In this document: one piece after another, positions 1 to 64,000 of the stretch
Numbering within the stretch: position 1 is the first letter of the stretch
How the letters are laid out: every line of letters begins with the position of its first letter
Assembly: GCF_001984155.1 (NCBI RefSeq)
Contig: NZ_MTQO01000053.1
Coordinates: 744,001 to 808,000, forward strand
Direction of reading: 5' to 3'
Length of the DNA: 64,000 nt
From: Actinosynnema sp. ALI-1.44
GTDB lineage: Bacteria; Actinomycetota; Actinomycetes; Mycobacteriales; Pseudonocardiaceae
The notes under the pieces: model-generated
The model's input: the letters and a program-made list of their open reading frames with translations, nothing else
Database searches by the model: none
What the model was told of the DNA's origin: nothing
Program-made: the position numbers and the translations under genes

Positions 1-182
1 CCGTGCCGCTGCCGTCGAAGTGGTACATCGAGTTCGGCGAGCCGATCAGGACCGACCGGCACGACCCGGCCGACGCCGACGACCCGATGATCGTGTTCAA
101 CCTGTCCGACCAGGTGCGGGAGACCATCCAGCAGACGCTGTACCGGCGGCTCGGACAGCGGCCGGGCATCTTCAGGGGCTAA
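1..182 (+). CDS. Acyltransferase, C-terminal end only (partial)
   Basis: Only the last 59 codons are inside the window; the reading frame is open from base 3 to the TAA at 180-182. The visible tail includes the phrase YIEFGEPIRT and ends RPGIFRG. It resembles the C-terminus of PlsC-like lysophospholipid acyltransferases that commonly precede the DUF5667/HAD-hydrolase pair in actinobacteria. The catalytic HX4D motif would lie upstream, so the family call rests on the tail and the neighbourhood and is tentative. It is on the same strand as the next two genes, and a separate promoter appears to precede the next one. Confidence 0.5.
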   Translation, partial: VPLPSKWYIEFGEPIRTDRHDPADADDPMIVFNLSDQVRETIQQTLYRRLGQRPGIFRG

Positions 183-197
183 AAGGGATCCCGGACG

Positions 198-226
198 CGT
201 AACTGTCGGTCGTTCCGATTCGTTGT
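198..226 (+). promoter_or_regulatory. Sigma-BldN-like promoter of rsbN
   Basis: CGTAAC at 198-203 and CGTTGT at 221-226 are separated by 17 bp. As I recall it, the Streptomyces sigma-BldN consensus is CGTAAC, 16 bp, CGTTGA. The -35 is exact, the -10 has one mismatch and the spacer is one base long. The GTG start of the downstream gene lies 6 nt after the -10, which implies leaderless transcription. In Streptomyces rsbN is itself a sigma-BldN target, so the match is expected biologically. Confidence 0.55.
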
Positions 227-232
227 CCGGGT

Positions 233-1273
233 GTGGACAGCGGACCGAGTAGGGACCAGGCCGAGCGTTTCGCCCGTGCGCTGGAAGCCGACGCTGTCGA
301 CCCCGAGTTCGCCGCCGAGCTCGCGATCGTCGCCGCACTGGAAAACCTCGACGTAGGCCCGGACGAGCAGGCCCGCGAGCGCATGCTCGCCAAGGCGACG
401 CCGCCACCGGCCGGTTCACGCCGGAGCCGGTTTCTCGTCGCCGCGGCCGCGGCGCTGGTGTTGGTGTTCGCGCTGGCCGGGATGAGCCTGCTGTTGTCAC
501 GTGACGCCCTGCCGGGCGACACGTTGTACGGCATCAAGCGGACGGCGGAGGCCGCGTCGCTGGGCCTGACGTTCGGTGACGCGTCGAGAGCGCTCAAGCA
601 CCTGGAGTTCGCCAACGCCAGGGTCGACGAGGTGGAGACGCTGGCACAGCGCCACACTGATCCGGCGGAGGCGCCGGTCGGCGGGCATCTGACGGCGTTG
701 ACCGACTTCGACGCCGACGCCTCGGAGGCGTCACGCCAGCTGATCGCGCTCGCGACACGCGGTGACGTGCAGCAACTCGATTCGCTGCGCACATGGGCAA
801 CGCAGCAGAACACGCGGCTGGGCGCGGTCAACCCACGGCTGCCGGAACAGGTGCAGGCGCGGGTGGCGGCATCACGGCAGCTTCTCGACAGGATCACTGA
901 CAGGTCGGCCACGCTGCTCGGGCGGGCGAACTGCTACCAGATCACCACGGGCAACTCGGACGACGTGGGCGCGCTGCCCGCCACCGGTGCCTGCCACCGC
1001 GACACCGCGAGCACCATCACATCGGGTGTTCCGACCGTGCCTCCGTCCACCGTGCCGCCGCGTGTGCGGGCCACGTACACGTCACCACCGCCCGTCGCGC
1101 CCGAGCCGACGCCGCCCGCCGCCACCGCACCGGCGTTGCCCCTGGTACCGCAGCCTCCGCTGCCCACACCGAGCACACAACGGCCGCCTTCGCCGACGCC
1201 TCCGCAGCTGCCCGTTCCGATCCTCGAACTTCCCCCACTGCTGCCCGGACTCCCGGCGATCCGCGTCGGGTAG
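233..1273 (+). CDS. rsbN: RsbN-like anti-sigma factor, DUF5667 membrane protein
   Basis: A 346-aa single-pass membrane protein. The N-terminus (about 1-60) is helical and begins with a QAERFARALEAD-type segment like the sigma-binding part of Streptomyces RsbN. A membrane helix follows at about 67-88, then a DUF5667 domain starting DALPGDTLYGIKR, and a long Pro/Thr-rich extracellular tail from about 260. RsbN holds the sporulation sigma factor BldN inactive at the membrane. The bldN orthologue lies 1.1 kb downstream but on the other strand, with a HAD gene between them, unlike the Streptomyces bldN-rsbN tandem. The GTG start at 233 fits the leaderless promoter. The orthology is inferred from sequence memory plus context. 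Confidence 0.72.
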   Translation: MDSGPSRDQAERFARALEADAVDPEFAAELAIVAALENLDVGPDEQARERMLAKATPPPAGSRRSRFLVAAAAALVLVFALAGMSLLLSRDALPGDTLYGIKRTAEAASLGLTFGDASRALKHLEFANARVDEVETLAQRHTDPAEAPVGGHLTALTDFDADASEASRQLIALATRGDVQQLDSLRTWATQQNTRLGAVNPRLPEQVQARVAASRQLLDRITDRSATLLGRANCYQITTGNSDDVGALPATGACHRDTASTITSGVPTVPPSTVPPRVRATYTSPPPVAPEPTPPAATAPALPLVPQPPLPTPSTQRPPSPTPPQLPVPILELPPLLPGLPAIRVG

Positions 1274-1288
1274 CTGTGTCGCGGTCAG

Positions 1289-1294
1289 TACCCT
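1289..1294 (+). promoter_or_regulatory. -10 element, leaderless start of HAD gene
   Basis: TACCCT lies exactly 6 nt before ATG 1301. This favours ATG 1301 over the in-frame GTG at 1295, which directly abuts the hexamer. No clear -35 and no Shine-Dalgarno sequence are visible. Confidence 0.45.
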
Positions 1295-1300
1295 GTGTCG

Positions 1301-2233
1301 ATGGGGGTAACTCGCGATTTTCCCGGAGGCTCGGTGGTGACCCGCAGGCGCGACAAGGAACAGCACCCGGAGCTCGAGCGGCTGGCCGCGCTCGCCGGTG
1401 CGGCCTCCGCCGAGGCCGCGGTCGCGATGGAGACCGAGGCACCGCCGGTGACCGGCCCGCCCGATCTGACGGCGGCGGCGTTCTTCGACGTGGACAACAC
1501 CATGATGATGGGCGCGTCGATCTTCCACTTCGCGCGGGGAATGGCGGCGAGGAAGTTCTTCACCACGGGTGACCTGGCGAAATTCGCGCTGGAACAGGCC
1601 AAATTCCGCCTGTTGGGCAGCGAGAGCAAAGAAGGCATCCGCAAGAGCAGGGAAACGGGTCTCGGCTTCATCGCCGGTCACGGCGTCGACGAGATGCGCG
1701 CCCACGGCGAGGAGATCTACGACGAGCTGATGGCCGACAAGATCTGGTCGGGCACGAGAGCGCTCGCCCAGATGCACATGGACGCGGGGCAGCGGGTCTG
1801 GCTGGTCACGGCGACCCCGGTGGACCTGGCGGTGATCATCGCGAAACGCCTGGGCCTGACCGGTGCGCTGGGAACGGTCCTCGGCAGCGAGAACGGCGTC
1901 TACACGGGCAAGCTCGTCGGCGACCTGCTGCACGGCCGCGCGAAAGCACACGCGGTCCGGGCACTGGCCGCACGGGAAGGCCTGGACCTGCGCCGCTGCA
2001 CGGCGTATTCGGACTCGGTGAACGACGTGCCGATGCTCTCGGTCGTGGGAACCGCGGTGGCGATCAACCCGGACGGCGAACTGCGCGACGAGGCGAAAAG
2101 ACGCGGCTGGGAGATCCGCGATTTCCGCACCGGCAGGAAAGCCGCGAAAATCGGTGTCCCGTCGGTACTGGGCGCGGGCGCGATAGCGGGTGCGATAGCC
2201 GCGGGCATGGCCTACCGCCGCCGCCTGTCCTGA
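1301..2233 (+). CDS. HAD-IB family hydrolase (SerB1-like)
   Basis: A 310-aa haloacid-dehalogenase phosphatase. The nucleophile motif FFDVDNT (DxDxT) is at about 61-67, the second motif is in VTATPVD, and the Mg-binding motif is [10 protein letters not shown] hydrophobic C-terminal segment ([17 protein letters not shown]) followed by YRRR could anchor it to the membrane. It belongs to the SerB1-like group (M. tuberculosis Rv0505c type). Despite the name, a phosphoserine substrate is not established, and a lysophospholipid- or sugar-linked phosphate is possible given the acyltransferase nearby. It converges on bldN with about 115 bp between their ends. Confidence 0.85.
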
Positions 2234-2348
2234 CGTTCCGCACCGTGGCCCGAACTGTCACACCCCGCCCATACCGTGGTTGACCGGGGGCACTGAAAAC
2301 GGAATGTCACACCCCTGTGGTAAAGCCGCCATGGGGTGAATGAGTCGA

Positions 2349-2975
2349 TTACCGCAGGCCGGTCGGCAGCAGTTGGGCCAGCCGCCGCACAGCCCGGTGC
2401 TGCAGTGCCTTGATCGCGCCTTCGTTGCGGTGCATCAGCTTGGCCGTCTCGGCGACCGAGAGGCCCTGCAGGAACCGCAGCGCGATGCATTCCCGCTGGT
2501 CGTCGCCGAGTTGTTCGATGCACTTGAGCAGTTCGGTGTTGGTGATCTTGGACAGCACCTGTTGTTCGGGCCCGGCCTGCACGGTCCGGTCGTCGTCGAC
2601 TTCCGCCTTGGTCACCTCGAGGCGGAACCGGCTCGACTTGACGTGGTCGAGCACCAGGTTGCGGGCGATCGTCACCAGCCACGCGCCCACGTCCCGGCCC
2701 TGGTAGGTGACGGACGTGATCCGGCGCAGCGCTCTGAGGAACGTCTCGCTCGTGACGTCCTCCGCGAGTTCTCGGTCACCGACTCGGATCAGGACATACC
2801 GGTAGACAACGTCGACGTAGCGCCCGTACAGCTTGCCGAACGCCGAGGTGTCGCCGCGCTGAGCACTGTGGACCAGGTCCCAGGCCTGGCGGTGCTCCGC
2901 GTCCGGCTCCTGTTCCGCGCCGGCATCCGGCCGTGCCGCGGCGCGGGAACGCGCCTGCCACGACGGTGAAGGCAT
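2349..2975 (-). CDS. bldN: ECF-type sigma factor, BldN orthologue
   Basis: A 208-aa sigma-70-family protein. Region 2 (about 35-110) contains LAEDVTSETFLRALRRI and GAWLVTIARNL; region 4 (about 140-200) contains a helix-turn-helix in LSVAETAKLMHRNEGAIKAL. These phrases closely match Streptomyces BldN, which directs RNA polymerase to aerial-hypha and chaplin-type genes. The N-terminal extension is only about 30 residues, so the long cleaved pro-sequence of S. coelicolor BldN is absent. The ATG is preceded by a strong GAGGGAG ribosome-binding site (2981-2987). The presumed anti-sigma partner is the rsbN-like gene at 233-1273 on the opposite strand. Confidence 0.83.
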   Translation of the reverse strand: MPSPSWQARSRAAARPDAGAEQEPDAEHRQAWDLVHSAQRGDTSAFGKLYGRYVDVVYRYVLIRVGDRELAEDVTSETFLRALRRITSVTYQGRDVGAWLVTIARNLVLDHVKSSRFRLEVTKAEVDDDRTVQAGPEQQVLSKITNTELLKCIEQLGDDQRECIALRFLQGLSVAETAKLMHRNEGAIKALQHRAVRRLAQLLPTGLR

Positions 2976-3168
2976 CGGTACTCCCTCGTCGGTTCTCCGG
3001 GCGACCGCACCGCCGCACCAGAGCCAACCGCAGCATACGTGTTGTTACTGCAAAGTAGGTAGCGGGTCGAGCTACTGAGGATGAGACAAGATGGGAGCAG
3101 CTGTATGACGGGAGTGGGGCATGCCACACTCCGTGTCGCGATGTTGCCCCGATCGAAGTGAGGTTCGC

Positions 3169-4623
3169 ATGCCAGAGGCGCCGCGGAACGTGTCCGACCT
3201 GGTCGCCATCGCGGCCGAGCAGGCCCCGGACCACCTCGCGTTCGCCGAAGTGGCCACTGACCAGGCGTTGAGCTGGGCGAAGCTGGACCGCGCGGTCAAC
3301 GCGGAGGCCCGCCGCCTGCTCGACGCGGGCATCGAGCCCGGTGACCGCGTCGCCATCCAGCTGCCCACCGGCATCGGTTTCGTCGTCGCGCTCTTCGGCG
3401 CGTTGCGGGCAGGTGCGACCGCCGTGCCGATGGCCGCCGAGCTGCCCGAGCGCGAACGCGACCGCGTGATCGGCAGCAGTGAACCCAAGATCGTTATCGA
3501 CGCGAATCCGGATCTTGACGCGACGGCGGAGGCCGTCCGCTCGGCGCCGGGCGGCGAGGACATCGCCCTGCTCTGCTACACCTCGGGTACGGCGGGCACG
3601 CCACGTGGCGCCATGCTGTCGCACCGGGCGCTGCTGGCGAACGTGCAGCAGTGCGCGGCGCTCAGGCCCGCGCCGGTGACGTCCACCGACCGCGTCCTGC
3701 TCGCGGTTCCGCTTTTCCACGCGTACGGCCTCGGGCCCGGCTTGTTCCAGGTCGCCTCCGCCGCGGCCAGTGCGGTGCTGATGGACCACTTCAGCGTCGA
3801 ACCCGCGCTGCAGGCGTGCGAGGACTTCCGGATCACCGCGATCGTCGGCGTGCCGCCGATGTACCAGGCGTTCGCGCAGGTCCCGGCCGAGCGCCTGTCG
3901 TCGGCCCTGTCGACCCTGCGGCTGCTGACGTCGGGCGCCGCGCCGCTGGACCCCGGCGTGCTCAGGGCGATGTACCAGGCCACGGGCCTGAACGTCTACG
4001 AGGGCTACGGCCTCACCGAGACCGGACCGGTGCTCACCTGGACCCTCGTCGGCGGCGTCGCCAAACCGGGGTCGGTCGGCCGCCCGCTGCCCGGCGTCGA
4101 ACTGCGCCTGGTCGACAGCGACGGCACGCCCGGCGGCGGTGACGACGATGACGACGACGACGAGGACGCGGGTGTCGTGTCGGTCCGCGGCGCCAACCTG
4201 TTCAGCGGCTACTGGCCGGACGGCGCACACGGCCCGGACGCCGAGGGCTGGTTCCGCACCGGTGACGTCGGCTACCTGGACGGCGACGGCGACCTGCACC
4301 TGGTCGACCGCGCCAACGACCTGATCATCGTCAACGGCTTCAACGTCTACCCGCACGAGGTCGAGCAGGTGCTCGCCGAACTGTCCGAGGTCGTCGAAGC
4401 GGCCGCGGTCGGCGTCCCCGACGAGCGCACAGGCGAGCGGGTCAAGGCGGTTCTGGTTCTGCGCGACGGCGCCGGGCTGACCGAGGACCAGGTCCGCGAC
4501 CACTGCGCCACGCGGCTGGCGAAGTTCAAGGTCCCCGGTCTCGTCGAGTTCGTCAGCGCGCTGCCGCACTCGATCACCGGCAAGCTGCGGCGCGCCTCGC
4601 TGCGCAAGGCGGATAGCGTGTAG
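3169..4623 (+). CDS. Fatty-acid/long-chain acyl-CoA ligase (AMP-binding)
   Basis: A 484-aa adenylate-forming enzyme that activates a carboxylic acid as acyl-AMP and then acyl-CoA. Visible motifs are the P-loop YTSGTAGTPRGAMLSHR, the A5 motif YEGYGLTETGP, the hinge/A8 region GWFRTGDVGYLDGDG with a conserved DLIIVNGFNVYP, and the C-terminal catalytic lysine in ITGKLRR. ATG 3169 is chosen because AAGTGAGG sits just upstream; an in-frame ATG at 3121 has no such site. An acidic run of seven Asp plus Glu-Asp, encoded by a GAC/GAT-rich tract at about 4141-4167, interrupts the loop before VVSVRGANLF. The natural acyl substrate cannot be told from sequence. Confidence 0.85.
   Translation: MPEAPRNVSDLVAIAAEQAPDHLAFAEVATDQALSWAKLDRAVNAEARRLLDAGIEPGDRVAIQLPTGIGFVVALFGALRAGATAVPMAAELPERERDRVIGSSEPKIVIDANPDLDATAEAVRSAPGGEDIALLCYTSGTAGTPRGAMLSHRALLANVQQCAALRPAPVTSTDRVLLAVPLFHAYGLGPGLFQVASAAASAVLMDHFSVEPALQACEDFRITAIVGVPPMYQAFAQVPAERLSSALSTLRLLTSGAAPLDPGVLRAMYQATGLNVYEGYGLTETGPVLTWTLVGGVAKPGSVGRPLPGVELRLVDSDGTPGGGDDDDDDDEDAGVVSVRGANLFSGYWPDGAHGPDAEGWFRTGDVGYLDGDGDLHLVDRANDLIIVNGFNVYPHEVEQVLAELSEVVEAAAVGVPDERTGERVKAVLVLRDGAGLTEDQVRDHCATRLAKFKVPGLVEFVSALPHSITGKLRRASLRKADSV
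4614..4619 (+). promoter_or_regulatory. -10 element, leaderless start of glutaredoxin-like gene
   Basis: TAGCGT lies 6 nt before GTG 4626, inside the 3' end of the ligase gene. The pair could also be read through from upstream, since only 2 nt separate the two genes. Confidence 0.35.
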
Positions 4624-4625
4624 CC

Positions 4626-4862
4626 GTGGCACATGTGACCGTGATGACCAGGGAAGGCTGTCACGCCTGCGAGATCGCCGAGGCGGACATCGCACGCATC
4701 TGCGGTGACCTCGGCGTCCCCTGGTCGGCGGAGGACGTCGACGAGGACCCGGAGCTGCGCGCCGAGTACGGCGACCGGGTCCCCGTCATCCTGATCGACG
4801 GAACGGAACACGGGTACTGGAAAGTCGAGGAGCCGCGCCTGCGCGCGGCCCTCGGAACGTAA
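4626..4862 (+). CDS. Glutaredoxin-like protein (DUF836 type)
   Basis: A 78-aa thioredoxin-fold protein with a CHAC redox pair at positions 12-15 (MTREGCHACEIAE) and a cis-proline motif RVPVI. It is short, as is usual for DUF836/glutaredoxin-like proteins. It follows the ligase gene by 2 nt. A small redox protein of this type commonly sits just before rex-hemA in actinobacteria (as in the region of Rv0508), which supports the call. The in vivo substrate is unknown. Confidence 0.8.
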   Translation: MAHVTVMTREGCHACEIAEADIARICGDLGVPWSAEDVDEDPELRAEYGDRVPVILIDGTEHGYWKVEEPRLRAALGT

Positions 4863-4926
4863 CGGAGTTCTTACCGCTGGGTCCGCGACGTGCGATCCAC
4901 CGGTCGGAGGGCGTCGAATAGAGGGT

Positions 4927-6432
4927 GTGGAGACCTCTGACGACAGGCTGTCCGCCGGACGCGCGATCTGGGCGGGAGTCCTCGGTGTCGTCGCGGCTGT
5001 TGCCGTGGGGCATCTCGTGGCCGGCCTGCTCGACGCCAACGCCTCGCCCCTGCTCGCGGTCGGCAACACCGCGATCGACCTGACCCCCGCCGCGGTGAAG
5101 GACTGGGCCATCGCGACGTTCGGCACAGCGGACAAGGCGGTGCTGCTGACCGGCATGGCCGTGGTGTTGTTGGGCGTAGCCGCGTTGGCCGGACTCATGT
5201 CACGGCAGAGCCCGGCGCCGGGGACGGTGCTGGCTGTCGTGGTCGGCGCGCTCGGTCTGATCGCGGTCATGGTCCGGCCGGACCTCGGCCAGTTGTCGAT
5301 CCTCGCGCCGCTCGCGAGCCTGTTCGCGGGCGTCGGGGTGTTCCGGCTGATGCACCGCCTCGCCCGGCCACCGGTGGAGTCGGCCGACCGCCGGAGGTTC
5401 CTGCGGGCATCCGCAGGTGTGGTCGCCGGTGTCGGCGTGGCCGGCCTCGGCGGCCAACTCCTGGGCGACCGGACCGACGTGGAGGGCTCACGCGCGGCGG
5501 TGGGAGCGCTGACACCGGCCCAGCCCGCCTCGCCGCTGCCGCCAAGTGCGGATTTCCTCCCGAGAACACCGCGCTTCATCACGTCCAACCGGGACTTCTA
5601 CCGGATCGACACGGCACTGAGCGTGCCGAAGGTACGCGCGGAGGACTGGGCACTGCGCATCCACGGCGCGGTGGACAGGGAACTGACCCTGCGGTACGCG
5701 GACATCCGCCAGATGCCCCTCGTCGAACGGACCGTGACGCTCGCGTGCGTGTCCAACGAGGTCGGCGGCGACCTGATCTCGACGTCGAACTTCATCGGAG
5801 TGCCACTGAAGGACATCCTCCAGAACGCGGGCGTGAAACCCGGCGCGGACCAACTGTTCTCCACCAGCGCCGACGGCTGGACGTGCGGCACCCCGGTCGC
5901 CGACATCATGGACCGGGGCCTGCTCGCCATCGGCATGAACGGCGAACCGCTGCCCGTCGAGCACGGCTTCCCGGCGCGAATGGTCGTCCCAGGCCTCTAC
6001 GGCTACGTCTCGGCGACGAAGTGGGTGGTGGACATGGAGTTCAACCGGTTCGCCGACAAGCAGGCCTACTGGCTCAACCGAGGCTGGTCCCAGCGCGGCC
6101 CGATCAAAACCCAGTCCCGCATCGACACACCGAAAGGCGCGGTGAAAGCGGGAAGGGTCACCATCGCGGGCGTCGCATGGGCCCAGACACGCGGAATCGC
6201 CAAGGTGGAAGTCCGCGTGGATGGAAAGGACTGGCTCCCGGCGAGGCTGGCGACCGAGGTGAACCTGAACACGTGGCGAATGTGGGAACTCGACGTCGAC
6301 CTGGCACGGGGTGAGCGAACGGTGGAATGCCGCGCGACCGACCGAACCGGATACACACAGACGGATGCGATAGCCCTCCCTGCTCCTGATGGCGCCACGG
6401 GTTGGCACAGCGTGAGCCTGAGCGTGGAGTGA
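4927..6432 (+). CDS. Membrane-anchored molybdopterin oxidoreductase (sulfite-oxidase fold)
   Basis: A 501-aa protein. The first 150 residues hold about four membrane helices. A twin-arginine-like stretch (DRRRFLRASAG, about 154-164) leads into an Ala/Gly-rich segment. The oxidoreductase molybdopterin domain spans about 205-385, with the cofactor cysteine in TLACVSNEVGGDL (about residue 270) and GFPARMVVPGLYGYVS. The Ig-like dimerisation domain of sulfite oxidases occupies about 390-501. It probably works on the outer face of the membrane; the electron donor or substrate is unknown and no heme domain is present. It starts at GTG 4927, 64 bp after the glutaredoxin gene, and is followed by a long gap. 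Confidence 0.87.
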   Translation: METSDDRLSAGRAIWAGVLGVVAAVAVGHLVAGLLDANASPLLAVGNTAIDLTPAAVKDWAIATFGTADKAVLLTGMAVVLLGVAALAGLMSRQSPAPGTVLAVVVGALGLIAVMVRPDLGQLSILAPLASLFAGVGVFRLMHRLARPPVESADRRRFLRASAGVVAGVGVAGLGGQLLGDRTDVEGSRAAVGALTPAQPASPLPPSADFLPRTPRFITSNRDFYRIDTALSVPKVRAEDWALRIHGAVDRELTLRYADIRQMPLVERTVTLACVSNEVGGDLISTSNFIGVPLKDILQNAGVKPGADQLFSTSADGWTCGTPVADIMDRGLLAIGMNGEPLPVEHGFPARMVVPGLYGYVSATKWVVDMEFNRFADKQAYWLNRGWSQRGPIKTQSRIDTPKGAVKAGRVTIAGVAWAQTRGIAKVEVRVDGKDWLPARLATEVNLNTWRMWELDVDLARGERTVECRATDRTGYTQTDAIALPAPDGATGWHSVSLSVE

Positions 6433-6894
6433 TGTCCGGCTACCCCATCGGGTGATTGCGGTGTGCGGGCGCCACCGCCGCCCCACCCTGTCCACAACTC
6501 ATCAGTAACCCCTTTGACCAGGCGTTATCCTCGGTAGACTGGAGCAGGGCTGTCCCCCCGGGTTGGGTGGGGGACTGTGGGTGGGCGGGCTTCCTGGAAC
6601 GGAATTCGCATGGGGTGGCGGGCGGGGCGTGTCACCTAGGTGTGGGTGGCCCAAGAATCGATTTCTAGCTGAAGTCCGTCAACTCACATTCCGTCCACGG
6701 CGTGCACGGGGGATGCTGGATGGGTGTGGGCTGCCGGCCTCCTTCCGATCGGACGTGGTGTGAGCCGCGTCAAGCCCGGTTCCAGCGACTTTGTGCATTC
6801 GTTCACAAGTGGCTACCGTAAGCACATCGCCCCGGACGCCTTCCAGTCTCCGGTGGTTGTGCGAACAGTCCGGGTTTCGGTGAGGAGTAGCAGC
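6433..6894 (+). promoter_or_regulatory. 462-bp rex leader and promoter region
   Basis: No convincing gene lies here; a 70-codon open frame at 6456-6668 is low-complexity and unsupported. The region holds two plausible promoters. The distal one is TTTGAC at 6513-6518, 16 bp, TAGACT at 6535-6540. The proximal one is TTGTGC at 6792-6797, 17 bp, TACCGT at 6815-6820, and carries the Rex operator. Two rex promoters are also described in S. coelicolor. A G-rich stretch lies at about 6556-6640. GAGGAG at 6882-6887 is the rex ribosome-binding site. Confidence 0.6.
6792..6809 (+). promoter_or_regulatory. Rex operator (ROP) in rex-hem promoter
   Basis: TTGTGCATTCGTTCACAA matches the Rex consensus TTGTGAA-N4-TTCACAA at all but one arm position. 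It includes the -35 hexamer (6792-6797) and reaches into the spacer before TACCGT (6815-6820). Bound Rex would block RNA polymerase, giving the negative autoregulation known for S. coelicolor rex-hemACD. Confidence 0.85.
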
Positions 6895-7689
6895 GTGGCG
6901 GCAGCGCGTGGGCAGCGTGGCGGTGACCGGGATGTTCCTGCCGCACCCAACGCAGCCGAAGTCACCATGCCGATCCCGCCCATCTCGGACGCTCCCATGC
7001 AGCGCGCTCGTGCCATTCCCGAGGCCGCTGTCGCTCGACTGGCCGTCTACCTGCGTGTTCTCTCCGGCATGGCTGAGCAGGGCATCGTCACGCTTTCCAG
7101 CGAGGAGCTCGCCGCTGCCGCCGGTGTGAACTCCGCCAAGCTCCGCAAGGACCTTTCGTACATCGGTTCGTACGGCACTCGGGGCGTCGGGTACGAGGTC
7201 AGCGTGCTGGTGGACCAGATCGAGCGCATCTTGGGTCTCACTCGCAGCCACAGCGTCGCGGTCGTCGGAATCGGTAACCTCGGACATGCGCTCGCCAACT
7301 ACGGCGGGTTTCCGAGCAGGGGGTTCCCAGTGGCCGCGCTCTTCGACGTCGACCCCGATCTCGTCGGCGTACCCGTCGGCGGCCTCCCGGTGTCCCACAT
7401 CGACGACATTCCCCGGATCTGCACCGAGCGGGAGATCTCCATCGGCGTGATCGCCACTCCTCCCGCCGCCGCGCAGGCCGTCTGCGACCGCCTGGTCGCC
7501 GGTGGTGTCGCCAGCATCGTGAACTTCGCTCCTGTTGTCCTCCAGGTTCCCGACCACGTCGAGGTCCGCAAGGTCGACCTCGCCGTCGAGTTGCAGATCC
7601 TGTCGTTCCACGTCGCGCGCAGGGCGGACAGCATGAACGTCAACGGGTCGGCGTTGGGCAACGTCGACGGGGTGGTGATCGGGCGATGA
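6895..7689 (+). CDS. rex: Redox-sensing transcriptional repressor Rex
   Basis: A 264-aa repressor. The winged-helix DNA-binding domain lies at about 40-115 ([24 protein letters not shown]). The Rossmann NAD(H) domain begins with [14 protein letters not shown] at about 122-135. Rex binds operators when NADH/NAD+ is low and leaves when NADH rises, derepressing respiratory genes. GTG 6895 is chosen from the GAGGAG site 7 nt upstream; the frame is open from 6724 but upstream starts lack a ribosome site. It overlaps hemA by 4 nt (ATGA), so the two are translationally coupled. A Rex operator precedes it, and others lie before menJ and nuoA. Confidence 0.95.
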
Positions 7690-8990
7690 GTGTCCTCGCG
7701 GTTGGCGTGTCGCACCGCACCGCGGACGTGGACCTGCTCGAGCGGGTCGCGGTCCCGGCCGAGCGGGTCGACAAGGTCCTCGCCGACCTCCTCCAGTGCT
7801 CGACTGTCTCCGAGGCGATCCTCGTCTCGACCTGCAACCGGGTCGAGGTCTACGCCGTCGTCGAGGCGTTCCACGGTGGCCTGTCCGACGTCGTCGAGGT
7901 TCTCTCCCGGCATTCCGGTCAGCCCGTCTCCTCGCTCTACCGGCACCTGTACGTCCACTACGCGGGCGCCGCTGTCGAGCACCTCTTCACCGTCACCGCG
8001 GGCCTTGACTCCATGGTCGTCGGTGAGGCGCAGATCCTCGGCCAGGTTCGTACCGCCTACAACGTCGCGCGGGAGCAGGGCACGGTTGGTCGTGTTCTGC
8101 ACGAGTTGACGCAGAAGGCCTTGCGCGTCGGCAAGCGGGCGCACTCGGAGACCGATCTCGACCAGGCCGGTGGCTCCGTCGTCTCGGAAGCCCTGTCGGA
8201 CGCCGAGAACGTCCTCGGCGGGCTCGCCGGGCGGACGGCGCTCGTCGTCGGCGCCGGTTCGATGGGTGGTCTCGCCGTCGCGGCCCTGCGCCGCGCGGAG
8301 ATCGGCTCGGTCGTCATCGCGAACCGCTCGCGTGCCAACGGTTCCCGCCTCGCGAACACGCTCGCCGAAGACGGAATCCCCGCCAGCGCCGTCGGTCTCG
8401 AGGACCTCGCCGGTCACATCGCCGCCGCGGATCTGGTCGTCTCGTGCACCGGGGCGATCACGGCGGTCATCCGCCAGACGCACATTCTCAAGCGCGACAA
8501 GCCTTTGGTCATCTGCGACCTCGGCCTGCCGCGCGACGTCGAGCACGGCGTCGGTGACATCGCCGATGTCACCGTCGTCGATCTGGAGAGCCTGCAGCGG
8601 CGGCTCGCGGACGCGCCCAGCGGCCAGGGCGCCGCCAGGGCCGGGCAGATCGTCGCCGAGGAAGTGCAGGCGTACCTCGCCGCGCAGCGTTCCGCCGAGG
8701 TCACCCCGACCGTCACCGCGTTGCGCCGCCGTGCCGCCGAGGTCGTCGACGCCGAACTGCTCCGGCTCGACTCCAAACTCCCCGAACTGGATGGCGTGGT
8801 GCGCGAGGAACTCGCGCGGACAGTCCGGCGGGTTGTCGACAAACTGCTGCACACTCCCACTGTCCGGGTCAAGCAACTCGCCGCGAACCCCGCGGGCGCC
8901 GGGTACGCCGACGCGCTGCGTGAGCTGTTCGCGCTCGACCCCGCGAAGCCGGACGCCATCACGAAGTCCCATGTGGACGGTGAAATCTGA
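7686..8990 (+). CDS. hemA: Glutamyl-tRNA reductase
   Basis: A 434-aa enzyme that reduces glutamyl-tRNA(Glu) to glutamate-1-semialdehyde, the committed step of C5-pathway heme synthesis. The catalytic cysteine is in STCNRVEVY (Cys50). [20 protein letters not shown] is the diagnostic family segment, and [12 protein letters not shown] is the NADPH site. The C-terminal dimerisation helices run from about residue 325. The start ATG overlaps the rex stop codon. The product is consumed by HemL, encoded separately at 15371-16681. Confidence 0.96.
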
Positions 8991-8991
8991 C

Positions 8992-9963
8992 ATGAAGCGG
9001 ACCATCAGGATCGGAACCCGCGGCAGCGCGTTGGCGCTGACGCAGACCACAATGGTCGCCGACGCGCTTGAGCGCGATGGCGACGTGAACGTCGAGCTCG
9101 TCACCGTGAGCACGCCCGGTGACCGCTCGTCGAAGCCGATCGCCGAGATCGGCGTCGGTGTGTTCACGTCGGCCCTTCGCGACGCGCTCGCCGACGACGA
9201 GGTGGACGTCGCTGTCCACTCCTACAAGGACTTGCCCACCGCACCGGACTCTCGGCTCGCGCTCGCGGCTGTGCCGCAACGCGAGGACCCGAGGGACGCG
9301 TTGGTGGCGCGGGACGGGCTGACGCTCGGCGAGCTGCCGCCCGGATCGACCGTTGGCACGGGTTCCCCGCGCCGAGCCGCCCAGCTGGAAGCGCTGGGCC
9401 TCGGGCTGCGGATCGTCGGCCTGCGGGGCAATGTGGACACTCGGGTGCGCAAGGTCACCGACGGCGAACTGGATGCGGTCGTCCTTGCCAAGGCCGGTCT
9501 TTCCAGGCTCGGCCGCCTCGACGTGATCACCGAGGTGCTCGAACCGATCCAGATGCTGCCCGCCCCCGCGCAGGGTGCGCTCGCGGTCGAGTGCCGTGTC
9601 GACGACGTGGACGTCGAACACCTTCTTCGCTCCATTGTGGACGATCAAGCCACCAGGGCTGCTGTAGCCGCTGAGCGGGCCATGCTGGCCAAGCTCGAAG
9701 CGGGCTGCAACGCGCCCGTTGGCGCACTGGCCGATGTCGTGGAGGACCTCGACGACGACGGGCGCGTGGTGATGCGCCTGTCGTTGCGCGGTGTCGCTGC
9801 GGTGTACGCGAAGGACGACAGCGGCAACCCCGTTGTCGTCGACCTGATTCGCGCTTCGGCCACTGGTGACCTGACCGCTGCCGAGCAGCTTGGCCGTGAC
9901 CTGGCCGCGGAACTGCTCGACCTCGGCGCCGGAGTGCTCTCCGGCCCCGAGAGCCGTAGTTGA
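8992..9963 (+). CDS. hemC: Hydroxymethylbilane synthase (porphobilinogen deaminase)
   Basis: A 323-aa cytosolic enzyme that links four porphobilinogens into hydroxymethylbilane. The N-terminus [15 protein letters not shown] is the family signature. The cysteine carrying the dipyrromethane cofactor is in [13 protein letters not shown] (about Cys239). The ATG is 1 nt after the hemA stop, so the gene is coupled within the rex-hem operon. The length is typical. Confidence 0.95.
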
Positions 9964-9979
9964 TGGGAAGTGCCCTGAA

Positions 9980-11512
9980 ATGACGACCAATGCACGTAAG
10001 GCCCCTGGCCGCGTCGCATTCGTAGGCTCCGGCCCCGGCGACGCCGGGCTGCTGACGGTTCGCGCACGCGAGCTGATCGAGCGTGCCGAGCTCGTGGTGA
10101 CCGACCCGGACGTACCGGCGGGTGTGCTGGCGTACGCCAAGGCGGACGCGGAGGTGCGGCCCGCTGTCGGCCAGCCCGCCGATGTCGCCAAGGACCTCGC
10201 CAACGAGGCGAAGGCCGGCCGTTCGGTGGTCCGCCTCGTCTCCGGTGACCCGTTGACGCAGTCCGCCGTGGTCGCCGAGACCCAGGCGGTCGCCAAGAGC
10301 ACCGCCTCGTACGACGTGATCCCCGGTGTGCCCGCGGGCACGGCGGTCCCGGCGTACGCCGGTGTCGCGCTCGGCTCGCAACACACCGAAGTGGACGTTC
10401 GCGGAACTGTGGACTGGGCCGGTCTCGCCGGTGTGCAGGGCCCGCTCGTCCTGCACGCCAGCGCGAGCCACCTCGCCGAAGCCGCGTCCTCCTTGGTCGA
10501 GCACGGTCTCGCGCCGCAGACCCCGGTCGCCGTCACCTCCGACGGCACGGGTTCGTCGCAGCGCACGATCGACACCACGCTCGCTTCCCTTGCCGCGGAC
10601 GCGGGTGAGCTCGTCGGGCACCTCGTCGTCACTGTGGGGCAAGAGGTCGCCGCCCGCTCCAAGCTGTCGTGGTGGGAGTCCCGCGCGCTCTACGGCTGGA
10701 AGGTCCTCGTGCCGCGCACGAAGGACCAGGCGCAGGAGATGAGCGAGCGGCTGCGCATCCACGGCGCGATCCCGTCCGAGGTGCCGACGATCTCCGTCGA
10801 GCCGCCGCGCAGCCCCGCGCAGATGGAGCGGTCGGTCAAGGGCCTGGTGGACGGTCGCTACCAGTGGGTCGTCTTCACGTCCACCAACGCCGTCCGCGCT
10901 GTGTGGGAGAAGTTCTCCGAGTTCGGTCTGGACGCTCGCGCGTTCTCCGGCGTGAAGATCGCCTGTGTCGGTGAGTCGACGGCGGCCCGCGTGCGGTCGT
11001 TCGGCATCATCCCCGAGCTGATCCCGTCGGGTGAGCAGTCCAGTGAGGGCCTGCTCGCGGACTTCCCGCCGTACGACGACATCCTCGACCCGGTCGACCG
11101 GGTTCTGTTGCCACGGGCCGACATCGCCACCGAGACGCTGGCGGCCGGTCTGCGCGACCGCGGCTGGGAGATCGACGACGTGACGGCGTACCGCACGGTG
11201 CGCGCCGCGCCGCCGCCCGCCGAGACCCGCGAGATGATCAAGACCGGCGGCTTCGACGCGGTCTGCTTCACCTCGTCGTCCACGGTCCGCAACCTCGTGG
11301 GTATCGCGGGAAAGCCGCACGCTCGCACGCTCGTCGCCTGCATCGGCCCGAAGACCGCGGAGACCGCGCGTGAGTTCGGTCTGCGCGTGGACGTGCAGCC
11401 CGAGGTCCCGCAGATCCCGGCGCTGGTCGACGCGCTCGCCGAGCACGCCGCCCGGCTCCGCGCCGAGGGCGCGCTGCCTCCGCCGCGCAAGACGAAGCGG
11501 GCTCGTCGCTGA
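9980..11512 (+). CDS. hemD: HemD fused to a degenerate uroporphyrinogen-III methyltransferase domain
   Basis: A 510-aa two-domain protein. Residues about 8-235 are an SAM-dependent SUMT/CobA-type domain ([15 protein letters not shown] at the start). Residues about 245-495 are uroporphyrinogen-III synthase ([26 protein letters not shown]), which cyclises hydroxymethylbilane. The methyltransferase half looks eroded: the usual GGDP loop reads [10 protein letters not shown], and the PGVTSA-type motif reads [14 protein letters not shown]. Uroporphyrinogen methylation toward siroheme/B12 is therefore doubtful, while HemD activity is expected. It starts 16 nt after hemC and overlaps hemB (TGATG). 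Similar fusions are common in actinobacteria. Confidence 0.9.
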
Positions 11513-12489
11513 TGTTCCCGAGTCATCGTCCCCGCCGGTTGCGCCGCACCGCGGCGCTCCGGCGGATGGTGAGCGAGACGACGATCCGGCCGGACCAGTT
11601 GATCCTGCCGATGTTCGTCAAGGAAGGGCTGACCGAGCCCGTCGCGCTGGCCTCGATGCCCGGTGTGGTCCAGCACAGCCGTGACTCGCTGCGCAAAGCC
11701 GCGGTCGAGGCCGTGCAGGCCGGTGTCGGCGGCCTGATGCTGTTCGGTGTGCCGGAGAAGCACGACGCGGTCGGCTCGGGCGGGACGGACCCTGACGGGA
11801 TCCTGAACGTCGCCCTGCGTGACGTCCGGGCCGAGGTCGGCGACAGCGCGGTGATCATGTCGGACCTGTGCCTCGACGAGTTCACCGACCACGGCCACTG
11901 CGGTGTGCTCGACGCGCACGGCAACGTGGACAACGACGCGACGCTGGAGATCTACGCCGAGATGGCGCTGGCCCAGGCACGCGCGGGTGCGCACGTGCTC
12001 GGACCGAGCGGCATGATGGACGGCCAGGTCGGCGTGATCCGTGCCGCGCTCGACGACGCGGGTCTCCAGGACATCGGCATCCTCGCCTACTCGTCCAAGT
12101 ACGCGTCGGCGTTCTTCGGGCCGTTCCGCGACGCGGTGGACTCGCAGCTCAAGGGCGACCGCAAGGCCTACCAGCAGGACCCGGGCAACGTCAGGGAGTC
12201 GCTGCGCGAGGTGCAGCTGGACCTGGCCGAGGGCGCGGACATGGTGATGGTCAAGCCCGCCCTGGCCTACCTGGACGTGATCAGGGCGACCGCGGAGATC
12301 TCGGACGTGCCGGTGGCGGCCTACCAGGTCTCCGGCGAGTACTCGATGATCGAGGCGGCGGCCGCGAACGGCTGGCTGGACCGGCGCCGCACGATCATGG
12401 AAGTGCTCACGTCGATCCGCCGCGCCGGTGCCGACGTGGTGCTCACGTACTGGGCGGTCGAGGTCGCGGGCTGGCTGCGCGAGGGCTGA
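11512..12489 (+). CDS. hemB: Porphobilinogen synthase (delta-aminolevulinate dehydratase)
   Basis: A 325-aa enzyme condensing two 5-aminolevulinates to porphobilinogen. The two active-site lysines are in [17 protein letters not shown] and [14 protein letters not shown]. The metal-site segment reads [14 protein letters not shown]. It has Cys at about 120 and 130 but Asp at about 122, where Zn enzymes have a third Cys and Mg enzymes have none. It ends the rex-hemACDB cluster and shares one base with hemD. Confidence 0.95.
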
Positions 12490-12492
12490 GGG

Positions 12493-12498
12493 TACCGT
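12493..12498 (+). promoter_or_regulatory. -10 element, leaderless start of 12506 gene
   Basis: TACCGT lies 7 nt before GTG 12506, immediately after the hemB stop. It suggests that the membrane-protein genes downstream have their own leaderless promoter as well as possible read-through. Confidence 0.4.
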
Positions 12499-12505
12499 TC
12501 GCCTT

Positions 12506-12967
12506 GTGACGACGAGTTCAGGCAAATCGGGCCCGGTGCCGACGGTGGCGCCGCGGATCGTCAATAGCGCGTTCTGGCTGGCCATCGTCGGTTTGAGCAT
12601 CATCGTGCTGGTTTCGGTGATCGCACTCGCCGCCAAGGAGCAGACGATCACGCTCACCATCGAGGCCCAGGCCCAGAAACCTCCGGACCAGCGGTTCTCC
12701 CCGGAGCAGATCCGCGGCGGGATCACCCTCGGCGTCTGGCTGAACCTGGGGTTCTCGGTCGTGCTCGGTCTGCTGGCCGCCTACTTCGTCCGCGAGGTAC
12801 GCGCCGGTGACCGCAGGTCGCGGACCAGGTTCACAGTGGTGGCGGGCCTGATCACGGTCATGCTGTTCTTCCTGGGGAGCCTGCTCGCGCTGGTCGGTCT
12901 GCTGTGTGTCCTCGTGGCCGTCGGGTTGTTGTTCTCCGCCACCTCGACCCGCTTCCTGAACGAGTAG
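12506..12967 (+). CDS. Four-helix membrane protein, unknown function
   Basis: A 153-aa protein. Hydrophobic segments lie at about 23-43, 71-92, 104-122 and 124-142, separated by a polar loop (ITLTIEAQAQKPPDQRF) between the first two. No catalytic motif is visible. It follows hemB by 16 nt. Small membrane proteins at this position also follow hemB in mycobacteria (Rv0513/Rv0514 area). The next gene has similar general architecture, so the two may form a membrane pair. GTG 12506 fits the -10 spacing; upstream in-frame starts would lie inside hemB. Confidence 0.75.
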   Translation: MTTSSGKSGPVPTVAPRIVNSAFWLAIVGLSIIVLVSVIALAAKEQTITLTIEAQAQKPPDQRFSPEQIRGGITLGVWLNLGFSVVLGLLAAYFVREVRAGDRRSRTRFTVVAGLITVMLFFLGSLLALVGLLCVLVAVGLLFSATSTRFLNE

Positions 12968-12981
12968 TAGGGGCTTGCGCC

Positions 12982-13467
12982 GTGTCTGATCCGCTGTTCC
13001 CCGCGCCGAAGTACCCGGTGCCCGACCAGCCGAAGCCGGAGAAACCCCCGGTGCCGAAGGAAGTGAACATCGCCTTCGCGGTCTGGGTGTTCAGCGCGGT
13101 GGCGTCCGCGATCGTGCAGGCCGTGCGGGACGCGGACGTGTTCGTCGACCAGTTCATGAGGCAGTACGCGAACCAGCCCGCGGCGCAGCAGTTGCCGCAG
13201 GGCACGGTGAAGACGATGTTCTACATCGCGCTGGTCGTCGTCGGGCTGCTGATGTTGTTCTTCGCGTGGAAGATGCGGTCCGGCCGCAACTGGGCGCGGA
13301 TCCTGCTCACCGCGCTCGCCGTGTTCGGCCTGGTCGCCACGGTCGGCCTGACCGACTGGCTCACGCTGGCGTCGGTGGTGGTCACCGCGACCGGGCTGGT
13401 GTACATGTACATGCCCGCGTCCAACGCGTACTTCCGCAGCTTCCGGAAGGTGCCACCCGCACGATGA
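12982..13467 (+). CDS. Multi-pass membrane protein with Pro-rich N-terminus
   Basis: A 161-aa protein. The first 27 residues are rich in Pro and Lys (PKYPVPDQPKPEKPPVPKE) and probably cytosolic. Four hydrophobic segments follow at about 28-47, 75-92, 103-119 and 122-142, and it ends in a basic tail (SFRKVPPAR). Unknown function. It is 14 nt downstream of the previous membrane gene and overlaps the next by 4 nt (ATGA), so the three are probably co-expressed. Confidence 0.75.
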   Translation: MSDPLFPAPKYPVPDQPKPEKPPVPKEVNIAFAVWVFSAVASAIVQAVRDADVFVDQFMRQYANQPAAQQLPQGTVKTMFYIALVVVGLLMLFFAWKMRSGRNWARILLTALAVFGLVATVGLTDWLTLASVVVTATGLVYMYMPASNAYFRSFRKVPPAR

Positions 13468-13898
13468 CGGCGCCGGTCTTCTACTCCGAACCCGGCTCCA
13501 CGTGGTGGCCGGTGCTGTGGGGACCGGTTTTCGCGCTCGTCGGCGCGCTCGTGGAGTGGTTGACCGGGCCCGTGCACGTACTGGCGTGGGTGATCGTCAC
13601 CTTCCTGTTCGCGGGCGGCGCCGCGGTGTGGGTGCAGGCCAGGCGCCGGATCTGCTCGGTCGAGCTGACCCACCTGACGTTGCGGCAGGGCCGTGAGGAA
13701 CTGCCGCTCGAGCGGATCGCGGCGGCGGACGAGGAGGTCGGGACGCCGATGGCGGCCCGTGTCCTCGGTGGTGGGCTCGCCGTGCCCCGCAAGTTCGAGT
13801 CGGTGCCGTTGAAGCTGACCGACGGCACGTCGGTGCTCGCGTGGGCCAAGGACGGCGAGGCTCTCCGGGCTGCTCTGCGCGATCGGATCGAGTCGTGA
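13464..13898 (+). CDS. Two-helix membrane protein, DUF3093-like
   Basis: A 144-aa protein with two N-terminal membrane helices (about 14-31 and 38-57). A cytosolic domain of about 85 residues follows (SVELTHLTLRQGREELPLERIAAADEEV), resembling the DUF3093 layout: two helices plus a small beta-rich domain with an arginine-linked turn. The ATG overlaps the preceding stop. The DUF3093 assignment is a memory-based guess; a profile search would settle it. Confidence 0.65.
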   Translation: MTAPVFYSEPGSTWWPVLWGPVFALVGALVEWLTGPVHVLAWVIVTFLFAGGAAVWVQARRRICSVELTHLTLRQGREELPLERIAAADEEVGTPMAARVLGGGLAVPRKFESVPLKLTDGTSVLAWAKDGEALRAALRDRIES

Positions 13899-13911
13899 GA
13901 AGCTGCATGGC

Positions 13912-14253
13912 GTGACCGCCCAGCCGAAGACCGCATCCGAGCAGGAGCCGGAACTTCCGCCGCTGCCGCCGGTGCGCGCCAAGCTGAACCAGCCGAAGCG
14001 AGCCCTCGTCGCCGCCGCGGAGCTGCTGGTCGCGGCGGGGCTGGTCTGGCTGGCGTTCTGGTTGTGGCCGATGAGCGTCGCGACCATCACCACGGTGTTC
14101 GACGACGGCCGTCCGCCGCTCGTGTCGCACCGCTACTTCGGGCACTGGATGTCGTTGTCCATCTTGTCCGGGACGGTCGCGGCCGTGCTGATCGTCGACG
14201 CCGTCCGCCAGCTGATGCTGGCCGCCAGGGCCCGTCCCAAGCACCAGGCCTGA
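13912..14253 (+). CDS. Small two-helix membrane protein
   Basis: A 113-aa protein. It has a proline-rich cytosolic N-terminus (EPELPPLPPVRAKLNQPK), then hydrophobic segments at about 31-51 and 79-99, and ends ARARPKHQA. Unknown function. It starts at GTG 13912, 13 nt after the previous gene, and is the last member of the four-gene membrane group before a permease remnant. Confidence 0.65.
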   Translation: MTAQPKTASEQEPELPPLPPVRAKLNQPKRALVAAAELLVAAGLVWLAFWLWPMSVATITTVFDDGRPPLVSHRYFGHWMSLSILSGTVAAVLIVDAVRQLMLAARARPKHQA

Positions 14254-14351
14254 AGACAGGGCCTCACGCTCCCAGCCAACTCCCAGGTCCCTTCCAGCTG
14301 ACTGGGATCTGCCGCGTCGAGCATTGCCGCCATGGGACGCGGACGCCGTGC

Positions 14352-14740
14352 GTGGCTGATCAACGGGGCTCGTCGGGCCTGGAGAACGCCGACGACACGG
14401 CGATCGCCCCGCTGACCGCGGTGCAGAACTCGTTGACCGGCTACGGCCAGGTCAACCAGATCCTCGTCCAGGCAACGAGTTCCGACTCGATGTCGGCGGC
14501 GCAGGCTGAGATCACGGCGATCCTGACCGCGCGGCACCGGATCTCCGCGAACCAGCCCGCGGACTTCCGGGTGCTGAGCCAGGAGCAGTTGCTGGCGACC
14601 AGGACGACGGCGACCGAGACGTTCACCGTGCTGCTGGCGTCGGTCGCGGCGATCTCGTTGCTGGTCGGCGGGATCGGCGTCACGAACATCATGGTCGCGC
14701 GGCGTCGCTGCGCCCCATCGAAGCCCTACGACCCGACTAG
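14352..14740 (+). pseudogene. Decayed MacB-type ABC transporter permease
   Basis: The frame from 14352 to about 14699 translates to the middle of a MacB/FtsX permease. DDTAIAPLTAVQNSLTGYGQ and LVQATSSDSMSAAQAEI come from the periplasmic part, and LLASVAAISLLVGGIGVTNI from a membrane helix that ends at NIMVA. Family members continue with an ERTREIG-type motif and about 100 more residues. Here the frame breaks, and a shift at 14702 gives ASLRPIEALRPD followed by TAG 14738-14740, the usual permease C-terminus. The first several hundred residues are also missing. The remnant thus carries an N-terminal truncation and an internal deletion with frameshift. No ATPase gene is nearby. Confidence 0.8.
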
Positions 14741-14753
14741 GAGAAACACAGCG

Positions 14754-15293
14754 ATGAGCCAGCAGAACCCCGAGCACGTGACAGCGACCCCGGTGGCTGG
14801 ATCGGACGACCTCGACAAGGAACTGACCCAGGCCAAACGCGGCCTGTCCAAGCTGACGATCGGCCTCGGTGTGGTGGCACTGGCCCTGGTGGCGTTCTTC
14901 GGCGGGGTCTGGACCCACTCGGCGGTCGCGGGATCGCCGACAGCGGCGCCGCAGCAACCCCAACGCCCCGGCGGCGGCGGTGGCCGGATCATCACCGGGC
15001 CGGGCCAGGGGCCGGGTGACGGCCAGGGACAAGGGCCGGGCGGCGGCCAGGGAGGGGGCGGTTTGCGTGGCGGGACGGCTGGCACGGTGGATCGTGTGGA
15101 GGGCAACACGATCTACGTGAAGCAGCCGGACGGAACCGAGGTCAAGGTGACCACTTCGGACTCGACCAAGGTGGAGACGACCACGGCGGGCAAGCTGTCC
15201 GACGTCACACCCGGCTCGTCCGTCGTGGTCCAGGGGCAGCGCGGCGAGGACGGTGTGACCGCGAACACCATCACCAAACGCCCCACGCCCTGA
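14754..15293 (+). CDS. DUF5666 membrane-anchored protein
   Basis: A 179-aa protein. After a polar N-terminus comes one membrane helix at about 36-54. A Gly/Pro/Gln-rich linker (about 62-105, repeats of GQGPG) follows, and then a beta-rich DUF5666-type domain (TAGTVDRVEGNTIYVKQPDG, VQGQRGEDGVTANTI). It starts at ATG 14754 with TAGGAG just upstream; the first bases of that site are the stop codon of the permease remnant. DUF5666 genes often accompany MacB-type exporters, so it is probably the surviving partner of the decayed permease. The frame is also open through the remnant, so an automatic caller may predict a false fusion. Confidence 0.8.
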   Translation: MSQQNPEHVTATPVAGSDDLDKELTQAKRGLSKLTIGLGVVALALVAFFGGVWTHSAVAGSPTAAPQQPQRPGGGGGRIITGPGQGPGDGQGQGPGGGQGGGGLRGGTAGTVDRVEGNTIYVKQPDGTEVKVTTSDSTKVETTTAGKLSDVTPGSSVVVQGQRGEDGVTANTITKRPTP

Positions 15294-15310
15294 AGGACCT
15301 ATGGCCCTTG
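15293..15310 (+). terminator. Weak hairpin after DUF5666 gene
   Basis: AAGGACC and GGCCCTT flank TAT, giving a seven-pair stem with one mismatch, directly after the stop codon. There is no U-tract, so termination is only a possibility. Confidence 0.3.
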
Positions 15311-15370
15311 CCCATGCCGGGTCGTTGACCGTGCGTCAGGCCACTTTCCGGGACCTGTAAGACTGACCGC

Positions 15371-16681
15371 GTGAGCACAGGTGTTGAGCAGGTCAAGACC
15401 TCGGCCCAGTTGTTCGAGCGCGCGAGTGCCGTGATCCCCGGCGGGGTGAACTCGCCGGTGCGGGCGTTCCACTCGGTGGGCGGGACGCCGAGGTTCATGG
15501 TCAAGGGCGCGGGCACGTACCTCTGGGACGCCGACGGCAACCGGTACGTCGACCTGGTCAGCTCGTGGGGCCCGATGATCCTCGGCCACGCGCACCCGCA
15601 GGTCGTCGAGGCCGTCCGCGAGGCCGCGGTGAACGGGCTGTCCTTCGGCACGCCCACCGCGGGCGAGATCGAGCTCGCCGAGGAGATCGTCGAGCGCGTC
15701 GCTCCCGTCGAGCAGGTGCGGCTGGTCAACTCGGGGACCGAGGCCACGATGAGCGCCATCCGCCTGGCGCGGGGCTTCACCGGCCGTACGAAGGTCGTCA
15801 AGTTCGCGGGCTGCTACCACGGTCACGTCGACGCCCTGCTGGCCGAAGCGGGGTCCGGCGTGGCCACACTGGGCCTGCCGACCACGCCAGGGGTCACCGG
15901 CGCCCAAGCCGGGGACACCATTGTCCTTCCGTACAACGACATCGACGCCGTGCGCGCGGCTTTCGAGGAACACGGCGACACGATCGCCGCTGTCATCACG
16001 GAGGCCGCCGCGGGCAACATGGGTGCCGTCGCGCCGGTCAACGGGTTCAACGAAGGACTGCGGTCGCTCACCAACCAGTACGGCGCGCTGCTGATCATCG
16101 ACGAGGTCATGACGGGCTTCCGGGTCAGCGCCGCGGGCTGGTTCGGCATCGAGGGCGTCCCCGGTGACCTGTACACCTTCGGCAAGGTCATGTCCGGCGG
16201 GCTGCCCGCGGCGGCGTTCGGCGGCCGGGCCGACGTGATGGCCAGGCTGGCCCCGCTGGGCCCGGTCTACCAGGCCGGGACGCTGTCCGGGAACCCGGTC
16301 GCGGTCGCCGCCGGGCTCGCGAACCTGCGCAACGCCGACGCGGCCGTCTACGACAAGCTCGACGCCAACGCACACAAGCTGGGAGCGCTGTTCACCGACG
16401 CGCTCACCGCGAAGAGCGTGCCGCACCGGGTCCAGTACGCGGGCAATCTGGTGAGCGTGTTCTTCACGGAAGACCTGGTCACCGACTACGAAGGTGCCAA
16501 GAAAGCCGACACCTGGCGGTTCCCCGCGTTCTTCCACGCGTTGCTCGAACGCGGTGTGTACGGGCCACCCAGCGCCTACGAGGCATGGTTCGTGAACGCG
16601 GCCATCGACGACGAGGCGTTCGACGTCATCGCCGACGCGTTGCCCCACGCGGCGGCCGCGGCCGCGGAGGCAGTCAAGTGA
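15371..16681 (+). CDS. hemL: Glutamate-1-semialdehyde 2,1-aminomutase
   Basis: A 436-aa PLP enzyme converting glutamate-1-semialdehyde (from HemA) into 5-aminolevulinate. [19 protein letters not shown] binds the cofactor phosphate, [17 protein letters not shown] contains the PLP aspartate, and the Schiff-base lysine is in [16 protein letters not shown] (about Lys271). The early [13 protein letters not shown] is a family signature. It starts at GTG 15371 without a clear ribosome-binding site. It overlaps the phosphatase gene by 4 nt (GTGA). It is separate from hemACDB but heads a heme-related operon with the cytochrome c genes, matching the Rv0524-Rv0529 order. Confidence 0.95.
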
Positions 16682-17307
16682 CCCGCACGATCGTCCACAT
16701 GCTCCGGCACGGCGAGGTCCACAACCCCACGGGCATCCTGTACGGCCGTCTGCCCGGCTTTCACCTGTCGGACCTGGGTCGCCGTCAGGCGCTGACCGTG
16801 GCGGAGTTCCTCAAGGACCGTGACATCACGCACGTCGTGGCGTCGCCGTTGCAGCGTGCGCAGGAGACCGCGCGGCCGATCGCGGACTCGCAGCAGCTCG
16901 AACTGGCCACCGACGACCGGCTGATCGAGTCGGAGAACGTGTTCGAGGGCCACAAGGTGTCGGTCGGCGCGGGCTCGTTGAGCTCGCCGAAGCACTGGAA
17001 GCACCTGACCAACCCGTTCCGGCCATCCTGGGGCGAGGCGTACCTGAAGATCGCGCACCGCATGCTCGGTGCCGCGCAACGCGCGCGGGCGGCGGCCGTG
17101 GGTCACGAGGCGGTGTGCGTGTCGCACCAGCTGCCGATCTGGACGCTGCGCCGCTTCCTGGAGGGCAAGCGGATGTGGCACGACCCTCGCAACCGCGAGT
17201 GCTCGCTGGCGTCGCTGACCAGCCTGGAGTTCGAGGACGAGCAGCTGGTCCGGATCCGCTACCAGGAGCCCGCCGGTGCCACGGACCCGAAGGTGACGGG
17301 CGCATGA
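16678..17307 (+). CDS. Histidine phosphatase family protein
   Basis: A 209-aa member of the phosphoglycerate-mutase-like superfamily. The catalytic motif is MLRHGE near the N-terminus. [13 protein letters not shown] is the second conserved segment, and the distal histidine is in [10 protein letters not shown]. The start GTG overlaps the hemL stop and the end overlaps the ccsX start (ATGA). The position between hemL and the cytochrome c maturation genes is conserved in actinobacteria (Rv0525-like), but the substrate is unknown. Confidence 0.85.
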
Positions 17308-17876
17308 GAAGGCTCGCGATCGCAGCCGCGCTGCTCGTCCTGGCTGGGTGTTCGACAGGCACGGACGCGGTCGTGCGCGGCACGGAGTTCGACTTCGTCG
17401 CGCCGGGCGGCAAGCTGGAGATCGCCTACGACGCCGCCGACCGCAAGCCGTTGCCGGACATCACCGGCGACAGCCTGCTGGAGCCCGGCAAGCAGATCAA
17501 GCTGTCCGACTACGCGGGCAAGGTCGTCCTGATCAACATCTGGGGCGCGTGGTGCGGGCCGTGCCGCTCGGAAGCCCCGGAGTTGGAGGAGCTGTACAAG
17601 GCGCGCAAGGACAAGGGTGTGCAGGTGCTGGGCATCGACGTCCGGGACGACATCCGCACCCAGCCCGAGGACTTCATGCGCGACCGCGGCCTGACCTACC
17701 CGTCGATCTACGACCCGGGCAGCCGGTCTCTGCTCGGCCTCAAGGGCTATCCGCGCAACGCGGTGCCCAGCTCGATCATCCTGGACAAGCAGCACCGGGT
17801 GGCCCAGGTGTTCCTGATCGGCAAGCTGAAGTCGGACTTCGAGCCGGTCCTCGACAAGCTCCTCGCCGAGAGCTGA
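17304..17876 (+). CDS. TlpA/ResA-like thioredoxin lipoprotein
   Basis: A 190-aa exported thioredoxin-fold protein. The signal peptide ends in a lipobox LAGC (Cys at about 16). The redox motif WCGPC lies in INIWGAWCGPCRSEAPELEE, and the cis-proline is in NAVPSS. It probably keeps apocytochrome c heme-binding cysteines reduced, taking electrons from CcdA encoded next. It belongs to the System II cytochrome c maturation cluster, is coupled by overlap to the phosphatase gene and precedes ccdA by about 70 bp. Confidence 0.88.
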   Translation: MRRLAIAAALLVLAGCSTGTDAVVRGTEFDFVAPGGKLEIAYDAADRKPLPDITGDSLLEPGKQIKLSDYAGKVVLINIWGAWCGPCRSEAPELEELYKARKDKGVQVLGIDVRDDIRTQPEDFMRDRGLTYPSIYDPGSRSLLGLKGYPRNAVPSSIILDKQHRVAQVFLIGKLKSDFEPVLDKLLAES

Positions 17877-17884
17877 TGTGACCA

Positions 17885-17898
17885 GGGACCTAGGTCCC
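17885..17898. promoter_or_regulatory. 14-bp perfect palindrome, DosR/OsdR-like box
   Basis: GGGACCTAGGTCCC is fully self-complementary. It matches the DosR/DevR core GGGACTWWAGTCCC at 12 of 14 positions. It lies 48 bp before the ccdA start and just after the thioredoxin gene. It could be a response-regulator site or an accidental palindrome. Confidence 0.35.
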
Positions 17899-17932
17899 GG
17901 GTGCCGGTGGGGGCGGTGTCCAGGTCCGTGCC

Positions 17933-17938
17933 TACGCT
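17933..17938 (+). promoter_or_regulatory. -10 element, leaderless start of ccdA
   Basis: TACGCT lies 7 nt before GTG 17946, with no Shine-Dalgarno sequence between. No recognisable -35 is present. Confidence 0.4.
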
Positions 17939-17945
17939 CTGATGC

Positions 17946-18716
17946 GTGAATCCGACCGAGATCGCCGCGTCGGGGCCGCTGCTGCTCGCCAGTGGCTTGG
18001 CCCTGCTCGCGGGCATGATCTCGTTCGCGTCGCCCTGCGTCGTCCCGCTCGTCCCCGGCTACCTGGCCTACCTGGCCGCGCTGGTCGGTGCGGACGCGCC
18101 CGCGGTCGGCTCCGAGGAGCAGCCGAAACGCGGCCGCTACCGGGTGCTCGGCGCGGTCGGCCTGTTCGTGCTCGGCTTCACTGTCGTGTTCACGGCGACG
18201 GTCGGCGGCCTGGTGTGGTTGTCGGATCAGCTGTTGATCAACCAGGAAGTGCTGCAACGCGTCGGCGGCCTGGTGATGATCCTGATGGCACTGGTCTTCG
18301 TCGGCCTCGTCCCGAAGCTGCAGCGTGACGTGCGGTTCCACAAGCTGCCGCGTGGTGGCCTGATCAGCGCCCCGATCCTCGGCGGGATCTTCGGTCTCGG
18401 GTGGACGCCGTGCATCGGGCCGACCCTGTCCGGTGTGCTCACGATCGCGGCGAGCACCGGTAGCTCCGGGGCGCGCGGCGTCCTGTTGGTCCTGATCTAC
18501 TGCGCCGGTCTCGGCGTGCCGTTCCTGCTGATCGCGCTGGGGGCGCGGTGGGCCGTGCGAGCCACCGGCTGGCTGCGCCGCAACGGCCGCAAAGTGCAGA
18601 TCTTCGGTGGTGTGCTGATGTTCGCGGTCGGCGTGCTGCTGGTCACCGGCCTGTGGGGCGACTTCATCGCCTGGATGCGCTACGCCTTCATCACCGATAC
18701 GGGGCTGCCCCTGTGA
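17946..18716 (+). CDS. ccdA: Cytochrome c biogenesis protein CcdA
   Basis: A 256-aa membrane protein with about six helices that carries reducing equivalents across the membrane to the exported thioredoxin. The two conserved cysteines are in SFASPCVVPLVPGYLAYL (first helix) and LGWTPCIGPTLSG (fourth helix). GTG 17946 fits the leaderless -10. The last bases overlap the start of resB (GTGA). It is the second gene of the System II (Ccs) set. Confidence 0.93.
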   Translation: MNPTEIAASGPLLLASGLALLAGMISFASPCVVPLVPGYLAYLAALVGADAPAVGSEEQPKRGRYRVLGAVGLFVLGFTVVFTATVGGLVWLSDQLLINQEVLQRVGGLVMILMALVFVGLVPKLQRDVRFHKLPRGGLISAPILGGIFGLGWTPCIGPTLSGVLTIAASTGSSGARGVLLVLIYCAGLGVPFLLIALGARWAVRATGWLRRNGRKVQIFGGVLMFAVGVLLVTGLWGDFIAWMRYAFITDTGLPL

Positions 18717-20257
18717 CGATTCCCGGGATTCCGTTCCTGCGCAACACATGGCGTGGCCTCACGTCCATGCGGACCGCGCTGATCCTGCTGTTCCTGCTCG
18801 CGCTGGCGGCGTTGCCCGGCGCGCTGCTGCCGCAGCGGACGCTGAACGCCAACAAGGTCGCGGACTACATCGCCCAGCACGGCTGGTGGGGCAGGCTGCT
18901 CGACCAGTTGCAGTTCTTCAACGTCTACGCCAGCGTGTGGTTCGCGGCGATCTACATGCTGCTGATGATCTCGCTGGTCGGCTGCCTGTTGCCGCGGACG
19001 ATCGAGTACGCCAAGGCGCTGCGGGCCAAGCCGGTGCTCACCCCACGCAACCTGGCGCGGATGCCGCACCACGCGCAGCACACGGTCGACGTGACGCCGG
19101 ACGAGGCGGTCGAGCGGGCCACCAAGGCGCTGGGCGGCTGGCGCAAGATCGTGCGCGAAGAGGACGACGGCGCCCGCACCATCTCCGCCGAACGCGGCTA
19201 CCTGCGGGAAACCGGCAACCTGGTGTTCCACTTCGCCATGCTCGGCCTGATCATCGCGCTGGCCGTCGGCAAGCTCTACGGCTACGAGGGCCAGGTCATC
19301 GTCAAGGCCGACGGCAAGCAGGAGTTCTGCAACTCGGGTGTGCTCGGTTACGACTCCTTCCAACCGGGACTGACCGTCGACGGCACGGACCTGACGCCGT
19401 TCTGCGTGAAGGTCAAGTCGTTCGACGTGAACTTCCTGCCGACCGGCCAGCCGGACCTGTTCCGGGCGAACCTGGCGTACCAGTCCACCGAGGACCTGGC
19501 GACCGGCGCGTGGCAGGACTACGGCCTCGAGGTCAACTCCCCGCTGCGCACCGACGGCGACCGCGTCTACCTGCTCGGCCACGGCTACGCGCCGGTCTTC
19601 ACCGTGACGTTCCCCAACGGCGAGAAGCGCACGATGGACACCCAGTGGCGCCCGGTGAACCAGGTGACGTTCCTGTCCGAGGGGGCGACGAAGTTCGACC
19701 CGCCGGGCATCACGAACACCGAGGAGCGGCGGACCAAGCAGATCGCGGTGACGGGTCTGTTCGCGCCGACCGCCCAGTTGCACGGCGCGCTGCTCAACTC
19801 CAGCTTCCCCGACCTGCGCAAGCCGATGGTCGCGGTGGACGTGCTGCGCGGCGATCTCGGCATCGACAACGGCCGGGGCCAGTCGATCTTCACCGTCGAC
19901 GAGTCGATGGTGGACAGCGGCAGGCTCAAGAAGGTCGCCCGCGAGAACCTCGCGGTCGGCGACCAGATCACGTTGGACGACAAGACCGTGGTCCGGTTCG
20001 ACGGCGTGCAGCGCTGGGTCTACCTGCAGGTTTCGCATGATCCAGGGCAGATCTGGGTGCTCGTGTTCGCGATCGCGATCATCCTGGGGATCGGGGCGTC
20101 GCTGATGATCAAGCGGCGCAGGCTGTGGGTCCGTGTGGTGCCCGCGGCGGATGGCCGTACCGTGGTCGAGGTCGGCGGGCTCGCCCGTACCGACCAGGCC
20201 GGATACGGCGAGGAATTCGAACGGCTCTCGGATGCGGTATCCGGAGGGAAGAACTGA
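18713..20257 (+). CDS. resB: Cytochrome c biogenesis protein ResB/Ccs1
   Basis: A 514-aa membrane protein. Three hydrophobic segments lie in the N-terminal 185 residues (LILLFLLALAALPGALLPQR, IYMLLMISLVGCLLP, LVFHFAMLGLIIALAVG). A large extracytoplasmic domain covers about 190-440, and a last helix is at about 445-465. With CcsB it forms the System II synthase that passes heme to apocytochrome c. The start GTG overlaps the ccdA stop and the end overlaps ccsB by one base. Confidence 0.92.
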   Translation: MTIPGIPFLRNTWRGLTSMRTALILLFLLALAALPGALLPQRTLNANKVADYIAQHGWWGRLLDQLQFFNVYASVWFAAIYMLLMISLVGCLLPRTIEYAKALRAKPVLTPRNLARMPHHAQHTVDVTPDEAVERATKALGGWRKIVREEDDGARTISAERGYLRETGNLVFHFAMLGLIIALAVGKLYGYEGQVIVKADGKQEFCNSGVLGYDSFQPGLTVDGTDLTPFCVKVKSFDVNFLPTGQPDLFRANLAYQSTEDLATGAWQDYGLEVNSPLRTDGDRVYLLGHGYAPVFTVTFPNGEKRTMDTQWRPVNQVTFLSEGATKFDPPGITNTEERRTKQIAVTGLFAPTAQLHGALLNSSFPDLRKPMVAVDVLRGDLGIDNGRGQSIFTVDESMVDSGRLKKVARENLAVGDQITLDDKTVVRFDGVQRWVYLQVSHDPGQIWVLVFAIAIILGIGASLMIKRRRLWVRVVPAADGRTVVEVGGLARTDQAGYGEEFERLSDAVSGGKN

Positions 20258-21237
20258 TGGTCAACGAGACCCTTGCCCAGTTCGGTGACTGGACGTACGG
20301 CGCGACTGTCCTGGTCTACGTGCTCGCCATGGCGCTGGCCCTGCTCGAGCAGGCGTTCAGCCGAGCGGAGACCAAACGCGTGGCCGCGCGCAAGCTCGCC
20401 ACCGTCGGCGCCCCGTCTGTCAACGCCCCGTCTGGCGACGAGCCGTTGGAACCCGCCATCGGGCTGCGCCCGCGTGACGAGCGCGACAAGTGGGAGCGCT
20501 ACGGCCGGATGGGCGCGGCGCTGATGATCCTCGGCGCGGCGCTGCACTTCAGCTCGCTCGTGCTGCGCGGTCTCGCGGTCGGCCGGGTGCCGTGGGGGAA
20601 CATGTACGAGTACATGTCCGCGGTGTGCCTGGTCGCCGTGGTCACGTGGGTCGTGCTGATGCGGAAGTTCCCGGTCCGCCGGTTGTCCGTGTTCGTGATG
20701 CTGCCGATCGTGATCCTGATGTTCCTCGGCGGCACGCTGCTGTACTCCGAGGCCGCGCCGCTGCAGCCCGCGCTGCGCTCGTACTGGATCATCATCCACG
20801 TCGCCGCCGCGATCATCGCGTCCGGTTTGTTCCTGGTCCCCGGTGTGGCCAGCATCCTGTACCTGATCCGCAATCGTTATGACCAGGATCAGGCGAAGTT
20901 TGTCCGGCTCGGCACGCGGCTGCCCGCCGCGGACGTGCTCGATCGGGTGGCCTACCGGACCACGATCATCGCCTTCCCGATCTTCACCTTCGGCGTGATC
21001 TGCGGCGGAATCTGGGCCGAGGCGGCGTGGGGCCGGTTCTGGGGATGGGACCCGAAGGAGACGGTCGCCTTCATCGCGTGGGTGGTTTACGCGGCCTACC
21101 TGCACTCTCGTGCCACCGCGGGCTGGCGTGGCCGCAGGGCGGCGTGGATCAACATCCTCGGGTTCTCCGCGACGGTGTTCAACCTGTTCTTCGTCAACTT
21201 GGTGACCGTCGGACTGCACTCGTACGCGAACGGATGA
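20257..21237 (+). CDS. ccsB: Cytochrome c biogenesis heme handling protein CcsB (CcsA)
   Basis: A 326-aa multi-pass membrane protein of the heme-handling family. The tryptophan-rich WWD-type motif reads AAWGRFWGWDPKET (about 262-275). Likely heme-ligand histidines are in AALHFSSLVLRG, YWIIIHVAAAIIA and YAAYLHSRATAGWRG. It forms the heme export/ligation core with ResB. The ATG is chosen at the TGATG overlap with resB and is preceded by GGAGGGAAG. It is the last gene of the cytochrome c set. Confidence 0.93.
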   Translation: MVNETLAQFGDWTYGATVLVYVLAMALALLEQAFSRAETKRVAARKLATVGAPSVNAPSGDEPLEPAIGLRPRDERDKWERYGRMGAALMILGAALHFSSLVLRGLAVGRVPWGNMYEYMSAVCLVAVVTWVVLMRKFPVRRLSVFVMLPIVILMFLGGTLLYSEAAPLQPALRSYWIIIHVAAAIIASGLFLVPGVASILYLIRNRYDQDQAKFVRLGTRLPAADVLDRVAYRTTIIAFPIFTFGVICGGIWAEAAWGRFWGWDPKETVAFIAWVVYAAYLHSRATAGWRGRRAAWINILGFSATVFNLFFVNLVTVGLHSYANG

Positions 21238-21344
21238 GCGGTGGGAACGGGTAACCCCGTTCGACCTGCGCGCACACCTACGGCTACCGTCGCATGCGTG
21301 GTCGAGGTGGTCTCGATCCATGACATCCGCAGGAGGACTCCGGG

Positions 21345-22844
21345 GTGACTGGACGCTACGACGACTCCGCACAGCGGCCCGGTGCCGCGTGGCAGCAGCC
21401 GGCTAGCGGAGACAACCCTCCTCCGGCAACTCCCGACGAGACCGACGACGACACGGCCGCCGACCAGCCGGAGCTGTACGTGGAGCCGTCGACCGACTCG
21501 GCCCCGTACCCCAAGCCCGCGGATCCGGGCGAGTCCGGGCAGCACCAGGTGCCCGGCGGCTCCGGCCCGTACCAGGTGCCCGGTGGTTCGGGGCCGTACC
21601 AGGTTCCGCAGCAGCCCCCGCAGCAGCCTCCGTCCGGTCAGACCCCCGTCCCCGGTGGTTCCGGTCCCTATCAGGTGCCTGGCGGTTCGGGGCCGTACCA
21701 GGTTCCGCAGCAGCCCCCGCAGCAGCCTCCGTCCGGTCAGACCCCCGTCCCCGGTGGTTCCGGCCCGTACCAGGTGCCCGGTGGTTCGGGGCCCTACCAG
21801 GTGCCGGGCGGATCAGGCCCGTACCCGGTTCCGCCGCAGCCTGGCTACCAGTACCCGGGGCAGCAGCCGTACCCGCCACAGCCGTTCCCGCAGCAGCCGC
21901 CCCCGCAACAGGGCCCGACGCCCACGCCGAACGACCTCTCCAGCTCACGGCTGATCAAGCAGGAGAAGAAGCGGCCGCAGTCGGGGTGGCGCAAGGCCGT
22001 GTACATGGCCTCCGGCCGGACGATCAACCTCGGCGAGAGCCAGGAGGACGTCCTGCGGCGTGAGCTGATCTCCCGTGTCAGCCAGCCGCTGCGGGGCTGC
22101 TACAAGATCGCGATGCTGAGCCTGAAGGGCGGCGTCGGCAAGACCACCGTGACCACCACGCTGGGCTCTACGTTCTCGTCGCTGCGCGGTGACCGCGTGA
22201 TCGCGGTCGACGCGAACCCCGACCGCGGCACGCTGTCGCAGAAGATCCCCTTGGAGACGACGGCGACTGTTCGCCACCTGCTGCGCGACGCGAGCAGGGT
22301 GACCAAGTACAGCGACGTGCGTGCGTACACCTCGCAGGGTCCGAGCAGGTTGGAGGTCCTCGCCAGCGAGCAGGACCCGGCGGTCTCGGAGGCGTTCAGC
22401 GAGGACGACTACCGGCGCACGGTCGCGTTGCTCGAGCACTTCTACAACATCGTGCTGACCGACTGCGGCACCGGACTGATGCACTCCGCCATGAAGGGCG
22501 TGCTGGACATCGCCGACTCGCTGGTGGTGGTGTCGTCCGGCTCCGTCGACGGCGCGCGCAGTGCCTCGGCGACGCTGGACTGGCTGGACGCGCACGGCTA
22601 CGGCAGCCTGGTCGCCAGGTCGGTCGCGGTGATTAACTCGGTCCGGCCGAAGTCCGGCTCGGTGGACCTGGACAAGCTGGCCGCGCACTTCGGCGCGCGG
22701 TGCCGTGCGGTGTGCCTGATCCCGTTCGATCCGCACCTGGAAGAAGGTGCGGAGATCGAACTGGATCGGCTGCAGCACGCCACGAAGATGGCGTTGCTGG
22801 AAGTCGCGGCCACTGTCGCCGACGACTTCGCCGGCAAGCAGTAA
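21345..22844 (+). CDS. MinD/ParA-like ATPase with repeat-rich N-terminus
   Basis: A 499-aa protein. Residues 1-200 are low-complexity, rich in Pro/Gly/Gln, with seven or so copies of VPGGSGPYQ and two 33-residue units; this part is probably disordered. From about 255 comes a deviant Walker-A P-loop, SLKGGVGKTTVTTTLGS, then the SIMIBI fold with VIAVDANPDRGTL and DCGTGLMHSAM. It resembles the P-loop ATPases linked to ESX/type VII secretion and cell-envelope loci in actinobacteria, but no ESX gene is visible here. GTG 21345 has a strong AGGAGG site (21331-21336). A hairpin follows the stop. Confidence 0.85.
   Translation: MTGRYDDSAQRPGAAWQQPASGDNPPPATPDETDDDTAADQPELYVEPSTDSAPYPKPADPGESGQHQVPGGSGPYQVPGGSGPYQVPQQPPQQPPSGQTPVPGGSGPYQVPGGSGPYQVPQQPPQQPPSGQTPVPGGSGPYQVPGGSGPYQVPGGSGPYPVPPQPGYQYPGQQPYPPQPFPQQPPPQQGPTPTPNDLSSSRLIKQEKKRPQSGWRKAVYMASGRTINLGESQEDVLRRELISRVSQPLRGCYKIAMLSLKGGVGKTTVTTTLGSTFSSLRGDRVIAVDANPDRGTLSQKIPLETTATVRHLLRDASRVTKYSDVRAYTSQGPSRLEVLASEQDPAVSEAFSEDDYRRTVALLEHFYNIVLTDCGTGLMHSAMKGVLDIADSLVVVSSGSVDGARSASATLDWLDAHGYGSLVARSVAVINSVRPKSGSVDLDKLAAHFGARCRAVCLIPFDPHLEEGAEIELDRLQHATKMALLEVAATVADDFAGKQ
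21585..21763 (+). repeat. Tandem in-frame repeat in MinD-like gene
   Basis: Bases 21585-21664 recur exactly at 21684-21763: an 80-bp identity with a 99-bp (33-codon) period. Shorter 27-30 bp units encoding VPGGSGPYQ flank it from about 21548 to 21830. The near-perfect DNA identity suggests recent duplication and length polymorphism between strains. Confidence 0.9.
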
Positions 22845-22858
22845 CTCCGCTTCGACCT

Positions 22859-23050
22859 TCAGGCCGGCGGGTCCTCGCCGGCCTTCTTGTTGCGTTCGGC
22901 CAACCCCTTCAAGAACTCGGGGTCGTCGTCAGGGGCGATCACACCGCGCTCCCTGCGCGCCGCGACCCCGGCTGCCGCCTGAGCACCGAACGCGCGCCAC
23001 AGCAGCACCGCGACGGTCAGGGCTCCGACCGCGGCGAGCAAATACAGCAT
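22859..23050 (-). CDS. Small single-pass membrane protein
   Basis: A 63-aa protein. One hydrophobic helix is at about 2-18 (LYLLAAVGALTVAVLLW), then a polar C-terminal half (DDDPEFLKGLAERNKKAGED). A very strong ribosome-binding site, AGGAGGTGG, lies just before the ATG and supports it as a real gene. It lies downstream of bldC on the same strand. Function unknown. Its last codons contain the hairpin that terminates the convergent ATPase gene. Confidence 0.7.
   Translation of the reverse strand: MLYLLAAVGALTVAVLLWRAFGAQAAAGVAARRERGVIAPDDDPEFLKGLAERNKKAGEDPPA
22862..22883 (+). terminator. Hairpin terminator after MinD-like gene
   Basis: GGCCGGCG (22862-22869) and CGCCGGCC (22876-22883) form a perfect 8-bp stem with a 6-nt loop, followed by TTCTT. 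It lies 17 nt after the ATPase stop and inside the 3' end of the small convergent gene. Confidence 0.65.
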
Positions 23051-23060
23051 GTCGCCACCT

Positions 23061-23081
23061 CCTCGGGTTTCGTACCCGAGG
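23061..23081 (-). promoter_or_regulatory. Hairpin overlapping ribosome-binding site of small membrane gene
   Basis: CCTCGGGT (23061-23068) and ACCCGAGG (23074-23081) pair perfectly around a 5-nt loop. In the minus-strand transcript the second arm merges into the GAGGAGGTGG ribosome-binding site of the gene starting at 23050. It could damp translation of that gene or mark the 3' end of bldC mRNA; no U-tract follows. Confidence 0.5.
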
Positions 23082-23149
23082 TTAGCCCGTTTGCCCGTCT
23101 TGTGCCGTCACCCCATGCAGGCGATGGCTGAATGTGACGAGAGCGGGTG

Positions 23150-23362
23150 TCAGTCGTTGTGGCTGGCTTCGGTGGTGAGCTCGGCGAGCAGGGTCTTGAC
23201 CTCGGACTCGCGGAACCGGCGGTGCCCACCCGGGGTGCGGATCGAACCGATCCGGCCCGCGGTGGCCCAGCGGGTCACGGTCTTGGGGTCGACCCTGAAC
23301 AGTGCCGCGACTTCCCCAGGGGTGAGCAGCCGCTCGCCGACGTGGCTGATGGTGGCAGTCAT
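23150..23362 (-). CDS. bldC: Developmental regulator BldC (MerR-like single-domain HTH)
   Basis: A 70-aa DNA-binding protein consisting almost only of a winged helix-turn-helix: LLTPGEVAALFRVDPKTV, WATAGRIGSIRTPGGHRRF and RESEVKTLLAEL. This is nearly the Streptomyces BldC sequence, which binds direct repeats cooperatively and delays the switch to sporulation. The frame is open further upstream, but ATG 23362 is chosen because AGGAGG (23369-23374) is correctly spaced and the length matches known BldC. It is divergent from the Lrp gene, with a 335-bp gap between them. Confidence 0.9.
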   Translation of the reverse strand: MTATISHVGERLLTPGEVAALFRVDPKTVTRWATAGRIGSIRTPGGHRRFRESEVKTLLAELTTEASHND

Positions 23363-23697
23363 CCGGTGCCTCCTAACACAAAATTCCCGGCGTACCGGTC
23401 GCATCGTGTCATCTCGCCCGTCGGGTACTCGAACGGCTAAGTAAAGGTAAAGAGGTAGTAAGGGGCAAAACGCCCACTCTGGACATCGACCCGACTGACC
23501 AGGCAAAAGGCGGGTCGGTGGCGATCCACCGGCGCCGTCCGAAGGTAAAACCGGCGCTCCCGCAGCCTGAAACTCGACAAAAATTCTGCGGCAAAGACGG
23601 TGAGCCTGGTCACTTAGCCCAGCGAAGCTTTACCTTCACCGACCATACGCCTGATACCGCCGCTTGTGGTGCGGTAACGCGGTCGTAGGCTCTGCCC
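23363..23697. promoter_or_regulatory. 335-bp bldC/lrp divergent regulatory region
   Basis: No gene is seen. The region is unusually A-rich for this genome around 23437-23470. It contains GTAAAG twice in tandem (23441-23452), GAAGGTAAAA at 23541-23550, and the reverse complement CTTTACC at 23629-23635. The bldC ribosome-binding site is at 23369-23374. The Lrp -10 TAGGCT is at 23686-23691, with TTGTGG at 23664-23669 as a possible -35. The GGTAAAG-type repeats may be protein-binding sites. Confidence 0.5.
23686..23691 (+). promoter_or_regulatory. -10 element, leaderless start of Lrp gene
   Basis: TAGGCT lies 6 nt before GTG 23698, with TTGTGG 16 bp upstream as a candidate -35. Confidence 0.5.
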
Positions 23698-24150
23698 GTG
23701 GACGACTTGGACCGTCGCATCATCAACGAGCTCAGGCTCAACGGCCGCGCCACGTACGCCGAACTCGGCCGCCAGGTCGGCTTGTCCGCGTCGGCCGTGC
23801 ACGAGCGCGTCGGCAAGCTCGAGACCAGCGGCGTCATCACCGGCTATCACGCGACCGTCGACCCGAGCGCGATCGGGCTCGGCGTGACCGCGCTCGTGGG
23901 CATCCAGCCGTCGGACAACGCCGAGGACAACGAGGTCGCCATCAAGCTGGGTCAGCTGTCCGAGGTCGAGTCCTGCTACGCGGTCGCGGGTGACGAGGCC
24001 TTCGTGGTGAAGGTGCGCGTGCCCACGGTCGACCAACTCGAACGCACGCTCGGGCGGCTGCGCCGGATCGTCGGCGTCGCGCGCACCAGGACCACGGTGG
24101 TGCTGTCCACCAGGTTCGAGGGCCGTCCGAACACCGACAACGCCGAGTAG
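23698..24150 (+). CDS. Lrp/AsnC family transcriptional regulator
   Basis: A 150-aa regulator. The N-terminal helix-turn-helix is at about 1-60 (DDLDRRIINELRLNGRATYA, LSASAVHERVGKLETSGVI). The C-terminal RAM/ligand domain follows (GVTALVGIQPS, VESCYAVAGDEAFVVKVRV). Family members sense amino acids and form octamers. It is divergent from bldC and could bind the intervening region. The stop codon TAG forms the first half of the next gene's -10. The target is not evident. Confidence 0.9.
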   Translation: MDDLDRRIINELRLNGRATYAELGRQVGLSASAVHERVGKLETSGVITGYHATVDPSAIGLGVTALVGIQPSDNAEDNEVAIKLGQLSEVESCYAVAGDEAFVVKVRVPTVDQLERTLGRLRRIVGVARTRTTVVLSTRFEGRPNTDNAE

Positions 24151-24153
24151 GCT
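24148..24153 (+). promoter_or_regulatory. -10 element overlapping the Lrp stop codon
   Basis: TAGGCT begins with the stop codon of the Lrp gene and lies 8 nt before GTG 24162. It favours that start over the in-frame GTG at 24156. Confidence 0.4.
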
Positions 24154-24161
24154 GCGTGGTT

Positions 24162-24428
24162 GTGGAAGCCCATTTCGGCAGGGACCTGGCGCTCTACACG
24201 GCCGCGCGGATCGCGCTCGTCGCCGTGCTGACGGCCGTGTTCGTGCTGGTCAAGATTCCCTTGCTCGTCGGGCTGGCCGTCGCCGTCGTGGTGGCGTTCC
24301 CGCTCAGCCTGCTGCTGTTCCGCGGCCTGAACCAGCGGGTCACCGCCGGGCTGGCCGAGCGCGGCGAGTCCCGGCGCAGCGAGCGGGAGCGGCTGCGTGC
24401 GGAACTACGTGGAGACGAACAGGCCTAG
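24162..24428 (+). CDS. DUF4229 small membrane protein
   Basis: An 88-aa protein with two adjacent membrane helices (about 10-27 and 31-51). A strongly charged C-terminal helix rich in Arg and Glu (ERGESRRSERERLRAELRGDE) follows. This is the DUF4229 layout common in actinobacteria, where the gene often lies near menA; menA is 4 kb away here. Function unknown. A GTG at 24156 would add two residues. Confidence 0.75.
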   Translation: MEAHFGRDLALYTAARIALVAVLTAVFVLVKIPLLVGLAVAVVVAFPLSLLLFRGLNQRVTAGLAERGESRRSERERLRAELRGDEQA

Positions 24429-24465
24429 CTTTCGATTTCGGGGCAGTCCCGTTCGTGGAGTGGAC

Positions 24466-24807
24466 ATGAAATACATGCTGCTGTTGCACGAGCCGGACAC
24501 CGACTGGACCGCTGTCCCCCAGGAAGAGCTCGACAAGGCGCTCAACGCGCACGGCGAGTTCGTCCAGTACCTCACCGAACGTGGCCGACCCTTCTACGGG
24601 GACGCCTTGCGGCCCTCCTACACCGCCACCACGTTGCGTCCGAAGGGCGACGAGGTGCTCGTCACCGACGGGCCGTACGTGGAGCTCAAGGAGCACATAG
24701 GCGGGTTCTACGTCATCGAGGCCGACACGCTCGACGAGGCGATCGAGGTCGCCAAGCGGGTGCCGATCGGCTCGGGCGTCGAGATCAGGCCGATTTGGGG
24801 CGCATGA
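24466..24807 (+). CDS. YCII-related DGPF-domain protein
   Basis: A 113-aa protein with the YCII/DGPF fold. It has MKYMLLLHEPD at the start and the signature TDGPYVELKEHIGGFYVIEA in the middle. DGPF genes occur next to ECF42-group sigma factors and, as reported for Streptomyces, can be their transcriptional targets; here the ECF42 gene overlaps by 4 nt. The ATG is chosen from GGAG 5 nt upstream and the typical length. The biochemical role of these proteins is unclear. Confidence 0.88.
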   Translation: MKYMLLLHEPDTDWTAVPQEELDKALNAHGEFVQYLTERGRPFYGDALRPSYTATTLRPKGDEVLVTDGPYVELKEHIGGFYVIEADTLDEAIEVAKRVPIGSGVEIRPIWGA

Positions 24808-25961
24808 CGTTCCCCGAGTTGGAACGGGCGCATCGGCGCGAGTGGGCCGCTGTGCTCGCCGCGACGATGCGCCTGACCCGGGACTTCGATGCTGCCGAGG
24901 ACGCCGTACAGGAGGCGTTCGAGGCCGCGGTGGTCGCGTGGCCGAAGGACGGTGTCCCGCCCAATCCCGTGGGCTGGCTCACCACAACGGCCAAACGCAA
25001 GGCGCTCGACCGGATGCGCCGCGCGGACGCGTTGACCCGCAAGCTGCCGTTGCTCGTCGTACCCGACGACGACCCGCAGGTGATCCAGGACCACCGGCTG
25101 CGGCTGATCTTCATGTGCTGCCACCCGGCGCTGGCCATGAACGCCCGCGTGGCGCTGACCTTGCGGCTGGTGTGCGGGCTGCCGACGGGGGAGGTCGCTC
25201 GGCTGTTCCTGGTGCCGCACGCGACCATGGCGGCCCGGCTGACCACGGCGAAGAAGAAGATCCGGGCCGCGGGCATCCCGTTCCACGTGCCCGACGACCT
25301 CGCCACCCGCCTGCCCGCGGTGCTCGCCGTGGTGTACCTGGTCTACACGGCGGGTTCCACGGATCGCGCGGTCGAACTCGCCGAACTGCTCGGGTCGCTG
25401 CTGCCGGAACCCGAGGTGCTCGGGCTGCTCGCGTTGATCCGTCTCACCGAGGCGCGCGCCCCGGCCCGGTCGCGTGACGGCGAACCGGTCCCGCTGGCCG
25501 CGCAGGATCGCTCGCGCTGGGACCGTGCCGCGATCGACGACGCCCTTCCTCTGGTGGCAAAGGCTTTGCGCGGCGGCGGCCCGTACGCGTTGCAAGCCGC
25601 GATCGCCGCGGTGCACGCCGAAGCCCCGGCGTACGCGGCCACCGACTGGCCGCAAATCCTTGCCCTGTACGACGAACTGGTGGCGGTCTACCCGTCGGCC
25701 ACGGCCGCGTTGGGACGAGCGGTGGCGTTGGCCGAAATCCACGGCCCTGCGGCGGGCCTGGCCGAGGCCGACCGGCTTTCCGCCGAGCTGGGCCACTACT
25801 ACCTGCTGCCCGCCGCCCGCGCCGAGTTCCTGCGTGCGCTGGGGCGCGTGGCCGAAGCCGCCGAGGCCGACCGGCAGGCGGCGCGGCTGGCCCCGACCGC
25901 GGCCGAAACCGAGTTCTTCGCCACACGCGCAGGTGCTGTCGATTCGCCAACGCCCCCGTGA
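24804..25961 (+). CDS. ECF42-group sigma factor with C-terminal extension
   Basis: A 385-aa sigma factor. Region 2 lies at about 8-75 (DFDAAEDAVQEAFEAAVVAW) and region 4 at about 105-165 (VALTLRLVCGLPTGEVARLF, MAARLTTAKKKIRAAG). A 200-residue helical, TPR-like C-terminal extension follows, as found in the ECF42 group, which usually lacks an anti-sigma gene. It overlaps the DGPF gene (ATGA). No match to the reported ECF42 promoter was found directly before the pair. Confidence 0.9.
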   Translation: MTFPELERAHRREWAAVLAATMRLTRDFDAAEDAVQEAFEAAVVAWPKDGVPPNPVGWLTTTAKRKALDRMRRADALTRKLPLLVVPDDDPQVIQDHRLRLIFMCCHPALAMNARVALTLRLVCGLPTGEVARLFLVPHATMAARLTTAKKKIRAAGIPFHVPDDLATRLPAVLAVVYLVYTAGSTDRAVELAELLGSLLPEPEVLGLLALIRLTEARAPARSRDGEPVPLAAQDRSRWDRAAIDDALPLVAKALRGGGPYALQAAIAAVHAEAPAYAATDWPQILALYDELVAVYPSATAALGRAVALAEIHGPAAGLAEADRLSAELGHYYLLPAARAEFLRALGRVAEAAEADRQAARLAPTAAETEFFATRAGAVDSPTPP

Positions 25962-25970
25962 TCCTTCAGT

Positions 25971-27011
25971 GTGGGATGGGTGTTCTGGCGAATAGTCCTA
26001 TCTGTTGCTGTCGCGACCGTTGCCGCGCTGCTCGCGGGCTGGTTGACAGGAGTGCTCGTTCGTTCCGTGGCACGCCGCCGCTACCGGCGGACGCTGACGA
26101 AGCTGCATCAGAACTGCCACAAGCCGTTCGTCGCAGTGCTCGTCGTGGCCGCGAACTACATCGTGCTGTTCGAGTTCGACAACCGCTTGATCGCCGGGAT
26201 CCGACACGCGCTGCTGCTCGCGCTGCTCGTCGTGGCCGCGTGGCTGGTGGTGAAGGTCCTCTTCGTGATCGAGGACTTCGTGCTGCAGCGGCTGAAGGTC
26301 GACGTCCCCGACAACCGGCGGGTCAGACGCCTGCGCACCCAGGTGGCGTTGATGCGCAGGTTGACCACCGCGGCGATCACCGTCATCGCGATCGCCTCGA
26401 TGTTCATGACCTTCTCCGAACTGCGCACGCTCGGCGCGTCACTGCTCGCGTCGGCCGGGATCCTCGGTGTGATCGCCGGTCTGGCCGCGCAGACCACGTT
26501 GACCAACGTCTTCGCGGGCATGCAGCTGGCGCTGACGGACTCGCTGCGTTACGACGATGTCGTTGTCGTCGAAGGGGAGTGGGGGCGCATCGAGGAGATG
26601 ACCCTGACGTTCGTGGTGGTACAGCTGTGGGACGAGCGCAGGCTGGTGTTGCCGACGACGTACTTCACCAAGACCCCGTTCCAGAACTGGACACGCCACG
26701 AGACCCGCGTCATCGGCGCGGTCCAGTTGCACCTGGACTACCGCGCGCCCGTGGAGGCGCTGCGCGTCGAGGCGCAGCGGATCGTCGAGGCATCCGAGCT
26801 GTGGGACCGGCGCGAATGGGTGCTCCAGGTGGTGGACTCCACACCGTGGACGATGGTCGTCCGCGTGCTGGCGTCGGCGGCCGACGCCGCCAGCGCGTGG
26901 GACCTGCGGTGTGAGGTCAGGGAGAAGCTGATCGTCTTCATGCGGGACAACCACCCCGAGTACCTGCCAGGTGGCGCGGACGACAGCTACCGAGGTGGTC
27001 GTGCCGCGTGA
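25971..27011 (+). CDS. MscS-family mechanosensitive channel
   Basis: A 346-aa membrane protein. Four or five hydrophobic segments lie in the first 165 residues. The pore-lining helix is Gly/Ala-rich (LLASAGILGVIAGLAAQTTLTN, about 158-179), followed by the MscS beta-domain start (ALTDSLRYDDVVVVEGEWGRIEEM) and a cytosolic alpha/beta tail. It probably opens on hypo-osmotic stress. It starts at GTG 25971, 9 nt after the sigma gene; whether it belongs to that operon is uncertain. Confidence 0.9.
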   Translation: MGWVFWRIVLSVAVATVAALLAGWLTGVLVRSVARRRYRRTLTKLHQNCHKPFVAVLVVAANYIVLFEFDNRLIAGIRHALLLALLVVAAWLVVKVLFVIEDFVLQRLKVDVPDNRRVRRLRTQVALMRRLTTAAITVIAIASMFMTFSELRTLGASLLASAGILGVIAGLAAQTTLTNVFAGMQLALTDSLRYDDVVVVEGEWGRIEEMTLTFVVVQLWDERRLVLPTTYFTKTPFQNWTRHETRVIGAVQLHLDYRAPVEALRVEAQRIVEASELWDRREWVLQVVDSTPWTMVVRVLASAADAASAWDLRCEVREKLIVFMRDNHPEYLPGGADDSYRGGRAA

Positions 27012-27019
27012 ACTGCGCT

Positions 27020-27025
27020 TAGTGT
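27020..27025 (+). promoter_or_regulatory. -10 element, leaderless start of PLP enzyme gene
   Basis: TAGTGT lies 6 nt before GTG 27032, directly after the channel gene. No clear -35 is visible. Confidence 0.4.
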
Positions 27026-27031
27026 GCGTCT

Positions 27032-28123
27032 GTGACCACAATCGACCGATGTAGTGAGACCACCCGCGACTGGGTCTGCGAGGCCGTGCGGATCATCGAG
27101 GCGGACGCCAACCGCAGCGCCGACACCCACCTGCTGCCCTTCCCGCTGCCCGCGGAATGGGGCGTGCGGCTCTATCTGAAGGACGAGTCGACGCACCCCA
27201 CCGGCTCGTTGAAGCACCGGCTGGCGCGGTCGCTGTTCCTGTACGCCCTGTGCAACGGCTGGATCACCCAGGGCACCCCGGTGATCGAGGCGTCATCGGG
27301 CTCGACAGCGGTGTCCGAGGCGTACTTCGCGCGGCTGCTCGACCTGCCGTTCATCGCGGTCATGCCCGCGTCGACGAGCACGGAGAAGGTGGCGCTGATC
27401 GAACGCCAGGGCGGCCGGTGCCACTTCGTCGACGAGCCGAGCGCCATGTACACCGAGTCGCGGCGGCTGGCCACGGAGCTCAACGGTCACTTCATGGACC
27501 AGTTCACGCACGCCGAGCGCGCGACGGACTGGCGTGGCAACAACAACATCGCCGAGTCGATGTTCCAGCAGATGCGGCTGGAACCACATCCCGAACCGGC
27601 CTGGGTGGTCGTCGGCGCGGGCACCGGCGGTACGAGCGCGACGATCGGTCGTTACCTGCGCTACCAGTCGATGCGCACGCACCTCGCGGTCGTGGACCCG
27701 GAACGGTCGGTGTTCTTCGACGCGTGGCGCGACACCCTGCCCGAGCTCACCGGCTGCCGCGGGTCCCGCATCGAGGGCATCGGCAGGCCGCGCGTGGAGC
27801 CGTCGTTCGTCGGCCAGGTGATCGACCGGATGATCAAGGTGCCGGACGCCGCGTCGATCGCCGCGATCCGTTACGTCGAACCGACTCTGGGTCGTCGTGT
27901 CGGCGGGTCGACCGGGACGAACCTGTGGGGCGCGTTCGAGGTGATCGCCGAGATGATCGCGGCGGGCAAGCAGGGCAGTGTGGTCACCCTGCTGTGCGAC
28001 GGCGGCGAACGGTACGCGCGCACGTACTACGACGACGCGTGGGTCGAGGCGAACGGCCTCGACCTTGAGCCGTACCACCGGATCCTGGCCGACTTCTTCG
28101 AAACCGGCCGCTGGCCGTCCTGA
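27032..28123 (+). CDS. PLP-dependent cysteine synthase family protein, Cds1-like
   Basis: A 363-aa fold-type II PLP enzyme. The cofactor lysine is in [14 protein letters not shown], the substrate-binding loop is [18 protein letters not shown], and the phosphate-binding loop is [16 protein letters not shown]. The closest family I recall is mycobacterial Cds1 (Rv3684), an L-cysteine desulfhydrase giving H2S, pyruvate and ammonia; cysteine or cystathionine beta-synthase activity cannot be excluded. It converges with menA, with only 4 bp between the stop codons. Confidence 0.85.
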
Positions 28124-28127
28124 GCTG

Positions 28128-29003
28128 TCACGCCACGACGAACGCCACGGTGGTGGCGACCGCCCACACCAGCATGGCCAGCGCGGTGTCCTTGAGCACA
28201 GGGATCAGCGACGGGCCGGTCGCGCCACTGTAGACAGAGCGGACACTCGGTGAGATCTGCAGACCAGCGAGCACACCGAGCAGGAACCACGGGCTGACGG
28301 TGAACGCGAGCACGAACGTGACGACGAACGGCACAAGCGCGAGCATGCTGTAGAAGTTGCGCGTGCCCGCGTCGCCGAGGCGCACGGCCATCGTGCGCTT
28401 GCCCGCTTCGCTGTCGCCCGGCAGGTCACGCAGGTTGTTGGCGGCCAGCACAGCCGCGGAGAAGCAACCGAGCGCGACGGACGTGATCACGGCGAGCCAC
28501 GTGATCCGTCCGGCCTGGACGTACAGGGTGCCGAGCACCGCGACCGGGCCGAAGAACAGGAACACCGCCACTTCGCCAAGACCCAGGTAGCCGTACGGGT
28601 TCTTGCCGCCGGTGTAGAACCACGCGCCGAGCAGGCAGACGAAGCCAACGGCAAGGAGCCACCACTGCCCGCTGGTGGCGACGAGGACAAGCCCGGCGAC
28701 ACACGCGACAGCGAAGCACGCGAACGCCGCCGTCCGCACCTTCGCCGGTGGCACGAGACCGGAGCCGACCAGCCGCAACGGGCCGACGCGATCGGCGTCC
28801 GTGCCGCGGATGCCGTCGGAGTAGTCGTTGGCGTAGTTCACGCCGACCTGGAAGGCCAGCGCCACCAGCAGGGCGAGCACCGCCTTCCACCACACGAACC
28901 CGCCGATCTCCACCGTGGCACCGGTGCCGACCAACACCGGCGCGATCGAGTTGGGCAACGTGCGGACCCGTGCGCCCGCCATCCACTGCGCGACTGTCGC
29001 CAT
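28128..29003 (-). CDS. menA: 1,4-dihydroxy-2-naphthoate polyprenyltransferase
   Basis: A 291-aa UbiA-family membrane enzyme that attaches the polyprenyl chain to dihydroxynaphthoate, giving demethylmenaquinone. The two Asp-rich Mg-diphosphate motifs are NDYSDGIRGTDADR and NNLRDLPGDSEAGKRT. About eight hydrophobic helices are visible. ATG 29003 is chosen because family members begin close to QWMAGARVRTLPNSIAPVL. The next minus-strand gene ends 17 bp upstream. It is the first of the menaquinone genes in the window. Confidence 0.94.
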   Translation of the reverse strand: MATVAQWMAGARVRTLPNSIAPVLVGTGATVEIGGFVWWKAVLALLVALAFQVGVNYANDYSDGIRGTDADRVGPLRLVGSGLVPPAKVRTAAFACFAVACVAGLVLVATSGQWWLLAVGFVCLLGAWFYTGGKNPYGYLGLGEVAVFLFFGPVAVLGTLYVQAGRITWLAVITSVALGCFSAAVLAANNLRDLPGDSEAGKRTMAVRLGDAGTRNFYSMLALVPFVVTFVLAFTVSPWFLLGVLAGLQISPSVRSVYSGATGPSLIPVLKDTALAMLVWAVATTVAFVVA

Positions 29004-29020
29004 GCTGACAGTGTGACAAC

Positions 29021-30130
29021 TCAGCAGGTGGCGGCGCCCGTCACCCCTGACACGTAGGCCTCGGACACGAACTTGCCCGGCGCGATCCGCAGCCACGAGT
29101 CGGTCGTGCCCTGACTGCCGGTGACCACCTCGCCCCTAGCCTCACACTCGACCCGGACCTGTGCCGTGTGCCCCGCGATTCCGACCACCGGCTTGTCGGA
29201 CGAAGTGCCGCCGCGCACGTTCAACGTGTCACCAGGCGTGCTGACGTAACCGAACGGGCCAGGCACGCTCCACAGGTAGGTCACGGTCACCCACGAGTTG
29301 CCGGTCAGCTTCAGGCCGTCCCAGAACGTGCCGTCGCCGAGGTCGATCCCCGCCGGGTTGCGCACGTCACGGCCGAACTGGTCCCGCCCGGCGTTGTAGT
29401 CGTTCTGGTACGCCGCCTGCGCCTGAGGCGTGCCCCGGGGCAGGTCGTTCCACTCCTGACGCGGCTGGTTCCAGTAGTCGTCACGGGTGTTCCACGGACC
29501 CACATCCCACACCGGAGCCCACGCACACCGCCCGTTGCCGGCACAGACCTGCACGGTGTAGCTGCCGCTCCCCTTGGGCGCCAGGCCACGCCGGGACGGC
29601 AGCGCCGCGAAGTGGTCGCGTTGGCCGATGATGTGCCCGTTGGCGGTCTTCCCGCCGACCAGGCCCTCCCTGGTGGCGAACACGCGGTACGACAACGCCC
29701 GTGGGCTCGCCGTCGGCCGCCGGGGATCCTCGCGCAGGCGCAGCCGGGCGCTTCGGACCTCGCTCTGCTTGGCGAGCACGAGCCGGACCTGCACTGTGCT
29801 GACGGGCTCGTCGAGCTGCCCGTTGTCCGTCCACTCTGTCCACTGACCGTCCGGCAGCCTGCCGCGGACGTCCACCTGCGCGCCGGGTGCGTCAGCCTCG
29901 AACGCGTTGACCCGCATGGGCAACTCGGCCGGCGAGTAGATCGCCATCCCGGTGTCGTCGGTCGAGATACCGGTGGCCGTGCGGACTACGCCTGTGCTCT
30001 CGTCCCTGTACTCGGTGACTGGCACGGCCATCGTGTACTCGTCCGCCGCCGCGGCGGCCGTTGCACCTGCGGGCGTGCACAGGACCGCCGCAGCCACTCC
30101 TGCCAGCGTGAACACCGCGATCCGTCTCAT
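29021..30130 (-). CDS. Secreted protein with C-terminal SH3-like domain
   Basis: A 369-aa exported protein with a cleavable signal peptide (VFTLAGVAAAVLCTPAGATA). The middle region contains GQRDHFAALPSRRGLAPKG and an Asn/Trp/Tyr-rich stretch (WNTRDDYWNQPRQEWNDLPR). The C-terminal 65 residues look like a bacterial SH3 domain (TLNVRGGTSSDKPVVGIAGH, SWLRIAPGKFVSEAYVSG), a cell-wall-binding fold. Four cysteines could make disulfides. It is translationally coupled to menE (ATGA overlap) but has no evident role in quinone synthesis. Confidence 0.75.
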   Translation of the reverse strand: MRRIAVFTLAGVAAAVLCTPAGATAAAAADEYTMAVPVTEYRDESTGVVRTATGISTDDTGMAIYSPAELPMRVNAFEADAPGAQVDVRGRLPDGQWTEWTDNGQLDEPVSTVQVRLVLAKQSEVRSARLRLREDPRRPTASPRALSYRVFATREGLVGGKTANGHIIGQRDHFAALPSRRGLAPKGSGSYTVQVCAGNGRCAWAPVWDVGPWNTRDDYWNQPRQEWNDLPRGTPQAQAAYQNDYNAGRDQFGRDVRNPAGIDLGDGTFWDGLKLTGNSWVTVTYLWSVPGPFGYVSTPGDTLNVRGGTSSDKPVVGIAGHTAQVRVECEARGEVVTGSQGTTDSWLRIAPGKFVSEAYVSGVTGAATC

Positions 30131-31227
30131 TGGGACAGATAGTGCCGCACCGCTGCCCGATCCACCTTTCCAGGACCGCGCAGCGGCAGCGCGATCATCG
30201 TCTTGAGCACCTTGGGGACCGCGGGTGCGCCCAGCTCAGCGCGGACGAGGTCACGCAATCGGTCGATTTCCGCGGTGCCGACGACCGCGGCGGCCACGAT
30301 CTGCCCCCACTCGGGGTGCTCGATGCCGACCACGCACGCCGCGTCGACGTGCCGCTCCAACACCCGCTCGACCGCGTTCGCGGGCACCTTGACCCCGCCG
30401 GTGTTGATCATGTCGTCGGCCCGGCCGAGGATCTCCAGCCTGCCGTCGGCGGTGAACCGGCCGAGGTCGGACGTGACGAACCAGCCGTCGACGAAACTCT
30501 CCGCGGTCAGGTCGGGGCGGTTGCGGTAACCCCGCGCCAGCGTCGGCCCGGCGATCGCCACCCGGCCGTCGACGAGCTTGACCTCGACCCCGTCCAGCGG
30601 CACGCCGTCGTAGACGCAACCGCTTGCGGTCTCGCTCATCCCGTACGCCGACACGACCGCAGCTCCCGTCGCGGCCTCCCGGAGTTCGGGCGACAGGCGT
30701 GCACCGCCCATCACGACCCCGTCGAGGCGTTTCAGCGCCGCAAGGCCGTCGGGAACCGCGACGATCCGGGCGAGCTGAGTCGGGACGAGCGCCGTGTAGT
30801 GCCGTCCGGGTGTCCGGCACACCTCGTCGACGGCGGCCACGAAGTCCGGCACCTTGAAGCCGTCGGCCAGATCGAGCACCACCGGCACCGTCCCGGCCAC
30901 GAGCGACCGGACCAGCACCTGGATGCCGCCGATGTACCGCGCGGGCGTCGCCAGCACCCAGCGCCCCGGCCCGCCGAGCCGCTTGTTCGTCGCCTCGGCG
31001 GAGGCCACCAGTGCGCTCGCCGAGATCAAGACCCCTTTTGGCGCCCCGGTTGAGCCGGACGTGGCGACCACGACTGCGGTCGGGTCGCCCGCCGAGTCCT
31101 CGTCCGGGGAGAGCGGGCCCGCAAGCGATTGCGGGCCGTCCGGCAGCAACGCCGGACCCGCGCCCGCCAACGCGGCGGGCAACCGCTCGTACAGCTCAGC
31201 GGCCGCGACCGCCACAACTTCCCTCAT
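30127..31227 (-). CDS. menE: o-Succinylbenzoate-CoA ligase
   Basis: A 366-aa adenylate-forming enzyme, shorter than most acyl-CoA ligases as usual for actinobacterial MenE. The P-loop is VATSGSTGAPKGVLIS, the A5 motif is SAYGMSETASGCVYDG, the A8 region is LEILGRADDMINTGGVKV, and the catalytic lysine is in LRGPGKVDRAAV. ATG 31227 is preceded by a GGGGGGTGGG ribosome-binding tract and an A8 run. The frame stays open for 21 more codons to an ATG at 31290 through a palindromic element. It lies downstream of menB on the same strand. Confidence 0.92.
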   Translation of the reverse strand: MREVVAVAAAELYERLPAALAGAGPALLPDGPQSLAGPLSPDEDSAGDPTAVVVATSGSTGAPKGVLISASALVASAEATNKRLGGPGRWVLATPARYIGGIQVLVRSLVAGTVPVVLDLADGFKVPDFVAAVDEVCRTPGRHYTALVPTQLARIVAVPDGLAALKRLDGVVMGGARLSPELREAATGAAVVSAYGMSETASGCVYDGVPLDGVEVKLVDGRVAIAGPTLARGYRNRPDLTAESFVDGWFVTSDLGRFTADGRLEILGRADDMINTGGVKVPANAVERVLERHVDAACVVGIEHPEWGQIVAAAVVGTAEIDRLRDLVRAELGAPAVPKVLKTMIALPLRGPGKVDRAAVRHYLSQ

Positions 31228-31246
31228 CCCACCCCCCTTTTTTTTG

Positions 31247-31299
31247 GCAACCAATGTGGCATTCGTTGCGTTTCGTGCAACAAAGGCCACATTGGTTGC
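31247..31299. repeat. Nested palindromic element between menB and menE
   Basis: GCAACCAATGTGGC (31247-31260) and GCCACATTGGTTGC (31286-31299) are perfect 14-bp inverted arms. Inside them GTTGC (31265-31269) and GCAAC (31277-31281) form a second pair. In the menE mRNA direction it is followed by A8 and G6, not U, so it is not a standard terminator. It resembles dispersed REP-like palindromes; no second copy was seen in this window. Confidence 0.8.
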
Positions 31300-31321
31300 A
31301 CGAAAACCACGGCTAGCGTTG

Positions 31322-32233
31322 CTAGTAGTAGTAGGGGAACGGGGACCAGTCGGGCGTGCGCTTCTGCAGGAACGCGTCCCTGCCCTCGACCGCTTCCTCG
31401 GTCATGTACGCCAGCCGCGTGGTCTCGCCCGCGAACAGCTGCTGGCCCACCAGACCGTCGTCGATCAGGTTGAACGCGTACTTCAGCATCCGCTGCGCGG
31501 TCGGGGACTTGCCGTTGATCTCCCGCGCCCACTCCAACGCCGTGCGCTCCAGGTCCGCGTGCGGCACGACCTCGTTGACCGCGCCCATCCGGTGCATCTG
31601 CTCGGCGGTGTAGTCCCGGCCGAGGAAGAAGATCTCCCTGGCGAACTTCTGGCCGACCTGCCTGGCCAGGTACGCCGAGCCGTAGCCACCGTCGAAGCTG
31701 CCCACGTCCGCGTCGGTCTGCTTGAACCGGGCGTGCTCCTCGCTGGCCAGTGTGAGGTCGCACACCACGTGCAGGCTGTGCCCGCCGCCCGCGGCCCAGC
31801 CCGGCACCACGCAGATGACCACCTTGGGCATGAACCTGATCAGCCGCTGGCACTCCAGGATGTGCAGCCGCCCCGCCCGCGCCGGGTCGATGGTGTCGGA
31901 TGTCTCACCGCTGGCGTACTGGTAGCCGGTGCGACCGCGAATACGCTGGTCGCCACCGGAACAGAAGGCCCAGCCACCGTCCTTGGGCGATGGCCCGTTG
32001 CCGGTCAGCAGCACACAGCCGACGTCCGAGCTCATCCTGGCGTGGTCGAGCGCGCGGTACAGCTCGTCAACCGTGTGCGGCCGGAAGGCGTTGCGCACCT
32101 CGGGACGGTTGAACGCGATGCGCACCGTCCCCTGATCCACCGCGCGGTGGTACGTGATGTCGGTGAAGTCGAAGCCCGGCACGTCACGCCACGCGGCCGG
32201 GTCGAACAGCTCCGAAACAACAGTCTCAGACAC
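31322..32233 (-). CDS. menB: 1,4-dihydroxy-2-naphthoyl-CoA synthase
   Basis: A 303-aa crotonase-fold enzyme closing the second ring of the naphthoquinone. Signature segments are FCSGGDQRIRG, VPGWAAGGGHSLHVVCDL (oxyanion loop) and TDADVGSFDGGYGSAYLA. It ends in FPYYY, as MenB proteins do. GTG 32233 fits a leaderless -10 (TATCCT on the minus strand, 7 nt upstream). It is divergent from menD with only 18 bp between the start codons. Confidence 0.95.
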   Translation of the reverse strand: MSETVVSELFDPAAWRDVPGFDFTDITYHRAVDQGTVRIAFNRPEVRNAFRPHTVDELYRALDHARMSSDVGCVLLTGNGPSPKDGGWAFCSGGDQRIRGRTGYQYASGETSDTIDPARAGRLHILECQRLIRFMPKVVICVVPGWAAGGGHSLHVVCDLTLASEEHARFKQTDADVGSFDGGYGSAYLARQVGQKFAREIFFLGRDYTAEQMHRMGAVNEVVPHADLERTALEWAREINGKSPTAQRMLKYAFNLIDDGLVGQQLFAGETTRLAYMTEEAVEGRDAFLQKRTPDWSPFPYYY

Positions 32234-32239
32234 GTTTGC

Positions 32240-32246
32240 GAGGATA
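32240..32246. promoter_or_regulatory. Overlapping divergent -10 elements of menB and menD
   Basis: Minus strand: TATCCT (32246-32241) lies 7 nt before the menB GTG. Plus strand: GAGGAT (32240-32245) lies 6 nt before the menD GTG at 32252. Both genes would be leaderless, with -35 regions inside each other's coding sequence. The menB element is convincing; the menD one is poor and may instead serve as a ribosome-binding site. Confidence 0.45.
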
Positions 32247-32251
32247 GGCCG

Positions 32252-33928
32252 GTGAATCCGTCGACTGCGCAAGCCATGGTCATCGCCGACGAACTGGCGC
32301 GCAACGGCGTGCTCCACGTGGTCGTCTGCCCGGGTTCGCGCAACGCGCCGTTGAGCATGGCGCTGGTCGACGCGGACGCGCAGGGCAAGCTCAAGCTGCA
32401 CGTCCGCGTGGACGAGCGCAGTGCGGGCTTCCTCGCGATGGGCCTGGCCCAGGCGACCGGGCGGCCCGCGGCGGTCGTCTGCACGTCCGGCACCGCGGTC
32501 GCCAACTTCCACCCGGCGGTCCTCGAGTCGTACCACTCCGGCGTCGGCCTGATCGTGATCAGCGCGGACCGCCCGCCGGAGCTGCACGGCACCGGCGCGA
32601 ACCAGACGATCGACCAGCGCAACCTGTTCGCGCCCGCGGCGATCCTGGTGGACTTCCCGGTCGCCGAGCGCCGCGTGGGGCAGAACCCGGTGTGGCGCGG
32701 CCTGGTGTGCCGTGCCGTGGCGCAGGCGGAGTCCGGCCGCCCGGTGCAGATCAACGTGCCGTTCCGCGAGCCGCTGGTGCCCACCGCGGAGCCGGACTGG
32801 CCGGATTCCCTCGACGGCAGGCCGGACTGCGAGCGCTGGACGACGTCGGCGCCGCCGCGGTCGGTCGCCAGCAGCCGGGTCGACTTCCCGTTGCCCGCGC
32901 GGACGCTGATGGTGGTCGGCAGCGGCAGGCAGGACCGGGCAGCGGCCGCGTGCGAGGTCGCCACTCGCGCCGGGTGGCCGATCATCGCCGAACCGGTGGC
33001 GACGACCGGGGACGCCAGTGTGCTGCGCTGCGGGCCGCTGCTGCTCGGATCGCTGGAGAAGGCAGAGGATCTGCGGCCGGACGCGGTCGTCGTCGTCGGC
33101 AGGCCGACGTTGTCGCGCGGTGTGCGCGGGCTGATGGGCCGCGCGCCGGTGTACGGGATCGGCGACCATCCACAATGGACTGACCCGCAGTTCGTCGCGA
33201 TCCACGTCCGCGGCTGGCTCGACACCACGGATCTGCGGCACGTGCGTGGTCACGACCCGGAGTGGCTCACGGGGTGGCGCACCGCGGCCGATCGGGCCGC
33301 GACCGTGGCGGACAAGCTGCTCGAAGAGGACGGGTGGCCGTCCGGCCTGCGGATCGCGCGCGACCTGGTCGCCGCGTTGCCGACCGGCGCGATGCTTTTC
33401 CTGGGATCGTCCAACCCCGTGCGCGATGTCGACCTGGTGGCCGAGGCGCGGACCGACGTGACGGTCCACGCCAACCGGGGCGTGGCGGGCATCGACGGCA
33501 ACGTCTCCGCGGCGATCGGCCTCGCGCTGGGCTACCGCGACCGCCCCGCGTACGCCCTGCTGGGTGACCTGACTTTCCTGCACGATTCGAATGGTTTGCT
33601 GATCGGCCCGACGGAAACCCGGCCGGACCTGACCATCGTGGTTCTCAACGACGACGGCGGCGGGATCTTCTCGTTGCTGGAACAGGGTGCGCCGGAACAC
33701 GGGAACAGTTTCGAGCGTGTGTTCGGCACACCGCACGGCGCGGATCTCCGGACAATGTGTGCCGCATATCAGGTTCGGCATGTTCTCGCCGAAACGCCCG
33801 AACAATTGCGGGAGGCATTGCTGCCGCAGCCGGGATTGCGGGTCGTGGAAGTCCGCGCTGATCGCGCTCGGTTGCGGGACCTGCACGCTCGGTTGCGAGA
33901 AGCCGTAGCCAATGCCGCATTTGGGTGA
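32252..33928 (+). CDS. menD: MenD, SEPHCHC synthase (ThDP enzyme)
   Basis: A 558-aa thiamine-diphosphate enzyme adding 2-oxoglutarate-derived succinyl semialdehyde to isochorismate, the first committed step of classical menaquinone synthesis. VCPGSRNAPLSMAL and RVDERSAGFLAMGLAQATGR are family signatures. The ThDP/Mg site is in LLGDLTFLHDSNGLL, with VVLNDDGGGIFSLLEQ. GTG 32252 is used; the same frame is open for 1.4 kb upstream opposite menB and menE, but that extension is an antisense artefact. menC, menF and menH are not in the window. Confidence 0.95.
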   Translation: MNPSTAQAMVIADELARNGVLHVVVCPGSRNAPLSMALVDADAQGKLKLHVRVDERSAGFLAMGLAQATGRPAAVVCTSGTAVANFHPAVLESYHSGVGLIVISADRPPELHGTGANQTIDQRNLFAPAAILVDFPVAERRVGQNPVWRGLVCRAVAQAESGRPVQINVPFREPLVPTAEPDWPDSLDGRPDCERWTTSAPPRSVASSRVDFPLPARTLMVVGSGRQDRAAAACEVATRAGWPIIAEPVATTGDASVLRCGPLLLGSLEKAEDLRPDAVVVVGRPTLSRGVRGLMGRAPVYGIGDHPQWTDPQFVAIHVRGWLDTTDLRHVRGHDPEWLTGWRTAADRAATVADKLLEEDGWPSGLRIARDLVAALPTGAMLFLGSSNPVRDVDLVAEARTDVTVHANRGVAGIDGNVSAAIGLALGYRDRPAYALLGDLTFLHDSNGLLIGPTETRPDLTIVVLNDDGGGIFSLLEQGAPEHGNSFERVFGTPHGADLRTMCAAYQVRHVLAETPEQLREALLPQPGLRVVEVRADRARLRDLHARLREAVANAAFG

Positions 33929-34026
33929 TCTCGCCCTATGAGACAGGTACATCGACGGGTACTCACCCCTTCGGTTCGCGGATAGGTTCATGAATACCGT
34001 TCGCTGAACATGAGGGGGTAGCAGAA

Positions 34027-35577
34027 ATGCTACTGAGATCCAGGGTGGCAGTCGCCGCGACGGCGGCAGGGCTTGTCACGGCGTTATTCGGAACAAGCGC
34101 GAGCGCCGCCCCGGCACCGGGCGCGGCAGGCGTTGGTGACGCCTATTACCCGAACGACGGTAATGGCGGCTATGACGTTTCGCACTACAACATCAGGATC
34201 ACCTACAACCCCGCGACCGACCTGCTGACCGGGTCGACCACGATCCTGGCCCGCAGCACCCAGGAGCTGTCGAGCTTCAACCTCGACTTCCTGCTGCCGA
34301 TCAAGTCCGTCCGGGTCAACAACTTCCCCGCCCGCGTCACGGCCAACGCGGGCGAGGTCACCGTCACCCCGCCCGCGGCGATCGGCAACAACCAGAACCT
34401 GACCATCGTCGTCCAGTACGAGGGCAAGCCGTCGACGGTGAAGGACGCGGCAGGCGCCAACTACTGGAAGAAGACGCCGGACGGCGCGCTCGCGGTGGAC
34501 GAGCCGCACATCGCCAAGTGGTGGTTCCCGAGCAACGACCACCCGACCGACAAGGCGACCTACGACGTGTCCGTCGTTGTGCCGCAGGGCGTCGAGGCGT
34601 TGTCCAACGGGACGTTCGCCGGGACCCAGCAGACCCTCAACGGCTGGGTCCGCTGGAACTGGCGCACCACCAGTCCACAAGCGACATACCTGGCCTTCCT
34701 CGCGGTCGGCCAGTTCGAGATCCGCACCAGCACGGCACCCAACGGCCAGCAGGTGGTCAACGCCTACGGCGACAACCTCGGCGCCAACGGCCCGGCCGCG
34801 CGCGCCAGCGTGGAGCGCACGCCCGAGGTGATCGAGTTCCTGGAAACCCAGTTCGGCCCGTACCCGTTCGAGGCACAGGGCGGCGTGGTCTCGACCGGTC
34901 TCGGCTTCGCGCTGGAGACCCAGACCCGTCCGGTGTACAGCACGGCGTTCTTCCCGCGCGGTGCCAACACGAGCGTGGTCGCGCACGAGCTGGCGCACCA
35001 GTGGTTCGGTGACTCGGTGTCGGTTCAGAGCTGGCGCAACATCTGGCTGAACGAGGGCTTCGCCCGCTACTCGGAGTGGCTGTGGGCGGAGAGCCAGGCC
35101 GAGGGCACGGCGGCGGAGATCGCCCAGTACTACTACGACCGCCGTCCGGACACGGACCCGTTCTGGCAGGTCGTCGTCGGCGAGCCCGGTTCGGGCAAGG
35201 AGTTCGACATCGCGGTCTACGACCGTGGCGCGCTCGCGGTGCACGCGTTCCGCAACGCTGTCGGTGACGAGGACTTCTTCAAGATCCTCAAGACCTGGCA
35301 GGCGACGAAGAAGTACGGCAACGGCAAGATCGAGGAGTTCATCGGCCTGGCCGAGCGGATCTCCGGCAAGCCGCTGTTCGCCCTGTTCCAGACCTGGCTG
35401 TTCACCAAGGGCAAGCCGGCACCGGAGGACCTCGGCAACGCGGCCTTCTCGGCTCGTTCGGCGAAGGCGGCGACGCCGCCGAAGGCGATCGAGAAGCTGG
35501 ACCTGACCCGCGACACCCTGGCCAGGACCGGCCACCTGGGTCACGGTCACTCGGAGCACGACGGCCACGGCCACTGA
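34027..35577 (+). CDS. Secreted M1-family metallopeptidase
   Basis: A 516-aa exported zinc peptidase. The signal peptide (about 1-29) ends near ASAAPAPG. The N-terminal beta domain leads to the catalytic site VVAHELAHQWFGDS (HExxH, about 317-330), with the third zinc ligand in WLNEGFARYSEW. The C-terminal helical domain of larger aminopeptidase N enzymes is short. The very end is His-rich (GHLGHGHSEHDGHGH), possibly metal-binding. ATG 34027 has GGGGG upstream. A 15-bp hairpin terminator follows. Confidence 0.9.
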   Translation: MLLRSRVAVAATAAGLVTALFGTSASAAPAPGAAGVGDAYYPNDGNGGYDVSHYNIRITYNPATDLLTGSTTILARSTQELSSFNLDFLLPIKSVRVNNFPARVTANAGEVTVTPPAAIGNNQNLTIVVQYEGKPSTVKDAAGANYWKKTPDGALAVDEPHIAKWWFPSNDHPTDKATYDVSVVVPQGVEALSNGTFAGTQQTLNGWVRWNWRTTSPQATYLAFLAVGQFEIRTSTAPNGQQVVNAYGDNLGANGPAARASVERTPEVIEFLETQFGPYPFEAQGGVVSTGLGFALETQTRPVYSTAFFPRGANTSVVAHELAHQWFGDSVSVQSWRNIWLNEGFARYSEWLWAESQAEGTAAEIAQYYYDRRPDTDPFWQVVVGEPGSGKEFDIAVYDRGALAVHAFRNAVGDEDFFKILKTWQATKKYGNGKIEEFIGLAERISGKPLFALFQTWLFTKGKPAPEDLGNAAFSARSAKAATPPKAIEKLDLTRDTLARTGHLGHGHSEHDGHGH

Positions 35578-35599
35578 GGTTCCTGACAGTCGATGATCA

Positions 35600-35633
35600 G
35601 CCGGGCCGGGCAGCGTGTGCTGCCCGGCCCGGC
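35600..35633. terminator. Strong bidirectional hairpin between peptidase and SDR genes
   Basis: GCCGGGCCGGGCAGC (35600-35614) and its exact complement (35619-35633) form a 15-bp GC-rich stem with a GTGT loop, between the convergent stop codons at 35577 and 35637. There is no long U-tract, but the position and strength support a shared terminator. Confidence 0.75.
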
Positions 35634-35636
35634 CGT

Positions 35637-36389
35637 TCACCAGGGAATGACGTTGTCCACGGAGTCGGGGCCGCGGAAGCTGCCGGTGGGGCCGTCGGCG
35701 GGAAGCGTGGCGAGCAGGACCGGGACGCGGGCACCGTCGGCTGTCGTGCGGTCGCCGAGGGGGAACGCCGCCCCGGTGTTCTGATCCGTCGGCACAGCGC
35801 CTGGGCTGGCCGCGTTCACCTTGATGCCGTCGGCGCGCAACGCGTCGGCGTAGAGCAGGGTCAAGGCGTTGAGTGCGGCCTTGGACGAGCTGTACGCGAG
35901 CAGGCCCCGCGATGGGATCGGGCTCGTGAGGTCGTCCAGCAACGTCAACGAGCCCAGCCCGCTGGACATGTTCACGATCCGCGCTCGGTGCGAGCGACGC
36001 AGCAACGGCAAACAAGCCGACGTCACCGTGACGACGCCGAAAACGTTGACCTCGTACGTCTCGCGCAGTTGCTCGGCCGTGATCCCGGTCGGCGGGACGT
36101 CCCACTCGACCACGATCCCGGCGTTGTTGACCAGCACGTCCAGCTGCCCGGTCTCGGCGCCGATCCGCTCCACGGCCGCGGCGACCGATTCCCGGTCGGT
36201 CACGTCGAGCCGCACGAACCGGATGTCCAGATCCGCGTGCCTGGTGAGCTCGTCAGCGGCTCGTTGCCCACGGCCGGGATCACGGGCCCCCAGGTAGACG
36301 GTGTGGCCCTGCTCGGCGAGCAGGCGGACGATCTCCCGGCCGATGCCCTTGTTGCCGCCGGTGACCAGCGCGGTGGTGCTCGATTCCAT
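35637..36389 (-). CDS. Short-chain dehydrogenase/reductase
   Basis: A 250-aa classical SDR. The cofactor motif is VTGGNKGIGREIV (about 9-21), the structural motif is LVNNAGIVVEWD, and the catalytic pair is in LAYSSSKAALNAL (YxxxK) after VNMSSGLGSL. Acidic residues after the second strand are lacking and GARDPGR is present, so NADPH is likely. The substrate is unknown. It is divergent from the LysR gene 70 bp away, the usual arrangement of an enzyme with its regulator. Confidence 0.9.
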   Translation of the reverse strand: MESSTTALVTGGNKGIGREIVRLLAEQGHTVYLGARDPGRGQRAADELTRHADLDIRFVRLDVTDRESVAAAVERIGAETGQLDVLVNNAGIVVEWDVPPTGITAEQLRETYEVNVFGVVTVTSACLPLLRRSHRARIVNMSSGLGSLTLLDDLTSPIPSRGLLAYSSSKAALNALTLLYADALRADGIKVNAASPGAVPTDQNTGAAFPLGDRTTADGARVPVLLATLPADGPTGSFRGPDSVDNVIPW

Positions 36390-36447
36390 GTCCTCCACTC
36401 CAGCCGGTCGCGGGCCGGGAGTAAAAGACCGATCGGGTGTGGCCCCA

Positions 36448-36453
36448 TACCCT
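36448..36453 (+). promoter_or_regulatory. -10 element, leaderless start of LysR gene
   Basis: TACCCT lies 6 nt before ATG 36460 within the 70-bp SDR/LysR divergent region, where the LysR protein would be expected to bind. Confidence 0.45.
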
Positions 36454-36459
36454 GGCGGT

Positions 36460-37353
36460 ATGCCGGAGCCGGAGATCCGTGAACTGCGGTACTTCCACGC
36501 GGTCGCCCAGGAGCTGAACATCACCAGAGCGGCGGAGCGGCTCGGGATCGCCCAGCCGCCGCTGTCGAGGGCCGTTCGGCAGCTGGAACGCCGCCTTGGC
36601 GTCGACCTGTTCAACCGTCGCGACAACGGGCTGGTGCTCACCGATGCCGGTGAGGTGCTGCTCAAGGAAGCGGTCGTCGTCCTTGCTGCCCTGGACAACG
36701 CCGTCCGCGAGACTCGCCGTGCGGGCCTCGCCAAGCTTGTAGTGACCGCCAAACCAGGTGTGGCCACGGATCTGCTGCACCGGGTCTGCGAGCGGTTCCG
36801 CGCCGAACCGGACGCGCCGGAGATCCAGGTGGTGGTGAGCGGCTTCGGCGAACAGGCGGACATGGTCCGCGACGGCCGCGCGGACGTGGCGATCGCCGCG
36901 TGCGTCGACGGCCGTGGCCTGGCGACCGAGCTGCTGGCCACCGAACCCCGCGTCGCGGCGCTCGCCTCCGGGCATCCGCTGGCGGCGCGTGCCGTCCTCA
37001 GCACCGCGGACCTGCTGACCGAACCGGCACCCAGGTGGAGCGACCCGCGAGTCGTCGACCGCGACTACTGGCTGGGCCACCCGGACCGCCCGGCGGACGG
37101 CCCGATCGTCCGTGACAGCGCTCAACTCCTGGAAGTCGTCGCACTGGGACAAGCCGTCGCGTTGGTGCCTTCCTCGCTGGCCGCCCGCAACGTCCGGCCC
37201 GACGTGGTCTACCGCCCGGTGCCGGACGCCGCGCGGTACCGGACATTGGCCCTCTGGTCGGCGCGACGCCGGTCACCTTGGACAGGCCGGTTCGTCCAGA
37301 CCGCGAAGACGCAGGCGTCGCCGTCGGTACAGTGCGGGCGTGGCAGTGGGTAG
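36460..37353 (+). CDS. LysR-family transcriptional regulator
   Basis: A 297-aa regulator. The N-terminal winged HTH reads LRYFHAVAQELNITRAAERL then PPLSRAVRQLERRLGVDLF. The effector domain begins at about 90 (LVVTAKPGVATDLLHRV). It probably controls the divergent SDR gene. The first 35 bp of the DUF3592 promoter lie within its 3' end, and its stop lies 14 bp into the DUF3592 gene. Confidence 0.9.
   Translation: MPEPEIRELRYFHAVAQELNITRAAERLGIAQPPLSRAVRQLERRLGVDLFNRRDNGLVLTDAGEVLLKEAVVVLAALDNAVRETRRAGLAKLVVTAKPGVATDLLHRVCERFRAEPDAPEIQVVVSGFGEQADMVRDGRADVAIAACVDGRGLATELLATEPRVAALASGHPLAARAVLSTADLLTEPAPRWSDPRVVDRDYWLGHPDRPADGPIVRDSAQLLEVVALGQAVALVPSSLAARNVRPDVVYRPVPDAARYRTLALWSARRRSPWTGRFVQTAKTQASPSVQCGRGSG
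37328..37333 (+). promoter_or_regulatory. -10 element, leaderless start of DUF3592 gene
   Basis: TACAGT lies 6 nt before GTG 37340, inside the end of the LysR gene. Confidence 0.4.
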
Positions 37354-37810
37354 GGCGTCGCAGGTTCGTCGGGTCGCGGCGATCACGTTGGTGTCGATCG
37401 GCGCGACCGTGACGCTGCTCGCGGTGACGCTGGTGATCGGGGCGTACCGGGAAGACGCGGGCTTGAGCTCGCGCTCGGTGCGGACCACGGCGGAGGTGCT
37501 GTCCGTCGCCTTCGACCGGACGCTTGTGCGGTACCAGACCCCCGACGGCGCCGACCACATTCCGCCGGACGGCGTGGGTTACCCGGCGGGCTTGCAGGCG
37601 GGGCAACTGGTCGAGGTCGAGTACGACGCGGCGAAACCGGACCTGGTCAAGGTCGCGGGGCGGGGCGCGTACCTCACGTTGATGCCAGCGGGCACGCTCG
37701 TGCTGTTCCTGTGGCTGGTCATCGGGCCAGTCCTGTGGTGGCTGCGGCGGCGGTACGGGACGCTGTTCAGACGTGATCACCCACAGTCGCTGTCTCCTGC
37801 CACCAGCTGA
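37340..37810 (+). CDS. DUF3592-like two-helix membrane protein
   Basis: A 156-aa protein. One N-terminal helix (about 12-33) is followed by an extracytoplasmic loop of about 75 residues (TTAEVLSVAFDRTLVRYQTP, GLQAGQLVEVEYDAAKPDLV). A second helix follows at about 116-137, and it ends in a basic tail. The layout matches DUF3592 and the membrane protein between menD and the mannosyltransferase gene in mycobacteria (Rv0556). Its last 44 bp overlap the convergent phosphatase gene. Function unknown. Confidence 0.75.
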   Translation: MAVGRASQVRRVAAITLVSIGATVTLLAVTLVIGAYREDAGLSSRSVRTTAEVLSVAFDRTLVRYQTPDGADHIPPDGVGYPAGLQAGQLVEVEYDAAKPDLVKVAGRGAYLTLMPAGTLVLFLWLVIGPVLWWLRRRYGTLFRRDHPQSLSPATS

Positions 37811-38612
37811 GCACCTCGTCGGCCACGCCGGGCGCCGCCACCAGCAAACCGTCCACGGGCAGCGCGGTGTCCTCGCCGTGCCGGTCGAGCACGGACGCCC
37901 CCGATTCGATCGCCAACGCGACCGCGCCGGCCACGTCCCACTCGTGGTAGCTGTGCAGTACGGCCGCCGCCGCGTGCCCCAACGCCACCTGCGCGATGGC
38001 CAGTGCGGCCGAACCCAGCACACGGACGCCCGCATGGGCACGGGCGGCGCGTTCGATGAACCCGCCCATCCCCGGCCACGGCCCGGTCCTGGTGAGTTCG
38101 GTGCACACGATCACGCCCGCCGTGGTGGTCCGGTCGACAAGCGACACCTGGACCCCGTTGGCCCGTGCACCCCGGCCGCGCGCGGCCGCGTAGATCTGCC
38201 CGCGGTACGGGTCCGCCACCACCCCGACCACCGGACCTGACGCGTCCACCAACGCGAGGCTGTACGCGCACCACGGCACGCCCGCGACGTAGTTGGCCGT
38301 CCCGTCCACCGGGTCGACGACCCAGCGGTACTCGGCAGCGTCCGAACCGATGTCGGCGCCGAACTCCTGGCCGACGACCGGCATACCGGGGAACTCGGCG
38401 GTCAACACACGGCGGGTGTGGCGTTCCAGGGTCCGATCGGTGTCGGTGACCCAGTCGAACGGCGAGTCCTTGCCTGCCGGGCGCGCGCCCCGGCCCGCGG
38501 TCGCGGTGATCACGTCGGTTGCGTCGTTGGCCAGCCGGCCGGCTACTTCCAGTGCCCGTGACAGCAGTCCTGGTGCGACTGGCCTGGGCGGGCGCGACGA
38601 CAAGAGGGTCAT
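37767..38612 (-). CDS. Inositol-monophosphatase family protein
   Basis: A 281-aa Mg/Li-sensitive-type phosphatase. The metal site is VVDPVDGTANYVAGVPW (DPxDGTxN) and the distal motif is EWDVAGAVALAIESGA (WDxAG). The first acidic motif reads VGQEFGAD rather than GEE. Substrates in the family include inositol-1-phosphate, histidinol phosphate and PAP; the mannosyltransferase next door makes an inositol-lipid link attractive but unproven. It overlaps the convergent DUF3592 gene by 44 bp. Confidence 0.87.
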   Translation of the reverse strand: MTLLSSRPPRPVAPGLLSRALEVAGRLANDATDVITATAGRGARPAGKDSPFDWVTDTDRTLERHTRRVLTAEFPGMPVVGQEFGADIGSDAAEYRWVVDPVDGTANYVAGVPWCAYSLALVDASGPVVGVVADPYRGQIYAAARGRGARANGVQVSLVDRTTTAGVIVCTELTRTGPWPGMGGFIERAARAHAGVRVLGSAALAIAQVALGHAAAAVLHSYHEWDVAGAVALAIESGASVLDRHGEDTALPVDGLLVAAPGVADEVLSWWQETATVGDHV

Positions 38613-38767
38613 GCCGACCTAGAGTGACCGCGCTCGGTGTCCGGTATGCGACCGGAAGGTGACCAGCGAAGGATCGCAAGGCCACACGTTGGAAGTTTCG
38701 GCTTCGTTCCCCGGCACGTCACGCGCACGTCGCCGGTGTGCTCGGATTCCCGATCATCGTGAGGACC

Positions 38768-39871
38768 GTGCGAGTCGCCATCGTCACCGAGAGCTTTCTG
38801 CCGCAGGTGAACGGCGTGACGAACTCCGTTCTCCGTGTCATCGAGTACCTGCGTGACCACGGTCATCAGGCACTCGTGGTAGCGCCTGGGCCAGGCCCGG
38901 ACAGCTACCTGCACGCCCCGGTCGTGCGGACCCGTGCGGTCGACGTCCCCGGTGTCACCTCCCTTCCGATCGGCCTACCAGGGCCGCGGATCACCACTGC
39001 CCTGCTTGACTTCGAACCCGATGTCGTCCACCTCGCCTCGCCTTTCGTGCTCGGCGCTGGTGGGCTGCGCGCGGCCCGTCTGCTGGACGTGCCGACGGTC
39101 GCGGTGTACCAGACCGACGTCGCCGGCTTCGCCGCGTCCTACGGCCTGGCCAGAGGCGCCGCCGTGGCCTGGCGCTGGATCCGCCGCCTGCACACGTACT
39201 CCGACCGGACGCTGGCACCGTCGACCGAAGCCGTGCAGTCCCTGGCCCGCCACGGCATCCCCCGGGTGCACCGGTGGGGCCGGGGTGTGGACACCGACCT
39301 GTTCAACCCCGACCGACGGGACACGGAGCTACGGCGTGAGCTCGCGCCCAACGGCGAGATGCTCGTCGGCTACGTCGGCAGGCTGGCCCCGGAGAAACAG
39401 GTCGCCCGCTTGGCGGCGTTGAACGACATGCCAGGTGTCCGCCTGGTTGTCGTCGGCGACGGCCCGGACATGGCGAACCTGAAGGACAAGCTGCCCGGCG
39501 CGGCCTTCCTCGGCTTCCGGACGGGCGTGCCCCTCGCCGAGGCCTACGCGAGCCTGGACGTGTTCGTGCACACCGGTCCGCACGAAACGTTCTGCCAGGC
39601 CGTGCAGGAGGCGATGGCGTCCGGTCTGCCGGTGCTCGCCCCGGACGCGGGCGGGCCCCGTGACCTCGTCGACCACGGCAAGACGGGGTACCTCCTCACT
39701 GACATGGACGCCCAACTGCGCCCGGTGGTCCAAGGCCTGCTCGACCCGGCTCTGCGATCACGGCTGGCCGCGGCCGGTCGCCGCACCGTGGCGGGCCGCA
39801 CGTGGACAGCGGTGTGCCACGAGCTGATGGGGCACTACACGGCGGTGACCCGTCTGGCCCAGGCGGCGTGA
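38768..39871 (+). CDS. GT4 glycosyltransferase, MgtA/PimB-like mannosyltransferase
   Basis: A 367-aa GT-B enzyme. The N-terminus [21 protein letters not shown] is characteristic of MgtA (Rv0557), which uses GDP-mannose on glycolipid acceptors at the cytosolic membrane face. The donor site includes [12 protein letters not shown] and [15 protein letters not shown] (EX7E). GTG 38768 is chosen by alignment to the family; an in-frame GTG at 38738 would add ten residues. It overlaps the next glycosyltransferase gene by one base. The order of this gene, glycosyltransferase and menG is as in mycobacteria. Confidence 0.85.
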
Positions 39872-40980
39872 TGCGCGTTGTCCAGCTGGCCAACTTCTAC
39901 GGCCCGAAGTCCGGCGGACTGCGCACAGCCCTGCACCACCTGGGCGCCGGGTACTGCGCACAGGGCCACGAGGTGATCCTCGTGGTGCCCGGCGATCGGT
40001 TCGCCGACGAACCGATGCCCAACGGCGTCCGCCGAATCACGTTGCCCGCCCCCAGGATCCCGGGAACAGGGGGCTACCGTGCGGTCGACCCGTGGCGCGT
40101 GCGGACGCTGCTGGCCAGGCTGCGGCCCGACCGCCTCGAGGTCTCGGACAGGTTGACCCTGCGGGGAATGGGCAGATGGGCGAGGGGCAACGGCGTCCCC
40201 AGTGTGGTGATCTCCCACGAAAGGCTTGATCGTCTGCTCGAACAGTTCCTCCTTCCGCCACGGTGGGCGCGGAATGTCGCGGACGCCGCGAACCGCCGAA
40301 TGGCAAGCGACTACGACACAGTGGTGTGCACGACGGAGTTCGCCCGCGAGGAGTTCGACCGGATCGGAGTCGGTAACGTCCGGCGAGTCCCGCTGGGAGT
40401 CGACCTGTCGACCTTCACCCCGGCGCGAAGATCCCCGCGGCTGCGCGAAGACCTGGCGTCGGGAGCGGAGACCCTCCTGATCCACTGTGGACGCCTCTCC
40501 CCGGAGAAGCACGTGGAACGCAGCGTGGACACCCTGGCCCAACTGCACTCGGAAGGCCACAGCGCCCGCCTGGTCGTCGCGGGCGACGGGCCGAGCATGG
40601 GCTCGTTGCGCCGCAGGGCAACCGGCCTGCCGATAACCTTCCTCGGCTTCGTGCAGTCGCGCACCGACGTGGCCCAACTGCTCGCAACGGCGGACGTCTC
40701 ACTGGCCCCCGGCCCCCACGAGACATTCGGCCTCGCGGCACTGGAAGCCCTGGCCTCCGGAACCCCGATAGTGGTCTCGGCATCATCGGCCCTCCGCGAA
40801 ATAGTCCGCCCAGGCTGCGGTGCCGCCGTGGACGACCACGCGGGCGCGTTCGCGGACGCGGTCGAAGACCTCCTGGCCGCCCCGGAATCCGGCCGCCGCG
40901 AAGCGGCACGAGCGAGGGCGGAGGAGTTCAGTTGGCGCTCTTCGGTCGAGGGAATGCTCAGGGCTCTTGCTCTCGGCTGA
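39871..40980 (+). CDS. GT4-family glycosyltransferase
   Basis: A 369-aa GT-B enzyme. It has an N-terminal VVQLANFYGPKSGGLRTAL acceptor-side loop, the donor site CGRLSPEKHVERSVD and the EX7E motif HETFGLAALEALASG. The sugar and acceptor are unknown; pairing with the MgtA-like gene suggests the same envelope glycolipid or glycan pathway. ATG 39871 shares its first base with the previous stop (TGATG). Confidence 0.85.
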   Translation: MRVVQLANFYGPKSGGLRTALHHLGAGYCAQGHEVILVVPGDRFADEPMPNGVRRITLPAPRIPGTGGYRAVDPWRVRTLLARLRPDRLEVSDRLTLRGMGRWARGNGVPSVVISHERLDRLLEQFLLPPRWARNVADAANRRMASDYDTVVCTTEFAREEFDRIGVGNVRRVPLGVDLSTFTPARRSPRLREDLASGAETLLIHCGRLSPEKHVERSVDTLAQLHSEGHSARLVVAGDGPSMGSLRRRATGLPITFLGFVQSRTDVAQLLATADVSLAPGPHETFGLAALEALASGTPIVVSASSALREIVRPGCGAAVDDHAGAFADAVEDLLAAPESGRREAARARAEEFSWRSSVEGMLRALALG

Positions 40981-41130
40981 CCATTCGCCTGCGGCGCGGT
41001 TGTAACAGCGTTTTCGCTCATGTGTTCAAGTTACCGGCAAAGATCAAACGGTGACAGGTGGTTCACTCGTTCGTGTCGGCGAGGGCTGGGGAGTCTCTCA
41101 GGTGGCGGCGTGCGGTTCGTCGTTCTCGCC

Positions 41131-41136
41131 TAGAGT
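41131..41136 (+). promoter_or_regulatory. -10 element, leaderless start of menG
   Basis: TAGAGT lies 6 nt before ATG 41143. The remaining 150 bp upstream, to the glycosyltransferase stop, hold no gene and no convincing Rex site. Confidence 0.5.
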
Positions 41137-41142
41137 TCGGGC

Positions 41143-41829
41143 ATGTCGCGTGCCAGCCTGGACAAGAAGCCGCGCGAGGTCGCCGAGATGTTCGACGGCG
41201 TCGCGCGCCGGTACGACCGGACCAACTCGGTCCTCACCCTGGGGTACGACCGGCGCTGGCGCGAGATGACCCGGCGGGTCCTCGACGCCCAGCCGGGCGA
41301 GAAGATCCTCGACCTCGCCGCCGGGACCGGGGTGTCGACGGTCGCGTTCGCGCGCACCGGCGCCTACTGCGTCGCTGCCGACTTCTCGGTCGGCATGCTC
41401 AGCAGCGGGGCCGCGCGCGAGATCCCGAAGGTCGCGGCCGACGCCATGCGGCTGCCCTTCGCCGACGACTCGTTCGACGCGGTCACGGTGGTCTTCGGGA
41501 TCCGCAACTTCTTCGACACGCGGGCCGCGCTCGCCGAGATGCTCCGGGTGGTCAAGCCGGGCGGCCGCCTGCTCGTGTGCGAGTTCGCCAACCCGAAGTT
41601 CAAGCCGTTCCGCGCGCTGTTCCACTGGGGCATGAAGCGGGTGGCCCCGGTCATCGCGAAGGTCGTCTCGTCCAACCCGGAGGCCTACCGCTACCTCGGC
41701 GAGTCGATCAAGGACTGGCATTCCCAGCGCGGCCTCGCCGAGATCGTGGCCAAGGCGGGCTGGGGCGAGGTGGAGTGGATGAACCTCACGTTCGGTGTCG
41801 TCGCACTCCACCGCGCCAAGAAGGTCTAG
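41143..41829 (+). CDS. menG: Demethylmenaquinone methyltransferase
   Basis: A 228-aa SAM-dependent enzyme of the UbiE/MenG family that completes menaquinone. [19 protein letters not shown] is the family start signature. The SAM motif is [15 protein letters not shown], and the UbiE motif is [20 protein letters not shown]. It ends 4 bp from the convergent secreted hydrolase gene. It works on the product of MenA; the quinone is then used by complex I and partly saturated by MenJ. Confidence 0.95.
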
Positions 41830-41833
41830 CCGT

Positions 41834-44515
41834 CTACTTCTTGTCGGTCACCGTGCCTGTGAGATCCAGCGGGTTGCCGGTCGACGGCCACGCCGCCAGT
41901 TGCAGCCGCACCGCCTCGGTGGGTTCGGCCTCCTGGTCGGCCACCGTCGGGATGGTGAGCTCGGTGCTCAGCTTTCCCGGGTCGATGGTCGCTGTGAACC
42001 GGAGACGGGTCTTCGACAGCGGCCTCGCTGGCAGCGGCTCCTCACCGGAGTTCGCCTTGAACCACTGCGGATCCACGTCGACCGTGGACAGCTCCTGGCC
42101 TTGCGCCGGTGGGCTTGTCATGCCGTAGCGGTACAGCTGCGAATCGGCCACGGCCGACGACGTCAGAGTCCACTTCAGCACGCCACCCTCCTCGACCTCG
42201 GCATTGGCCGGGGTCGCGGTGATCACCGGTTCCGGGTCGTCGTTGAGCACGGTGAGTCCACCGCCGTACCGGCCTGCGACTGTGCCGTGGACCGCCTTGG
42301 CGAGCACTTCCTTGCTGGAGTCGTAGCTCCACCTGGTGTTCCCGGTGACGCTGAGCGGAATCTTGAGCGTCTGCTGGCCGGGGCGGACGGTCTCCAGCTT
42401 GCTGGTGACCTTGCCCTTGTCGTCGAACGTGAACAGTCGCACCGTGCCCGTGCCGTTACCCGTCACCGTGACAGGGACTTCGTAGGTGCTCGTGCCGGAG
42501 TCGCCTTCCTTCACCGTCAGGTGGCCGATGTCGATCCGTGGCAGGCTGACCGGTCGCGGATCCGGCAGGCCCGGTGCCCAGCCGTGAGCGTCGATCAGCA
42601 CGGCCGAGCCGGAACCACTGGTCGGAGTCAGGTCGAGCGCGGCCACCTGGCGCAGGTCGATCCCGCGCGACGGCAACGGCACCCGTACTTCCTGGGCCCA
42701 CTCCGATGACGTGCGGTCGGTCGACGGGAGACCGTCGAGGCTGACCGTGCCCAGTGTCGCCTTGCGGCCGTGGACGTCGGTGATGGCCACGTCGAACTTG
42801 TTCCCGGTGGTGTTCGGCGGGACGACCAGCCGCAACGCCAGGTTCCGCGCTCCGGCCAGGGAAACCGGCCGTTCCGGGCGGATCGAGCCAGCGCCGGACA
42901 GCTTCACCGCGATCCGGTCGGGGTCGTCGTCGACGCCCCACAACTGCACGTAGTGCGTCTGTGTGCGGAAGCCTCGTGATTCGGTGCACGCCGCAGCGGG
43001 GTCCGGTGTGGCGATCCGGCACAGCTGCGCCTGGCCGCTTGCCTTGGTCGCCTGGTTGGGCGCTACGAACGACCCGCGCGCGCCACCGATGGCGTGCGAG
43101 AGCACCCGTGCGGGATTGGCGGACGGAGCGCTGGCGCCGGAGCCGTCGAGCAGTGGCAGAACGCGCTGGTCGCCGCCGACGAAAACCTGTGCCGCGGCGG
43201 CGATGTAGGTCGCTCCGACGTTCTGCTGCTGTGCCGGGCTCAACCGCGTGGGCGTGCCCGGTGAGCACACCGCGTCGGGCTCCTCGCTCCAGAAGTCGTC
43301 ATTCGCCGGGGCCACCGCCTGGCCGGGAGTCCATTCGGTGTTGAAGAAGTTGTGGTTGGCGCCGACCACGTAGAGCGCGCTGTGCAACGCGGCGCCACGG
43401 CTCACGCCACGGGTCGCGTCGATGAACATCTGGCCCTGCAGGTCGCTCACGTCGCCGTCGCACCCGGGCAGGATCGTCGCCGACGGCACGTCCGGCACCG
43501 GGTCGTGGCCGAAGATCGTCGGACCGATCAGCAGCGTGCCCCGGATGTTCCAGCGAACCGGGCCGTTGTAGCCCGTGTCGCCGGGCGGTGGGGTGAGGCT
43601 GTCCATGGCCGCGCGGTTGACGCCTTCGCCACCGCGTGAATGTCCCATCAGCAGGACGTTGGACATGTCGGGCACGGGCGAGTTCTTCACGACGTCCGGT
43701 GCGGTGTCGCGCCCGGCTCCTGCCCAGTCCGCCCATTTGGCCAAGTGCTGGCGTACCAACGACGAACGGCCCTGCGCACCCTGGTCGATGGTTTCGCCGT
43801 CCTGGGCGTTGATGCCGTTCGCCGAGATGGACACCGTGACGTAGCCCTGTGACGCGAGCAGTTGCTGCGCCTGGAGGTATCCGCGGTAGCTCGGGATGGA
43901 CTTGGTGCCTGCCGGGCACGGCCAGACGAACGGGCCGTCGGCCGGTCCCTCGGGTTTGTAGCAGACCGAGTGCCTGCCGTGCAGGAAGAGCGCCACCGGT
44001 CGCTTGCCCGGCGCCCCCACCGGTGCGATCACGTTGGCCTGCATCTCCACGGCCTGCGGGTAGTCCGGCAGCTTGATCGAGTCCAATGTGTACTCACCGG
44101 CTGCCGTCCGGAACGGCCCCGGCTTGCCGGGGTCGACCGGTGCCGGTGGCAGCGCGGCCGGGGGTGCCACCGGCCTGGACTGCATCGGCCGCAGCGGTTC
44201 GTGTGCGTCCAGGCGTCGGCCGGACGAACGGGCCGCCAGATCGCGGGGGTTGACCACGCGCGTCGTGGTCAGCGTGAAAGTGCGGTGGTCGGCCGACGGC
44301 CGGGCGCGGCCGAGCATCTGGTCGCCGTCCCAGAACTCGATGGCCGAGTCGCCCACCGGTATCGGTGTCGGCGATCGCCACACCAGTTGGGTACCGCTGA
44401 CCGTGAATCCTGACGACGGCCCTTGCGACGGGTCGTGGGGTGGCTGAACTGCTTGCGCGGGCGTGGCCAGGCCGACCACGAGCAGCGCGGGCAGCACCAC
44501 TCTGGATATTCGCAT
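41834..44515 (-). CDS. Large secreted alpha/beta hydrolase with Calx-beta-like domains
   Basis: An 893-aa exported protein. The signal peptide is at 1-23 (VVLPALLVVGLATPAQA). An alpha/beta-hydrolase core lies at about 165-480, with HGRHSVCYKPEGP and the nucleophile elbow LLMGHSRGGEGVNRA (GxSxG). Beta-sandwich regions follow, including Calx-beta-like repeats from about 670 (VKEGDSGTSTYEVPVTVTG, LNDDPEPVITATPANAEVEE). Calx-beta domains bind calcium in adhesion proteins. ATG 44515 has GGAGGG upstream. The substrate (ester, peptide or polymer) is unknown. Confidence 0.8.
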   Translation of the reverse strand: MRISRVVLPALLVVGLATPAQAVQPPHDPSQGPSSGFTVSGTQLVWRSPTPIPVGDSAIEFWDGDQMLGRARPSADHRTFTLTTTRVVNPRDLAARSSGRRLDAHEPLRPMQSRPVAPPAALPPAPVDPGKPGPFRTAAGEYTLDSIKLPDYPQAVEMQANVIAPVGAPGKRPVALFLHGRHSVCYKPEGPADGPFVWPCPAGTKSIPSYRGYLQAQQLLASQGYVTVSISANGINAQDGETIDQGAQGRSSLVRQHLAKWADWAGAGRDTAPDVVKNSPVPDMSNVLLMGHSRGGEGVNRAAMDSLTPPPGDTGYNGPVRWNIRGTLLIGPTIFGHDPVPDVPSATILPGCDGDVSDLQGQMFIDATRGVSRGAALHSALYVVGANHNFFNTEWTPGQAVAPANDDFWSEEPDAVCSPGTPTRLSPAQQQNVGATYIAAAAQVFVGGDQRVLPLLDGSGASAPSANPARVLSHAIGGARGSFVAPNQATKASGQAQLCRIATPDPAAACTESRGFRTQTHYVQLWGVDDDPDRIAVKLSGAGSIRPERPVSLAGARNLALRLVVPPNTTGNKFDVAITDVHGRKATLGTVSLDGLPSTDRTSSEWAQEVRVPLPSRGIDLRQVAALDLTPTSGSGSAVLIDAHGWAPGLPDPRPVSLPRIDIGHLTVKEGDSGTSTYEVPVTVTGNGTGTVRLFTFDDKGKVTSKLETVRPGQQTLKIPLSVTGNTRWSYDSSKEVLAKAVHGTVAGRYGGGLTVLNDDPEPVITATPANAEVEEGGVLKWTLTSSAVADSQLYRYGMTSPPAQGQELSTVDVDPQWFKANSGEEPLPARPLSKTRLRFTATIDPGKLSTELTIPTVADQEAEPTEAVRLQLAAWPSTGNPLDLTGTVTDKK

Positions 44516-44602
44516 GTGAATTACCCTCCGGTTGTCCTCCACAACCGGTTGTATCCACACTTTCGTGTGATAGCAAGATTACGGAAAGTGATATCCAGTC
44601 CC

Positions 44603-46045
44603 CTACCGGTTGACCCACCGCTCCCGCCATGCGATGGTCAGCCCGACCGACCGCAGCGGTTCGCCCGACTCGACGAGGTACGCCACGACCTCCTGTTCGA
44701 CCTGGGAACACAGGCTGCTGAGCCGGTCGGGAACGTCGACTCGGTCGATCGCCGGGTCCAGTGCGACGGACACTTTCGCCCGCCCGCGGACCAGTCCGCT
44801 CTGCGCGAGCCGGGCGCGCGTGTAGTCCACGCGGCCGCGGCTGACGTGCCCACCGGCGAGCAGGTGATCCACGACCACGCCGGGCACGTCTCGCATCGAC
44901 GGGAGGTGCCACGAGATCCAGATCGGCCGGTGCACGGTGTCATCGGCCCTGGTCACACACGGATCGACGGGCCCGGTCCGCAGCAGCTGGTAGTCCGTCG
45001 CGGGCGTGTCGTCCATCGGACTGGTGCGCCGCGCACCCCGCCGTGCGGTCAGACCGCAGTCACGGGCGAGAGCACCGAGCCCCGAACCGATTGGCAAACA
45101 TGTGCCAGACACCTCGCCGAGACCGTGCCGGGCGGGTGCGACCGGTGCGACGACGTTGACGAACGCGATCTCCTGCAGCGTCGCCTCGGAGACCGACAGC
45201 AGCCCGATGTTGCGGGCCAGCAGGTCGGCCGCGATCACCGCGGACGCCCCGACCCTGGCTGGTCCGACGAACGTCAGCAGCTGAGCCCGATCGGGTACGC
45301 CACTCGGCGCCCAGCCGAACAGCTCCTCCTTCTTGCGCTGGTAGACATCCGGTTCGTGCCGCAGGACCGACCACCATTCGCCGCGCACCCGGCCGAACCG
45401 CCGGTCGGTGACCTGCAGACCCAGGCCGTACTCGGCGGCCACCCAGGCGATGTTGCGGACCAGGGTGAGGCGTTTGCGCGGATTGCTTGTGTCCAAAGCG
45501 ATCAACATCCGCAACGCGAGACCGTTGGCCACCCGCGGCGCCTCACCGGATCCGTCGATGCGGAAGCGCGGCGGCGGATCCTTGAACGGTGCCACCGGCG
45601 ACTGGAGGAACAGGATCGGCACCTCGTCGCCCGCTGCCGTCGTCATCACCTTGTACGCCAACGTGATCATCAGGCAGTCGGCGTAGTCCGGGCACCACGG
45701 CTCGTGGCCGAGCGTCAGCAGGATCTCGGTGCTGTGCGCGGAGTCGTACAGGAAGTCCGGGTTGATCATCACGCTGCCGCCGAACCACCCGCCGCCGTCG
45801 TCCTGCGCGATCACCCCGGTGGGCGGGTATCCCGGTGTCACGGGCGACCACGTGCGCAACTGGAACCCGACGCCACCGGTCCTGACCGACAGGTACTCGC
45901 CGATCGCGGCCGACGCCTCGATGCCGGGCTGCGGCCCGGTGAGGTGCCCGACGCTGAACTGGATAGCCGGGCTGGCCGAGCCCGCGGCTCGCGCGGCGAT
46001 CTTGGCGAGCGCGGGGTACTGGCGGGTCGGGCTACTCACGCGCAT
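44603..46045 (-). CDS. Unrecognised cytosolic protein, second gene of module
   Basis: A 480-aa protein without signal peptide or membrane helices; I recognise no family. Conserved-looking stretches include WFGGSVMINPDFLYDS, GHEPWCPDYADCLMITLAYK, NPRKRLTLVRNIAWVAAEYG, and a C-terminal part with IWISWHLPSMRDVPGVVVDH. The start is ambiguous. ATG 46045 and GTG 46039 both overlap the stop of the upstream gene and imply translational coupling; an ATG at 46075 would overlap more. With the membrane gene upstream it forms a two-gene module beside menJ and complex I. Confidence 0.75.
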   Translation of the reverse strand: MRVSSPTRQYPALAKIAARAAGSASPAIQFSVGHLTGPQPGIEASAAIGEYLSVRTGGVGFQLRTWSPVTPGYPPTGVIAQDDGGGWFGGSVMINPDFLYDSAHSTEILLTLGHEPWCPDYADCLMITLAYKVMTTAAGDEVPILFLQSPVAPFKDPPPRFRIDGSGEAPRVANGLALRMLIALDTSNPRKRLTLVRNIAWVAAEYGLGLQVTDRRFGRVRGEWWSVLRHEPDVYQRKKEELFGWAPSGVPDRAQLLTFVGPARVGASAVIAADLLARNIGLLSVSEATLQEIAFVNVVAPVAPARHGLGEVSGTCLPIGSGLGALARDCGLTARRGARRTSPMDDTPATDYQLLRTGPVDPCVTRADDTVHRPIWISWHLPSMRDVPGVVVDHLLAGGHVSRGRVDYTRARLAQSGLVRGRAKVSVALDPAIDRVDVPDRLSSLCSQVEQEVVAYLVESGEPLRSVGLTIAWRERWVNR

Positions 46046-48029
46046 CACGCCCCAACGTGGAGAAGTTGACGACACAGTCCCGTTTTCGCCTGCCTGGCCG
46101 GCCGGTGATCTCGGCGACGAGCCAGTTCGGGCTGACCGTGCTGACCGGCACCCGGATGCGCCGTTTCACCGCGTTGGTGACGTTGTTCGCGACCATCGAG
46201 ACGGCGAGCAGCACCAGCAGCCAGATGGCGGCCTCGAACGGCAGACCCAGTGCGTCCGCCTTCACCGCGGCGACGCACAACGCGAGCGAACCGGCGATGA
46301 TCATGGACAGATACGCGACGTACCGTGGAAAGAGCCGCAGCCTGCCGAGCACCGACCGCGCCGACGGGATCTCGAGCCTGGCCAGCAGCAGGCCGGGGAC
46401 GAGCAGCAGGACGGTGACGATCGCGTCGGCCGACGAGACCGGCGAGTGCTCGTCGAACGTCGGTTTGAGCCTGCTGCCGACGTCGTCGAGGAAGAAGATG
46501 CCGCGGAACACGTCCGGTTGCAGGATCACGCCGAACGCCAGCACCAGCACGGTGACCGCGAGCAGCATCTTCGAGACGTTCGACGCCAGCGAAGGCGGAT
46601 CGTCGACCAGGGCGATGTACAGGTTCGCCTCCACCGGCTCGACCGACTGCGGATCGGCGCCGAACGGCCTGCGCCGCCAGTGCGCGTGCCCGGCGTTGTC
46701 GCGCGGGTCGTTGTCCACGTACAAGTCTCTGTCCATATTGGACGATTCGAGGTCGTCGGCCAGCTGCCGCAGCACCGGTGGGGTGAACACGCCGTCCGCG
46801 AGCTTGCGGTAGTGGTCGGCCTCGTACTTCTGCGAGAAGTCGGACAGCCACGCGATCAGCGTGCCGTTGTTCGCGGGGAACACCGGGCGCCTGCGGGTGA
46901 AGCCCGCGTAGCACTCGTCGAGGTACGTCTTGAACGCGTCGAGGTCCCGCTGCCGCCTGCGGCCGAACTCCGCCAGCCGCGAGCCGATGCTCTGCAGTTC
47001 CTGTTCGAGCAGCTTGGGGGAGACGGAGTTCAGCGCGTCGTACTCGTCCGCGACCGCGCGGATGTCGTTGACGAGCGTCCGCAACGCGGGCCCGTCGACG
47101 TCGCTGGTCAGGAAGAACCGCCGCACCGCGATCTCCGGCGGGACCTCGATGGTGACGTGGTAGGAGTTGACCGCGCGCGGGATGACTGTCTGGTACCGCA
47201 CGGTGAACTCGTGCCGGGGAAGCAGGCCGCGGCGGATCGTGGCGCGGTCGCGCAGGTCCTGTGAGCGCGCGGGCATCACGGGCGCGTCGAACTGCAGGAA
47301 CACCTGTGGCTTGAAGGTCGGGACTTCGACGACCAGCATGTACTCCGACGACGCGATGTCCAGCAGCCGGAGGAAAGCGCTGTCCGGCGGGAAGAGGTGG
47401 ACGAGTGCGTGCTCGGCTCGTTCCCTGATGCTCTCCGAGTCCGTCGCCCTGGTGCGGCGGGTGTGGTCGGTCGGCAGCTTCGGCGGCTGGCCGCCGTTGT
47501 CGATCATGTTCGCGATCGCCGCCTGGATCAGCCAGCGGGAGCGGTGCAGGCCGTGGCGGACGCCGTAGAGCGGGTCGTCGGGGTCGGCGGTGCGGGGATC
47601 CGCGTCGAGGAACATCCGGAACGCCTTGGCCATGCCTTGGATCAGTGCGGTCGCGGTCTCCTGGTGGGTGGCGCGGGGCATGACGGCGCTGTGGGCGTCG
47701 CGCACGACGACCGGCGCCTGATCCGTCCGGGCCTGGCGGGCGACGGGGAGCCAGACGGTTTCGGGTTCACCGGTGGAGTCGGGGTCGGTCCGCAACGCCT
47801 GCAGCTGGTCGTCGCAGAGAGTGGTGAGGTCGACGTCGATGCTGACCGATCGGGTCATGTGGGTGGAGTCGACCAGCGTCAACGCCTCGGTCATCCGGTC
47901 GACGTGTTCCAGTCGCAACGCGAGCGCGAGCAGGTTGAGCCCGAGCGCTTCCTGGTAGGTGTTCTGGGGTGGGGGCGAGGTCGGAATCGGCGTCTGCCAC
48001 AACGCCGACCGCAACCGGTCCAGGGCCAT
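46032..48029 (-). CDS. Unrecognised membrane protein, first gene of module
   Basis: A 665-aa protein. Residues 1-470 are soluble and contain a coiled-coil-prone stretch at about 330-375 (LLEQELQSIGSRLAEFGRRR). Before it come beta-rich segments (SSEYMLVVEVPTFKPQVFLQ, YHVTIEVPPEIAVRRFFL). Four membrane helices follow at about 487-504, 535-552, 569-590 and 601-620, then a basic 40-residue tail. No family is recognised. ATG 48029 has a GGAGG site (48036-48040). It is divergent from menJ, and the 97-bp intergenic region carries a Rex operator that could affect both. Confidence 0.8.
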   Translation of the reverse strand: MALDRLRSALWQTPIPTSPPPQNTYQEALGLNLLALALRLEHVDRMTEALTLVDSTHMTRSVSIDVDLTTLCDDQLQALRTDPDSTGEPETVWLPVARQARTDQAPVVVRDAHSAVMPRATHQETATALIQGMAKAFRMFLDADPRTADPDDPLYGVRHGLHRSRWLIQAAIANMIDNGGQPPKLPTDHTRRTRATDSESIRERAEHALVHLFPPDSAFLRLLDIASSEYMLVVEVPTFKPQVFLQFDAPVMPARSQDLRDRATIRRGLLPRHEFTVRYQTVIPRAVNSYHVTIEVPPEIAVRRFFLTSDVDGPALRTLVNDIRAVADEYDALNSVSPKLLEQELQSIGSRLAEFGRRRQRDLDAFKTYLDECYAGFTRRRPVFPANNGTLIAWLSDFSQKYEADHYRKLADGVFTPPVLRQLADDLESSNMDRDLYVDNDPRDNAGHAHWRRRPFGADPQSVEPVEANLYIALVDDPPSLASNVSKMLLAVTVLVLAFGVILQPDVFRGIFFLDDVGSRLKPTFDEHSPVSSADAIVTVLLLVPGLLLARLEIPSARSVLGRLRLFPRYVAYLSMIIAGSLALCVAAVKADALGLPFEAAIWLLVLLAVSMVANNVTNAVKRRIRVPVSTVSPNWLVAEITGRPGRRKRDCVVNFSTLGRDARE

Positions 48030-48077
48030 GGGATACCTCCGTGCCCATCGTGTCCCAGGTCACCTCCGCGGCGCAGC

Positions 48078-48083
48078 TAGAAT
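48078..48083 (+). promoter_or_regulatory. -10 element of menJ promoter
   Basis: TAGAAT is a good -10. It predicts a start near 48090, so the Rex operator at 48099-48116 would lie just downstream and act as a roadblock. The -35 is not recognisable. Confidence 0.5.
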
Positions 48084-48098
48084 TGCCCCAAGGGGAGA

Positions 48099-48116
48099 TC
48101 GTGAAACTCTTCACAA
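48099..48116 (+). promoter_or_regulatory. Rex operator before menJ
   Basis: TCGTGAAACTCTTCACAA matches TTGTGAA-N4-TTCACAA with one mismatch (C for T at the second base). It lies between the -10 and the menJ GTG and touches the AAGGGAG ribosome-binding region (48115-48121). It also lies in the divergent region of the unknown membrane module. Confidence 0.8.
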
Positions 48117-48126
48117 GGGAGCGGCT

Positions 48127-49416
48127 GTGGGTACGCGACGACGCCCGGGTGACGACGCCGAAGTGATCGTCGTCGGCGCCGGCCCGGCCGGATCGACCGC
48201 GGCGGCGTACCTCGCCCGAGCCGGTGTGGACGTGTTGCTGCTGGAGAAATCCCAGTTCCCCCGCGACAAGGTCTGTGGTGACGGCCTGACCCCGCGCGGC
48301 GTGAAGCAGCTGATCGACCTGGGCGTCGACACCAGTGAAGAAGCAGGCTGGGTGCACAACCACGCACTGCGGATCATCACCGGTGACCTGCAGCTGCACC
48401 TGCCATGGCCGGAGCTGTCCTCGATGCCGCCGTACGGCATGGCACGAACCCGCCATGACCTTGACGAACTGCTGGCCAAGGTGGCGGAGCGGTCAGGCGC
48501 CCGCCTCCAGCAGAACACGACGGTGATCGGCGCTGTGCAGAACCACGTCGGCCGCGTGACCGGCGTAAGAGCCAAGATCGGCCCGGACAGGACAGAGGTG
48601 ACGTACTCGGCGCCGCTGGTGCTGGCCTGCGACGGCGTCTCGGCCCGCCTCGCCCTCTCGGTGGGAATCGACAAGCACGAGAATCGCCCGATGGGAGTAG
48701 CGGTCCGGCAGTACTACGCCTCCCCGAGGTCGAAGGACGACTTCATCGAAGGCCACCTGGAGCTGTGGGACAGGAGCGACCCGGCGAACCCGAGGCTGTT
48801 GCCCGGCTACGGCTGGGTCTTCCCGCTGGGAGACGGAACGGTGAACGTCGGCCTGGGAATGCTCTCGACCTCGGCGGCATTCCGCGGCACGGACTACCGG
48901 GCGCTGCTGCGCCAATGGCTCGACGGAACCCCGGAGGAGTGGGGCTTCCGCGAGGAGAACGCGCTGGGCAAGGTGGGCGGAGCGGGCCTGCCGATGGGCT
49001 TCAACAGAACCCCGCACTACCGCGACGGGATGCTGCTGCTGGGCGACGCGGGTGGAATGGTGAGCCCCTTCAACGGCGAGGGCATCCAGTCGGCGATGGA
49101 GTCGGCGAAGATCGCGGCGGAATGCGTGGTCCAAGCCCTGGCCCGGACCGAAGGCCCCTCCCGTGAACGCGCACTGCACGCGTACCCGGCGCGGATGCGC
49201 GAGCTCTACGGCGGCTACTACCGAATCGCCAACCTCTTCGCGAAGATCATCGGAAAACCGAGGATCATGCGCGCCGCGACGAAGTACGGGCTGCGGATAA
49301 ACGCGCTGGTCCCGCTGGTGCACAAGGGAATGTCCGGCTGCTTCGACCCGAAGGACGGCGACGTCGTCGACCGGATGATCTCAGTCGCCAGCAGGATCAC
49401 CCCCGCTCTGCGCTGA
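48127..49416 (+). CDS. menJ: Geranylgeranyl-reductase family flavoprotein, MenJ-like
   Basis: A 429-aa FAD enzyme. The dinucleotide fold VIVVGAGPAGSTAAAYLARAG lies at about 13-33, the substrate-side segment KVCGDGLTPRGVKQL follows, and the second FAD motif is MLLLGDAGGMVSPFNGEGI. The mycobacterial homologue Rv0561c (MenJ) saturates one isoprene unit of menaquinone, giving MK-9(II-H2). Position next to nuoA and near menG supports the same role. GTG 48127 is chosen by ribosome-site spacing. The Rex operator suggests it is induced when NADH is high. Confidence 0.87.
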   Translation: MGTRRRPGDDAEVIVVGAGPAGSTAAAYLARAGVDVLLLEKSQFPRDKVCGDGLTPRGVKQLIDLGVDTSEEAGWVHNHALRIITGDLQLHLPWPELSSMPPYGMARTRHDLDELLAKVAERSGARLQQNTTVIGAVQNHVGRVTGVRAKIGPDRTEVTYSAPLVLACDGVSARLALSVGIDKHENRPMGVAVRQYYASPRSKDDFIEGHLELWDRSDPANPRLLPGYGWVFPLGDGTVNVGLGMLSTSAAFRGTDYRALLRQWLDGTPEEWGFREENALGKVGGAGLPMGFNRTPHYRDGMLLLGDAGGMVSPFNGEGIQSAMESAKIAAECVVQALARTEGPSRERALHAYPARMRELYGGYYRIANLFAKIIGKPRIMRAATKYGLRINALVPLVHKGMSGCFDPKDGDVVDRMISVASRITPALR

Positions 49417-49563
49417 CCGCGGCCGTCTCGGTCACCGGCACACTGTCCTGAAACGAACCTGAATCGAACCCGCCACCGCGCGGGTGCGATCGGTCTCACA
49501 CGGACGTGTCTGTGCCCTGGGGGTTCCCTCCTGTGAGCCAAGTCTTAGACTTCCGTCACGTCC

Positions 49564-49579
49564 TGTGAATCGCTTCACA
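49564..49579 (+). promoter_or_regulatory. Rex operator 1 before nuoA
   Basis: TGTGAATCGCTTCACA is a perfect match to TGTGAA-N4-TTCACA. Its centre (49571.5) is 32 bp from the centre of the second operator, about three helical turns. Confidence 0.85.
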
Positions 49580-49594
49580 CGGTCATGGGACAGC

Positions 49595-49612
49595 TTGTGA
49601 AGACTTTCACAA
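49595..49612 (+). promoter_or_regulatory. Rex operator 2 before nuoA
   Basis: TTGTGAAGACTTTCACAA matches the full 18-bp Rex consensus exactly. The inverted arms extend to 10 bp on each side (49592-49601 and 49606-49615). This is the strongest operator in the window. Confidence 0.9.
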
Positions 49613-49671
49613 GCTCGGCGACAAGCGTTCGCGCTGGTCGGAGCCTGAAAGGGCTGGGGATGGTGTGCTTT

Positions 49672-49687
49672 GTTAGGCGTGCCTAAC
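49672..49687. promoter_or_regulatory. Iron-box-like palindrome in nuo leader
   Basis: GTTAGGCGTGCCTAAC has perfect 7-bp arms. Aligned to the 19-bp IdeR/DmdR consensus (TTAGGTTAGSCTAACCTAA) from 49673, about 12 positions agree, including TTAGG and CTAACC. It lies about 70 bp before nuoA and could be an iron-regulator site; the spacing is not canonical. Confidence 0.35.
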
Positions 49688-49754
49688 CAGGAGGGGTGTG
49701 AGCAAGACCCCTTAGGGTGCCGACGAGGGCGATCGATGCGCGGAAAGGACGGCG

Positions 49755-50162
49755 TTGTCAATGGTGGGCGACGTGCTGGCCCAAGGCAGTGGTTCAGACC
49801 TCGGCTCGTATCTCCCGATGGTGTTCCTGCTGGCACTGGGAGTGCTGTTCGCGGGGGTCTCGGCGACGCTTGGCGCTCTGGTCGGGCCGAAGCGGTACAA
49901 CAAGGCGAAGTACGAGGCCTATGAGTGCGGCATCGAGCCGTCGCCGCAGCCCGTCGTCGGCGGTGGGCGCGTCCCGGTCGCGTACTACCTCACCGCGATG
50001 CTGTTCATCCTGTTCGACATCGAGATGGTCTTCCTCTACCCGTTCGCGGTCACCGCGGACGCCCTCGGCGTGTTCGGGGTGGTTGAGATCGTCCTGTTCA
50101 TCGCGACCGTCGGTTTCGCCTACGCGTACGTCTGGCGCCGCGGCGGACTGGACTGGAACTAG
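49755..50162 (+). CDS. nuoA: NADH-quinone oxidoreductase subunit A
   Basis: A 135-aa membrane subunit with three helices. Signature [19 protein letters not shown] and [13 protein letters not shown]. First gene of a complete complex I operon ordered A to N, on the plus strand. TTG 49755 is 5 nt from the GGAAAGGA site; ATG 49761, two codons on, is an alternative start. Expression is probably repressed by Rex through the two upstream operators. Confidence 0.94.
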
Positions 50163-50172
50163 AGGGGCAAGC

Positions 50173-50733
50173 ATGGGAATCGAAGAGAAGCTCCTCCCCA
50201 ACGGAGTCATGCTGGCCGGCTTGGAGAAGCTGGTGAACTGGGCCCGGAAGAACTCCGTGTGGCCCGCCACGTTCGGTCTGGCCTGCTGCGCCATCGAGAT
50301 GATGACGGTCGGCGGCGCGCGCTACGACTACGCGCGGTTCGGCATGGAGCGCTTCAGCGCCAGCCCCCGCCAGGCCGACCTGATGATCGTCGCCGGCCGG
50401 GTCACCAACAAGATGGCCCCCGTCCTGCGGCAGATCTACGACCAGATGCCCGAGCCCAAGTGGGTCATCGCGATGGGTGTCTGCGCCTCGTCCGGCGGCA
50501 TGTTCAACAACTACGCGGTTGTCCAGGGCGTCGACCACGTCGTCCCCGTCGACATCTACCTGCCGGGCTGCCCGCCGCGCCCGGAGATGCTGCTCGACGC
50601 GATCCTCAAGCTGCACCAGCGGATCTCCGAGGAGCCGCTCGGCCCTCGCCGCGCCGCGAAGCTGCTGGAAGAGGGCTTCCAGAAGGAAGAGCTGATCCCG
50701 TCCTCCGAGCGCTACGCCAAGAAGAAGGGCTGA
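50173..50733 (+). CDS. nuoB: NADH-quinone oxidoreductase subunit B
   Basis: A 186-aa peripheral-arm subunit carrying the terminal 4Fe-4S cluster N2, which gives electrons to menaquinone. Cluster cysteines are in [20 protein letters not shown] and [14 protein letters not shown] 50173 follows an AGAGGGG site, 10 bp after nuoA. Confidence 0.96.
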
Positions 50734-50736
50734 GCG

Positions 50737-51477
50737 GTGACCACTCCAGGCGACGAGCACTCGAGTGCCGAGCGGCCGGACGAAGGCCTCGAAGCCCGCG
50801 ACACGACACCGAAACCCGGCGTGGTGTCGGGCAGGTCCCGCAAGGGCATGTTCGGTGTCTCAGACGCCGGTGACACGTCCGGCTTCGGTGGCCTCCGGTT
50901 GCCGCAGTACAGCCCGCCTCCGGCCGAGCGGCCGTACGGCGGCTGGTTCGACGAGGTCACTGACGAGATGATGGCGGCCTTCTCCCGCCGTGGCATCCCG
51001 GCCGAGGCCGTCCTGCAGGTCACTGTGGACCGCGGCGAGATCACGTACTACGTGGCGCGGGAGCACCTGCTCAAGATCTGCCAGGCGCTGCGTGACGAGC
51101 CCGCGCTGAAGTTCGAGTTCTGCGCGTCGGTGTCCGGCGTGGACTACGGCGTCGACGTGCCGCAGCGGCTGCACTCGGTCTACCACCTGCAGTCCATGAC
51201 CTACCGGCGCCGGATCCGCGTCGAGGTCGCGCTCGACGTCGACGACCCGCACGTGCCCAGCGTCGTCGAGATCTACCCGACGGCCGACTGGCAGGAGCGG
51301 GAGACCTGGGACATGTTCGGGATCGTCTACGACGGGCACCCCGCGCTGACCCGCATCCTCATGCCGGACGACTGGGACGGCCACCCGCAGCGCAAGGACT
51401 ACCCGCTCGGCGGCATCCCGGTTGAGTACAAGGGCGCGGAGATCCCCCCGCCCGACCAGCGGAGGTCTTACTCGTGA
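50737..51477 (+). CDS. nuoC: NADH-quinone oxidoreductase subunit C
   Basis: A 246-aa peripheral subunit. The N-terminal 75 residues are a poorly conserved extension. The 30-kDa domain follows with [40 protein letters not shown] and [12 protein letters not shown]. It starts at GTG 50737, 3 bp after nuoB, and overlaps nuoD (GTGA). Confidence 0.95.
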
Positions 51478-52835
51478 CCACAAACCCGACTGACGCCACC
51501 ACGCCAGACGCGAGCACCACCACGGGCGACCCGTACGCCGCCGAAGCGCGGCAGACGACCGAGGGACCGGTCTACACGTTGACCGGTGGCGACTGGGACC
51601 AGGTCCTCGAGGACGCCGCGCACGACGAGCGCATGGTGATCAACCTCGGCCCGCAGCACCCGTCCACGCACGGCGTGCTCCGCCTGGTGATCGAGATCGA
51701 GGGCGAGACCGTCACGCAGGCCCGGTCGGTGATCGGCTACCTGCACACCGGGATCGAGAAGAACTGCGAATACCGGACGTGGACGCAGGGCGTCACCTTC
51801 ATCACGCGCACGGACTACCTCGCGCCGTTGTCGCACGAGGCCGCGTACTGCATGGGTGTCGAGAAGCTGCTGGGCATCGAGGCCCCGCGCCGCGCGCAGT
51901 TGATCCGCCAGCTGCTGCTGGAGATCAACCGGATCTCGTCGCACTTCGTCTACCTCGCCACCGGCGGCATGGAGCTGGGCTCCACCACCGCCGCCGCGCT
52001 CGGTTTCCGTGAGCGCGAGGTGCTGCTGCACACGCTCGAGTACATCACCGGCCTGCGGATGAACCACGCGTTCATCCGGCCAGGCGGCGTGGCTCAGGAC
52101 CTTCCGGAGGACTGGAAGGACTACCTGACCAAGTTCGTGAAGACGATGGAAGAGCGCATCAGGATGTACCACAAGCTGTTCACCGGACAGCCTGTGTGGC
52201 GCAACCGCCTCAAGGACGTCGGCTACCTGCCGCTGGACGGCTGCCTGGCGCTGGGCATCACCGGCCCGGTGCTGAGGTCCGCCGGTCTGGCGTGGGACCT
52301 GCGCAAGGTCGAGCCGTACCTGGCGTACGACGAGGTCGATTTCGAGGTGCCGACGTCCACCGACGCGGACTGCTGGGCGCGCTATCTCATCCGGATGGAG
52401 GAGATGGACCAGTCGCTCAAGATCATCAAGCAGACGATGAAGCTGCTCGAGCCGGGCCCGGTCATGGTGGAGGACAAGAAGGTCGCGTGGCCCGCCCAGC
52501 TGACCATCGGTCCGGACGGCATGGGCAACTCGCTCGAGCACGTCCGCAAGATCATGGGCCAGTCGATGGAGTCGCTGATCCACCACTTCAAGCTGGTCAC
52601 CGAGGGCTTCCACGTCCCGGCAGGCCAGGTCTACCAGCCGATCGAGTCGCCGCGCGGCGAGCTCGGCTACCACCTGGTTTCCGACGGCGGCACGCGGCCG
52701 CTGCGCGTGCACGCCCGCGAACCAAGTTTCGTGAACCTGCAGGCAATGCCCGCCATGTCCGAGGGCGGGCTGATCGCGGACCTGATCGCCGCGGTCGCTT
52801 CGATCGATCCAGTCATGGGTGGTGTGGACCGATGA
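51474..52835 (+). CDS. nuoD: NADH-quinone oxidoreductase subunit D
   Basis: A 453-aa 49-kDa subunit lining the quinone site. [19 protein letters not shown] and [16 protein letters not shown] are family signatures, and [20 protein letters not shown] ends the conserved part. An extra 55 residues rich in Thr precede the core. The GTG overlaps the nuoC stop. Confidence 0.96.
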
Positions 52836-53691
52836 CCACTTCCGGGCCGGGGCAGACCTACGGCGGTTCCACCGTCGGCAGCGAGCCCACTCACCAGTCG
52901 ACAGTCGACGACTCGCGCGAAGCAGCCGTCGCGTCCGTGCTTCCCGAGGCGCAGACGCAGAAGCTGGTCGCCGAGGTCGTCGAGGACCTCAGCGTCTTCG
53001 ACGGGATCGTCGAGCGGGCGCAGGCGATCATCGCCCGCTACCCGCAGTCGCGCTCGGCGCTGCTGCCGATGCTGCACCTGGTGCAGTCGGTGCAGGGCTA
53101 CGTCAGCCACGCCGGGATCCAGTTCTGTGCGAGGGAACTGAAGCTGGCCGACGCCGAGGTCAGCGCGGTGGCGACGTTCTACACGATGTACAAGCGCAAG
53201 CCCTGCGGCGAGCACCTGGTCAGCGTGTGCACGAACACCCTCTGCGCGGCGCTCGGCGGCGACGACATCTACGCGAAGCTGCGCGACCACCTCGGTGAGC
53301 CCGGCAAACCGTTGGGCCACGAGGAGACCGCGGGCACGCCGGGCGAGCCCGGCTCGATCACGATCGAGCACGCGGAATGCCTCGCCGCCTGCGACCTCGG
53401 CCCGGTGCTGCAGGTCAACTACGAGTTCTACGACAACCAGACGCCGGAGAAGGCGGTCGAGCTGGTCGACGCGTTGCGGCGGGGTGAGAAGCCCGCGCCG
53501 ACCCGCGGCGCCCCGCTGTCCGACTTCAAGGACGTCTCGCTGCAGCTGGCAGGCTTCTTCGAGCGCGAGTCCGATGTGGACGGTCCGTCGCAGGCGACCG
53601 AGACGCTCGCCGGAGCGCAACTGGCCTCCGACCGCGGCTGGACCGCTCCCACGATGCCCGAGAGCGTGGCGTTCCCCGAGCTGGAGAAGAA

Positions 53692-53695
<4 letters not shown>
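52832..53695 (+). CDS. nuoE: NADH-quinone oxidoreductase subunit E
   Basis: A 287-aa subunit with the 2Fe-2S cluster N1a. Cysteines are in [15 protein letters not shown] and [16 protein letters not shown]. About 45 N-terminal residues and a C-terminal tail of roughly 60 residues make it longer than the E. coli protein, as in other actinobacteria. It overlaps nuoD and nuoF by 4 nt each. Confidence 0.95.
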
Positions 53696-54989
<1,294 letters not shown>

Positions 54990-54990
<1 letters not shown>

Positions 54991-57437
54991 TGACCGTTGC
55001 ACCCGAGAAGAACGAGCTCGTCGTCCCGGAGGGGCACGTCAAGCTCGTCATCGACGGTATCGAGGTGGTGGCTCCCAAGGGCGAGCTGCTGATCCGGACC
55101 GCCGAGCGGATGGGGATCACGATCCCCCGGTTCTGCGACCACCCGCTGCTCGACCCGGCAGGCGCCTGCCGCCAGTGCCTGGTCGAGGTGGAGATGGGCG
55201 GCAGGCCGATGCCGAAGCCGCAGGCGTCCTGCACGATCACGGTCGCCGACGGCATGGTCGTCAAGACGCAGATCACGTCGCCGGTCGCGGACAAGGCGCA
55301 GCAGGGTGTGATGGAGCTGCTGCTCATCAACCACCCGCTGGACTGCCCGATCTGCGACAAGGGCGGTGAGTGCCCGCTGCAGAACCAGGCGTTGGCGCAC
55401 GGCCGCACGGACTCCCGGTTCGTGGACAAGAAGCGGACGTTCCCGAAGCCGATCCCGATCTCGACGCAGGTGCTGCTGGACCGTGAGCGCTGCGTGCTCT
55501 GCCAGCGCTGCACCCGGTTCTCCGCGCAGATCGCCGGTGACCCGTTCATCGAGTTGCTGGAGCGCGGTGCGCAGCAGCAGATCGGGATCGCCGAGGAGAA
55601 GCCGTTCCAGAGCTACTTCTCCGGCAACACCATCCAGATCTGCCCGGTCGGCGCTCTCACGAGCGCCGCGTACCGGTTCCGGTCGCGGCCGTTCGACCTG
55701 GTGTCCACCCCGAGCGTGTGCGAGCACTGCTCCTCCGGCTGTGCCGAGCGCACGGACTGGCGGCGCGGCAAGGTGATGCGCAAGCTCGCGGGCAACGACC
55801 CCGAGGTCAACGAGGAGTGGATCTGCGACAAGGGCCGCTTCGCCTTCCGCTACGCCACCGCCGGTGACCGCGTGCTGCGGCCGCAGGTGCGGGACAAGGA
55901 GTCCGGCGAGCTGCGGGACGCGTCGTGGACGGAGGCGCTGCAGGTCGCCGCGGAGGCGCTGACCAAGGCCCGCGGCGCGGCCGGTGTGCTGACCGGTGGC
56001 CGGTTGACGGTCGAGGACGCCTACGCGTACTCGAAGTTCGCCAGGGTGGCGCTGGGGACCAACGACATCGACTTCCGCGCCCGGCCGCACTCGGTCGAGG
56101 AGCAGGAGTTCCTGGCGTCGACGGTGGTCGGCACGAACCCGGACAACGGCGGGGTGACCTTCACGGCCATCGAAGCCGCGCCGACGGTGCTGTGCGTGGC
56201 GTTCGAGCCGGAGGAGGAAGCGCCGATCGTCTTCCTGCGGCTGCGCAAGGCGGCCCGCAAGGGCCGGACCAAGGTCGTCCACATCGGACAGTGGAGCACC
56301 CCGTCGGTCGAGAAGACCTTCGGCACGCTGCTGGCCACGCCGCCCGGCGGCGAAGCGGCCGCGGTGGACGCGCTGGGCGAGCACGCGGCGGACGTGGTCG
56401 ACGGCCTCGGCAAGCCCGGCTCGGTGGTTCTGGTCGGCGAGCGCGCCGCGCAGGTGCCCGGTCTGTTCTCGGCTTTGCTGCGGCTGTCGGAGAGGACCGG
56501 CGCCAGGATCGCGTGGATCCCGCGGCGTGCCGGTGAGCGCGGTGCGGTCGAAGTCGGTGCGCTGCCGACGCTGCTGCCCGGCGGCAGGCTCGTCGCCGAC
56601 GCCGCGGCCCGCGCCGAGGTCGAGCAGGCGTGGGGCCTCGAGCCCGGTTCGCTGCCCGCCGCGGCAGGCCGTGACACCACCGGAATCGTCGAGGCCGCCG
56701 CGAACGGCGAGCTGAAGGCACTGGTCGTCGGCGGCGTCGACCCGTACGACCTGCCGGACCCGCAGCGGGCGCTCGAAGCGTTGGCGGCAGCGGACTTCGT
56801 GCTCAGCCTCGAGCTGCGGCACAGTGCGGTCAGCGAGTACGCGGACGTGGTCCTGCCGATCGCGCCGTCGGTCGAGAAGGCGGGGACCTTCCTCAACTGG
56901 GAAGGCCGCCGTCGCGAGTTCGGCACCACGTTGGACGGCACCGGCGCACTGCCGGACTGCCGGGTGCTGGACACGCTCGCGGTCGAGATGGACGCGGACC
57001 TCTTCACCCAGACACCGACCGCCGCCGCGGGCGACCTGGCCAGACTGGGCGAGACCAGCACGGCCAAGGCCGCCGCTCCGGCGCTCGAGTCCCGTCAGCA
57101 GGGCCTGCCGCAGAACGACGGCCAGGCGCTGTTGGCCACGTGGCGCCAGCTGCTGGACAACGGGTCGCTGCAGGACGACGAGCCCCACCTGGCCGGAACG
57201 GCCCGCAAGGTCGTGGCCCGCTTGTCCGCGCACACGGCCACGGTCCTCGGCGTGGACAAGGCGGAAGCCGTGACGGTCTCGACGGCCAAGGGCGCGGTCA
57301 CCGTGCCGGTCGAGTACGCGGACCTGCCCGACGGCGTCGTGTGGCTGCCAGGAAACTCCGGCGACGCAACGGTTCGCCGCACTCTCGGAGCCGTCCACGG
57401 CACCCCCGTGAACGTCCACCCAGGAGGGACCGCATGA
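54990..57437 (+). CDS. nuoG: NADH-quinone oxidoreductase subunit G
   Basis: An 815-aa subunit with several Fe-S clusters. The 2Fe-2S ferredoxin-like domain has [19 protein letters not shown], the His-Cys3 region has [17 protein letters not shown], and further 4Fe-4S sites lie in [11 protein letters not shown] and ICPVGAL. A molybdopterin-oxidoreductase-like domain from about 230 keeps the CEHCSSGC motif that can bind an extra cluster. The last 200 residues are Ala-rich and divergent. It overlaps nuoH (ATGA). Confidence 0.95.
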
Positions 57438-58726
57438 CCAGGGCAGAGCTGCTGGCCGACGACCCGATCTGGCTGATCCTGCTGAAGGTCCTGTTCATCT
57501 TCCTGTTCGCGCTGCTCACCGCGATGATCACGGTGTGGGCCGAGCGGCGGCTGATCGGCCGGATGCAGAACCGCCCGGGTCCCAACCGGGTCGGCCCGTT
57601 CGGTCTGCTGCAGCCGATCGCCGACGCGATCAAGATGCCGTTCAAGGAAGAGATCGTTCCGCGCACGGCCGACAAGGTGACGTACCGGCTCGCTCCGGTG
57701 ATCGCTGGCGCCGACGATGATCGGCCTGTCGGTGTGATGCCGTTCGGCCCGGAGGTCTCGATCTTCGGTGAGCGGACCGTGCTGCAGCTGGTCGACCTGC
57801 CGGTCGGCGCGCTGGTGGTGCTGGCCGCCGCGTCGATCGGCGTGTACGGCGTGATCCTGGCAGGCTGGTCGTCCGGAACCCCGTACCCGTTGCTCGGTGG
57901 TCTGCGATCGGCCGCGCAGGTGATCTCGTACGAGATCGCGATGGGTCTGGCGATCGTCGCGGTGATCCTGCAGTCGCACTCGTTGTCGCTCGGCGACATC
58001 GTCGACTCGCAGCACGGCCTGTGGTTCGGTGTGGCGCTGTTCCCGGCGTTCTTCATCTATCTGGTCGCCATGGTCGGTGAGACCAACCGGGCGCCGTTCG
58101 ACCTGCCCGAGGCGGAGTCGGAGCTGGTCGCGGGCTTCCACACCGAGTACAGCTCGATGAAGTTCGTGATCTTCTACATCGCCGAGTACATCAACATGAT
58201 CGTGGTCTGCGCGATGGGCACGACGCTGTTCCTCGGCGGCTACATGGCGCCGTGGCCGATCTCGCTGATCGGTGACAACTACTTCAACAGCGGCTGGTGG
58301 CCGATGTTGTGGTTCATCGCCAAGATCGGCCTCGGGATGTTCCTCTTCATCTGGCTGCGTGGCACGCTCCCGCGTTACCGCTACGACCAGTTCATGAAGC
58401 TGGGCTGGAAGTTCCTCGTGCCGCTGAGCCTGCTGTTCATCGTGGTGCTCACGATCATCAACGCGTGGCCGCAGATGCAGGGCACCGGCAGGCTGATCTC
58501 GGTCGGCTTCGGCATCCTCGTGCTCATCGGGCTGGCGTTCATGGCGCCCGACCGCAGGGACTCGCGGGCGGGCCGGGTGCCGATGTCCGGCGGTGGCTTC
58601 CCGGTGCCGCCGATCGACTTGCAGATTCCGAACAAACCGAGGCGGACCAGGCAGGCCCGCTCACGCGCCGGACGCCGCCAGACGGTGGCGGCCGGGGCCA
58701 AGGAGGGCGACGATGGGGTTTCTTGA
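57434..58726 (+). CDS. nuoH: NADH-quinone oxidoreductase subunit H, with a local frame anomaly
   Basis: A 430-aa membrane subunit at the quinone site. [60 protein letters not shown] and [13 protein letters not shown] are strong signatures. Between APVIA and MPFGPEV the frame reads [10 protein letters not shown], very polar for what is normally a membrane helix. The +1 frame of 57708-57734 reads APTMIGLSV, as expected there. A 2-nt loss near 57707 and a TG duplication at 57733-57736 would explain it, leaving length and downstream frame intact. This is either a compensated frameshift or a sequence error. A basic C-terminal extension of about 60 residues overlaps nuoI by 14 bp. Confidence 0.93.
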
Positions 58727-59243
58727 TCCGGTAAAGGGTTTCGGCGTCACCTTCGGGATGATGTTCAAGAAGGTGGCCACCGAGAAGTACCCCGAGGTCA
58801 AGAAGGTCACCGCACCTCGGTACCACGGCAAGCACCAGCTCAACAGGCACCCCGACGGCCTGGAGAAGTGCGTCGGGTGCGAGCTGTGCGCGTGGGCCTG
58901 TCCGGCGGACGCGATCTTCGTCGAAGGTGGCGACAACACCGACGAGGAGCGTTATTCCCCGGGTGAGCGCTACGGAGCGGACTACCAGATCAACTACCTG
59001 CGGTGCATCGGCTGTGGCCTGTGCATCGAGGCGTGCCCGACCCGCTCGCTCACCATGACCAACGAGCACGAGCTGGCCAACGACAACCGCCAAGTCCTGA
59101 TCTTCACGAAGGAAGACCTGCTCGCCCCGCTGCTGCCGGGCATGGAGATGCCGCCGCACCCGATGCGCCTCGGTGACAACGAGCAGGACTACTACGTGAA
59201 GGGTCCGGAGCTGGCCAAGCGGGCGCAGGAGGAAGCCAAGTGA
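58713..59243 (+). CDS. nuoI: NADH-quinone oxidoreductase subunit I
   Basis: A 176-aa peripheral subunit with two 4Fe-4S clusters (N6a, N6b). The motifs are [12 protein letters not shown] and [15 protein letters not shown] 58713 has AAGGAGGG upstream inside the nuoH end. It overlaps nuoJ by 4 nt. Confidence 0.96.
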
Positions 59244-60076
59244 GCTCCGCGATGCTGCTTGCCGCGAACGAGGTCGCGAAGGTCTCCACCGGCGAGGCGA
59301 TCTCGTTCTGGGTGCTGGCTCCGCTGGCCCTCGGTGGCGCGCTCGGCATGATCTTCGCCCGCAACGCCGTGCACTCGGCGTTGTTCCTGGTGATGACCAT
59401 GCTGTCGCTCGGCGTGATGTACATGATCCAGCAGGCGCCGTTCCTCGGCTTCGTGCAGATCATCGTCTACACCGGCGCGATCATGATGCTGTTCCTGTTC
59501 GTGCTGATGCTGGTCGGCAGGGATTCCTCCGACTCGGTGGTCGAAGTGCTGCGCGGGCAACGGATCTGGGCGGCCGTGCTGGGCATCGGCCTGGCCGGTC
59601 TGCTGGTCTCGGGGGTCGCGGAGGCGCTGACCTCGGTCCGCCCGGTCGGCCTGAACGAGCAGAACGCGGGCGGCGGCAACGTCGCGAGCATCGGCAAGTC
59701 GATCTTCACCGACTACCTGTTCCCGTTCGAGCTCACCTCGGCACTGCTGATCACCGCCGCGCTCGGCGCGATGGTGCTGGGCTACACGGACAAGTCGAAG
59801 CGCAGGACCCAGCGGGAAACCGCGGACGCGCGCTTCCGCGGCGAGCACGACCGGCCGAGCCCGCTGCCCGGCCCGGGTGTGTACGCCACCGCCAACTCGG
59901 TCGCCGTCCCGGCTCTGCTGCCGGACGGCTCGATCGCGCCGGAGTCGGTGTCGGCGATCATCGAGGCGACCGCCTCACGTGAGCTGGCCGCCGACGTCAA
60001 GTCCGTCGCGGGCTCCGAGCCCGGTCCCGACGCGCACGCGCTGAAGGCGGGTTCCACAGAGGAGGGTGACAAGTGA
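59240..60076 (+). CDS. nuoJ: NADH-quinone oxidoreductase subunit J
   Basis: A 278-aa membrane subunit with five helices in the first 180 residues. [20 protein letters not shown] and [20 protein letters not shown] are characteristic. The polar C-terminal 95 residues ([16 protein letters not shown]) form a long cytosolic tail typical of actinobacterial NuoJ. It overlaps nuoI and nuoK. Confidence 0.94.
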
Positions 60077-60372
60077 CCCCCACGTACTACCTGCTGCTCT
60101 CGGCGCTGCTGTTCACCATCGGCGCGGTGGGCGTGCTGGTCCGGCGCAACGCGATCGTGGTGTTCATGTGCGTCGAGCTGATGCTCAACGCGGTGAACCT
60201 GACCCTGGTGACCTTCGCCAGGATCAACGGTTCGCTGGACGGCCAGGTGATGGCGTTCTTCGTGATGGTCGTCGCCGCCGCCGAGGTCGTGGTCGGCCTG
60301 GCGATCATCATGTCCATCTTCCGCACCCGTCGCACGGCCTCGGTCGACGACGCGAACTTGCTGAAGTACTAG
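60073..60372 (+). CDS. nuoK: NADH-quinone oxidoreductase subunit K
   Basis: A 99-aa membrane subunit with three helices. The conserved glutamates are in [12 protein letters not shown] and [17 protein letters not shown] 60073 overlaps the nuoJ stop. Confidence 0.95.
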
Positions 60373-60383
60373 AGGGGTAGCAG

Positions 60384-62336
60384 GTGTCCCAGACATTCAG
60401 CCTTGCCGCCGCGGAGCAGGTGATCCCGGCGAGCGGACTGGCGAGTTCGGCGTGGCTTCTGATCGCGCTGCCCGCCTTCGGCGCACTCGTTCTGCTGGTA
60501 GGCGGCCGTCGCACCAACGCGTGGGGCCACCTGCTCGGCATCACCACGGTCGTCGCGTCGTTCGCCATCGGCATCGCGCTGTTCTTCGGCTCCGGCAGCA
60601 ACCAGATCCAGGAAGCGAACCTGTTCTCCTGGATCGACGTCAACGCGCTGAAAGTCGACTTCGGACTGCGCCTCGACCCGCTGTCGATCACGTTCGTCCT
60701 GCTGATCACGGGTGTCGGTTCGCTGATCCACATCTACTCGGTCGGCTACATGGCCGACGACGACGGCAGGCGCCGGTTCTTCGGCTACCTGAACCTGTTC
60801 GTCGCGGCGATGCTGATCCTGGTGCTCGGCAACAGCTTCGTGACGCTGTACCTGGGCTGGGAGGGTGTCGGTCTCGCCTCGTACCTGCTGATCGGCTGGT
60901 ACCAGAACCGCCCGTCGGCCGCGACCGCGGCCAAGAAGGCGTTCCTGATGAACCGCGTCGGTGACGTCGGTCTGGCCGTCGCGATCTTCCTGCTGTTCAA
61001 GAACCTGGGCACCACGCAGTACGCCGAGGTCTTCGCCCGCGTCGGCGAGCTGTCGCCGGGCACGGTCACCGCGATCACGATCCTGTTGCTGCTCGGTGCC
61101 TGCGGTAAGTCGGGCCAGTTCCCGCTGCAGGCGTGGTTGCCGGACGCGATGGAGGGCCCGACCCCGGTCTCCGCCCTGATCCACGCCGCGACGATGGTGA
61201 CCGCGGGCGTCTACCTGATCGCCCGCGCCAACCCGCTGTACAACCTGTCCGCCGACGGCCGCCTGGTCGTGATCGTCATCGGCGCGATCACGTTGCTGAT
61301 CGGGTGCGTCATCGGTTGCGCGTACGACGACATCAAGAAAGTCCTGGCGTACTCGACCGTTTCGCAGATCGGCTACATGATCCTGGCGGTCGGTCTCGGC
61401 CCGTTCGGCTACGCGCTGGGCATCATGCACCTCGTCGCACACGGCTTCTTCAAGGCCGGGCTGTTCCTCGGGGCCGGTTCGGTGATGCATGCCATGAAGG
61501 ACGAAGTGGACATGCGCAAGTACGGCGGCCTGTGGCGGATCATGCCGATCACGTTCGGCACGTTCCTGCTCGGCTACCTCGCGCTGATCGGTATCCCGCC
61601 GTTCTCCGGCTTCTTCACCAAGGACGCGATCATCGCGGCCGCGTTCGGCCAGGAAGGCTGGCGCGCCTGGGTGTTCGGCGGCGCGGCGCTGCTCGGTGCC
61701 GGGCTGACCGCGTTCTACATGACGCGACTGGTGCTGATGACGTTCTTCGGCAAGCAGCGCTGGAAGGACCTGAAGGCCGAGGACGGCTCGGACTTCCACC
61801 CGCACGAGTCCAAGCCGGTGATGACCGTCCCGATGATCGTCCTGGCGATCGGCTCGATCGGTGCCGGTTTCTTCTTCACCCAGGGCGAAAGGTTCGTCAA
61901 CTGGCTGGCCCCGTCGCTGCAGCCGCTCGAGAAAGTCGAGCACGGCGTCCTCTCGCACGGGTTGATCCAGATCCTGGTGATCGGCCTGTCGGTGCTGGGC
62001 GTGCTGCTCGCGTGGCTGTTCGTCGGCCGCAAGGACGTGCCGGTGGTCAAGCCCGCGAGGGTGTCGCCGGTCGTCAAGGCCGCCCGCGCGGACCTGTACG
62101 GCAACCACCTCAACGAGGCCTTGGTCTCCAGGCCGGGTACCTGGCTGGCCCGCGCGCTGGTCTACGTGGACAACAAGGGCGTCGACGGCCTGGTGAACGG
62201 GATCGCGGCGTCGTTCGGCGGTAGCTCCGGCAGACTGCGCCGGCTGCAGACCGGGTTCGTGCGTTCGTACGCGCTGAGCATGCTGGCGAGCGGGATCCTC
62301 GTGGTCGCCGCGCTGCTGATGGTGAGGTTCTCCTGA
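60384..62336 (+). CDS. nuoL: NADH-quinone oxidoreductase subunit L
   Basis: A 650-aa antiporter-like proton-pumping subunit with about 16 helices. [38 protein letters not shown] and [12 protein letters not shown] carry the conserved Glu/Lys/His proton path, and a long C-terminal lateral helix is expected. GTG 60384 follows AGGGGTAG 11 bp after nuoK. It shares one base with nuoM. Confidence 0.95.
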
Positions 62337-63937
62337 TGAACACCCAACCCGCTGCGATGATCGCGGGTACCTCCGGCGGCGGCTCGGGCCTGCTGCTCGC
62401 GCTGCTGCTGTTGCCGCTGCTCGGCGGCATCGTGGTGGCGTTCCTCAAAGACGACCGGATGGCCAAGCTGACCGCGCTGACGGTCTCCCTGGTCGAGCTG
62501 GTCCTGGTCGTCCCGGCGTGGATCACGTACGTGCCCAACGGGTCCCGGATCCAGTTGGCGCTGTCGGTGGACTGGATCCCGAACTTCGGCATCCACTTCT
62601 CGCTGGGCATCGACGGCATCGCGCTGACGATGATCGCGCTGATCGGCATCCTCACGCCGATCGTGATCGGCGGCTCGTGGGCCGACAAGCTGCCGGAAGG
62701 CCGTGGCGCGGCGGGGTTCTACTCGCTGCTGCTGGTGATGCAGACGGGCATGGTCGGCGTGTTCGCCGCGACCGACGTGTTCCTGTTCTACGTGTTCTTC
62801 GAGGCAGTGCTGGTCCCGATGTACTTCCTGGTCGGCCGCTTCGGCGGGCCGCGCAGGCAGTACGCGGCGATGAAGTTCTTCCTGTACTCGCTGCTCGGCG
62901 GGTTGATCATGCTCGCGTCGGTGATCGGCCTGTACGTGGTCAGCAAGGACTACAACAACGGTGTCGGCACGCTGGACTGGCAGACGCTGTCGACCGTGAT
63001 GGACCAGGCGCCGCTGAGCACCCAGATCTGGCTGTTCCTCGGTTTCTTCGTGGCCTTCGCGATCAAGGCGCCGCTGGTGCCGCTGCACACCTGGCTGCCG
63101 GACGCCACCGCGGAGGCCCCGATCGGCACGGGTGTCCTGCTGGTCGGTGTGCTGGACAAGATCGGCACGTTCGGGTTCCTGCGTTACTGCCTGCCGTTGT
63201 TCCCGGCGGCCAGCAAGGAACTCGCGCCGCTGGTGTTGATCCTCTCGGTGCTCGGCATCGTCTACGGCGCACTGCTCGCGGCGGGCCAGAACGACATGAA
63301 GCGGTTGATGGCGTACATCTCCATCGCCCACTTCGGGTTCATCGGCCTGGGCATCTTCGCCTTCTCGACGCAGTCGATCGCGGGTTCGGCGCTGTACATG
63401 GTCAACCACGGTCTGGCGACCGGAATGCTGTTCCTGGTCGTGGGCATGGTGATCGCCCGCGGCGACTCGCGGTCGATCCGCGACTACGGCGGTCTGGCGA
63501 AGCTGACGCCGGTGCTGGCGGGCCTGTTCCTGTTCGCCGGTCTGGCCGCGCTGTCGTTGCCGGGCCTGAACTCGTTCGTCAGCGAGTTCCTGGTGCTGGT
63601 CGGGTCGTACCCGAACGCGCCGGTCTACGCGATCATCGGCGCGGTCGGCATGATCCTCGCCGCGGCCTACGTGCTGTGGGCCTACCAGCGGGTCTTCCAG
63701 GGCCCGGTGCGCGGCAACGCGTTGGTGGGCTTGAGCGGCGGGCCGGGCACGGCGGGTGATCCGGCCAAGGCCTCGATCGCGGACCTGGGTGTGCGCGAGA
63801 AGGTCGTCCTGGCCCCGCTGGTCGTCCTGATCATCTTCCTGGGCTTCTACCCCGCGCCGGTGTTGGACGTGCTCCAGCCGACGGTGGACGCAACGCTGCA
63901 GTCGGTCGGCCTGGCCGACCCAGTGGGAGGCAAGTGA
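62336..63937 (+). CDS. nuoM: NADH-quinone oxidoreductase subunit M
   Basis: A 533-aa antiporter-like membrane subunit. FFEAVLVPMYFLVGRFGG, LHTWLPDATAEAPIGTGVLL and AYISIAHFGFIGLGIF are signatures, including the conserved lateral Glu and His. The ATG shares a base with the nuoL stop. Confidence 0.95.
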   Translation: MNTQPAAMIAGTSGGGSGLLLALLLLPLLGGIVVAFLKDDRMAKLTALTVSLVELVLVVPAWITYVPNGSRIQLALSVDWIPNFGIHFSLGIDGIALTMIALIGILTPIVIGGSWADKLPEGRGAAGFYSLLLVMQTGMVGVFAATDVFLFYVFFEAVLVPMYFLVGRFGGPRRQYAAMKFFLYSLLGGLIMLASVIGLYVVSKDYNNGVGTLDWQTLSTVMDQAPLSTQIWLFLGFFVAFAIKAPLVPLHTWLPDATAEAPIGTGVLLVGVLDKIGTFGFLRYCLPLFPAASKELAPLVLILSVLGIVYGALLAAGQNDMKRLMAYISIAHFGFIGLGIFAFSTQSIAGSALYMVNHGLATGMLFLVVGMVIARGDSRSIRDYGGLAKLTPVLAGLFLFAGLAALSLPGLNSFVSEFLVLVGSYPNAPVYAIIGAVGMILAAAYVLWAYQRVFQGPVRGNALVGLSGGPGTAGDPAKASIADLGVREKVVLAPLVVLIIFLGFYPAPVLDVLQPTVDATLQSVGLADPVGGK

Positions 63938-63938
63938 C

Positions 63939-64000
63939 GTGCTGGCTCTACAACCACCACAACAGGCACCGATCGAAGCGCCGCAGATCGAGTACTCGGC
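63939..64000 (+). CDS. nuoN: NADH-quinone oxidoreductase subunit N, 5' end only
   Basis: The first 20 codons of the gene, cut by the window end. GTG 63939 starts 1 bp after the nuoM stop, with GGGAGG upstream (63924-63929). The visible sequence, including QAPIEAPQIEYS, resembles actinobacterial NuoN N-termini, and nuoN is the expected next gene. Confidence 0.8.
   Translation, partial: MLALQPPQQAPIEAPQIEYS

Follow-up and report, generated by a model that had tools for sequence, protein, structure and literature searches.

A frame- and length-preserving pair of indels in nuoH of a Kibdelosporangium-group genome: local sequence error or recent compensatory frameshift

The window analyzed here, a stretch of 64,000 nucleotides, corresponds to positions 744001-808000 of contig 50 in a Kibdelosporangium-group genome (11.71 Mb, 54 contigs) and carries a nuo operon (Table 1). 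Apart from nuoH, the gene letters are our own assignments, taken from gene order together with characteristic motifs. The product of nuoH exceeds the cut-offs of both whole-protein profiles (575.8 bits against 494 for NF004743, and 395.3 against 27 for PF00146). Residues Glu37, Arg38, Gln45, Arg47, Gly49, Pro50, and Asn51, as well as Glu216, Asn218, Arg219, and Pro221, are invariant across 22 sequences, that of the window included, and are situated in loops expected to lie on the quinone side.

Table 1. Features of the nuoH locus, in window coordinates.
Feature	Position	Strand	Description or basis
nuo operon, nuoA (49761) to nuoM (63937) within the window	49761..63937	+	ORFs, orthologue comparison
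nuoH, NADH-quinone oxidoreductase subunit H	57434..58726	+	430 aa plus stop; NCBIfam NF004743, Pfam PF00146
2-base deletion relative to seven genus relatives	57703..57706	+	exact bases ambiguous at ATCGC/TGG; sister genome has one extra GC unit
Ten out-of-frame codons, NuoH residues 92-101	57707..57736	+	C-terminal half of predicted helix 81-101
GTGTG, with 2-base (TG) insertion relative to genus relatives, frame restored	57732..57736	+	relative comparison
TGA stop codon of the alternative (ancestral) frame, created by the TG insertion	57735..57737	+	window sequence

Seven genus relatives were compared, including Kibdelosporangium persicum, K. aridum, K. philippinense, K. banguiense, and Actinocrispum wychmicini. 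The nearest relative is a sister genome (G005), which is available as a single 11.76 Mb contig and shares 95% NuoH identity with the window. One of the seven is JOAA01000019.1, a record labeled Rhodococcus rhodnii NRRL B-16535 that contains a Kibdelosporangium-like nuoH with 87% identity to that of the window; the species label looks wrong. In a separate case, the part of a Streptosporangiales metagenome bin that matches NuoH (L057, 3001-4356) contains one stop codon in translation.

The letters at 57701-57742 of the window are ATCGCTGGCGCCGACGATGATCGGCCTGTCGGTGTGATGCCG, and frame 0 encodes a charged text there. The first-pass annotation had proposed that the loss of two nucleotides near 57707 and the gain of one TG in GTGTGATG would convert an ordinary helix into this text at unchanged length. 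Both indels were located at these places by BLAST and MAFFT, the left site being ambiguous as given in Table 1, and the change of -2 and +2 relative to the relatives restores frame and length exactly. Inspection of the window likewise bears out that the other frame reads APTMIGLSV up to the TGA. In BLAST comparisons, all seven genus relatives have a net surplus of two bases on the left and a net deficit of two on the right, and all encode in frame the hydrophobic segment that the annotation had suggested looking for, of the form L(A/S/F)PTxxxxxV (for example, VIA-LAPTLIGLSV-MPFG). The alignment shows one clean 2-base gap per side for six of these relatives; for Actinocrispum, the most divergent, the right gap is divided into two gaps of one base. 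When four genomes were aligned by MAFFT, the window stood at -2 and +2 relative to all three others, which are free of gaps among themselves.

Between the two indels, 28 of 29 bases (97%) are the same as in the sister genome, so the charged text is not a product of chance divergence. At the sole differing position the window agrees with four further relatives (L008, L009, L010, and L012), and a different base is found in the sister genome and L011; the block thus contains no base private to the host genome. A search of 390 family genomes for the altered DNA itself (35 bases, at most three mismatches; other charged texts at this helix fall outside its scope) returned one genome, the host's own. 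No second genome of the same species was found, either among these 390 or in a separate sequence comparison from which near records may be missing.

The altered segment departs sharply from every other NuoH examined. In columns 92-101 of the alignment, Asp, Glu, Lys, and Arg are absent from all 79 other rows (six of which repeat a species and seven of which are copies from second nuo clusters), and the window has four such residues, the three aspartates and one arginine that the first-pass annotation had pointed out. None of the 79 rows encodes GADDDRPVG, the finding that had been named in advance as evidence for a natural sequence. The mean Kyte-Doolittle value over these columns is -0.72 for the window and 1.65 to 2.98 for the other rows. 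On the Wimley-White octanol scale, the best 19-residue sum is +10.8 kcal/mol in the window versus -6.2 to -11.1 in the seven relatives. By charge and by octanol sum alike, the window protein therefore departs from the hydrophobic second transmembrane helix (TM2) of NuoH.

Two AlphaFold2 models of low confidence (mean pLDDT 64.4 and 65.1) both predict a helix at residues 81-101 and, after it, two strands (105-117 or 107-116). The pLDDT of residues 91-100 is 68 for the window and 79 for K. persicum; because the alignment dominates such models, they are uninformative as to whether the charged text forms a helix. The closest structural counterparts align without gaps across TM2, namely NuoH of Mycobacterium smegmatis (8e9g_H; phmmer 437.8 bits, query 6-395) and Nqo8 of Thermus thermophilus (4he8_H; 289.4 bits, query 10-373), and the M. 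smegmatis chain has VIPAFVAFSV where residues 92-101 of the window protein are charged. We take the conserved loop before residue 81 to lie on the quinone side, according to the usual NuoH/Nqo8 topology, and by that topology residues 92-101 would form the half of TM2 away from this loop. The original description, a compensated frameshift or sequence error in a helix next to the quinone channel, thus holds for the indel pair, which is real in the assembly, and finds no support for the location, given that the weak models and the usual topology place the segment in the half of TM2 away from the quinone-side loop. A search of passages in one paper from the NuoH mutant literature (PMC9696053) gave no mention of TM2 or helix 2, and our literature search returned nothing linking Nqo8 TM2, quinone, and an amphipathic helix.

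We lean, by a little better than an even chance, toward the view that the excursion reflects a local mistake in the consensus or assembly of this single genome. The charged ten-residue text is what the ancestral TM2 DNA encodes when a 2-base deletion on one side and a 2-base insertion on the other, both private, put it out of frame; on this view, a 29-base block was displaced by two bases at constant total length. Both indels would stem from one local event, and the fault would be confined to the assembled sequence, the cell itself making NuoH with an ordinary hydrophobic TM2. This reading is favored by the restriction of the arrangement to one assembly, by the physical severity of the change, by the lack of any private base between the indels, and by the exact conservation of length, as expected of a mis-registered block. 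The principal alternative, to which we assign a substantial probability somewhat short of even, is a genuine and recent compensatory frameshift pair, in which slippage broke nuoH and a second indel 29 bases away restored the frame. The second indel would have relieved truncation and possibly polarity on nuoI-N; length would be kept, the far half of TM2 would be charged, and complex I would probably be weakened or dead, a loss tolerated through other NADH dehydrogenases.

The pattern of substitution bears on both readings; changes were polarized by three agreeing outgroups. Outside the altered segment, which was excluded, nuoH has acquired one amino acid change and four synonymous changes on the host branch and one and three, respectively, on the sister branch, which are small numbers. 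Pooled over twelve nuo genes, with nuoB left out of the sums, the ratios of amino acid to synonymous changes are 23/58 for the host branch and 23/62 for the sister branch. Judged from these counts, nuoH is not visibly decaying, and the excursion, if real, is recent or tolerated in a working protein. The lack of relaxed selection elsewhere in nuoH or in the operon argues for an error and against a real pair.

The quality of the surrounding assembly points in the opposite direction. An 800-kb part of contig 50 was examined alongside approximately 800 kb of syntenic sequence from the sister genome (667 kb aligned, 91% identity); 550 sister ORFs were picked by codon composition, and the 443 of these (449 kb) for which a single alignment covered at least 98% formed the tested set. 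Frame excursions in either genome numbered 10 compensated and 23 uncompensated. All but two of the uncompensated cases fall on the 5' side, no more than 250 bases into the tested sequence (20 of them no more than 112), a region in which the actual start is in doubt. The remaining two are internal: one is in a 498-base ORF and the other, at contig position 352666 (L209, about 10666), is a 1-base loss private to the host genome, the base being present in all seven other genus genomes; this loss is either a frameshift peculiar to this genome or an error in its sequence. The gene affected is nitric-oxide-synthase-like, and its intact relative in the sister genome matches the Pfam NO_synthase oxygenase domain at 267.7 bits. 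Besides nuoH, three compensated cases were inspected (332891, 411672, and 466131), and all are in divergent stretches. When two further genomes were included over 400 kb, nuoH was the only case with a -x/+x pair against all compared genomes among the 38 rows listed of 107 clusters, a row being listed when an ORF was present and a third genome could be used. With so few internal coding indels, random indel error seems rare here, which weakens the case for an error and supports a real pair; a generally bad assembly finds no support in this comparison. As it is very improbable that two unrelated random errors would occur 29 bases from each other, a single local mechanism would have to be assumed for an error.

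The frame slip falls inside a contig of 1.0 Mb (at 801,703 out of 1,003,822), and the genome holds no second copy of this DNA, other matches being 56 bases or shorter. The other NuoH, encoded on contig 33, shares just 42% protein identity, and a collapsed paralogue or a chimera of two copies was accordingly rejected. This position within a long contig and the lack of a duplicate locus to mislead the assembly weaken the error reading, and the latter also favors a real pair. Folding of the DNA does not single out a hairpin as the cause, the segment being no better than shuffled sequences (z = -0.39 for 51 nt and 0.87 for 141 nt; 0.07 for the segment of the sister genome). Additionally, both indels resemble ordinary dinucleotide slippage, one GC unit having been lost and one TG gained, a character that also speaks for a genuine pair over an error.

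A damaged complex I might be tolerated, since redundancy in the host genome is likely. Two NDH-2-like proteins are encoded on contigs 46 and 44 (L246 and L247). Structures matched by the first include NADH:ubiquinone reductase and other NDH-2 enzymes; this protein scores 26.6 bits against the Pfam NDH2_C model, just under the cut-off of 27.7; neither protein has an NCBIfam match above cut-off. Further stretches considered as NDH-2 candidates appear by eye to encode other reductases. A second, partial nuo cluster on contig 33 (L237, 8632-19999) contains, according to Pfam, its own NuoH, a NuoD (49-kDa) on the opposite strand that is truncated where the stretch ends, and subunits of the antiporter type. 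Its remaining subunits are putative, having been named from characteristic motifs, and nuoE, nuoF, and nuoG were not recognized by eye within this stretch. Given the two NDH-2-like proteins and the second nuo cluster, and by analogy with Streptomyces coelicolor, the host may survive without complex I. Streptomyces coelicolor is reported to have NDH-I together with three ndh genes, their regulation being separate (PMC6040156).

Compensatory frameshift pairs (pCFMs) have been surveyed in vertebrates and insects (Biba et al., 2022; PMC8935012). The animal pairs and the nuoH pair are alike in that two indels of at most 2 nt occur on one branch, sum to a multiple of three, and leave the block between them out of frame. 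Of the two marks of a pCFM, the first, two short non-triplet indels on a single branch with the frame restored, is thus present in nuoH (-2 and +2, private); the second is occurrence in more than one species or assembly, or in a transcript or protein, and the nuoH arrangement is confined to the host among the 390 family genomes. In that survey, short compensating indel pairs constitute a low-confidence set, with 624 genes reduced to 27 that have a pair in several species and to six after all filters. Those six are found in several species or in a further genome, whereas the nuoH pair is known from a single assembly; the authors state that their filter may discard genuine single-species pairs. 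The animal pairs are located in less conserved protein regions, in contrast to the nuoH pair, which interrupts a strongly conserved helix that is uncharged in every other row of our alignment, the opposite of where the animal pairs sit. The small number of single-branch pairs that survive filtering and their avoidance of conserved regions, as reported in that survey, argue for an error in nuoH and against a real pair.

A genuine pair also faces a difficulty of its own, in that a dead protein would provide no selection within NuoH for the second indel. The stronger form of this alternative, a fixed pair that replaced half of TM2 with Asp-Asp-Asp-Arg text while complex I continued to assemble and work, is in our judgment improbable. 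Much less probable still is a natural charged TM2 variant with a role of its own, the acid patch having been selected in this lineage: only the exact retention of frame and length speaks for it, and because the ten codons consist of ancestral sequence in a shifted frame and carry no private substitution, nothing indicates selection on the new text. We give least credence of all to programmed recoding, in which the DNA would be correct and the ribosome would shift twice so that the protein retains APTMIGLSV: the alternative frame is indeed open across the block, ending in TGA, yet two separate shifts would be required, no slippery run is seen, folding of the 51-nt segment computed with DNA parameters (an indirect guide to RNA) is no stronger than that of shuffles, and no relative searched has the arrangement, although conservation is expected of programmed ribosomal frameshifting.

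The favored reading, a local error, would have a consequence for annotation. Because no stop arises and the protein score remains higher than the NuoH cut-off, frame- and length-preserving errors of this sort can slip through gene-quality checks, and comparison with close relatives exposes them immediately. If instead the pair is real, nuoH would be a bacterial example of compensatory frameshifts within a core membrane helix, and would offer a natural experiment on how large a part of NuoH TM2 is dispensable to complex I.
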